From Bryobacterales bacterium (GTDB lineage: Bacteria > Acidobacteriota > Terriglobia > Bryobacterales > Bryobacteraceae), in assembly GCA_020847895.1 (NCBI GenBank), contig JADLBG010000068.1:1-41678 (forward strand): 41,678 bases of DNA, in the 5' to 3' direction. Positions 1-41,678 of the stretch are shown here, in pieces. Made by a program: the position numbers and the translations under genes. Positions within the stretch are counted from its first letter, which is position 1. Each line of letters begins with the position of its first letter. A model generated the notes under the pieces. That model searched no databases and had not been told where the DNA came from. It saw only the letters and a program-made list of their open reading frames with translations.

Positions 1-147
1 CGATGCGCCTTGCGACTTGGGTTGGGTGATGCGGGAACTGTACTTATTAAGCGGTTGAGCCATACCTTACCATGTTGTCGCTTCGAGGGCTTTGAGCACA
101 AGCGCACCCCCGGGCCGCCACTCTCCGCGCGGGACAGCGGAGATGCT

Positions 148-375
148 CTATGTATGTTTCCCCGCGACAGGTTTACGGGCCTTGCCGGATAGTTCAGCTT
201 TCCCCTCTTCGGTGATACCCGAGAGGACGACCGGGGCACGATCCGGAAATTCAGCGATCAGGGACAGGCTGCCCCCCATGGCCTCGATGGTCTTACGCAA
301 AGTGGAGAGCAGCAGGTCGCTGCGTTTCTCCAGCCAGGAGACGCTGTCCTGCGTGATGCCGAGGGCTTTAGCCAT
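148..375 (-). pseudogene. Truncated XRE-family HTH antitoxin-like remnant (N-terminal part missing)
   Basis: MAKALGITQDSVSWLEKRSDLLLSTLRKTIEAMGGSLSLIAEFPDRAPVVLSGI matches the second half of HigA-like XRE antitoxins; there is an in-frame TGA just upstream and no N-terminal helices; starts 9 nt after the PIG-L stop. Confidence 0.6.
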
Positions 376-384
376 TTGTCAGGT

Positions 385-1335
385 TCACCGCAGCGGAACC
401 GCGTGCTGCCGCACGTAGTCCTCCACCCGGTTGGTGAAGGGACCGCCGATATAGTGGAACACCTCCGCGTATTCCACGCCATACTGCTTGCCGAACTCGC
501 GATTCCGCGCGAGGACGAATTCCCGGATATAGTTGCGGTCGGCGGTGGTGTCGTCGTCGCCGAGCAGGGGAAGTTTGCGTCCCTGGCGGGCGAGTTCGGC
601 GCGGAGTTTCGAGCCGTGATGGCCGCCGGGACCCTTGGCGACGTTGCAAACGTTGGCGTCAATTTTTTTATCCACCGTGCCCGTGATATCGACCACGCGG
701 GTGATGGTGGGATGGCGGGCGTAATAGTACTTCTCCTTGACGGCGCGCGCGGGGAAGCCGGCGGCGATCTGTTCGGGGTAGTCGTGAACGCGGCCGGCCA
801 TCCAGCAGGCGGCTTCGACGCAGTGGCCGAGGACGTAATGGTCGGGATTTTCTTCGTCGTGCGCCCAGGGGTCGTAGCAGAAAACGGTGTCCACCTTCAG
901 ATAGCGGAAAAGAAAGATGAGGCGGCAGATCAGTTCATTCCGCGAGATGTCGCTCATGCGGTGGTTGTTGTAATTGAGAGCGAAATCGCGCTCCAGGCCG
1001 AGCACGCGGGCCTGCTTCGCCACCTCGGCTTCATTGCGCAGCACGTTCTCGCCGACGGTGCCGGGCTCGCCCACGTCGTCCCCCATGTCGTCGTTCGTGG
1101 CCCGGATCATGTAACCCGTGTAGCCTTCGCGGATGAGCTTGGCGACCGTGCCTCCGCACAGCAGGGCGACGTCGTCGGAATGCGGTTGAATGGCGGCCAG
1201 GACCTTACCCTTATGCGGAGCGCCGGGTTGCGCGCGCTCGAGGAAAGGGGAAGAGGATTGCTGCGCGGGCGCCGGCTCGAGAGCCGTGACGGCCAATCCC
1301 GCGATCATGCTGGTGAAGAATTCACGCCTTTGCAT
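385..1335 (-). CDS. PIG-L/LmbE family deacetylase with Tat-like signal
   Basis: KVLAAIQPHSDDVALLCGGTVAKL and DEENPDHYVLGH motifs; start at MQRREFFTSMIAGLAVTA. Confidence 0.9.
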   Translation of the reverse strand: MQRREFFTSMIAGLAVTALEPAPAQQSSSPFLERAQPGAPHKGKVLAAIQPHSDDVALLCGGTVAKLIREGYTGYMIRATNDDMGDDVGEPGTVGENVLRNEAEVAKQARVLGLERDFALNYNNHRMSDISRNELICRLIFLFRYLKVDTVFCYDPWAHDEENPDHYVLGHCVEAACWMAGRVHDYPEQIAAGFPARAVKEKYYYARHPTITRVVDITGTVDKKIDANVCNVAKGPGGHHGSKLRAELARQGRKLPLLGDDDTTADRNYIREFVLARNREFGKQYGVEYAEVFHYIGGPFTNRVEDYVRQHAVPLR

Positions 1336-1398
1336 GAATGAAATGGTAGTTGGGGCAGGCGATCGGGGCAAGTGGCGCGCCCATGCATCCACTGTGCG

Positions 1399-4242
1399 TC
1401 AGTTTCCGTAGTTCACCCAGATGGGGCTCGACCACGCCATGTTGCGATCCAACTGAAGAACGCGGACGTAATACCACGCCGCGCCTTTGCCGGGGCTGTT
1501 GTCCACGAACGTGAACTGGGCCGTGTTGCCCTGGGGTTCGGTGAGAAAGACGAACTTGCCGTTCTTGATCAGTTCCACCTTCGCGATCCGGTAAGTGCCG
1601 GTGACCTTCACCGAAAGTTTCGGCGCGCTCGATGCGGAAAAGGAATCGCCCATCATGTAGGTGCGGTTGCCGGAGGCGGCGGTGTAGTCGATGAGAATGT
1701 TGTCCGTGGCGCCGTAGGCGTGCCGGCGGCGCATGCTTTCGACAATGGATTCCCTCTTCGTGTCCGGCGTGTAGATGAGCGTGTAGGAAGAATGCGTGGA
1801 GATGTGGTCCGAACTCGATTCCACCCCCAGTTTGTAGCCCTTGGCGAGCGCGTTCCAGTAAAAGCCCGAGGGCTGAAACTTGCCGTGGGCGGTAGCGACG
1901 TAGCCGGCGGTTTCCGACCGCGGCGCGCCTTCGTATTCATAGTTGGCGTGATAGCCCTGGTAGATTTCGACGAGAGGCTCCACCTCGGGATCGTTGTCGC
2001 GGTAGTCGCTGCCCTGATCGGTGGCGAGCGAGTGGAGCATGCAGATGCCGCGATGCTGCTTCAGATAGGGGTAGAGGATGGGTCCCGTGTTCACGCGCCC
2101 CTGCTGCTCATCGCGCGAGATGGGGAGCGTGCGCACGCCGCGCTGCGCGAAGACGACGTTGCGGTGGCCGTTGGGGAATGGGACGCTGCGCTCGTAACCG
2201 AACAGCGGCGTGTAGCGCTGGGGAATGAAGTAGAGGTCGTGCGCCTTTTCGGTGCGCCACCACGTGTACTCGTTGTCGTTGCCCGCGTTGTGGTCCGTGA
2301 TGATTCCGGTGTCCATGGCCGCGGCATCGAGCATGTAGCGGAAGTAATCGTCGATCGAACCGTCGCCCGCGCCGTCAGTGGAGATCTCCGTGTGGCGGTG
2401 GAAATCGCCGCGCACGATCTGATACGTGGCGCCGTCCACCGTCGTCCGATAATTGCGCATCCGCTCCACATCGGCCGCTTCCGTGGTGGGATAGACCGCC
2501 GCCGCGCCGGGCGATTCTCTGAATTCAGCCAGCAGCGGAGCCGCCGCCGCCGCCGGGTTGCGCATCGAGGCGGCGTCCACTTCATAGAACGACGGATGGC
2601 GGGCCTGCTGGGCCGGACCCGCCATCGGACGGTTGTCGCCGGCCCAAACCATCCACGGCCCGGCAGATGAAGGATACATCGCAAACGGCGCTTCGTTGCG
2701 AGAACCGGTTTCCGGAATGGGCGATGCCGGGGTCCAGCGGCCGCCTTCGAGACTTGTGAGGAACCACTCCCAGTGCCCGTTGGCGGCCCAGAAGTCGCTG
2801 CGATTGTTGCCGCAGGAAGTCCGCACTTGCAGCGCCGCCCACACACGGCCCGAGGTATCCACGGTGAGTTTGGGCATCTGGATGTAGCGGTTATACCGGT
2901 CGGGGACCGCCGCCATGATATCGGCGGGCTCTTTCCATTGGCCGTTGTCCAGCACCGCAACGCGGCTCTGCCGGCCGGAATAAAGCGTCGTACCGCGCCA
3001 GACGTCGTCGCGGTTCCAATCCTTACCCCAGTTCGCGCCTGATTCATCCCAGGCGAGCCACGGCCGGTCCTGCCTGTCCACCGCCACGGAGGCGTGCGCC
3101 TGAAAGCGCGGGGAGTGCGTTACCTGCTGGATCTCCCCCAGCGTGCCGTCCGCCGCGATCCGGCGCAGAAAGATGTCGTAGTTGCCGGTGCGATAGCTAT
3201 CCCAGGCGACGTAGAGGTTGCCCTTCGAATCAGCGGCGGCATCCGGCGCCCAGGCGCTGGGCCCGCTGATCTCGCGCGGCGCGGACCAATTCTCGCCGGT
3301 CAACTTGCTGTAGAAGACGTGCGACTGGCCGTTCTCGTGGCCGATCCAGACGAGGTGCAGCGTGCCGGCGCCATCGGCCAGCAGACGGTGGAAGGCATTC
3401 GGGTGGTTCGAGGACGTGAGTTTCTGCTGAGACGACCACGCGCTTCCGTCGAAGGTGCGCGCGTACAGATCCCAATCCCGGCCTTTGCGCTCCGGCCACA
3501 CGGCCCAGATGCGGCCGCGCGCATCTTCAGCGATGGCGCTCTGATAGACATCGCCCTTCTGCGCGGTGAGTTGGAACGGCTGCGACCAGCCAGTGGCGGT
3601 CGAGTATCGCGCATAGACGTGATCGCCGTTGTTCTGGTAGGCCTGCCAGATGATCCACGTGACACCCTTGCGCGTGATGGTGAGCGAGGGGTAATCGTGC
3701 TCTTCCGTGCCGGCGGAAGAAATCCGCTCCGTGGAAGGCGTCTGCTGCACCCGGACATCAGCGTTCTCAAACCACTGGACGGAGCCGGTGGAAAGGCTGC
3801 GCAGGGGAAATTCGAACTGTCCCTGCGCCGTGCGGACGCGCACGGTGGCGGTATCCGGAGCCTCCACGGTGACGTTGATGCCCGCGGGAACGACGTTTTC
3901 CACGGGACCAGGTGTGCTGAGGGGGCGTGGACGGTCGGGCTGATTTTCGAAGTTGGCCAGCTTGAGGTGCAGTGCCCATTGCGCCGGACCGGTGAGGGCG
4001 TCGCCGCCGAAGAACCGCCAGGGTGTCATGGCGACGACCTTGCCTTCCGTCAGCGAAAGAGAACCGGAGTAGTCCTTGGGCCGCTCCTGCTTTTCGCCGA
4101 ACACGATCCGGAAACTGGCGGCGTTGCCCGCGGGCGCCGCTTGGGCCTGGAGCGGACCGGGCGGTGTTCCGTGCAGAGCGAGGAAGAGAAGCGTCGCGGC
4201 GCAGAGAGCGATGAGGGCGATTTTGGATTTCCGGCTCTGCAT
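1399..4242 (-). CDS. Secreted beta-propeller-like protein with C-terminal PHP/DUF3604-like metal-binding domain
   Basis: Signal peptide; repeated 'VWAVW/LHLVWIG/LYVAWDS' propeller blades; GDFHRHTEISTDGAGDGSIDDYFRYMLDAAAMDTGIITDHN PHP-like motifs. Confidence 0.75.
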   Translation of the reverse strand: MQSRKSKIALIALCAATLLFLALHGTPPGPLQAQAAPAGNAASFRIVFGEKQERPKDYSGSLSLTEGKVVAMTPWRFFGGDALTGPAQWALHLKLANFENQPDRPRPLSTPGPVENVVPAGINVTVEAPDTATVRVRTAQGQFEFPLRSLSTGSVQWFENADVRVQQTPSTERISSAGTEEHDYPSLTITRKGVTWIIWQAYQNNGDHVYARYSTATGWSQPFQLTAQKGDVYQSAIAEDARGRIWAVWPERKGRDWDLYARTFDGSAWSSQQKLTSSNHPNAFHRLLADGAGTLHLVWIGHENGQSHVFYSKLTGENWSAPREISGPSAWAPDAAADSKGNLYVAWDSYRTGNYDIFLRRIAADGTLGEIQQVTHSPRFQAHASVAVDRQDRPWLAWDESGANWGKDWNRDDVWRGTTLYSGRQSRVAVLDNGQWKEPADIMAAVPDRYNRYIQMPKLTVDTSGRVWAALQVRTSCGNNRSDFWAANGHWEWFLTSLEGGRWTPASPIPETGSRNEAPFAMYPSSAGPWMVWAGDNRPMAGPAQQARHPSFYEVDAASMRNPAAAAAPLLAEFRESPGAAAVYPTTEAADVERMRNYRTTVDGATYQIVRGDFHRHTEISTDGAGDGSIDDYFRYMLDAAAMDTGIITDHNAGNDNEYTWWRTEKAHDLYFIPQRYTPLFGYERSVPFPNGHRNVVFAQRGVRTLPISRDEQQGRVNTGPILYPYLKQHRGICMLHSLATDQGSDYRDNDPEVEPLVEIYQGYHANYEYEGAPRSETAGYVATAHGKFQPSGFYWNALAKGYKLGVESSSDHISTHSSYTLIYTPDTKRESIVESMRRRHAYGATDNILIDYTAASGNRTYMMGDSFSASSAPKLSVKVTGTYRIAKVELIKNGKFVFLTEPQGNTAQFTFVDNSPGKGAAWYYVRVLQLDRNMAWSSPIWVNYGN

Positions 4243-4247
4243 CGTGG

Positions 4248-5315
4248 TTAGTCAGTCGCCTGCTCGAGGATGGCGAAATCGCCGGGGTTCCAGGCTTGTG
4301 CAATCAGGTAGTACTTGCCGTTGATCTCGCGCATCACGGCGTTGTGGATGTGGGTGAAGTTGGTGAGGCCGAGGTCCTCTTTCGGCATCACCGTGGAAAT
4401 CAGCTTGTCGTTCTCGTAGATGTAGATGGGGGCGCCCTTCCTGCGGTCCGGCCCGTCGAGCGCTCCCACCACCATGTAATTCCCCAGAAAAAACGTGTCG
4501 CACGGAAGCGAGCCGAGAGGCGTCCTCAGCGTCGAGAGATACTGGCCGTGGCGCGTGAAGCGGTCGATCTCCGCGTTGGGGCGGTCGGCGACATCGATGC
4601 GCGTGGTCCCCGGCGGGATCGTGATGCCGTGGCCCGTGCCGAACTGTCCGGCGCCGGAGCCGCGCCCGCCGAAGGCGAGATCGTACCAGGACGTGCGGAA
4701 GGGGCTGGTGGAGAGAATGCGCGCGGTGAGCACGAAGTCGAGATTGGAATAACCGGTGGTGATGTAGTACAGCCCGTCAAGCTGCTCCACGTCCGTGGGG
4801 ATGAAGTTGCCGCGTCCGCGGAAGTAGTCGTTGGCGATGGGGCTGCCGAGGTCGCTGTTTCCATCGGGCGGCCGGAGGGCATCCACCATGTGCCCGTCAA
4901 TCGTCGTGGTGAACACGGCGCCCGCTTCATTGCCGGGGAAGGCCAGATAAGGAGTGCCGTCCTTGGCAAGCCACAGCAACGAGTTGTGGAGGTTCGTGTC
5001 CTTCATCTCCGCCGCCGTGGGCAGCATGCGCGTGTTCTTCAGGTCGGCGCTGATCTGGATGATGCCCGCCCCCTTGAGCGAGAAGTACGTCTCGCCTTTT
5101 CCAGGCCGGCGGTCCACGGCGAATCCGCCGTGAGCGGACTTGATGACGGCTTGGGCCTCCGGCGGCAGGTGGGACGCCGTGTAGAGCACGCGGAAGCGCA
5201 TCTTCCCGTTCCCGCTGATGCCGGCCGAAGCCGCGCGGGAAGGAATGCCTGCGCCGGCGAACCAGCCGATGCCAAGCAGGCCGAGGAAGAACGCGCTTAG
5301 AGTAAGTCGCTTCAT
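4248..5315 (-). CDS. Secreted hypothetical protein, probable beta-propeller
   Basis: Signal peptide MKRLTLSAFFLGLLGIGWFAGAG; GAGQFGTGHGITIPPGTTRIDVADRPNAEIDRFTRHGQYLSTL is NHL-like. Confidence 0.6.
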   Translation of the reverse strand: MKRLTLSAFFLGLLGIGWFAGAGIPSRAASAGISGNGKMRFRVLYTASHLPPEAQAVIKSAHGGFAVDRRPGKGETYFSLKGAGIIQISADLKNTRMLPTAAEMKDTNLHNSLLWLAKDGTPYLAFPGNEAGAVFTTTIDGHMVDALRPPDGNSDLGSPIANDYFRGRGNFIPTDVEQLDGLYYITTGYSNLDFVLTARILSTSPFRTSWYDLAFGGRGSGAGQFGTGHGITIPPGTTRIDVADRPNAEIDRFTRHGQYLSTLRTPLGSLPCDTFFLGNYMVVGALDGPDRRKGAPIYIYENDKLISTVMPKEDLGLTNFTHIHNAVMREINGKYYLIAQAWNPGDFAILEQATD

Positions 5316-5399
5316 GTAGAGTAAGCCCTCCAGTGGTAAAGGCATTACACCACAAATACAAGCGGCGTATTGGTTAAGTCTATGGAACGCGCCGCGCAA

Positions 5400-6209
5400 T
5401 CATGGCGCGACTATATAAACCTTCGTCTTGACGTCGCTCTTCCCGCGCAGCACCGTGAAGACATGGCCTTTCGAATCCTGCTCCACCGATTGAATGCGAT
5501 AGAAATTTGGCGTCCCGGTCAGGCCGTTATACTGAGGCCGATCCAGGCTCGACTCGCACACGTCATAGACCACGGACGGCTCGTCCGCGCCCGCATTGGG
5601 TAGCTTAATCACGCTGTCTATGATTGCGATGTGTCCGAAGTTCGTCCAAACGAGGATGTCATTCGCCTGCACGCTTTGCTGGCTGGTCCGCCCCTTGAGT
5701 TGCCTCTGGTATAGCTCAATGGCGTTTTCCGGCCCGAGAGTCTTCAGCAGGACTCTCTGGGTGAAGTTGCCGACAAACCCCGTGCAGTAGAGTCCGATCC
5801 ATTTCCGTACATACTCCATGATCTGGTCGCGAGGCGAACCCGTCCCGCTGAGCCCGCTGGTCTTGGGATTCAGCCAGGCGAGTTTCAGCACCGCCGCGAT
5901 CTGTTCCGGCGAGCCGGCGCCCCGGTGGACCGCGGCGATCTCCCTCTTGGTTTGAGTATCCGCGGCCAAGCCTTGCATCTTACTCCAGTGGAGATAGTGC
6001 GCGAACGTCTTACTCGCGCCGGGGGCTTGCAGCGCCAGCTTCAGCTTTCCCGGATCTTTGGGGTCGTAGGGCGGATCCGCCTGATCGTACTTCACATGCC
6101 AGTTCGGCCCGGGATTCTGATAGTCTTCCACGCAAGCCGTCACCATTCCGCCGGCGCCAAGATCCACGGAGAGGTTCTTATATCGTTCGACGTACTGTTG
6201 AGTCGTCAT
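5400..6209 (-). CDS. NlpC/P60- or CHAP-like cysteine hydrolase without recognisable signal peptide
   Basis: LYCTGFVGNF (C142) and FGHIAIID (H193), spaced as in papain-like NlpC/P60 or CHAP enzymes. Confidence 0.55.
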   Translation of the reverse strand: MTTQQYVERYKNLSVDLGAGGMVTACVEDYQNPGPNWHVKYDQADPPYDPKDPGKLKLALQAPGASKTFAHYLHWSKMQGLAADTQTKREIAAVHRGAGSPEQIAAVLKLAWLNPKTSGLSGTGSPRDQIMEYVRKWIGLYCTGFVGNFTQRVLLKTLGPENAIELYQRQLKGRTSQQSVQANDILVWTNFGHIAIIDSVIKLPNAGADEPSVVYDVCESSLDRPQYNGLTGTPNFYRIQSVEQDSKGHVFTVLRGKSDVKTKVYIVAP

Positions 6210-6252
6210 TTTGGGCAGTTCCCCGAATCGGGAGGGGCAACCAGGGAGCGGG

Positions 6253-7098
6253 TCAGCTTTTCTTCGAAGCCCCTTCGATCTTCTTGCGAAGGTCCTTCAA
6301 CTCCTTGGAATCCGGCAAGCCTTGCAGCGCATCGAGCGCCTTGGTGCGGAAGATTTTCTCCCGGTCCGGGACGTCGAGCTTGCGCTTGCCGAAGAGGTCG
6401 GCCTGGTCGTTCAGGAATTCCGACATCGCCAGCAGGAACGTGGCCCGCGGCACGGTGAGCGGAATCTTGGCCATGGCCTCCTGCGTTTTTACGGCGTCGT
6501 CACCGTTGCCGAGAGCGTCGCAGACGGCGAGCAGGACGGCGCGCTGCGTGCCCATGGCGCGGAGACTGTCGGCTTCACTCTGAGAGGGTAGGATCCCGCC
6601 GGCGATCTTGCTCGGCGGGGCCTTGGAGGTGCCTACCGGCGGATAGGGAAAGGCGAACTCCACATCTCCGGACGGGTTGGCCTTTTGGAACGCCATGAAT
6701 GATTCCACGAACTCCATGGCCTGGCGTCCCGCTTCCGAGCGCAACGTCGAGGTCTGCATGCGGAACGGAGCGGGATTCGCCTTGTTCGTGCGCGCGCCGG
6801 TTTCGTACTGGTCGGCGAGTTCGGTGTTTCCTTTCACAAGCCCGGCGAGCAGAATCAACCGCCAGGGTTGCGCGTGTTTTCGGAATTCATTTTCCGAAGT
6901 GGTCAGCTTCGAAAGATTGTCGACGGTGCGAGTGTAGTCGCCGGCATTGAAGGACTCCTTGGCGGCGGACCAGTAAAAAGCCGGGGTTCCTTTGGCGGGC
7001 GGCTCCGGTCCGGAGGAACAGGAAGAAAGTAGACCCGTGAGGAGGGCGAGAAGAAGGAATAGACGTGATTTCAAGGACGAACTCCTTAAGGGAGACAT
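6253..7098 (-). CDS. Hypothetical lipoprotein
   Basis: LFLLLALLTGLLSSCSSG lipobox; long helical protein. Confidence 0.6.
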   Translation of the reverse strand: MSPLRSSSLKSRLFLLLALLTGLLSSCSSGPEPPAKGTPAFYWSAAKESFNAGDYTRTVDNLSKLTTSENEFRKHAQPWRLILLAGLVKGNTELADQYETGARTNKANPAPFRMQTSTLRSEAGRQAMEFVESFMAFQKANPSGDVEFAFPYPPVGTSKAPPSKIAGGILPSQSEADSLRAMGTQRAVLLAVCDALGNGDDAVKTQEAMAKIPLTVPRATFLLAMSEFLNDQADLFGKRKLDVPDREKIFRTKALDALQGLPDSKELKDLRKKIEGASKKS

Positions 7099-7161
7099 CC
7101 TATACCACGTTTCTCAGGGAGAAAAGGGGGGGCTTTCTCCCCTGTCCAGGATGCCCGCGGC

Positions 7162-7614
7162 TTACTGAAGATAGGCGCGCTGCACGTAGCTCAGTTGCCG
7201 CGAAGACTGGTAGTGGAACTGAAGTTGAGCAACGGTGTCTTCCCTGGCGGCAGCGCGGGCGATGATCCGCGCCGCTTGTCCGAAGTGGCCCTGCCTGGCC
7301 TGGTCCACCGACTTGGCGAGCGCTTGCGCCACACGGCGGATATCGTCCAACTCGTCTTTGTTGAGGCTGCCTTCCACCGTCACCGAGATCTTTGATTGGC
7401 TGGCCGCGCTATAACCGGCCGAGGTGGAATCACTTGTGGCGCTCAGCGCGTTAAGCGCTTCGGCCGAAAGCGTCACGCGGTCGCCTTCAGCGGTGGTGAG
7501 GGTGAGTTGGAGTGCCTCCTGCCTTTGGGCGGAAACGCTCTGTTGGCGGTTCACCGCGGGCTGCTGCGGCGGTTGAAACCGGCGGAACGACAGATCCTGA
7601 GACTGAACTTGCAT
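7162..7614 (-). CDS. Hypothetical protein, 150 aa
   Basis: Single ORF with coherent composition; no recognised family. Confidence 0.5.
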   Translation of the reverse strand: MQVQSQDLSFRRFQPPQQPAVNRQQSVSAQRQEALQLTLTTAEGDRVTLSAEALNALSATSDSTSAGYSAASQSKISVTVEGSLNKDELDDIRRVAQALAKSVDQARQGHFGQAARIIARAAAREDTVAQLQFHYQSSRQLSYVQRAYLQ

Positions 7615-7628
7615 TGCGGCCTCCCTTG

Positions 7629-8022
7629 CTAAGCCTTATCGAACGCGGGCAAGCAGAGAATGAGCAACCCGTAGTCTTTTTGCCAGCCATATCCGGCCCG
7701 CTCGTGGAAGCTGTCCCGGGTAATGGATTCACCCGACGCCAGTACTCCGTAATCTTCGCGGAAAGCTGCTTCCACCACGTCCGGATGCTTATCGGCAAAG
7801 CCACGGATCCTGCCCCGTCACCCGCGGCGGCGGCTTCAGATTCAGACGCCCGAGCAGTCACCTGCGTCCTCATGCGCTCCGGCCCCTTCACGAACTGGCC
7901 TTGTTCTCCGAGAAGCGCTCCGTGATCGCCCATGGCCACGTGGGGCCTTTCGCGTCCGGCATGTATTTCTTCAAAAATCGCATCGGCGGATCCCAGGGTT
8001 CGTGCGGATCAAAGGCCTCCAC
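7629..8022 (-). pseudogene. Decayed sulfatase fragments joined to an unidentified C-terminal fragment
   Basis: Frame-shifted segments VEAFDPHEPWDPPMRFLKKYMPDAKGPTW / GDHGALLGEQGQFVKGPERMRTQVT / LLGRLNLKPPPRVTGQDPWL, in sulfatase order, then GFADKHPDVVEAAFREDYGVLASGESITRDSFHERAGYGWQKDYGLLILCLPAFDKA-stop. Confidence 0.65.
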
Positions 8023-8089
8023 CTGCGCCTGAGTTCCGGCGGTTCGAGAGTAAGAGAGTCCCATTTCGAACCGGCTCTCCGCCGGCATC

Positions 8090-8117
8090 ATGACAGCATG
8101 TCAGGCGGTGCTATGAT
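8090..8117 (+). promoter_or_regulatory. vapBC promoter with overlapping operator palindrome
   Basis: -35 ATGACA (8090-8095), 16-bp spacer, -10 TATGAT (8112-8117); inverted repeat TGACA-GCA-TGTCA at 8091-8103. Confidence 0.55.
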
Positions 8118-8123
8118 GCAAAA

Positions 8124-8384
8124 ATGAGGACGACAATTACATTGGAGCCGGATGTTCAAGCTCTCATTCGGGCTGCCATGAGGGAACGTGGGATCTCCTT
8201 CAAAGAAGCTCTGAATTCCGCGGTGCGGGCCGGCTTGACACAGGGGAAACCCAAGCGGCGCCACTTTGTGCAGAAGTCCTATTCGCTGGGGGGCGATCAG
8301 GCATTCCGGTGGGACAAGGCTCTAGAAGCCGCCAGCGCCATGGAAGATGAAGAGTTGGGCCGGAAGATCGCCGTGCGCAAATGA
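8124..8384 (+). CDS. vapB: VapB-like antitoxin, ribbon-helix-helix
   Basis: MRTTITLEPDVQALIRAAMRERGISFKEALNSAVRAGL; 4-nt ATGA overlap with the PIN toxin. Confidence 0.85.
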   Translation: MRTTITLEPDVQALIRAAMRERGISFKEALNSAVRAGLTQGKPKRRHFVQKSYSLGGDQAFRWDKALEAASAMEDEELGRKIAVRK

Positions 8385-8809
8385 TCGTTGTCAACGTCAA
8401 CCTGCTCCTATACGCAGTCAACCAGGATGCGCCAGACCACAGAAAGGCGAAAGCATGGCTGGAATCCGCCATTTCGGGAACCGAAACCGTCGGGTTGCCC
8501 TGGATCGTCCTCCTGGCTTTCCTCCGTCTGACTACGCGAACCGGGCTCTTTCAGAAGCCGCTCACGGTGGGTACGGCATTCGACCTGGTGGACGCTTGGC
8601 TGCGGCAACCGTCGGTCACAGTGCCCGATCCAACGGCGCGCCACCTGCAAACGATGCGTGATTTGATATCGCCGCTGGGCGCCGGGGGGAATCTCACATC
8701 GGATGCCCATCTCGCGGCTTTGGCCATTGAGCACGGCGCGGAGCTTTGCTCAACGGACAACGATTTCGGTAGGTTCAACCGGCTCCGCTGGCGCAATCCG
8801 CTGGTTTGA
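8381..8809 (+). CDS. vapC: VapC-like PIN-domain toxin with altered first catalytic Asp
   Basis: MIVVNVNLLLYAVNQDAPDHRKAKAWLE ... NLTSDAHLAALAIEHGAELCSTDNDFGRF. Confidence 0.88.
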   Translation: MIVVNVNLLLYAVNQDAPDHRKAKAWLESAISGTETVGLPWIVLLAFLRLTTRTGLFQKPLTVGTAFDLVDAWLRQPSVTVPDPTARHLQTMRDLISPLGAGGNLTSDAHLAALAIEHGAELCSTDNDFGRFNRLRWRNPLV

Positions 8810-9048
8810 TGAAAGGAGAAAGACCGGCTCTACAGTTCGAAGAAGCTGTCAATCGAGTTGGTTCCCCGTCGTGGACGCGCTTCAAACGCTGGTGGCCCGC
8901 CCGCCGCGAGCGGCCGCGCGATTCAGCGCTTCGGGGCTGCTCTGGCATTTCCGTGACGTCCAGTTGAATCTCAGTCTGGTCCTTGGTCCCGCACACCACG
9001 AGTGCAAGGCCGCGGAATCCCTCCCGAAGTGCTACTGGCTTCTCAATC

Positions 9049-9280
9049 CTATTCCTCGCCCCACCCGAAGTACATCAAGAGCTTGCCGCCGCGCTGTTGG
9101 AAAGCGGAAAGGTCCGGATCGGTCGCGTTCAGAATCGACTCGATGAAGCCGAACCCCGGCGCGTCGCGTTCGAGTTGCACATCGGCGAGTGTGAGGTTCG
9201 GATTCTTCTATGCCGAAGGGGAACAAGGCGCTCCCGGCCGGCCCGCCTTCCCGCACGATCCAGTTCTCCCAGCCGCAACT
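9049..9280 (-). pseudogene. Tannase/feruloyl esterase fragment, frameshifted
   Basis: Frame 1 GWENWIVREGGPAGSALFPFG, then shifted frame KNPNLTLADVQLERDAPGFGFIESILNATDPDLSAFQQRGGKLLMYFGWGEE-stop; matches the tannase motif NATDPDLSAFxxRGGKLxxYxGW. Confidence 0.6.
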
Positions 9281-9494
9281 GAGAATTGGTGCGCGGGAAC
9301 TCGGGGTCCGGCCGAGATTCAGGTCTTCCAACGAGAGAGGACGCCCGAGGGGCAAGAACCGCGGAATGTGGCGGATACAGGCGTGGCGGGCGGCCGGCGC
9401 TGCTGTCAAGACAATGAGCCTTGAGGTTGGGAAGTAGACAGCGTGGCGCCGCAATTTGTTTTCGGAGTGCTAACATCAACAGGAAAGGGAGAGC

Positions 9495-10331
9495 GTGGAC
9501 TTGCTGGCGAAACTTCCTTTGCCCCTGGTGTTCATCCTCGCGACGTTCGCGTGTTCCTGCTCACGGGCGCAGACCCCGCCGCGGACGCGGACTGAGTCTG
9601 GCACCCCCTGCGCCATCGCCGCGGATTGGGGCGCCAAGCCGGTCGAGTTGCGCTCCGAACCTGGAGCCGCGGGCAACACGATGGGATTTCTTGCCCCGGG
9701 CAAGCCCATGGCGCGTCTGGATACGGTGAGCACCGCCTCCGGCGAGTGGATCCAACTCGCGCAGGAAGGTCGAAAAGGGTGGGTAGACGCGCAGGCGCTT
9801 TCCTGCGTCGTTTCGCCGCAACAGGCGCGCGAGATTCTCGCCAGGGAAACCCGGCAGGTGGTGGAGGCTCTGAAATCGCGCGACATGAACGCCCTTGCCC
9901 GGTTCGTCCATCCCGGGCAGGGAGTGCGGTTTTCTCCCTATGCCTTCCTCGATAAGCACAGCAATGTGCGTATGACCGCTGCCGGGCTGCGGCAGGCTCT
10001 TACGGAAACGCAGAAACGCCTGTGGGGCACTTTCGATGGAACCGGCGCGCCCATCCGCATGACATTCGCCGAGTATTACCGGCGCTTCCTCTATGACCAC
10101 GATTATGCGGCGGCGCCGAAGGTGTTCTACGGCAGCCCGCCCGCCGTGAAAGGCAACACCCATGACAATTCGCGCGAGGACTATCCCAACGCGATCATCG
10201 TCGAGTTTCATTTTCCAGGGTTCCAGGCAGAGAGGGAAGGCATGGATTACGCGAGCCTGCGCCTGATCTTCTCCGAACACCGGGGAGCCTGGTATCTGGT
10301 GTACCTGATCCACGATCAGTGGACAATTTGA
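9495..10331 (+). CDS. SH3b-domain lipoprotein
   Basis: GTG start with SD; hydrophobic leader with Cys; PVELRSEPGAAGNTMGFLAPGKPMARLDTVSTASGEWIQLAQEGRKGWVDAQAL SH3b-like. Confidence 0.65.
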   Translation: MDLLAKLPLPLVFILATFACSCSRAQTPPRTRTESGTPCAIAADWGAKPVELRSEPGAAGNTMGFLAPGKPMARLDTVSTASGEWIQLAQEGRKGWVDAQALSCVVSPQQAREILARETRQVVEALKSRDMNALARFVHPGQGVRFSPYAFLDKHSNVRMTAAGLRQALTETQKRLWGTFDGTGAPIRMTFAEYYRRFLYDHDYAAAPKVFYGSPPAVKGNTHDNSREDYPNAIIVEFHFPGFQAEREGMDYASLRLIFSEHRGAWYLVYLIHDQWTI

Positions 10332-10353
10332 ACAAACGACAGCGGAGGAAATC

Positions 10354-11544
10354 ATGAGCCAGATTCGCGTGCGCAACCGGCTGAAGCCTCACGAGAATGT
10401 TTCCGGGGCTACCGTCACCATCGCCTCGGCGTCCAATTCCGTATCCGGGGTGACGAACTCGAGCGGTTCGGTAACCCTGAACATCGACGCGTTTCCCGAC
10501 GGCGATTACACGCTGACGGTGACCCCGTCGAGTACGTCAACCGATCCGGTGGGCCCCGCCATTGCCGGCAGTCCCACGCCGCCGGACCGCGTATTCCGTT
10601 CACTGGCGGTAACAGTGTCCATCAGCGCGAAAAAGATCACCTCCGCATCGGTTCCCGTGACCTCGAGGACCGATGGCGATGCGTCCGTCGACACGCATCA
10701 CGTGGTGACCGTGGACCTTCAGCCCGTGTGGATGCACTCCCCGAACAACGGCAGCCGCGGCACGCACCAGGTCACGATGATCATCGTGCATCACACGGGC
10801 GGCCCCGTCATCGGCCCGGCCATCAACACATTCCTCAGCACGGGAGAACAGACCAGCGCGCATTACGTCATCAACACCGACGGACAGATTGTGAAGATGG
10901 TGCAGGATTCGCGCCGCGCCAACCACGCCGGCGAAGCGCATTGGGCCGGAGTAGCGGATGTCAACTCCTGCTCCATCGGAATTGAAATTGTCAATTCCAC
11001 GGGCACGTATCCGCAGGCGCAATACACGGCTCTGCTCGATCTGATCGCGCGTCTGCGAACGTCCTTCCCCACCATCGTGGATTGGAACATCATCGGCCAT
11101 AGCGACATCGCCACCACGGCGGGCAAACTGGGACGCAAGAGCTCCGATCCCGGCCTGCAGTTTGAATGGTCGCGCCTCGAAGGGCGGCGCTTCGGAATGA
11201 CGATGATTTTCGGGCCGTTCCCCACCACCATCTACGCCGGCTTTTTCGGGTCCTTCCCGAGCGAATCGCTGCGCAAGGGCGATAACGACACCAAGCGAAT
11301 CTTCGGAGGCGCGAAACGCACCGCGATCACCGGGAATCCGGTGCGCCAATTGCAAGATGATCTCACCACCATCGGCTACCATCTGGGGACTCCCGATGGG
11401 GACTTCGGCGACAAGACCCGCGCGGCCGTGCAGATGTTCCAGGAGCATTTTTTCGCCGGCGGACGGGGTCACAAGGCGCCGGACGGAAAGGTGGACTGGC
11501 AGACGGCGCAATTGGTCAAGAGTGTCGCCGGCGCGCACCCATGA
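10354..11544 (+). CDS. N-acetylmuramoyl-L-alanine amidase (Amidase_2) with N-terminal Ig/CarboxypepD-like region and C-terminal PG_binding_1
   Basis: MIIVHHTGGP ... SAHYVINTDGQIVKMVQD ... SIGIEIVN ... IIGHSDIA ... GRKSSDPG; VRQLQDDLTTIGYHLGTPDGDFGDKTRAAVQMFQ. Confidence 0.85.
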   Translation: MSQIRVRNRLKPHENVSGATVTIASASNSVSGVTNSSGSVTLNIDAFPDGDYTLTVTPSSTSTDPVGPAIAGSPTPPDRVFRSLAVTVSISAKKITSASVPVTSRTDGDASVDTHHVVTVDLQPVWMHSPNNGSRGTHQVTMIIVHHTGGPVIGPAINTFLSTGEQTSAHYVINTDGQIVKMVQDSRRANHAGEAHWAGVADVNSCSIGIEIVNSTGTYPQAQYTALLDLIARLRTSFPTIVDWNIIGHSDIATTAGKLGRKSSDPGLQFEWSRLEGRRFGMTMIFGPFPTTIYAGFFGSFPSESLRKGDNDTKRIFGGAKRTAITGNPVRQLQDDLTTIGYHLGTPDGDFGDKTRAAVQMFQEHFFAGGRGHKAPDGKVDWQTAQLVKSVAGAHP

Positions 11545-11651
11545 AATAACGCACAAAAGACAATTTTGTATGGATTTATCCGCTGTATACTGAGGGCACA
11601 GGTCTTCTTATGCCTGACTCTCAGTCCGGTGGGAGCCGTCCAAGCGAGTCC

Positions 11652-12617
11652 ATGCTCGCGTCGGCTTCGTATGACAGAACACCGCGTATCGGTGTCGTCC
11701 TATCCAGTTTCCACGGAGCAACAGAACACGACGGAACGCCCATTCGCGGGCTCGCCGGCCCGCGCCCGGTGGACGCGGAACTGACTGCCGCGCAGTTCGA
11801 CGCCATGCTCGGCAAGGCGCTCGAACTCGGCAGTCGCGGAAGACGCGGCGGTCTCCCCGTTTCTCCCGATGAATGGGTGGTCTTGAAGATCACTTCGGGA
11901 CCCGCCGCAACCGACCCGCGGATGGTTGACGGCCTGCTGCGCAGACTGCTCGAAGACGGGCGCGGCAAGCGCTTCACCATTGCCGATGCGGCGCCGCCGG
12001 GCGAGGCGTACACGGAGATGCTCCGCCGGCTTCGGGAGCGCCATCCGGGTGTACGTCTGGAATATGCCGACCTTTCGGCGGATGCCTGTCTCGAAGTGCC
12101 CGCCCAGCGCCGCACCTTCGCCGCGCGCAATCCGCAAGGCGTCTATGCCATCCCCCGTACCATCCGCGAATGTGACAAGCTCATCACCCTGTCGCCGCTC
12201 CAGACCAGCGCGGTGACGGGCGTGGCATTGTCGGTCTCCAGCTACTGGTCGATGGCGCCCGTCAGCGTCTACGGCCCGCGCCGCGAGAAACTCGCCGCGC
12301 TCGGCGACCCCGTGGACGTGCTCAATGATCTCTATCTGCATCATCCGGCGGACTACGCCATCCTCGGCGGCGCGCTGCACCATGACGCCGCCGGCGTGGT
12401 GCGCCACAACATTGTCATTGCCGGTGGAAACGCGCTCGCCGTGGACGCCGTGGGAGCCGCCGTCATGGGCTTCCAACCCGAGCATCTGCCGCTGTTCGAC
12501 AAACTCGAGGCGCGCGGCTTCGGCGTCGCCGGCACAGACTCCATCTGGACCCGCGGCAACGAAATCGAAGACGCGCGCCGCCCGTTCCGCAAACCTCCTC
12601 CATGGGACAAGTCATGA
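11652..12617 (+). CDS. DUF362 domain-containing protein
   Basis: RIGVVLSSFHG ... DEWVVLKITSG ... IPRTIRECDKLITLSPLQTSAVTGVALSV; start chosen at MLASASYDRTPRIG, alternative 11610. Confidence 0.65.
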   Translation: MLASASYDRTPRIGVVLSSFHGATEHDGTPIRGLAGPRPVDAELTAAQFDAMLGKALELGSRGRRGGLPVSPDEWVVLKITSGPAATDPRMVDGLLRRLLEDGRGKRFTIADAAPPGEAYTEMLRRLRERHPGVRLEYADLSADACLEVPAQRRTFAARNPQGVYAIPRTIRECDKLITLSPLQTSAVTGVALSVSSYWSMAPVSVYGPRREKLAALGDPVDVLNDLYLHHPADYAILGGALHHDAAGVVRHNIVIAGGNALAVDAVGAAVMGFQPEHLPLFDKLEARGFGVAGTDSIWTRGNEIEDARRPFRKPPPWDKS

Positions 12618-14194
12618 ATCGCCGTGATTTTCTCTTCTCCTCCTCGGCAGCCATGGCGCTGCCCGCCTTCGCCGGAAATACGCGGCTGGGCCTGGTCCGG
12701 TCGGCGCACGCCAAACTGCGGCAACCCGCGCCGCCCGACGATGCGTTGACCTATCCGCAAGTGCGGGAGATGGTGTTCCGCGCCATCGAATACGGCGCGC
12801 CCCGCGCGGGTTCGCTCGAAGCGAAGATCAAGCCCGGATCCTGGGTGGTGCTGAAGCCCAACATCGTGTTCCTGCGCCCGCATCCCTCCTATGCCCCCGG
12901 GGACATCACGGACTTCCGCGTCACGCGCGCGGTGCTCGAATATGTGGCCACGCGCTCGCAAGCCGGACGAATCACGATCGCCGAAGGCGGCACCTATCGC
13001 AACCTGAAGGACCCGGCGGAGGACAACGTGGTTCTGCAAGGCGGCAGGCGCGCCACGGCCTACAGTTTCGATTGGGGACACCAGGAATTTCCCGGCTTTA
13101 ACGGCTCCTTGGGAACCATGCTCGCGGAGTTCCGCTCCCGGCATCCCGAAAAGACATTCGACTACGTCGACCTGAGCTACGACGCCGTGCGCGATGCGGG
13201 CGGACACTTCCGGCGCCTGGAAGTGCCCAGGGCCTCCAACGGCGCCGGAGCATTCGGCGCGCGCTCCGATTATTTCGTCACCAACACCATCACCGGCTGC
13301 GATTTTCTCATCACCATTCCCGTGATGAAGGTCCACCTGCAGTGCGGAATCACGGCCTGTTTGAAGAACTACGTGGGTACGGCGCCCCGCGAGGCATACG
13401 CCATTCCGGGCGCGTTCCACAACGCGAATCTGCACGAGCAGCACTCCGCGGGCGGCCGCATCGATCCGTTCATCGTCGACCTGGCCTCGTTCCATCCGCC
13501 GGATTACTGCGTCATCGACGGCATTCGCGGTTTACAGACGCAGGAACATTCCGTGCAGCGCGCCGGCCAGACCGTGCGCGGCAACCTGGTAATGGCCTGC
13601 GAAGACCCCGTGATGTCCGATGCCATGGTGGCGCGCCTGCTCGGCTTCCGCGAGCACGACATCGATTTCCTCCACATGGCCGCCAAGCGCGGAATGGGCA
13701 GCATGGACCTGAGCCGCCTCGATCTGCGCGGCGATGAACCGGACCGCGAAGCGCGCAAATGGGAGAAGCCCGGCAATTGGTATGGCCGCTGCAACCGCGA
13801 GTGGCTGCTGCGGGGACAGAACAGCCGGTGGACGCCCCATGCCGCGCCATTCGACACTATCGACTTGCCCGCGGCGACGCAAGTGGCGCCCGCCGCGGGC
13901 GTCACCTACACGGCGGCGGTGAATGTGCAATCGGAGGGTCACCGCCGCGGGTACTTGTGGCTCGGACTGCGCGGACGCGTGGCCGCGAGCGTGAACCGCG
14001 AACTCGTGGCGCGCACCGAGTCGCAGACCCGCTACCGCGTCGGACAGTTCCAATTCCCTGTGTCGCTGAACCCGGGAATGAACCGGCTCGAGTTCGAAGT
14101 GCAGCCGCTCGACGGCCAGGCGCTGCTGAGCGTTTTGATCACCGGACCACGCAATGACGGCGACACCCTCGAGGGAATCCGCTGGATGAGCTAG
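12614..14194 (+). CDS. DUF362 domain-containing protein with Tat-like signal
   Basis: MNRRDFLFSSSAAMALPAFAG; GSWVVLKPNIVFLRP; DFLITIPVMKVHLQCGITACLKNYVG; ATGA overlap with the upstream gene. Confidence 0.85.
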   Translation: MNRRDFLFSSSAAMALPAFAGNTRLGLVRSAHAKLRQPAPPDDALTYPQVREMVFRAIEYGAPRAGSLEAKIKPGSWVVLKPNIVFLRPHPSYAPGDITDFRVTRAVLEYVATRSQAGRITIAEGGTYRNLKDPAEDNVVLQGGRRATAYSFDWGHQEFPGFNGSLGTMLAEFRSRHPEKTFDYVDLSYDAVRDAGGHFRRLEVPRASNGAGAFGARSDYFVTNTITGCDFLITIPVMKVHLQCGITACLKNYVGTAPREAYAIPGAFHNANLHEQHSAGGRIDPFIVDLASFHPPDYCVIDGIRGLQTQEHSVQRAGQTVRGNLVMACEDPVMSDAMVARLLGFREHDIDFLHMAAKRGMGSMDLSRLDLRGDEPDREARKWEKPGNWYGRCNREWLLRGQNSRWTPHAAPFDTIDLPAATQVAPAAGVTYTAAVNVQSEGHRRGYLWLGLRGRVAASVNRELVARTESQTRYRVGQFQFPVSLNPGMNRLEFEVQPLDGQALLSVLITGPRNDGDTLEGIRWMS

Positions 14195-17100
14195 CCGTTC
14201 AGCCTGCCAATCACCGCTTCGAGCGCGTCCGAGGGCGCGCTCTTCTGCATCACATCCAACTGCGCGAGCGCGGAATCCTGCTCGTTGCCCGCGGCGTGCT
14301 GGAAGGCGGATTCATACTCTCTCACCACCTCGTCGACATGCTCGCCGAGGGTTCCGGCGAAGAGGTATTCCACTGTAAGAGCGTCCGGCAGGGCCACGCG
14401 CGCCCAGAAATCGGGGCTGTTTTTCGGGAGCCTGGCATACGCGAGAATCTCTTCGGCGGCTTCCCGTAGCGGCTCATACGGATTACCGAGTGAGTATTCG
14501 AGCATCAGCCAGTTGATGCCGGAATACGTGTCAATGAGGTTCTCTTTAGCGCGCCGGAACGTGTACGCTTCCCGGTACAGTTCCGCCGCGCGGCGGTAAT
14601 GCCCGCCCCGTTTCTCCTTGTCCTGTTCCTTCTCCCCGCGTCGCTTCGAGATGGCGCCCAGCAGCGAAAGACGCTCTCCGCTGGGACCAATGGCGGCGTT
14701 GAGGATAGAGAGCAGTTTCTCCGCCTCCGCCCACAATTGCGAGGCTTTGGCCGCCTCTTCGTTTCTCGCGCCGCGGTCCAGCACATTCGCAAGCTGCTCC
14801 AGCGCTTCGATGGGCGCGCTCGCCCGGGGAACCGCAATGGCGTTGCGATAGGCGTCAATGGCGGAGGGGAAATCCTTCAACGCCTTGTACGCTTCCCCCA
14901 GGGCAAAGAGCAGTTCGCCATCGCGCATGGTGGAAGGGCACGCGCGATCGAGTTCGGTCGCGCGCCCGCGAAGCTCCTCCGCCTCCTGGGAACTCGCGCC
15001 TTTCGCCGACGCGCTGATGTTGCGCAATTCGTTCATGTACTCGCGCTTCGAATAGAAATGGAAGGCCGCTCGCGCCGTGCTCGCCGGCCGCGGCGTGAGC
15101 GCGAAATCGGGGTTGCCATAGCACTGGTAGGCGCCCCAGGTATTGTTGTTTCCCGCCGCGTAGGCCGCTTGCCGCGCGGCGATGACAGCGTTGCCGAACC
15201 TTCCCCCTTCGAGCATGCGGCGGTAGAAGGTTTCCGCAAACACCACCGCGGCGGTGTCGTCCACGGCCCATCCGGCCGCCACTACCGCCTTCACTCCCAT
15301 CCCGATCAGCGTTTGGGCCACGCTTGCCGCCAGGGCGTTCGGATCCTCGGCGCGCAGTCTGGGCGCGTCGATTTGCGCAAGGTGGCAGCAGTTGAGGAAC
15401 ACCAGTTCGGGCAGGTTGCGGATCTGTCCGAAGATGACCGAGGTCAGATACACATTGTCGGAGAGAACCATGCCCGTCTTCTCCGGGCGGCCCGGCGTAT
15501 AGATGCCGTGCCCGGCCAGATGCAGGATGCGGTATTCGCCCGCCATGAGCCGCCGCGCCACAGTGGAGGGCGCTTCCCGAATCAGCGGACCTGCTAACTG
15601 GTAGCCCGCCGCGGCCAGCAGGCTCCCCACTGCGCGCGCTTCCGCCTGCGCTCCCGGAAGTTCCGGCAGCTTGCTCCTGCTGTCGCCTGCCACGAACGCT
15701 GTCGGTTGATGCGCGCCGCGCGGACCAGGACGAAAGTTGCGCGTCCTGAACTGGCGAATCATGCCCGTGTCGACGGCCAGCGGCGTCGTGCGGTGGCGCG
15801 TGCGCTCGGCCAGCAGTTCCCAGGGATAGTTTGCCGACGTTTCGTCCACCACAAGAACCAGATTCGCGCCCCGGACCTGCTCCTTGACGGGATTCGGAAC
15901 AAGCAGTTCAAAAAGGGCCGTTGCGCTCTCGGGGTCGTAGTCGGGGCGAGTCGTGGATTGAAGCAGCATCTCTTTCATGAGCGGATCCTGCGTGTCCACC
16001 GCGGTCTCTTCCGCGCGTGCGCGGTCCGTCAGCGAGAGGAACGTCAGCCGCGTGAGTTGGCGCGGCGCCGCCGCCCGCTCGCGCGTTTCCGGCAGTTCCA
16101 GTTCCTCGCCCCCGATCTGAATGCGGCGCCACCAACCGCCCGCATAACCATCCGGAGGCCTGTTCCACAAACCACCGGGCAGCGTGCGGAGTTGGTTGTC
16201 GAACTCGATTCTCTCCCGCGGCTCCAGGTTCGAACGCAGCCGCTCGGGAAGCGCCGCGGCGGCGTGCGCCGCTTCGATCGCCGTGTCCTCCAGCAGTTCG
16301 ATGAACTGCACTTCGTCGATCCGGACCTTGTCCCACAGGTTGCGTTTTCGAAGCACGCGATTGGCTTCGATCGCCGCCTGCACGATGGCCGCAACCGACT
16401 CGCTGACGCTGATGGCGCGGCCGCCCGAAACGCCGATCAGGACGGACGATACCGCCGCGGATTGCCACTTCCGGCCCACCGGCGGCTTCTCTTCCGCCAT
16501 CGCCAGCGCGTACCGCAGGCACGCCTCCAGCATCCCTTTGCGAACCTTGGCCGCGGTGATGTCGCCCACATCTCCAAGGCCGGCAATGAGCGCGCCGGGC
16601 GGATGCGCCCCCGGGACGCGAACCACATCCGACGTCCCCTCGGAGCCGGGGTAGATGTCCATGTGGAAGCGGTCCGAGAGTCTCCCCTTGAGCTGAATAT
16701 CGAGCTGCTTTTCGGCGCTCACAATGCCGTCGTCGGCGTAGTGGCCCACCGCAACGGGATGCGCCGCTTCGCGCAGATGTCCGTGCGCCACGCTGATGCG
16801 CAGCGCCGCTTCGGCCGTTTCGATGGGCTTCGCCGCGCCGCCGAGGGCCGCATCGAGCAGATCCGTCTCGCCCGGGAAGAAGACAGCCTGTTCCTTCGCA
16901 AGCAGTTGCCGCGGATCGGCAATGGCGGGCCGGGCGGTAGGCGTGGAATCAAGCGCGGACGTAGCGCCGCGCGTGAGCAGATCAAGAATGGGGCCCGCCT
17001 GCGAAGGCAGTTCGCCGTGCGCTGCCGCGGGGCTGTACCAGGTCTTGACGCGAGCCGGCATCCCCGCTGCGTACGTTACCTGGCCGTCGCCTTCTGTCGT

Positions 17101-19278
17101 GTACTCCGTCATCCCTGACGGCGTGGCTCCGGCCGAACCGGCTACCGCCGCGATGCGGTCGGGATCGAGCGCGGCCGCCGCGAATTCGACTCGCCACTTC
17201 CTGCTGTTGGCGAGAAGGGCGAGGTTCGGGCGGCCAGGCAGACCATCCCAGCGGCTTGCGTCGAACATCTCTTCCGGCAGCATGTCGAGCAAACCCGCGA
17301 ATCCCTGAAGTGTGGCCGTCACCTGTGCCTGGCTGTGGCGGCCGAGCAGAGCGAGCATGCGCGCCAGAGACGCCTGCCCGGCGAGCAGCCTCGCAATATG
17401 CCAGCTTCCCCGGAACGGCGCGCCGAGCAGCAGCATTTTCGAATTCGCCTTGCACAGATCGGTCCACACCGGACCATTTGCGCGCGCAAATTCGAGCGCT
17501 ACCAATCCGCCCATTCCGTGCCCGATCAGGTGCACCGGGCGGCCGCTCTGCTTGCGCTTGTCCGCGATGAGGGCCGACAAGCCGGCGGCGGATTCCGCAA
17601 CCGGTTTGCGCCAGTCGTAAGGCAACAGCGCCGTGTCGTAGTTCGCGAGCAGGCGCGTGTACAGATCATCGTAGAGCCCCAGCACCTTGCCGGCGGCGCC
17701 GCCCCCGTCCGCGAGTTCGAGAAATCGCCCGCCGCCGAGAGCGTCGTAATCGAGCCAGATGCCGCTTCCATCTGCCGCATTCAACTGCGTGCCGAAGGCG
17801 TCCGGAATCAGGATGGCGATGGGAAGAGTTTCCGCTCCCCGCGCGCCGCCGCGCGCGGCAAGGCCGCGCACACGCTGGAAATCGGGCGGCGTCACGTCAA
17901 ACGGCGCGCCCAGCCATTCCAGAATTCGCGAGCGTGACCGCTGGTTCTTGAAATAGCTGAAGTGGTTCACCGTGTCGCCCTGATCCAGGAATTGGTACAC
18001 GCCGCGCGTGCGCGCCATGCCGCCCGACATCGAGCGTGTGTTGACGACGAAGTCGTTGTCCTCCCAGTAGTAGGCGCGCAAGGCGTACTCCTTGAGGCTC
18101 CCCCAGAAGCCCGAGCCTTCGAAATCGCCCGCGATTACGCCCAGGTCGGCTTTGCTTTGCAACCCGCGCGTGTTGAGCAGGTGAATCAGCGGAGACTCCG
18201 GCATCTGCGCTTCAATTCCCGGAATCAACGATGGGTCCGCGCGCAGCTTGATGAGTTCGAGCGCGGCGGCTTTGAACAGCGCATAGAAGGGGTTCGCACT
18301 CAGTCCGGGAATGTGGCCGATGACGTTCAGGATGATGTTGAGGTAGGTGTCGAGGCGCTTCGAGGCGAGGATGGTGCCGGCCGCCGGACACGCCGTGCGG
18401 ACGAACTTCGCCACCGTGAACTGCTTCTGCGCCAGCGTGGCCGCGAGGTTCCTCAGCAGATCATGATCCGGACGGCCCTCAAACGCGGCAAGGTCGTCTT
18501 CGCTGAGCGGACCGAGGCAGAGCAACTCGCCCACCAGTCCGCCGCGCGAGTGCGTGATGACATGCACCGCCGCCTGCGCGGGCAGCAGCGCGGCAAGGTC
18601 GAGCGTGTTCCGCGCCGGGCTCACCGAAAACGTGCAATGTTCGAGCGCGAGAATGCGGTTGGGGTATTTCGAAACGAGATCCTTCCACTCCTGCGTCGGC
18701 TGGTTCTGCGCGTCGCGCCAGAAGCCGCTGAAACTCCCCTCCGTGCTCGATGCCGTGCCGTGGATGAACACCAGGTACGGAGCCTTGGTATCGAGTTGCT
18801 GCGCGCCGGTAATCTGTTCCCCGAACGATCCGTCGCCGTTGAGCCGGTAGAGACCGGTCTTCAGCCGCCCGTCGAAATGTTCGACAACGGCGAGGGCCGT
18901 TTCCCGCGCGATCGCATCCGCCGGGCTGACGCCGAAAACGTGCAGCGCCTTGAGAGCCCAATCCGTGACGCCGCGCGTCGCCCCGCCGCGATAGAGGCTG
19001 GCCGGGATGACGATTTCATTTCCCCCGCGCGAAGCGCCCACTTCCGCGGCCAGTTGATCGGCGCGCAGGTATTCCGTGATGCCGCATTCATATTCGATCT
19101 TGACGATGGAATCGGGCGCGGTGTCGACGCGCGCCGCCGCCCGCGCCTCTCCCCGGCGCGCCGGAACGATAGCATGCGAGCTTGCCGCGCGGACGTTCAA
19201 CAGCCCCGCTATCTCGGGCTCGGATATGGTTTCAATAGGAATTCCAGGAATTACGAATGATATCGTCTGATTTGCCAC
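14191..19278 (-). CDS. Giant CHAT-domain protease with two alpha/beta-hydrolase modules and C-terminal TPR/TRAFs-binding-like region
   Basis: YLVFIHGTASSTEG/VHVITHSRGGLVGE (DUF7379-like hydrolase); IAILIPDAFGTQLN/HLIGHGMGGLVALEFA (LCAT-like); ILHLAGHGIY (H1257) and LVFLNCCHLA (C1298) with GMGVKAVVAAGWAVDD...FAETFY (CHAT); helical C-terminal tail; GTG start with a GAGGAGGG SD. Confidence 0.85.
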   Translation of the reverse strand: MANQTISFVIPGIPIETISEPEIAGLLNVRAASSHAIVPARRGEARAAARVDTAPDSIVKIEYECGITEYLRADQLAAEVGASRGGNEIVIPASLYRGGATRGVTDWALKALHVFGVSPADAIARETALAVVEHFDGRLKTGLYRLNGDGSFGEQITGAQQLDTKAPYLVFIHGTASSTEGSFSGFWRDAQNQPTQEWKDLVSKYPNRILALEHCTFSVSPARNTLDLAALLPAQAAVHVITHSRGGLVGELLCLGPLSEDDLAAFEGRPDHDLLRNLAATLAQKQFTVAKFVRTACPAAGTILASKRLDTYLNIILNVIGHIPGLSANPFYALFKAAALELIKLRADPSLIPGIEAQMPESPLIHLLNTRGLQSKADLGVIAGDFEGSGFWGSLKEYALRAYYWEDNDFVVNTRSMSGGMARTRGVYQFLDQGDTVNHFSYFKNQRSRSRILEWLGAPFDVTPPDFQRVRGLAARGGARGAETLPIAILIPDAFGTQLNAADGSGIWLDYDALGGGRFLELADGGGAAGKVLGLYDDLYTRLLANYDTALLPYDWRKPVAESAAGLSALIADKRKQSGRPVHLIGHGMGGLVALEFARANGPVWTDLCKANSKMLLLGAPFRGSWHIARLLAGQASLARMLALLGRHSQAQVTATLQGFAGLLDMLPEEMFDASRWDGLPGRPNLALLANSRKWRVEFAAAALDPDRIAAVAGSAGATPSGMTEYTTEGDGQVTYAAGMPARVKTWYSPAAAHGELPSQAGPILDLLTRGATSALDSTPTARPAIADPRQLLAKEQAVFFPGETDLLDAALGGAAKPIETAEAALRISVAHGHLREAAHPVAVGHYADDGIVSAEKQLDIQLKGRLSDRFHMDIYPGSEGTSDVVRVPGAHPPGALIAGLGDVGDITAAKVRKGMLEACLRYALAMAEEKPPVGRKWQSAAVSSVLIGVSGGRAISVSESVAAIVQAAIEANRVLRKRNLWDKVRIDEVQFIELLEDTAIEAAHAAAALPERLRSNLEPRERIEFDNQLRTLPGGLWNRPPDGYAGGWWRRIQIGGEELELPETRERAAAPRQLTRLTFLSLTDRARAEETAVDTQDPLMKEMLLQSTTRPDYDPESATALFELLVPNPVKEQVRGANLVLVVDETSANYPWELLAERTRHRTTPLAVDTGMIRQFRTRNFRPGPRGAHQPTAFVAGDSRSKLPELPGAQAEARAVGSLLAAAGYQLAGPLIREAPSTVARRLMAGEYRILHLAGHGIYTPGRPEKTGMVLSDNVYLTSVIFGQIRNLPELVFLNCCHLAQIDAPRLRAEDPNALAASVAQTLIGMGVKAVVAAGWAVDDTAAVVFAETFYRRMLEGGRFGNAVIAARQAAYAAGNNNTWGAYQCYGNPDFALTPRPASTARAAFHFYSKREYMNELRNISASAKGASSQEAEELRGRATELDRACPSTMRDGELLFALGEAYKALKDFPSAIDAYRNAIAVPRASAPIEALEQLANVLDRGARNEEAAKASQLWAEAEKLLSILNAAIGPSGERLSLLGAISKRRGEKEQDKEKRGGHYRRAAELYREAYTFRRAKENLIDTYSGINWLMLEYSLGNPYEPLREAAEEILAYARLPKNSPDFWARVALPDALTVEYLFAGTLGEHVDEVVREYESAFQHAAGNEQDSALAQLDVMQKSAPSDALEAVIGRLNG

Positions 19279-19309
19279 CGCCGCCCTCCTCGCTGGGTTA
19301 TTAGTTTAT

Positions 19310-19327
19310 CGCATGCCGCGGAATGCG
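19310..19327. promoter_or_regulatory. Near-perfect 18-bp palindrome in divergent promoter region
   Basis: CGCATGCCGCGGAATGCG, 8 of 9 base pairs symmetric. Confidence 0.4.
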
Positions 19328-19342
19328 TTTAGACTGGATGGG

Positions 19343-20287
19343 ATGCTCAGTATTGTGGTTCCAGACGACTATCCGGCAGTGCTGGCTCCGAGCGCTGCTT
19401 ATCAACGGCTGTTGGCCGAAACCCCCGTCGCCTATTACGACTCGCTCCCCGGCGGCGAGGAGCCTCTCATCGAGCGGATCCGGAGTTTCGAGGCGCTCAT
19501 CAATGTCCGCTCCTCGACGAAGTTCACCGAACGTGTGTTTGCCGCCTGCCCGCGCTTGAAACTGCTCTCCATTTGGGGAACCGGAACCGACAACGTGGAC
19601 CTCGCCGCCGCCGCGCGGCACGGCGTGACGGTGACCAATACGCCCGGCGTCGCCGCCGTCTCCATCGCCGAGCATTCTCTTCTGCTCGCGCTCGCCGTGG
19701 CGCGCCGCATCGTCGACATTCATAACCGCACCGCCGCCGGAGAATGGCCGCGCGGGCAATCGGCGCAGCTTCATGGAAAGACACTGGGCATCATCGGACT
19801 CGGCGCCATCGGACGTCAGTTCGCCCGCCTGGGGCAGGGAATCGGCATGCGCGTCATCGCCTGGACCATGCATCCAAATCCCGCCCTCGGCTTCGAACTC
19901 GTGCCGCTCGAGGAACTGTTGCGGTCGAGCGACGTCGTCAGTCTCCATCTCCGCCAATCGCCCCGGACCATGGGCTTCCTTGGCAGGGAACAGTTCTCTC
20001 TCATGAAGAAAAGCGCGATTTTCGTAAACACCGCGCGCGGCCCCATCGTGGATGAAGCCGCCATGATCGAGGCGTTGCGCGAGCGGCGAATCGCCGGCGC
20101 GGGTCTCGATGTGTTCGAGAAAGAACCGCTGCCGCAAGGGCACATCTTCACCACCTTGGACAACGTCGTGCTGACGCCTCATTGCGCCGGAGTGACGCCG
20201 GAGGTGCTCGAGGCGGGCCTCGCGCTCTCTATCGAAAACATTCGCTGCTACGCGGGAGGCAAGCCGCAAAACGTCGTTACAGCTTGA
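19343..20287 (+). CDS. D-isomer-specific 2-hydroxyacid dehydrogenase
   Basis: GKTLGIIGLGAIGRQFARLGQGIGMRVIAW; NTARGPIVDEAAM; AGLDVFEKEPLP; VVLTPHCAG. Confidence 0.92.
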   Translation: MLSIVVPDDYPAVLAPSAAYQRLLAETPVAYYDSLPGGEEPLIERIRSFEALINVRSSTKFTERVFAACPRLKLLSIWGTGTDNVDLAAAARHGVTVTNTPGVAAVSIAEHSLLLALAVARRIVDIHNRTAAGEWPRGQSAQLHGKTLGIIGLGAIGRQFARLGQGIGMRVIAWTMHPNPALGFELVPLEELLRSSDVVSLHLRQSPRTMGFLGREQFSLMKKSAIFVNTARGPIVDEAAMIEALRERRIAGAGLDVFEKEPLPQGHIFTTLDNVVLTPHCAGVTPEVLEAGLALSIENIRCYAGGKPQNVVTA

Positions 20288-21404
20288 AGAAGATCTTGCG
20301 CTGGTAGAGCCAGTAGCAGGCGTACCACATCACCGCCACTACCAGGACTTGCTGCGGAATCGCTCCCGCGCCGCCCAGGAACGCGAAATCTCCGGTGAAT
20401 CCCTTGAGTCCGCGGTCAAGCCACCCCTTGATGCCGATCTGGCCGAGTGAGTAGATGAAGATGGAGTTCATCCCCACCACTACCAGCGGGAACGTCCAGC
20501 GCTTGATTTGCTTCACGTCGATGATCCAATAGAAGACGGCCAGCATGAGGATCACCCATCCCGCGCTGAAGAAGGTGAAACTGGCTGTCCAAAGCCGCTT
20601 CACCATCGGGTTCCAGGGTTCAAGCGCAAGTCCCAGAACGAAGCAAGCCGCCGCGCAGCCAAAGAGCGTCTTGAGTTTGTATTGCCGCGGCTTCTCTGTC
20701 CGCAGCAGCGCTCCCGCCCAGCAGCCGAACAAAATGGTGACGGCATTTCCAATGAAATTGATGGTAGTGTAATAGCCGGAGTAGTTATAGCCGAGCAACT
20801 TTAAATCGAGTACCGCCCCGATGTTCCCCTCCCGCGAAAATGCCCCCTCAGGCCCCGGATACAACCCGAACAGCGCCCAATGCCCCGCCAGCATCATCGC
20901 CGCCGCCGTCGCCTGGTACGAGAATCGCATCCGTGTGATGAAGAAACACAACAGGTAGCCGAACGCGATTTGCGACAATACGTTGATCAGTTGCAGCGCC
21001 AGGTGCGGTTTCGTCGTCCCCCAGTTGGAATAGAGGTTGCTCAGCGCCACCAGCATGAAGGCGCGCCATGCCACGTGGCGAAACAAGACGGAGGTTGTGG
21101 CCCCCTGCGCCATGCGCCGCGCGAACGCGAATGGCATCGCCACCCCCACCATGAATGTGAACGCCGGTTGAATCAGGTCCCAGAACGTGCAGCCCTCCCA
21201 GGCGGTGTGCTCCACCTGGTTGGCGAGCCAAGCCCACTGCGGGTAATTGCGCAGCGAGGCCAGGCCGAACCCTGTCGAGGCGAGCGCGATCATGATCAGG
21301 CCGCGGTAGGCGTCGAGGCTGGTGAGCCGGCCGTCCACTTTCTTGGACGCGGGCCGTTCCTTCGCGGGCGCGCCCGCTGGTGCGGTGGAAGCGATAGTGG
21401 CCAT
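20277..21404 (-). CDS. DUF5009/HGSNAT-like membrane acyltransferase
   Basis: RLTSLDAYRGLIMIALAST; multiple TM helices; VVVGMNSIFIYSLGQI. Confidence 0.85.
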   Translation of the reverse strand: MATIASTAPAGAPAKERPASKKVDGRLTSLDAYRGLIMIALASTGFGLASLRNYPQWAWLANQVEHTAWEGCTFWDLIQPAFTFMVGVAMPFAFARRMAQGATTSVLFRHVAWRAFMLVALSNLYSNWGTTKPHLALQLINVLSQIAFGYLLCFFITRMRFSYQATAAAMMLAGHWALFGLYPGPEGAFSREGNIGAVLDLKLLGYNYSGYYTTINFIGNAVTILFGCWAGALLRTEKPRQYKLKTLFGCAAACFVLGLALEPWNPMVKRLWTASFTFFSAGWVILMLAVFYWIIDVKQIKRWTFPLVVVGMNSIFIYSLGQIGIKGWLDRGLKGFTGDFAFLGGAGAIPQQVLVVAVMWYACYWLYQRKIFFKL

Positions 21405-21427
21405 GATTGTGCGATAGTATACACCCT

Positions 21428-21454
21428 CCTCCCGAGGGAGGTGACCAGGGTCAC
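21428..21454. promoter_or_regulatory. Two adjacent 14-bp perfect palindromes upstream of the NO reductase
   Basis: CCTCCC-GA-GGGAGG (21428-21441) and GTGACC-AG-GGTCAC (21441-21454); the second has the CRP/FNR-type core GTGA-N6-TCAC. Confidence 0.6.
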
Positions 21455-21508
21455 TACTCGCAGCCGTACTTTTACGTACACTATTAGGTTGTTCGTGAAA
21501 GGAGCTTC

Positions 21509-23755
21509 ATGAAGAGACTGTGGTGGAGTTTCGGCATTGTCCTGGTTCTCTCGTTCTCCGTATTGGGCTGGATCGGAACGAGAATTTATCAGGAAATGCC
21601 GCCGATTCCGGCGAAGATTGTTTCAACTGACGGCACAGTGGTGATTCCCGAAGGCGACATCGGCCGCGGCCAGAACGTATGGCAGGCGATGGGAGGAATG
21701 GAAGTAGGCTCCATCTGGGGCCATGGCAGCTATGTGGCGCCTGATTGGACCGCGGACTGGCTGCATCGTGAGGCTGCGTTCGTTCTTGACGAATGGAGCA
21801 ACACCGGCTACGGAAAGCCTTACACCCAACTGGGCGTCGAAGACCAGGCGAAGCTGAGAGGGCGCCTGGAGCAGATGTACCGGCACAACACCTATGACTC
21901 CTCCACCAATACCATTCGCATCGAACCCGTGCGCGCCAAGGCATTCGAAGCATGTCTGAGCCACTTCTCGGACGTGTTCATGAACGGAAACGATGCCTAT
22001 GCCATTCCCGCCGGCAGCGTCAGCACCCCCGGGCGCATGCGCCAATTTGCAGCCTTTATGTTTTGGACCGCGTGGTCCGCCGCGGCGAACCGCCCCGGAG
22101 ACCAGGTCTCCTACACCCACAACTGGCCCTATGAGCCGCTCGCCGGCAACCGCCCCACGGGCGAGACCGTCATCTGGACCGGAGTCAGCATCATCATGCT
22201 GCTGGCGGGTATTTGCGCAATGGTCTGGTGGTACGCCGCGCAGAAGGGTGAAGAACCGCCCGGTCCGCTGCCTGACCGCGACCCGCTCGGAAAGTGGGTA
22301 TCCACGCCATCGCAGCGCGCCACGTTGAAGTACTTCTGGGTGGTGTCCGCGTTGATCCTGGTGCAGATTCTATTAGGCGTCGTCACGGCCCACTACGGCG
22401 TGGAAGGGAACGGATTTTACGGTATCAAAATCGCCGAGGTGCTGCCCTACAGCGTGTCGCGAACCTGGCACGTGCAGATGGGCATCTTCTGGATCGCCAC
22501 GGCATGGCTGGCGGCGGGTCTCTTTATCGGGCCGCTGGTGAGCGGCCATGAGCCCAGGTTCCAGCGCCTCGGCGTGAATGTCCTCTTCGGCGCCCTGCTG
22601 GTGGTTGTCGCCGGCTCTCTTACCGGCGAATGGTTGAGCATCCAGAACAAAATTTCCGGCGCCGCCGCGTTCTTCTGGGGCCACCAGGGGTACGAATATG
22701 TGGACCTCGGGCGTGGCTGGCAGATTCTGCTGTTCATCGGATTGCTCATCTGGTTTTTTCTGGTGGTGCGTTCCGTGCGCCCGGCTTTGAAGACTGCCGG
22801 CGACCAGCGCCAGTTGCTGTGGCTGTTCATCATCTCCGCCGGGGCAATCGGCCTGTTCTACGGCGCGGGGCTTACTTGGGGGCAGCACACTCACCTGTCG
22901 ATTGTGGAGTATTGGCGTTGGTGGGTGGTGCACCTCTGGGTGGAAGGTTTCTTCGAAGTGTTCGCCACCACGGTTATCGCCTTCTTCTTCGCCCGCATTG
23001 GCTTGATCCGTCCGAATCTGGCCGCCCAATCCGCGCTGCTGTCGGCCACCATCTTCCTCTCCGGGGGAATCATCGGCACCTGCCATCACCTCTACTTCAG
23101 CGGCACGCCGACCGTGGCGCTGGCTTGGGGATCGGTGTTCAGCGCTCTCGAAGTCGTGCCCCTGACCATGGTGGCCTACACGGCGGTGGACGACATGCGG
23201 CGCGGAAAGCTCACCACTTGGGCGGGGCGCTACAAGTGGCCGGTCTACTTCTTTGTCTCGGTGGCCTTCTGGAACATGGTGGGAGCAGGCCTGTTCGGCT
23301 TCATGATCAACCCGCCCATCGCGCTCTACTTCATGCAGGGCCTGAACACTACTCCGCTCCACGGCCATTCGGCCCTGTTCGGCGTCTACGGCATGTTGGG
23401 CATCGGCTTAATGCTGGTGTGCCTGCGGGCAATGAGCCCGACAGCCCAGTGGAGAGAGGGTTGGCTCCGCTTCGCCTTCTGGGGAATGAATGGCGGGCTC
23501 TTCCTGATGTGCATCGGAAGCCTGCTGCCCGTGGGCCTGATGCAGACGTTCGCCTCCGTGAACGAGGGCTACTGGTATGCCCGCAGCACGGAGTTCATGG
23601 GCACTCCCCTCATGCAGACCCTGCGCTGGATGCGCGTTCCCGGCGACACCATCTTCGCCCTCGGCGCCCTCGTGCTGGTGGCCTTCGTCTTCCGTTCGAA
23701 GGAACCCGGCGAGCGGGTGCCGAGCCCCCGCGCCGTCCCCGCTTCTGCCGACTAG
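21509..23755 (+). CDS. norB: Quinol-dependent nitric oxide reductase, large-subunit type (qNOR)
   Basis: IWGHGSYVAPDWTADWLHREA; GLTWGQHTHLSIVEYWRWWVVHLWVEGFFEVFATT; GTCHHLYFSGTP. Confidence 0.95.
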   Translation: MKRLWWSFGIVLVLSFSVLGWIGTRIYQEMPPIPAKIVSTDGTVVIPEGDIGRGQNVWQAMGGMEVGSIWGHGSYVAPDWTADWLHREAAFVLDEWSNTGYGKPYTQLGVEDQAKLRGRLEQMYRHNTYDSSTNTIRIEPVRAKAFEACLSHFSDVFMNGNDAYAIPAGSVSTPGRMRQFAAFMFWTAWSAAANRPGDQVSYTHNWPYEPLAGNRPTGETVIWTGVSIIMLLAGICAMVWWYAAQKGEEPPGPLPDRDPLGKWVSTPSQRATLKYFWVVSALILVQILLGVVTAHYGVEGNGFYGIKIAEVLPYSVSRTWHVQMGIFWIATAWLAAGLFIGPLVSGHEPRFQRLGVNVLFGALLVVVAGSLTGEWLSIQNKISGAAAFFWGHQGYEYVDLGRGWQILLFIGLLIWFFLVVRSVRPALKTAGDQRQLLWLFIISAGAIGLFYGAGLTWGQHTHLSIVEYWRWWVVHLWVEGFFEVFATTVIAFFFARIGLIRPNLAAQSALLSATIFLSGGIIGTCHHLYFSGTPTVALAWGSVFSALEVVPLTMVAYTAVDDMRRGKLTTWAGRYKWPVYFFVSVAFWNMVGAGLFGFMINPPIALYFMQGLNTTPLHGHSALFGVYGMLGIGLMLVCLRAMSPTAQWREGWLRFAFWGMNGGLFLMCIGSLLPVGLMQTFASVNEGYWYARSTEFMGTPLMQTLRWMRVPGDTIFALGALVLVAFVFRSKEPGERVPSPRAVPASAD

Positions 23756-23835
23756 CGTCGAGCGAGGGGATGGCCGTTGACCTGCTTCTCCGAGCCATGA
23801 TACGGTTGCAGGACGCCACCCCTCACTCTCACGCC

Positions 23836-25332
23836 ATGCCACGAATCCTCATCAACGAATGCAAGCAGGAGATCTCCTCGTTCAACCCTGTTCCCGGCCG
23901 CTACGAGGATTTCGCCGTCTCCTTCGGCGATGACATCACCGGTCACCACCGCGGAATCGGTACGGAAGTAGGTGGCGCGCTGCGCGTCTTCTCCGAACAT
24001 CCCGAAGTGGAGATTGTGCCCGGCTATAGCGCGCGGGCCATCACGTCAGGCGGAACCCTCGATGACGCCGCCTACAATCGCATCGCCGCCGGATTCCTGG
24101 ACGCCGTGCGCCAGGCGCGCGATGTGGACGCCGTCTACTTCAGCCTCCACGGCGCGATGGCTTCTGAAAGCGTGCACGACACCGAAGGTCATCTCATCGC
24201 CGAAACACGCAAGATTGTGGGCGAGCGCACGCCGCTGGTCGTCTCGCTCGATCTGCACGGCATCCTCACCGACGAAATTCTACGCCACTCCGATGCCGTG
24301 ACGGTCTACCACACCTATCCCCACGTCGATTTCCTCGAAACCGGAGAGCGCGCCGCCCGCCTGCTGCTGCGCATCATGACCGGCCAGGTCAAGCCGGTGA
24401 GCGCGCGAGTCCCCATCCCGGCCCTCGTTCGCGGCAACGAATTAAAGACCGCTACAGGCCGGTTCGGCGAGTGCGTGCGCGAAGCCATCGCCGTCGAGAA
24501 CAGTCCCGGCGGGCTGAGCGGAGGCATGTTCATCGGCAATCCGTTCACCGATGTCCCCGATCTCTGCTCGAACGCCTTTCTGGTCACCGACAACGACCCG
24601 GCCCGCGCGGAACAGGAGGCCATCCGCATGGCCCGCATGTTCTGGGAGATGCGTCATCATCTGCATCAGCCCCTGACGCCGCTCGCCGAAAGCGTCCGCA
24701 TGGCGGCCGGCGCCGCGGGCCGCGTCGTGCTGGTGGATGCCGCCGACGCCACCAGTTCCGGAGCCTCCGGCGACAGCAACGCCATCCTCCGCGCCCTGCT
24801 CGATGCCGGCTACCGCCGCACGGTCCTGCTTCCCATCGTCGATGCGCCCGCCGTCGAGGAGGCCTTCCGCGCCGGCGTGGGCGGCATCATCCGCGTCCCC
24901 ATCGGCGGCAGTCTCGACCGCGGCCGCTTCACTCCCGTCGAGATGGAACTGCGCGTGAGGATGCTTTCCGACGGCGTGTTCCGCAGCGAGTCCCACGGCA
25001 ACCTGTGGAACGGCGGGCGCTCGGCGCTGCTCCAGGCCGGCAATTACATGCTCGTGGCCACCAGCCAAGCGGTCAGCCTTTACGACCGGTCCCTCTTCTA
25101 CGCCCACGGGCAGGACCCGGCGGCGTTCGACACCGTGATCGTCAAGTCGCCGCACTGCCAGCCGCACATGTTCGAGGAAGGCGCGCAACTCCTGGTAAAT
25201 GTCGATGCGCCCGGATCCACCAGCGCCAATCTGAAAAGCCTCGGCCACACGCGCTGCGCCCGTCCCGTCTTTCCCCTGGATGAAGGCGTAACCTTCACGC
25301 CCCAGGCGCGCCTGTTCCGGCGCGATCATTGA
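23836..25332 (+). CDS. M81 family metallopeptidase (MlrC-like)
   Basis: RILINECKQEISSFNPVPGRYEDF; YFSLHGAMASESVHDTEG; SLDLHGILTDEI; start corrected from the 22630 ORF. Confidence 0.9.
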   Translation: MPRILINECKQEISSFNPVPGRYEDFAVSFGDDITGHHRGIGTEVGGALRVFSEHPEVEIVPGYSARAITSGGTLDDAAYNRIAAGFLDAVRQARDVDAVYFSLHGAMASESVHDTEGHLIAETRKIVGERTPLVVSLDLHGILTDEILRHSDAVTVYHTYPHVDFLETGERAARLLLRIMTGQVKPVSARVPIPALVRGNELKTATGRFGECVREAIAVENSPGGLSGGMFIGNPFTDVPDLCSNAFLVTDNDPARAEQEAIRMARMFWEMRHHLHQPLTPLAESVRMAAGAAGRVVLVDAADATSSGASGDSNAILRALLDAGYRRTVLLPIVDAPAVEEAFRAGVGGIIRVPIGGSLDRGRFTPVEMELRVRMLSDGVFRSESHGNLWNGGRSALLQAGNYMLVATSQAVSLYDRSLFYAHGQDPAAFDTVIVKSPHCQPHMFEEGAQLLVNVDAPGSTSANLKSLGHTRCARPVFPLDEGVTFTPQARLFRRDH

Positions 25333-25340
25333 ATACGCTT

Positions 25341-26489
25341 ATGAAAATTCGAGATATTCAGGCATTCGGGCTCCGCGGCCGCACGCCGGAGGGCGGCTGG
25401 TCCAATGAATTGCAGCCCGAAGATTGCGTACATACGCTGATTGCGGTGCTCACCGATGAAGGCGCCGTCGGATGGGGCAGCGTGTTTACCAGCGAAGACC
25501 TCGTGCGCGCCTCGCTTGCCGTGCTCCGTCCGCTCTATCAGGGCGAGTGCGCCATCGAACCGGAGCGCGTCAGCGAGAAACTCCACCAGAACACGTTCTG
25601 GCAGGGCCGCGGCGGAGCCATCACCCACGCCATCTCCGGCATCGACATCGCGCTCTGGGATCTGCTCGGCAAAGCGTCCGGACAGCCCGTGGGCCGTCTC
25701 CTGGGAGGGCGCTACCGCGCGCGCGTGCGGCCCTATGCTTCTCTCCTGATGCGCGAACCGGAACTCATGGCCGCTGAACTGCTCCCCGTCAAGGCGCAGG
25801 GATTTCGCGCCTTCAAGATCGGCTGGGGGCCGTTTGGCAGAAAGAACGCCGCCACCGACGAGGCCATTGTGCGCGCCGCGCGCGAAGCGGTGGGCGCGGA
25901 TTCGCTCCTGATGGTGGACGCCGGCGGAAGCGACGCCTTCTGGACCGGAAACTACAAGTGGGCCCTGCGCACCGCGGACATGCTGGCCCAGTATGACGTG
26001 GCGTGGTTCGAAGAGGCGCTCCATCCCGACGCGCTCGAAGACTACGCCGCTCTTCGCCGCGCCTCGAAAGTGCCCATCGCCGGCGGCGAAGTCCTCACCC
26101 GGCGGCAAGCCTTCGAACCATGGCTCCAGGCCGGAGCGTTCGATATCGTACAGCCCGACGTCACCAAAGTCGGCGGCATCAGCGAAGAGCGCCGCATCGG
26201 CTGGATGGCGCGCCGGCACGGCGTGCGCTTCATCCCCCACGGCTGGAACACCGCTCTCGGACTCGCGGCGGATCTTCAGCTTGCTTCCGCCTTTCCCGAC
26301 ACGGACCTGGTCGAATATCTCACCGGCTCGCCGTTCATCGATGAGATCGCCGCTGGCGACTGGCGCCTCGATGCGGACGGCATGCTCGAAATCCCCTCGA
26401 AGCCCGGCCTGGGAATCGAGATCAACATGGACGCGCTCGCCGAATATTCGCGCGCCGGAACAGACGAACTTCGGAGGAGGCTTGGCTAG
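25341..26489 (+). CDS. Mandelate racemase/muconate-lactonizing enzyme family (enolase superfamily)
   Basis: FRAFKIGWGPFG; LLMVDAGGSDAFW; WFEEALHPD; VPIAGGEVLT; FIPHGWNTALGLAA. Confidence 0.9.
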   Translation: MKIRDIQAFGLRGRTPEGGWSNELQPEDCVHTLIAVLTDEGAVGWGSVFTSEDLVRASLAVLRPLYQGECAIEPERVSEKLHQNTFWQGRGGAITHAISGIDIALWDLLGKASGQPVGRLLGGRYRARVRPYASLLMREPELMAAELLPVKAQGFRAFKIGWGPFGRKNAATDEAIVRAAREAVGADSLLMVDAGGSDAFWTGNYKWALRTADMLAQYDVAWFEEALHPDALEDYAALRRASKVPIAGGEVLTRRQAFEPWLQAGAFDIVQPDVTKVGGISEERRIGWMARRHGVRFIPHGWNTALGLAADLQLASAFPDTDLVEYLTGSPFIDEIAAGDWRLDADGMLEIPSKPGLGIEINMDALAEYSRAGTDELRRRLG

Positions 26490-27708
26490 CACGGCATCGA
26501 GAAGCGGCATGTGGCTGGTCTTCCTCCTCTGGATCGCCTTCGCGCTGAACTATGTCGACCGCCAGATGGTCTACTCCATCTTCCCCGCGCTGAAGGCCGA
26601 TCTGCGCTTCACCGATGTGCAACTCGGGCTCACGGGAAGCGTCTTCGCGTGGGTCTACTCCCTGTCGATGCCCATCGCGGGAAGGCTGTCCGACACCATG
26701 CGCCGGGACCGCATGATCGTCGCGAGCCTCGTATTGTGGAGCGCGGCGACACTCGGCTGCGGGCTCAGCGCCTCGGTCCTCGTGTTTCTCCTGTGGCGCG
26801 CCGTCATGGGGATCACCGAATCGCTCTACTACCCCGCCGCTCTCGGCGTGCTCGCCGAGGCGCATTCCGGGGCGACGCGGTCCAAGGCGATGGGCATTCA
26901 CCAATCGGCCCAACTGGCCGGCATCGTCGCCGGAGGTTCGTATGGCGGATGGATGGCGGACCACGCAGGCTGGCGCGCGGGATTCCTGCTTGCAGCGGCG
27001 GCGGGCATGCTCTATTCCCTCGTGCTGCTGAAAAAACTGCCCGCCTCCCAAGCCCCCCGCGAGCAGAAATCCGGCAGCTCGCTGCGCGGCGCCCTGGCGC
27101 TCTTCCGCGGCCGTTGTTACCTCGCCATCTCCGCCGCGTTCTTCGCCTTCTGCTCCATGCTGTGGATCTTCTACGCCTGGCTGCCCGCGTTTCTCTACGA
27201 ACGCTATCACCTTTCGATGGCGGAAAGCGGATTCCAGGCCACCGTGTTCGTGCAGGCAAGCTGCGGCGTCGGCGTCGTCATCGGCGGAGCGCTCGCGGAC
27301 CACCTCTCGAAACGCATCCCCGCCGCGCGCTTCTACATCGCCGCCGCGGGCATCCTGCTGTGCGCGCCTTTCGGATACCTCACCTTCGCCCTCCACTCGC
27401 TCACCTGGGCCACCATCTGCTCGGTTGGCTACGGAGGCTTTTCGGGACTCACCGTGGCTAACGTGTTCGCCGCGGCCTACGACATCATTGCTCCGGCCCG
27501 CTTCGGCTTAGGCGCAGGCGTGCTGAACATGATCGGCGGAATTGCCGCCACCGTGATGATCTATCTTGCCGGGCTCCTCAAGGCCTCCATCGGCTTTGCC
27601 GGCTTGCTCGGTTGGGTGGCGGCGGGATGCGTGGTCACGTCGCTGCTGCTGGTGTGGGTTGCCCTCTCCAGCTTCGACAAAGAGTCAACTCGGAGGCTCA
27701 CCGGGTAG
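26482..27708 (+). CDS. MFS transporter
   Basis: TTG start with GGAGGA SD (ATG alternative at 26509); ALNYVDRQMVYSIFPALKADLRFTDVQLGLTGSVFAWVYSLSMPIAGRLSDTMRRDRMI; about 12 TM. Confidence 0.9.
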   Translation: MASTASRSGMWLVFLLWIAFALNYVDRQMVYSIFPALKADLRFTDVQLGLTGSVFAWVYSLSMPIAGRLSDTMRRDRMIVASLVLWSAATLGCGLSASVLVFLLWRAVMGITESLYYPAALGVLAEAHSGATRSKAMGIHQSAQLAGIVAGGSYGGWMADHAGWRAGFLLAAAAGMLYSLVLLKKLPASQAPREQKSGSSLRGALALFRGRCYLAISAAFFAFCSMLWIFYAWLPAFLYERYHLSMAESGFQATVFVQASCGVGVVIGGALADHLSKRIPAARFYIAAAGILLCAPFGYLTFALHSLTWATICSVGYGGFSGLTVANVFAAAYDIIAPARFGLGAGVLNMIGGIAATVMIYLAGLLKASIGFAGLLGWVAAGCVVTSLLLVWVALSSFDKESTRRLTG

Positions 27709-27734
27709 CGCTTCCGTGGTAGCATCGGCGGGTC

Positions 27735-28676
27735 ATGCGAAGAAGAGAATTCGCCCTCGCCGCAATCGGGGCCGGCGCCCTCGGCGGACAATCGCCGGAG
27801 CCCCGCACCTTCATCTACAAGAAAGCAACCGGCTGCGACATCAAGGCGGATGTGTTCGGCCCGCCATCGGATGGCCCCAAGCCGGCCGCGGTGCATATCC
27901 ACGGCGGCGCACTCATCATGGGCTCCCGCCATCTTTCCCCAAACACGCGCGTGCTGCGCGCATTGCTCGATGCCGGTTTTCGTGTCATCTCCATCGACTA
28001 TCGCCTGGCGCCGGAAACCAAGCTCCCCGGAATCATCGAAGACGTGCGGGACGCCTTCCGCTGGGTGCGGCGGCAGGCCGGCGAACTGCAAATCGATGCG
28101 GATCGCCTCGCTGTCTGCGGCGGCTCGGCCGGCGGGTACCTCACCCTGATGACCGGCTTCTGCGTGAACCCGCGTCCGAAAGCGCTCGTCGCATTTTGGG
28201 GCTACGGCGATATCACCGGAGCCTGGTATTCCCGTCCCGATCCCTTCTATCTCAAGCAGCCCCCCGTTTCCAAAGAAGAGGCGCTGGCATCGGTGACAGC
28301 TTCCGCGGTCTCCCAGCCGCCGCCGAAGAACAACCGCCGCCTCTTCTATCTCTACTGCCGGCAGCAGGGCATCTGGCCCCAACAGGTGGGCGGACACGAT
28401 CCGTTCAAGGAAAACCGCTGGTTTGACCTCTACAGCCCCATCCGCAATGTCGATGCCGCCTATCCCCCCACCATGCTGGTGCACGGAACAGCGGATACCG
28501 ATGTCCCTTATGAGCAATCGAAAATGATGGCGGAGCGTTTCACAAAGGCGGGCGTCGAACATCAGTTCATCACCGTGCCGGACGGAGGACACGGCATCGG
28601 AAACATCCCGGCCGAGCAGCAGGACCGCATCTACCGCGACGCCGCCGCGTTTCTGCACAAACACGTCACCGCCTAG
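27735..28676 (+). CDS. Alpha/beta hydrolase (BD-FAE/HSL-like esterase)
   Basis: VHIHGGALIMGSRH; CGGSAGGYLTLM; VHGTADTDVPYEQS; DGGHGIG. Confidence 0.9.
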   Translation: MRRREFALAAIGAGALGGQSPEPRTFIYKKATGCDIKADVFGPPSDGPKPAAVHIHGGALIMGSRHLSPNTRVLRALLDAGFRVISIDYRLAPETKLPGIIEDVRDAFRWVRRQAGELQIDADRLAVCGGSAGGYLTLMTGFCVNPRPKALVAFWGYGDITGAWYSRPDPFYLKQPPVSKEEALASVTASAVSQPPPKNNRRLFYLYCRQQGIWPQQVGGHDPFKENRWFDLYSPIRNVDAAYPPTMLVHGTADTDVPYEQSKMMAERFTKAGVEHQFITVPDGGHGIGNIPAEQQDRIYRDAAAFLHKHVTA

Positions 28677-29101
28677 GGGCAAACCTTCAGCTTCTTGCGC
28701 ATCTCCACACCATCGCCGGCGGTCTCCACCATGCGGAATCCCTGTTTTTCAAAGAACGCCGCCGCCTGCGGCGTGCTCTGCACCCGCGCCATCATCGGAT
28801 CCCCGTCCTGTGTGATCTTGCGCAAGGCGGAGAAGACCAGCAGCCTCCCGAGTCCGTTGCGATGCAGGTCGCCCCTCACGATGATCCAGTACAGACTCGC
28901 CAGGTCCGGATTCTCGAACGCATAGCCGCCGCACCCGGCGATGGAGCCATCGTGTTCGAGAACAAAATAAGGCCCCGGCGGATTGTCCAGAAATGCCGCA
29001 AACCCGGCGCGCTCGCTCGCCTGCGCGAATTCCGGCGCATTGGAATCGAAGACCGCGAGACAACCTTCGCGGTCGGTGGTCTGATAGGGACGTAGATCCA
29101 T
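28673..29101 (-). CDS. GNAT family N-acetyltransferase
   Basis: LRPYQTTDREGCLAVFDSN; YWIIVRGDLHRNGLGRLLVFSALRKI; AAAFFEKQGFRMVE. Confidence 0.85.
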   Translation of the reverse strand: MDLRPYQTTDREGCLAVFDSNAPEFAQASERAGFAAFLDNPPGPYFVLEHDGSIAGCGGYAFENPDLASLYWIIVRGDLHRNGLGRLLVFSALRKITQDGDPMMARVQSTPQAAAFFEKQGFRMVETAGDGVEMRKKLKVCP

Positions 29102-29107
29102 CTTCTA

Positions 29108-30418
29108 TCAGGACATCACAGCCGGGTACACTTTGCGAATCGCCGCGGCGATATCCTCCGCATCCCTCCGCGTGAACCGCGGGTCCATCAGAACGCCGCC
29201 GAATCGATCCAGGATATCGATGGTCCGCGGACACGTATCCGCGCCGTAGCGAATCGCTTTCCCCCGCTCCGTCTGGAAACTCGGCCAGTTGGGATGGATG
29301 GTCTTCTTGGCAATCACGTGTGGCAGCGTGGGAAGAATCACCGAACCCCCCGGACGCGACGCGGCCACGTTCTCCGCCTTCATCGCCGTAAGGAATCGCT
29401 CGCGGCGCTCCTTCGTCCCGAAGTCCAGGAAAACACCGCTGCCGAGTTCGCCCTCCGGGTCGGGCAGATGCCGCAACCGCGCGCCCGGCAAATCGCGCAC
29501 GCCCGCGTAGACCTGCTTCGCATTGCCCCGCACGGACGAGATGATGCGGTCGAGCTTGCGCACCTGCGCCAGCATCACTCCCCCCGTAAATTCGCTCATG
29601 CGGTAGTTGGCGCCGAAGAACCAATCGAGTTGCTGTTTGCCTACCGCGTTCTGGTGCGGCGCGCGAAAACCGTCCAGATCGTGGAACCGCGAGGCGCGCT
29701 CAAACAGTTCGGGATTGTTCGTCGCCACCGCCCCTCCTTCGCCGGCAGTGATCGTCTTGTTCAATTGCAGGCTGTAGATCCCGATGTCGCCCATCGAGCC
29801 GACCGGCTTGCCCTTGTAGCTGGCGCCCACGCTCTGCGCGCAATCCTCGATGACCCGTACATTGTGCTTCCGCGCAATGGCGAGGATGCGATCCATATCG
29901 CACGGATTGCCTTGCAGGTGCACCGCCATGATCGCCTTGGTGTGCGGCGTGATGCGATGCTCGATGTCCTCCGGATCAATCGTGAACGACGTGTCGATCT
30001 CCGCGCACACGGGCAGCCCTCCCGCAAGCACCACCGCGTTGAAGCAGGAATGCCAGGTCCAGGCAGGCAGAATCACCTCGTCCCCAGGCCCGATCTCGAG
30101 CGCCGCCACCGCGCATTGCAGCGCCGCCGTCCCCGAGGTCACCGCGAGCGCAAAGCGCGTCTGCATGCGCGCCGCGAACTCCTGCTCGAATTTGAGCACC
30201 TTCAGCGGAGTCTTCGGGCCATACCAGCGGAAGGGCGATTTGGACTCGAGAACGTCAAGCAGTTCGGCACGCTCCTTCTCATCGTAGAACTCCGACCCCC
30301 AAAATCCCGCCCGCAGCGGCTTTTCGCGAATCGGGGATCCCCCGTCGATGGCGAGTTTCGCGCCCTTTGCGGCCATGGCGGAAGCAGCGGCAGCCGCCGT
30401 GAAGTGCCTGCGATTCAT
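29108..30418 (-). CDS. DegT/DnrJ/EryC1/StrS family aminotransferase with Tat-like N-terminus
   Basis: MNRRHFTAAAAASAMAAKGAKLAIDGGSPIREKPL; GDEVILPAWTWHSCFNAV; VIEDCAQSVGASYKGKPVGSMGDIGIYSLQLNKTITAGEGGAV. Confidence 0.93.
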   Translation of the reverse strand: MNRRHFTAAAAASAMAAKGAKLAIDGGSPIREKPLRAGFWGSEFYDEKERAELLDVLESKSPFRWYGPKTPLKVLKFEQEFAARMQTRFALAVTSGTAALQCAVAALEIGPGDEVILPAWTWHSCFNAVVLAGGLPVCAEIDTSFTIDPEDIEHRITPHTKAIMAVHLQGNPCDMDRILAIARKHNVRVIEDCAQSVGASYKGKPVGSMGDIGIYSLQLNKTITAGEGGAVATNNPELFERASRFHDLDGFRAPHQNAVGKQQLDWFFGANYRMSEFTGGVMLAQVRKLDRIISSVRGNAKQVYAGVRDLPGARLRHLPDPEGELGSGVFLDFGTKERRERFLTAMKAENVAASRPGGSVILPTLPHVIAKKTIHPNWPSFQTERGKAIRYGADTCPRTIDILDRFGGVLMDPRFTRRDAEDIAAAIRKVYPAVMS

Positions 30419-30494
30419 CAGAATTTTCTCCCTGATTGTCACGGTATTCCCTTTTGAACCCCGCCGCAAGGGGAATACAATACGCGAAGGGGCT

Positions 30495-30704
30495 ATGAAC
30501 TCTGAGGTCAAGCGCTGGTTCTTCCTGGCGCTGGAGCAGCCTGCCGGTTCGCGCACCGCCTTCCTCGATGTGGAGTGCGGCGACGCGCAGGTGCGCGAGG
30601 AGGTGGAAGCTCTGCTCGCGCATGACAGCGAGGAATCTCCGGAATGGGCGGACGCCGTTGGCGATGAGGTCCGCCTTGCGGCCGGCGGCCTGGCGCCGGA
30701 ACTA
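30495..30704 (+). pseudogene. Truncated N-terminus of a Ser/Thr protein kinase-like gene
   Basis: ATG with SD; RWFFLALEQPAGSRTAFLDVECGDAQVREEVEALLAHD matches the helical N-terminal motif of acidobacterial Ser/Thr kinases; the reading frame then runs antisense into the DUF4159 gene. Confidence 0.6.
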
Positions 30705-31526
30705 GTGCGTCATCGCGTAAACAACGTCATTGACCCCGATGCGCGTGGCAAAGCTCGCGAACCGCTCCGGATATTCCGGCTCGTCGGCCCACTCCCAGGC
30801 GTCGCCCAAATCCGAGTTGTAGGAAATGGCCACCATGATCCGGTGATGATCATCGTAGATGGCGCGCCAGTGCGCTCCCTTGCCCCCGTTCTTGTAGCCG
30901 AGCCGTAAATGCGCGGCCCCCGGCGCCTGCACCTTCTCCTCCAGGTCGTAGACGATGTGAAAGACGGCTTCGCTATCGTCGATCTCGACAATCGGCCGGT
31001 CTGGAAACACCTGCCGCATGCGCTCCGCGAACACTTCCCATTCGAAAGTCCCGTGGAAATCATCGGCCATGAAAAATCCGCCGCGGAGGAGATAATCCCG
31101 CAGGATCTTCGCCTGCGCATCCGACAATCCCCATTCGCCCACCTGCACTGCATAGAGGAACGGATAGTAGTAAGGCTCATCGCCGTCCTCGAGATTCACC
31201 GGTTGTTCGACGCCCCGCACATCGATCCGCGTAAGGCGCCGCAGCGCCATCGAAAAGAAACGGTCCGCTCGCGGGTAATCCTGCGTCCACAGCGAGAGGC
31301 CCTTGTGCCAGTCGCCGTCAAAACGCCCGCGATACCCGTCATTGGCCCCGGGCGGGAACATCAGCCTCGCAAATGTCCACTCCGCTTTCTCCCGCCAGTT
31401 CGGCGGCATGGGCAGACCGTAATACTCCACGCCGGGGAATTGAACAAAAGGCCGCTGGAAGGAGTAGAGAGTCCCCATCAGGGCAAGCACGCCGGCAGGC
31501 AGCAGCATTGGCTTGCGGAAATTCAT
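30702..31526 (-). CDS. DUF4159 domain-containing protein
   Basis: WREKAEWTFARLMFPPG; DYPRADRFFSMALRRLTRIDVRGVEQPVNLED; LRGGFFMADDFHGTFEW. Confidence 0.85.
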   Translation of the reverse strand: MNFRKPMLLPAGVLALMGTLYSFQRPFVQFPGVEYYGLPMPPNWREKAEWTFARLMFPPGANDGYRGRFDGDWHKGLSLWTQDYPRADRFFSMALRRLTRIDVRGVEQPVNLEDGDEPYYYPFLYAVQVGEWGLSDAQAKILRDYLLRGGFFMADDFHGTFEWEVFAERMRQVFPDRPIVEIDDSEAVFHIVYDLEEKVQAPGAAHLRLGYKNGGKGAHWRAIYDDHHRIMVAISYNSDLGDAWEWADEPEYPERFASFATRIGVNDVVYAMTH

Positions 31527-31652
31527 CGCCCCTCTGCATCGAGCATAGCACCGCCTCCGGCGAAGATAATTTCGGACAAGCGCATACAGAAAAACCAGTA
31601 TTTCGGTGAAAGCGAACTTGAAATAGAATTTGGCCCAGCTTGTGAGGTTAAA

Positions 31653-31677
31653 CGATTGACGCGCCGCGCGTTAATCG
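31653..31677. promoter_or_regulatory. Imperfect palindrome/hairpin upstream of TonB-dependent receptor
   Basis: CGATTGACGCG-CCG-CGCGTTAATCG; 10/11 Watson-Crick pairs, the remaining pair G.U in RNA. Confidence 0.5.
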
Positions 31678-31699
31678 AGAATCACTGGAGGCGTCTTCC

Positions 31700-34600
31700 A
31701 TGTCCATTTCGAGACCTTTTGTCCTCTCTGTCTGTGTCGTGCTTCTTCTCTCCCTGGCGCCCGCCGCCCGGCCCCAGACCGCTCAAGGCACGATCACCGG
31801 TACCGTCACCGATGCCACCGGATCCGCCATCCCCGGCGTTGCCATCCGCATTACCAACGTCGAGACTCAGGTGTCCTCCGCCACCTCCACCAACTCCGAA
31901 GGCATCTACCGCGCTCCCTACCTCAACCCAGGCATGTACCGCATCAACTTCGAAGGGCAGGGCTTCAAGAAACTCACGCGGTCGAATATTCAGGTGAGAT
32001 CCTCCGAAATTATCCGCGTCGACACGGTTCTCGAAGTAGGCAGTCTTGTGGAAACCATCGAGGTGTCGGCCTCCGCGTCTCTGCTCGAGACCGAGACATC
32101 CGCCACCGGTCACCTCGTCACAGGTTCGCAATTGACCAAGCTGCCCACTCCGCAGATGAAGATCGAAAGCATGCTCTGGTATGTGCCGGGAGTCACTTCA
32201 CAAGCCGGATTCGGCCATGCCGCCGGAGGCCGTTCCCGCGCCTTCAACAAGGCGAATGACGGGGTTTCCGCCACCACCCCCGGCACTGGTGTCTTGGGCA
32301 CGGGCCGCAATGTCAATCCCGGCGAATACAACATCGAAGAGATCAAGGTGCTCACCACCAGCCTGCCCGCCGAATACGGCCATTCCGGCGGCGGTCTGAT
32401 GAACATCACCTTCAAGAGCGGCACGAACCAGTTGCACTTCATGGCCGAAGAGCGCTACATGGCGCGGCAGATGATTCACCGCAACTGGCAGGACGCCAAC
32501 AAGCCCAACAACGTGTTCGGATTTCACCTCATGTCGGGGAATATCAGCGGCCCCGTGGTTCTGCCGAAGATCTACGACGGCCGGAACCGTACGTTCTTCC
32601 TCGTGGGCTTTCAGCGCCACCACGAGAAATCTTCGGAAAACGCCGATACGGACGTCCCCAGTCCCGCCATGCTCAATGGCGATTTCGGTTTCGGAGGAAT
32701 CGGCGATCCCATCTATGACCCCGCGACTCTCGTCCGCCTCCCCGACGGAACCTACTCACGGACCCAGTTCCCCGGCAATCAGATTCCCAGGAGCCGCTTC
32801 GATCCGGTCTTCAACAAATTCCTGACCTTCAATCCCTATCAGCCCGAGAACAACCGCAACAACCAGGCCTACATCAATCGCACCGGCCCGCACGCCAACC
32901 GCAGCGCCGACACCGTCTACCGCTCCTATCGCACCAACATGGACTTCAAAGTGGACCACTCCTTCTCCGATAACCACAAGTTCTTCGCCCGCTTCTCCGA
33001 TTTTCGCAACCGCTCCTTCAACGGCCGTTGGCAGACGAACGTCGCCAATCCCATCTTCGACTACAATTACACCCCCATCCCGCTGGACCTCACCCAACTG
33101 GTGCTTTCCGACACCCTCACGATCGGCCCCAGCATGGTCAACGAAATCCGGCTCGGCGGAACGCGGCGGAAAAATACGCGCGTGCCGGAAAGCCTCAATC
33201 AGGATTGGGCCGGGAAACTCGGCATCCCGAACGTGAGTTCGCGTAGCATGCCGAGTTTCCGCAATGCCTCGGGCGGCACTCTCATCTTCACCTTCCCCGG
33301 CGGCCAATCCATCGATGTCAATGAAGGCATCAGCTTCCAGGACAACTTCACCAGGATCCACGGGCGCCACACCTTCAAGACAGGCTACGAACTGCTGCGC
33401 ACCAGGATGAATTCGCACGTCGCGGCCACCCCCTCCGGACTGTACAACTTCGGCGGCACCGAGTTCCCCTTCCGGCCAAACACCGGAAATTCTTTTGCCT
33501 CATTCATGCTCGGAGCGGTGGTCCAGGCCCAGTTCACCAATGATCAGGCCACCTGGCTGCCCCGATGGTGGAGCCACGCCGCGTATTTCCAGGACGATTG
33601 GAAAGCCACTTCCAAACTAACCTTCAATCTCGGCCTCCGCTGGCAATATGAATCGCCCTACAACACCAAGTACGGGCAGCAGAGTCAGTTCAGCCCCGCT
33701 GCCGTAGACTCGCTTACCGGCCGGACAGGGGCGCTGCTCCATCCCACGGGCCCCCTTGCAACCAGGGACTTGAATAACTTCCAGCCGCGCGTCGGCCTGG
33801 CTTACAACTTCCGCAAGAACTGGGTCTTCCGCGGCGGATTCAGCCTCAATACTCTCGATCTCTGGACCAACGGCTTGCAGGAAAACTTCGAAGAATACCT
33901 CGCCACCGCCGTTGTGCAACAGGCGCCCGGCAATCCGGATGTGGCTTTTTACTTGAAGAACGGGCCGCCGCCCATCCAATTCCACGTCAACCCCGACGGA
34001 TCGGCGCCGTATCTCGGAACGAACTACAGCGGGCGCAGCGCCTCCTATTTCGACCCGAACATGCGCATGCCCTACATCATGAACTGGAACGCGAGCCTAC
34101 AGTTCGAAGTGAACCCCACGGTGCTCGTCGAACTCTCCTATCAGGGCTCGTCGGGAGTGGGCTTGCTGAACCGCTGGGATATCAACTCCATCCCCCTGAA
34201 CATCTCCAACGATCCCGTTGTGCTCGACACCATTCGCAGAGCGGCGCAAAACTACAAACCCTATCCTCAGTTCGGCGCTATCTACAACTACGGCAACTAC
34301 GGCCATGGCAGCTACCATGGCGGAACGCTGAAAATTGAGAAGCGCTATTCGCAAGGCCTGAGCCTGGTGTCGTTCTATACCTACAGCAAAGCCATCGACG
34401 AAGACTCCGATGACGGCGCCGCCGGCGGCATCACGTTCTACAACCGGCGCCTCGAGAAGGGCCGCTCCGATTACGACGTCACTCACCGCTGGGTCACCTA
34501 CGCCACCTACGATCTCCCGTTCGGCAGGGGTAAAAAATGGATGCGCGACGCCAACTGGCTCATCAACGGCTTGCTCGGCAACTGGGCCATCAATGGCATC

Positions 34601-35086
34601 CAGACCGTCGAGAGCGGCGCCCCCTTCAGCTTCGGCTTCACCGGCACGAACAACGTGTACCTGCCCGGATCGAACCGCGCGAACATGGCGTCCGGGAAGA
34701 CCTACGCGGACATCGAACTGCCCTGGGATCCGCACGGTCCCTGCCGCCATCAACTCGCCTGCGCCCTCCCGTGGGCCGATATCAACGCCTTCGCCTATCC
34801 CGCTTCTTTCACCGCCGGCAACTCCGGCCGCAACGTTCAAACATCTCCCGGTATGTTCTGGCACCAGTTGAGCGCCAGCAAAACGTTTCCCTTCCGCGAA
34901 CGGCTCAAGGGAACTCTCCGCTTCGACGTCAACAACCCGTTCAAGATCTACTTCTTCAACCGCCCCGGAAACACCGTCGATTTCCGCAACCCCCAGAACT
35001 TCGGCAAGATCAACGGCAACCAGGGAAGTTTCTCCGGACAAGGCGGCCGGCTGTACATGATGGCCATCTTCAAACTGGAGTTCTGA
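31700..35086 (+). CDS. Oar-like TonB-dependent receptor with carboxypeptidase-regulatory N-terminus
   Basis: AQGTITGTVTDATGSAIPGVAIRITN; plug motifs; terminal beta-strand RLYMMAIFKLEF. Confidence 0.93.
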   Translation: MSISRPFVLSVCVVLLLSLAPAARPQTAQGTITGTVTDATGSAIPGVAIRITNVETQVSSATSTNSEGIYRAPYLNPGMYRINFEGQGFKKLTRSNIQVRSSEIIRVDTVLEVGSLVETIEVSASASLLETETSATGHLVTGSQLTKLPTPQMKIESMLWYVPGVTSQAGFGHAAGGRSRAFNKANDGVSATTPGTGVLGTGRNVNPGEYNIEEIKVLTTSLPAEYGHSGGGLMNITFKSGTNQLHFMAEERYMARQMIHRNWQDANKPNNVFGFHLMSGNISGPVVLPKIYDGRNRTFFLVGFQRHHEKSSENADTDVPSPAMLNGDFGFGGIGDPIYDPATLVRLPDGTYSRTQFPGNQIPRSRFDPVFNKFLTFNPYQPENNRNNQAYINRTGPHANRSADTVYRSYRTNMDFKVDHSFSDNHKFFARFSDFRNRSFNGRWQTNVANPIFDYNYTPIPLDLTQLVLSDTLTIGPSMVNEIRLGGTRRKNTRVPESLNQDWAGKLGIPNVSSRSMPSFRNASGGTLIFTFPGGQSIDVNEGISFQDNFTRIHGRHTFKTGYELLRTRMNSHVAATPSGLYNFGGTEFPFRPNTGNSFASFMLGAVVQAQFTNDQATWLPRWWSHAAYFQDDWKATSKLTFNLGLRWQYESPYNTKYGQQSQFSPAAVDSLTGRTGALLHPTGPLATRDLNNFQPRVGLAYNFRKNWVFRGGFSLNTLDLWTNGLQENFEEYLATAVVQQAPGNPDVAFYLKNGPPPIQFHVNPDGSAPYLGTNYSGRSASYFDPNMRMPYIMNWNASLQFEVNPTVLVELSYQGSSGVGLLNRWDINSIPLNISNDPVVLDTIRRAAQNYKPYPQFGAIYNYGNYGHGSYHGGTLKIEKRYSQGLSLVSFYTYSKAIDEDSDDGAAGGITFYNRRLEKGRSDYDVTHRWVTYATYDLPFGRGKKWMRDANWLINGLLGNWAINGIQTVESGAPFSFGFTGTNNVYLPGSNRANMASGKTYADIELPWDPHGPCRHQLACALPWADINAFAYPASFTAGNSGRNVQTSPGMFWHQLSASKTFPFRERLKGTLRFDVNNPFKIYFFNRPGNTVDFRNPQNFGKINGNQGSFSGQGGRLYMMAIFKLEF

Positions 35087-38000
35087 GGCGCCGACCAGAG
35101 CAGTTTCAAGGCGAACTGCACCTGCCGGTTAGGGTTGGCGGTGGAGGTGATCTGCGCCGTCTGAGGCTGGCCGATCACGTGATTCGGCATCCCGAATTGC
35201 GTCCGGTTGAAGAGGTTATAGAATTCGCCGCGGAACTCCAGGCGGAAGTCTTCTCTCAGGCGAATCGGAATGAAGCGGTGCAGCGCAAAGTCCACGTTGT
35301 TTGTTCCGGGGCCGTACAAACCGTTGCGGCCGCCGTTCCCGTAAGTGTACGCCGCGGGAGTGACGAAACAGCTTGCGTCGTAATAGCGGTTTGGCGTCCA
35401 GTTGGAAAGGGCGCCGTTGCAGACACGGTTGGGCCAGTTGGTTGTGCCCATGTTCAGGTTGTCGAGCGGCAGTACCACGGTAAAGGGCGTGCCGTCCTGC
35501 GCCGTCCAGATGCCGCTGACCTGCCAGTCGCCGAGGACTACCCGGCCCGCGCCCGACTGCAGGTACTTGCGTCCCTTGCCGAACGGCGGGTCCCACGTCA
35601 GGCTGAGAACGCTGCGCAGCGGCGAATTCGACGTCATGGGCCCGCGCTCCGCTCGCAGGTCGTACGGATTTTGAATCCCCTCGGCGGCCCCGCAATAGGA
35701 ACAGCCGTCCAGGCCGACGCCGGAGTTCAGGTCAATCCCCCGGCCCCAGGTGAAGCTGTGCAGAAACGCCAACCCATGCGACATGTGGCGCTCCAACCGC
35801 GTGGACAATCCCTCGTAGTAACTCCGTCCAAATGGAAGATAGGACGTGATCGGAGCCAGCGTGACCGCTCCAAACCGCCGCCGCGTCGCAATCCCGCCCG
35901 GACCCGGCGTCAACGGCTGATTGGCGGGCACGGCATTCCAAAGCCCGTAGCTGTTATTGCCGACATACGTCACTTCCAGCACTGTATCCCGCAAAACTTG
36001 TTTTTGCAGGCTCAGGTTCCACTGGTTGACCACCGGAGCCTTCCAGTAATCCGGCCAGTAGATTAATGTGGATGTCGCTGAGCGGAGGAATACGAATTCC
36101 CGCGGAGTGGCCGTCTTGGGTAACGGCAGGCTGCCGCTCAGATTAAACGCCGTGGACGGCGACACGCGATCGCCGTCGACATTCACGCTGCCGTACCCGA
36201 CGAACGGCGGATTGTTGGTCATCATGTTCCCCACCCCGGCCTGTTCATCGGGATTGCCATAGAACATGCCGTAACCGCCGCGGATGGTCAGGTCGCCTGT
36301 GTGGGGGACGCGGTAGGCAAAGCCGAAGCGCGGCGCGAAGTTGTTGCGGTCGGCGCGCATCAGCCCCCGCGGGTTGCCGTTCAGGCCGGCAAAGATCATC
36401 TTTCCGAAGTCCTTGGATCCCTCGTCGATGATGAAGTCGGCATAGCGGTCATCCACGTCGTAAATGGGGAAGTAGAGTTCATAGCGCAGGCCTAAGTTGA
36501 GAGTAAGCCGAGGGGTAACTTTCCAATCGTCCTGAAAGTAAGCAAAGGTGTTGGTGGAACGCAGATTGCTGACTCCCGTGCTGCTGCTGCGCACGGTGTT
36601 GGCAAGCCCCAACAGCAGATCGGCGAGCCCGGCGCCGGTGCCGGGGCGCGACTGCGGATTTTGTGTGTAGCTCCCGTCGAAGGTGAACGCGCCGCGGCCC
36701 TGCAGCGTCGTGAACGTGTACATCTTCTGGAACTGGTAGGTGAAGCCCATCTTGAGAATGTGGTTGCCGATGATCTTTGTGGCGTTATCGGAAACCTCCC
36801 AGGTGGCTGAAGTTTTCGCCAGCGGGACATTGGTCAGGCCCGTAGGCTGCGCGCCTAAAACCGTGAGTCCGTTTACGTTGAAGGTCGGCGTGCTGCTGTC
36901 CACTCCCGGCGCCAGCGCGCCCGGAATGACCTCATTCCTGGCGAGCACGGCATCCTTGTCGATGCCCGGACGCGTCCAGGCGAAGCGCAATTCATTCACC
37001 AGCGTGGGGCTGAACGCGCGCGTATAGCCGAGGCCGAGATTCCAGGCAGGCATATGCTGGTTGACGCCCGTCCCCGCCGGTTCCGGCAGCGCTGCATCGG
37101 CGTTGATTGTGCCGCGGTTCATTCCGAAGCGCGCGAAAAAACTATCCTTCTCGCTCAGCGTGTAATCGTGGCGGACCGTCAGGTTTTGCAGGCTCGTGCC
37201 ATACGTGGCGTTGCGGACATAGTTCGAGCCGGCGGCGGGGAGGTTAGGATCGGGGTACGACGCGGCGAGTGACTTTCCAATGGAATTGAACGCCGCCGCC
37301 GGCACGGTGTTGTTGGGATACAGTGTGCGTGTTGCGGCGGCGCCCGTTCCCGCCGTGCTGAACGGATCAAAGATTGCGTTCGGGAACACCCCGTTCTTCA
37401 TCGCCGGAGAAGGCACCGTGGAGATGTTGGTCTGCAACTGGCGGATTTCGGTCCCCTGGTAGGCGCCGAACAGGAAGGCCTTGTTCTTCTTGATAGGGCC
37501 GCCCAGCGATCCGCCGAACTGGTTATACGACAGGTGCGGCACAGGGCCCGGGGGCGCGAAAAAATCCCTCGCTCCCACCGCGCTGTTGCGAAGAAAATCG
37601 AACGCCGATCCGTGGATCTCATTCGTCCCGCTCTTGGTAACCACGCTCACTACGCCGCCCGCTGAACTTCCATACTCCGCCGAGAAGTTCCCGGTCTGCA
37701 CCTTGAACTCCTGGATGGCTTCGAGTGACGGACGAAGCGCGTCGCGCTGGTGATTGTCGATGCCGCGGATCTGCGACTGGTTGCTGCCGCCATCGAGCAG
37801 ATACTGGTTCTGCATCCCGCGGTTCCCATATGCCGAAAAACTCTGATCCTTGTTCGCCGACGGCACAAGGCCTGGCGTAAGCAGCGAAAGTTGCATGTAG
37901 TTCCGGCCGTTGAGCGGCAATTGCTGCGTCGTACGGTCGTCAATCACCTGGCCGAGTGCGTTTGTCGACGTGTTCAGCAGCGGCGTCTGCGCCTCGATGG

Positions 38001-38355
38001 TGACCGACTGTGTCGTCTCGCCGAGTTCGAGAGTCACCCGCAGCGAGACCGTTTCCGTCACACGCAGCACCACGCCGCGCTGCGTCGTCGTGCGGAAGCC
38101 CTGCTTCTCAATCTTGACGTCGTAGACGCCGGGGTTCAGCAGCGGAATAGCCGCCAGCCCGGTGGGCCCGGTAGCCACGGATCGCACCAGCGAACCTGTC
38201 TCGGTTCCGGTGACGGTGACCCTGGCATCGGCCAGAATTGCCCCCGAGGGGTCGCTGACGAGGATGTCAATCTCCCCTCCGGCTGACTGCGCCCGCAGCG
38301 CCGGCAGCGCTGACAGAAGGATAGATAACAGAAAGAATCTTAGCTTGCCTTGCAT
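34948..38355 (-). CDS. Oar-like TonB-dependent receptor with carboxypeptidase-regulatory N-terminus
   Basis: GGEIDILVSDPSGAILADARVTVTG; QLPLNGRNYMQLSLLTPGLVPS; EFKVQTGNFSAEYGSSAGGVVSVVTKSGTNEIHGSAFDFLRNS. Confidence 0.93.
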   Translation of the reverse strand: MQGKLRFFLLSILLSALPALRAQSAGGEIDILVSDPSGAILADARVTVTGTETGSLVRSVATGPTGLAAIPLLNPGVYDVKIEKQGFRTTTQRGVVLRVTETVSLRVTLELGETTQSVTIEAQTPLLNTSTNALGQVIDDRTTQQLPLNGRNYMQLSLLTPGLVPSANKDQSFSAYGNRGMQNQYLLDGGSNQSQIRGIDNHQRDALRPSLEAIQEFKVQTGNFSAEYGSSAGGVVSVVTKSGTNEIHGSAFDFLRNSAVGARDFFAPPGPVPHLSYNQFGGSLGGPIKKNKAFLFGAYQGTEIRQLQTNISTVPSPAMKNGVFPNAIFDPFSTAGTGAAATRTLYPNNTVPAAAFNSIGKSLAASYPDPNLPAAGSNYVRNATYGTSLQNLTVRHDYTLSEKDSFFARFGMNRGTINADAALPEPAGTGVNQHMPAWNLGLGYTRAFSPTLVNELRFAWTRPGIDKDAVLARNEVIPGALAPGVDSSTPTFNVNGLTVLGAQPTGLTNVPLAKTSATWEVSDNATKIIGNHILKMGFTYQFQKMYTFTTLQGRGAFTFDGSYTQNPQSRPGTGAGLADLLLGLANTVRSSSTGVSNLRSTNTFAYFQDDWKVTPRLTLNLGLRYELYFPIYDVDDRYADFIIDEGSKDFGKMIFAGLNGNPRGLMRADRNNFAPRFGFAYRVPHTGDLTIRGGYGMFYGNPDEQAGVGNMMTNNPPFVGYGSVNVDGDRVSPSTAFNLSGSLPLPKTATPREFVFLRSATSTLIYWPDYWKAPVVNQWNLSLQKQVLRDTVLEVTYVGNNSYGLWNAVPANQPLTPGPGGIATRRRFGAVTLAPITSYLPFGRSYYEGLSTRLERHMSHGLAFLHSFTWGRGIDLNSGVGLDGCSYCGAAEGIQNPYDLRAERGPMTSNSPLRSVLSLTWDPPFGKGRKYLQSGAGRVVLGDWQVSGIWTAQDGTPFTVVLPLDNLNMGTTNWPNRVCNGALSNWTPNRYYDASCFVTPAAYTYGNGGRNGLYGPGTNNVDFALHRFIPIRLREDFRLEFRGEFYNLFNRTQFGMPNHVIGQPQTAQITSTANPNRQVQFALKLLWSAPQNSSLKMAIMYSRPPCPEKLPWLPLILPKFWGLRKSTVFPGRLKK

Positions 38356-38387
38356 GATAACTCCCCTCGAGCCGTCCGGTTGCTCGC

Positions 38388-40055
38388 CTATTCGGCAATT
38401 GTCAGCAACTCGGCTTGCAGCTTTCGGAACGCGGCGGCATCCCGCACGTAGCCGGTCAGTTCGGGAATCGCGGATCGCGCCAGCCGCCCCGCCTTCCCCT
38501 CGTTACGGACAGCGGCTGACTTCAACAACTCGTAATCCTCGATGCCTTCCATCATCGCCTCCAGCCGGATCGAGCTGTGAATACTCTTGCCTTCTTTCCA
38601 CGGATAGGTGAGGAAGGCGTCTCCGGCCGGCAGCAGATCGTGGCCCGCGTTGATGATCGGCTGCGTGTCCGCGTAGGGATCCTCCGTCCAGTAGTTGCCT
38701 CCCCAGTGCAGGAAGCCCGTAAAACCGTACCTGAAATTGAACCAGTGCAGAAGCCGGGTTTTGACCAGCGGCTGCTGGATGAACCGGTTCAGGTGCCGGC
38801 CTTGCGGATACAGGCATGTGTAATACCAGGCCTGGCCGCCCTTCTCTACGTGCCGCCGGATCGCATCGAAGGCATCGTCGAATCTGCCGAGTTGCGGTAC
38901 CCAAATGTCGCACGCCTCGCCGAGCAATCCGGCCGTCTGATCGATCGCGTCGATCGTCTTTACCCCCGGCATGGCTTTGCGCGCCAGTCCCACATATCGC
39001 ATGTAGACCGGCGGTTCGGCGCCGTGCGCTTCGTCGAGAACATGCTGCACATACCGGTCGAGCCGGCCTTTCTCCTTCAGGTGCGCATAAAGCGCCGGCA
39101 GAAAGGAGTTGACGTGGGCTTCGGCGCGCGGGTCGTCCGGGTCGAGCGCCGCTCTCTTCACTTCGCCGCTCTCCACCACGAATGCGGGCACTATCAGCGG
39201 CGAGTTGTATCCGGAAGCCCTGCTCAGAAGGTGGCCGCCTTCGATCACCCCGGCCGCCCCCGCCTTCTCAAAGATTTCGATAAAGCGGTCAAGCCGCGAG
39301 AAATCGTAGGAGACCCGTCCCCCGTTTTCCCGCGCCACTGTCAAGTCCAGAACAGGCGTCAGGATCACGTTCTGCCGGTGCTCCCCGAGCACTCGCGCGA
39401 TGTTCCCCAGAACCTCCCAATAGCGCTCCGGGCTGCCATCGAGATCGTAATAGCGCCCCAGCCTCTCTTCCTCGAACGTGAACCAGTTCGTCACCAGGAG
39501 CGTCTGTTTCGGAACCGTCGCTTTCGCCACCCGGATCTCGAACGGCAGCGTGGCCACTTTCTGTTTTCCCGCCTTAAACACCGCCCGCCCGCCGTAGGAG
39601 CCCGGCTTCGTGCCCGCGGACGCGAACACCGTAATCCATACCGCCGTCGTCTCGTTCCCCGGCAGGCGGAACGAAGCCTCTTCGAACAATGGATCGGGGA
39701 ATCTTCCAGGAGCGCCGCGGATCAGTTCATCAGCCGGCGACTTCGGCGGATCGGAACGGACGGGCACGTAGCCCACTCTCCGCACCGTGGTCTTCAACCC
39801 GCCCCGCAGTTCTATCGTAACCTCGAGTTTCTCCACCGCATCGTCCGGCCGCACGGCGAACTGCAAACTCGTGTGCCCGTTTCGAGCGATTGCCCAAGGC
39901 TGGCGGCTTACTTCGTTTGTCCCGGTCTTGTCGTCCGGAAATACTTTAATGAGCGAATCCACCTGCCAAATCGATATCCTCGGCGAGGCCCAAGCCAGTA
40001 TGCCGCCGAGTAGCAAGCACCCCGCAACGCGAGCGAAACACATGGGCTTGATCAT
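38388..40055 (-). CDS. DUF4091 domain-containing, glycoside hydrolase-like secreted protein
   Basis: VQHVLDEAHGAEPPVYMRYVGLARKAMPG; WYYTCLYPQGRHLNRFIQQPLVKTRLLHWFNFRYGFTGFLHWGGNYW. Confidence 0.88.
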   Translation of the reverse strand: MIKPMCFARVAGCLLLGGILAWASPRISIWQVDSLIKVFPDDKTGTNEVSRQPWAIARNGHTSLQFAVRPDDAVEKLEVTIELRGGLKTTVRRVGYVPVRSDPPKSPADELIRGAPGRFPDPLFEEASFRLPGNETTAVWITVFASAGTKPGSYGGRAVFKAGKQKVATLPFEIRVAKATVPKQTLLVTNWFTFEEERLGRYYDLDGSPERYWEVLGNIARVLGEHRQNVILTPVLDLTVARENGGRVSYDFSRLDRFIEIFEKAGAAGVIEGGHLLSRASGYNSPLIVPAFVVESGEVKRAALDPDDPRAEAHVNSFLPALYAHLKEKGRLDRYVQHVLDEAHGAEPPVYMRYVGLARKAMPGVKTIDAIDQTAGLLGEACDIWVPQLGRFDDAFDAIRRHVEKGGQAWYYTCLYPQGRHLNRFIQQPLVKTRLLHWFNFRYGFTGFLHWGGNYWTEDPYADTQPIINAGHDLLPAGDAFLTYPWKEGKSIHSSIRLEAMMEGIEDYELLKSAAVRNEGKAGRLARSAIPELTGYVRDAAAFRKLQAELLTIAE

Positions 40056-40095
40056 ATCACCGCACGCGCGCGATAGATCCCGCCCCCATCAGCCC

Positions 40096-41001
40096 TCAGC
40101 CGTGCCTGATGAACGTGCCCTCGTTCAATTCCCGCATCGCCTGCCGCAACTGCTCCTGCGTATTCATCACGATGGGACCATACCACGCTACCGGTTCCTC
40201 CAGCGGCCTGCCGGAAACCAGCAGAAACCGGATCCCCTCGGGTCCCGCCTGCACGGCAACCTCATCGCCGCGGTCGAACAGCACCAGAGAATGGTTCCGG
40301 GCATCGTACACCGGACCTGCCTCCGGTTGCGCCGCCTGTTCGGTGAGCACCGCGCGAGGGTCGGACGAGTCGCGGAACGTTCCGGCGCCCGCGAAGACGT
40401 AGGCGAAGGCGTTACGCGTCGTCTCCACCTTCAGCCTCTTCGTCTTACCTGGCGGAACCGAGATGTCCAGGTAGTTCGGATCAGCCGCTACTCCCTCCAC
40501 CGGGCCGCGCTTGCCCCAGAACTCTCCCGAGATCACACGGGCCTTCGTCCCGTCGTCGTCCGTCACCTCCGGAATGGCGGCTGACGGAATGTCCTGATAC
40601 CGCGGATCCATCATCTTCAGCGACGCCGGCAGATTCGCCCACAACTGAAAACCGTGCATCCGGCCTCGCGGGTCTCCCTTCGGCATCTCCTGGTGCAGAA
40701 TGCCGCTGCCCGCCGTCATCCACTGCACGTCCCCGGCTGTCATCGTTCCGCGGTTCCCCAGGCTGTCCCCGTGCTCCACCGAACCGGCCAGCACATAAGT
40801 GATGGTCTCAATCCCGCGGTGCGGATGCCAGGGAAACCCCGCCAGATAATCCGCCGGATTATCGTTCCGAAAGTCATCGAGCAGCAGGAACGGATCGAAA
40901 TCTTTCGTCTTCCCGAATCCGAAAGCCCGCTGCAGTTTCACCCCTGCCCCTTCAATCGTGGGTGTGGTCTGAATAACTTGTCTGATCGGTCGCAGTGACA
41001 T
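40096..41001 (-). CDS. Pirin family protein
   Basis: FDPFLLLDDFRNDNPADYLAGFPWHPHRGIETITYVLAGSVEHGDSLGNRGTMTAGDVQWMTAGSGILHQEMP. Confidence 0.95.
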   Translation of the reverse strand: MSLRPIRQVIQTTPTIEGAGVKLQRAFGFGKTKDFDPFLLLDDFRNDNPADYLAGFPWHPHRGIETITYVLAGSVEHGDSLGNRGTMTAGDVQWMTAGSGILHQEMPKGDPRGRMHGFQLWANLPASLKMMDPRYQDIPSAAIPEVTDDDGTKARVISGEFWGKRGPVEGVAADPNYLDISVPPGKTKRLKVETTRNAFAYVFAGAGTFRDSSDPRAVLTEQAAQPEAGPVYDARNHSLVLFDRGDEVAVQAGPEGIRFLLVSGRPLEEPVAWYGPIVMNTQEQLRQAMRELNEGTFIRHG

Positions 41002-41056
41002 CACAACCTCCTTAATACTGCCCCTGTCCATTCCATCCGTCCGTCAGGCCCATCCC

Positions 41057-41611
41057 TCAAGCCTTGACGAACTGAACGTCCAGAGTGATCGTAACTTCGT
41101 CCCCCACCAGAATCCCGCCTGCTTCGAGCGCGGCGTTCCAGGTGAGGCCGTAGTCCTTTCGGTTGATCTTGGTGGCTGCCGACAATCCGATGCGCGTATT
41201 GCCCCACGGATCCTTGTTCGGCGGAGTCGGCCCTTCCACCTCGAAAACAACTGCTCGCGTAACCCCGTGAATCGTCAGGTCGCCCGTAACCGCCAGTTCA
41301 TCGCCCTTCCGCTCTATCTTCGTTGACCGGAACGTCAGCGACGGGTATTTCTCCACATCGAAAAAGTCCGCGCTCTTCAGGTGTCCGTCGCGCTGAGCGT
41401 CCCGGGTCTGGATTGAAGAAGCATCGATGGTTGCCTCCACGCGTGAGTTGGCAATCTGGCTCTCGTCCAGTGTGAGGACGCCTGAAATTCCCGTGAACTG
41501 CCCTCTCACGTTCGAGATCATCATGTGTTTCACCTTGAACTCGGCCACGGAGTGAACCGGGTCCAGATTCCAGGTTGTCGCCGTTGGCGACGCGGTAGAT
41601 GTGGTGCTCAT
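41057..41611 (-). CDS. YceI family protein
   Basis: TWNLDPVHSVAEFKVKHMMISNVRGQFTGISGVLTLDE; DLTIHGVTRAVVFEVE. Confidence 0.93.
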   Translation of the reverse strand: MSTTSTASPTATTWNLDPVHSVAEFKVKHMMISNVRGQFTGISGVLTLDESQIANSRVEATIDASSIQTRDAQRDGHLKSADFFDVEKYPSLTFRSTKIERKGDELAVTGDLTIHGVTRAVVFEVEGPTPPNKDPWGNTRIGLSAATKINRKDYGLTWNAALEAGGILVGDEVTITLDVQFVKA

Positions 41612-41678
41612 CAGTTTTGTTCCTTTCCAATCAGATTCCATGCGGTCCATCCACTTTTCCAATATACTTGTTTGAACA

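Follow-up and report, generated by a model that had tools for sequence, protein, structure and literature searches.

A colinear family of bacterial proteins joining hydrolase, macro-fold, CHAT, and TPR-S modules: candidate signal-gated effectors of intracellular conflict

The window analyzed here, a 41,678-nucleotide contig from a Bryobacterales bacterium (JADLBG010000068.1, assembly GCA_020847895.1), encodes a 1695-aa protein in which two alpha/beta-hydrolase modules, a macro-fold domain, a CHAT domain, and a TPR-S tail follow one another. Judging from its sequence, we propose that this protein damages its own cell when induced, as an effector of an intracellular conflict system, probably an anti-phage one, with a NAD-derived signal as its most likely trigger; we give this reading a probability of about 0.5. 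The proposal is built on the domains themselves, their intact and lost active sites, the colinear conservation and sporadic spread of the family, and a statistical association with TIR genes. A previous sequence-only reading, which described a CHAT protease fused to two hydrolases and a helical tail, understated the find: it included neither the macro domain, the TPR-S assignment, nor the wide colinear family.

Results

Gene structure and genomic setting

The gene is a single uninterrupted frame with a GTG start, and a good ribosome binding site, AGGAGG, lies six bases 5′ of that start. A second Bryobacterales metagenome-assembled genome (MAG) carries the same frame without gaps, at 92% amino acid identity and with an overall dN/dS of 0.13. 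The window frame is therefore a selected gene, and the continuous 1695-aa ORF recognized earlier is real. The features discussed below, listed by position in the window, are as follows.

14191-19278, minus strand: whole gene for the hydrolase-(LCAT-like)-macro-CHAT-TPR-S protein, 1695 aa, GTG start
18799-19278, minus strand: N-terminal region (residues 1-160), mostly strands; poorly conserved, as is the tail
17899-18798, minus strand: hydrolase 1 (DUF7379; residues about 161-460), alpha/beta-hydrolase fold with intact S244, D409, H439 triad
16954-17841, minus strand: hydrolase 2 (LCAT-like; residues about 480-775), D731 and H754 kept, Ser588 replaced by Gly (codon 17515-17517)
16183-16818, minus strand: macro-fold domain (residues about 821-1032), leucine-aminopeptidase N-domain/macro type
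15112-15930, minus strand: predicted CHAT protease domain (residues 1117-1389), H1257/C1298 dyad intact
14500-14871, minus strand: TPR-S sensor domain (residues 1470-1593), inside the helical tail (residues 1396-1695)
10354-11544, plus strand: Amidase_2 and PG_binding_1 protein, 2.6 kb past the 3′ end of the gene, no obvious signal peptide; a possible associate only, weakly linked

A 2-hydroxyacid dehydrogenase gene (19313-20287) is divergent from the family gene, and a DUF362 gene (12602-14194) is convergent with it, the two stops overlapping by four bases; the family gene is therefore a single-gene unit in ordinary metabolic surroundings. A minus-strand ORF upstream (19301-20269) was considered as an operon partner and rejected as the shadow of the plus-strand dehydrogenase gene. 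Besides the amidase with its peptidoglycan-binding domain (10354-11544), the window contains a weak CHAP-domain protein (5400-6209). The family gene keeps its genomic place in the two closest Bryobacterales. Residues 64-1395, with all catalytic domains, are missing from the gene in a Bryobacterales MAG contig with flanks ~98% identical (L008:1460-2584; L numbers denote loci of relatives), and a 42-bp piece from the linker is present at the junction; this may be either a natural loss or an assembly fault. The window protein had no family match at E 0.001 in a search of PADLOC-DB 2.0 profiles and matched no named family in NCBIfam. Phage origin was rejected: phage records gave no match, and none was confirmed among viral contigs.

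Domains and active sites

Pfam DUF7379 matched residues 169-254 above its cutoff (2.9e-25), and the predicted structure of residues 1-475 is an alpha/beta-hydrolase, with thioesterases and Geobacillus lipases as its nearest folds. The S244/D409/H439 triad was invariant in all 52 members that carry hydrolase 1 (52/52), in agreement with the previously proposed DUF7379-like hydrolase, its fold, and the place of S244 in it. For the second module, Pfam LCAT (PF02450) matched residues 552-635 above its cutoff (9.7e-8), and LCAT and PLA2G15 chains in the PDB matched at 5e-5 to 8e-4. The LCAT-like assignment was thus correct as to family, but the catalytic serine of the GHSMGG motif is replaced in the window protein (GHGMGG; S588G). 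Of 55 members, 51 have Ser as this nucleophile; Gly takes its place in the window protein and L003 and, independently, in two Chitinophaga-family genomes, where the catalytic His has changed as well. The nucleophile has therefore been lost at least twice, and hydrolase 2 should be inert in the window protein. For this protein, the notion of two working hydrolases on one chain was rejected because of S588G.

The CHAT profile (PF12770) covered residues 1117-1389 almost end to end (2e-30; profile positions 2-289 of 289), and H1257 and C1298 were invariant in 56/56 members. With a whole-domain profile match and the His/Cys dyad, the window CHAT is a predicted protease, as had been proposed from these two residues. 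Across the family, the predicted active sites of hydrolase 1 and CHAT are lost in no member in which the respective domain is present. Between the window gene and L003, dN/dS was 0.065 in hydrolase 1, 0.073 in the macro domain, 0.148 in CHAT, 0.174 in the LCAT module, and 0.179 in the tail, a ranking in line with loss of hydrolase 2 and retention of hydrolase 1 and CHAT.

The central region ahead of CHAT, left unnamed in the sequence-only reading, was assigned to the macro fold by AlphaFold, Foldseek, and profile comparison. In an AlphaFold (AF2) model of residues 776-1120, the core (about 821-1032) had a pLDDT of about 90. Foldseek matched this core with probability 1.00 to leucine aminopeptidase (LAP) N-domains, the best matches, and to the true macro domains macroH2A1.1 (TM-score by target, 0.69), YmdB, and PARP9 (macro 2; TM-score by target, 0.70). 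A profile of the region searched against the PDB retrieved a cytosol aminopeptidase N-domain (E 4.5e-5). Pfam Peptidase_M17_N was below threshold in the window protein and reached 1.4e-8 in relatives, with 7 of 22 members matching. The motifs GH..D, YPG, GLG, and G-x-G-Y-G-G are kept across the family; by eye, the last of these, a Gly-rich loop, would sit where ADP-ribose-binding macro domains carry their phosphate loop. Aminopeptidase N-domains are not known to bind ADP-ribose. The model supports a macro fold, a type of domain with which fragments of NAD often associate; in this family, binding of ADP-ribose or another NAD derivative is putative.

The tail is helical, as described, and what had seemed a generic TRAF-binding-like repeat corresponds to Pfam TPR-S (PF20308; 5e-12, 46.7 bits versus a cutoff of 27.6), which matched 13 of 16 member tails. 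A 2020 survey in the Journal of Bacteriology, said to be the founding paper for TPR-S and pYEATS, reportedly named TPR-S as a sensor and predicted that it reads NAD-derived signals.

Distribution and variants of the family

About 50 colinear homologues were found (roughly 1,700-1,990 aa, about 30% identity), so that the joining of CHAT and hydrolase modules seen in the window is preserved intact in Acidobacteriota, Bacteroidota, and proteobacterial plasmids (Paracoccus, Ensifer, Azotobacter). Among the genomes sampled, the family was present in 3 of 297 Acidobacteriota, 2 of 200 from the window's order, 7 of 396 Bacteroidota, 37 of 399 from the Chitinophaga family, and 2 of 398 from the Chryseobacterium order; the gene was absent from all nine same-genus relatives of the window organism. 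In a tree of the macro-CHAT part, the full-length Bacteroidota sequences and most plasmid sequences group separately. The family is therefore old and seems to have been transferred only occasionally between phyla. Shorter relatives have the compositions macro-CHAT-tail (L021), LCAT-macro-CHAT (L022, L041, and L042), and DUF7379-CHAT (L023), and the module constant across full-length and shorter relatives is the predicted CHAT protease. A search of the open literature turned up no description of the architecture, and nothing relevant was returned for CHAT combined with a macro domain or with DUF7379; within that literature the five-module architecture appears to be undescribed.

A gene that stands alone among metabolic or ordinary genes, in the window as in many members from the Chitinophaga family, and that keeps its place in the two closest Bryobacterales could encode an enzyme with a housekeeping or developmental role in lipid or envelope metabolism that matures by regulated proteolysis. 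We regard this as improbable given the extreme patchiness of the distribution, which extends to absence from the same-genus relatives, the existence of plasmid copies, the MAG contig with nearly identical flanks that is without residues 64-1395, and the TIR, STAND, and SIR2 genes among the neighbors of other members.

Gene neighborhoods

Of 44 Bacteroidota genomes, 7 had a TIR_2 match no more than 5 kb from the family gene, compared to 0.37 expected from position alone when TIR_2 was counted over whole genomes (P about 6e-8; the 5-kb limit was chosen after the first TIR cases had been seen). Of the other CHAT matches in family-bearing genomes (n = 78, 11 genomes), only one had a TIR within 5 kb, and this was a TIR-CHAT fusion. 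The partners are diverse. An LRR-Roc-TIR gene lies 26 bp downstream of the family gene in L007, and a pair of TIR and ParA-like NTPase genes with conserved order lies downstream in L011 (15059-17499) and upstream in L013 (7062-9835). ThsB_TIR followed by TIR-nSTAND1-WD40 adjoins the family gene in L039, as do an nSTAND1-propeller gene and a periplasmic-binding-like gene in L019, and a type I restriction region is found near it on a plasmid in L020. By the shorter relatives are an overlapping SIR2-pYEATS gene (L022), a SIR2-AAA gene (L023), and a TIR-nSTAND1-WD40 gene (L021).

Several further loci were recorded. The Rhizobium plasmid island L021:7002-26292 holds several TIR NTPase proteins around the short macro-CHAT-tail protein. 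On Paracoccus plasmids, an uncharacterized protein of 1,090 aa, which has a solute-binding domain and hydrophobic segments at its N terminus, is encoded closely linked upstream of the family gene (L017:8547-11831 and L018:8606-11881). A 134-aa (cut) protein 19 bp downstream in L075 (1-402) has no Pfam match and by eye resembles DRHyd (deoxyribosyltransferase/TIR-like). A related acidobacterial genome, with 35 CHAT and 26 TIR matches, encodes TIR and CHAT domains within a single 1,541-aa open frame (G291:C75:39934-41577).

Most homologues, including that of the window, have no adjoining TIR or STAND gene, several host genomes are entirely free of TIR_2 matches, and no partner gene common to all members was found. 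The window's contig has no TIR_2 match; elsewhere in the window genome there are 11 TIR matches, and a partner in trans is therefore possible. A conflict or defense context, of the kind suggested by the sequence-only reading, is supported in a significant minority of homologues. The picture of a self-contained device drawn in that reading is not supported as it stands: an external trigger is indicated by the macro and TPR-S modules and by the TIR and STAND genes that recur as neighbors.

That trigger, the sole point at issue between our model and the following alternative, could be protein contact: an NLR-like sensor (STAND, LRR-Roc, or WD40) would bind the TPR tail of the same effector, and the macro fold would be only structural, as in leucine aminopeptidases. 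The LAP N-domains at the head of the Foldseek matches fit this view, as do the nSTAND1 and LRR-Roc neighbors, which are sensors in their own right. TPR-CHAT (Csx29) likewise acts in complex with a CRISPR partner protein (PMC9729208 and PMC11089037). Several partners, however, are bare TIR or SIR2-type proteins (L011, L013, L039, and L022), and the family keeps the G-x-G-Y-G-G loop at what is, by eye, the phosphate-loop place. TPR-S, moreover, is itself reportedly a sensor. On balance we consider contact triggering rather unlikely.

Murein-hydrolase-like genes form a second class of neighbor, weaker than the TIR association. Endolysin-like genes with no obvious signal peptide are found 87 bp downstream in L043 (12377-13138, PG_binding and CHAP), 4 bp downstream in L021 (14800-15447, GH108), 4 bp downstream in L038 (6008-7243, PG_binding), and nearby in L061 (4954-5841); the types at these four loci are CHAP, GH108, peptidoglycan-binding, and muramidase-like. 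Together with the window amidase, they could point to regulated lysis, in which the hydrolase and CHAT would breach the inner membrane and let the adjacent signal-less enzyme reach the wall, a host-gene copy of the phage holin-endolysin pair. PG_binding_1 occurred within 5 kb in 4 of 45 genomes versus 0.28 expected (P about 2e-4), but this count is post hoc and includes the cases that suggested the pattern. With most loci having no murein-hydrolase-like neighbor, we judge such a role improbable.

Discussion

Proposed mechanism

NAD-derived signals made by TIR enzymes activate SLOG, macro, and caspase-like effectors (PMC11204291 and PMC12847820); TM-macro effectors are switched on by His-ADPR, and a caspase-like protease by N7-cADPR (PMC12847820 and PMC11204291). 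For the window protein, we infer defense itself, along with the signal, the substrates, and the order in which the parts are activated. Given the TIR precedents and the prediction reportedly made for TPR-S, the likeliest device would be a signal-gated protease that has a serine hydrolase under its control and puts the cell out of action. Until triggered, the CHAT protease and hydrolase 1 would be kept inactive. On infection, a partner would raise a signal, most likely a NAD-derived nucleotide; in some relatives this partner may be the TIR, SIR2, or STAND-type sensor, and in the window genome it is perhaps encoded elsewhere. The macro domain, the TPR-S tail, or both would read the signal, and its binding would release the CHAT cysteine protease, which would cut host proteins and possibly its own linkers. 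Linker cutting, the possible route to hydrolase activation already raised from the sequence, would release the DUF7379 serine hydrolase too, which could then attack membrane lipids or acyl esters/thioesters. The cell would be disabled or lysed ahead of phage maturation.

A bolder version, which we hold to be unlikely, is that a TIR-made NAD derivative acts as the switch for the macro domain, that this domain gates the caspase-clan protease directly, and that the protease frees the fused lipase, with the endolysin next door following in some relatives; this would be a host-made lysis cassette and a new class of immune executioner. Should our proposal of a signal-gated effector be right, the protein and membrane destruction outputs of bacterial suicide would be joined on one chain with a likely signal-reading domain. 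The conserved macro-CHAT pairing poses a precise, testable question, namely, whether a macro domain can gate a caspase-like protease. About a tenth of sampled species in the Chitinophaga family carry a member, enough for tractable ones with TIR partners to be found among them. Which activities natural selection retains can be read from the repeated loss of one hydrolase site.

Comparison with known systems

The sequence-only reading had compared the protein with TPR-CHAT (Csx29) of type III-E CRISPR Craspase. The likeness is one of kind, a CHAT protease with a TPR region; the window family has extra enzyme modules, no Csx29 chain matched by sequence, and no gRAMP/Cas7-11 gene was seen among the neighbor genes scanned. 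Type II Thoeris TM-macro ThsA (PMC11204291) shares a macro fold in a putative effector with TIR neighbors, once ThsB_TIR (L039). The output of the family would be protease and hydrolase activity, in contrast to the transmembrane clustering of ThsA, and its macro domain is of the aminopeptidase-N type, with putative ligand binding. Type IV Thoeris combines TIR with a caspase-like protease (Rousset et al. 2025, as cited in PMC12847820). Similarly, in the neighborhoods of some relatives a caspase-clan protease effector is found together with a TIR gene, and a NAD-derived trigger is plausible; compared by description, the family differs in having its CHAT domain on one chain with two hydrolases, a macro domain, and TPR-S. 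The TIR gene (ThsB) that marks a Thoeris locus is found by some relatives and is lacking near the window gene. We claim membership in neither Thoeris nor Craspase; by analogy, the family may resemble Thoeris in its working. The five-module polypeptide was not found described in the papers searched. The conflict effectors surveyed by the Aravind group (for example, PMC8195603) are made of the same kinds of parts, caspase-like, alpha/beta-hydrolase, TIR, and STAND, and follow the same neighborhood logic.
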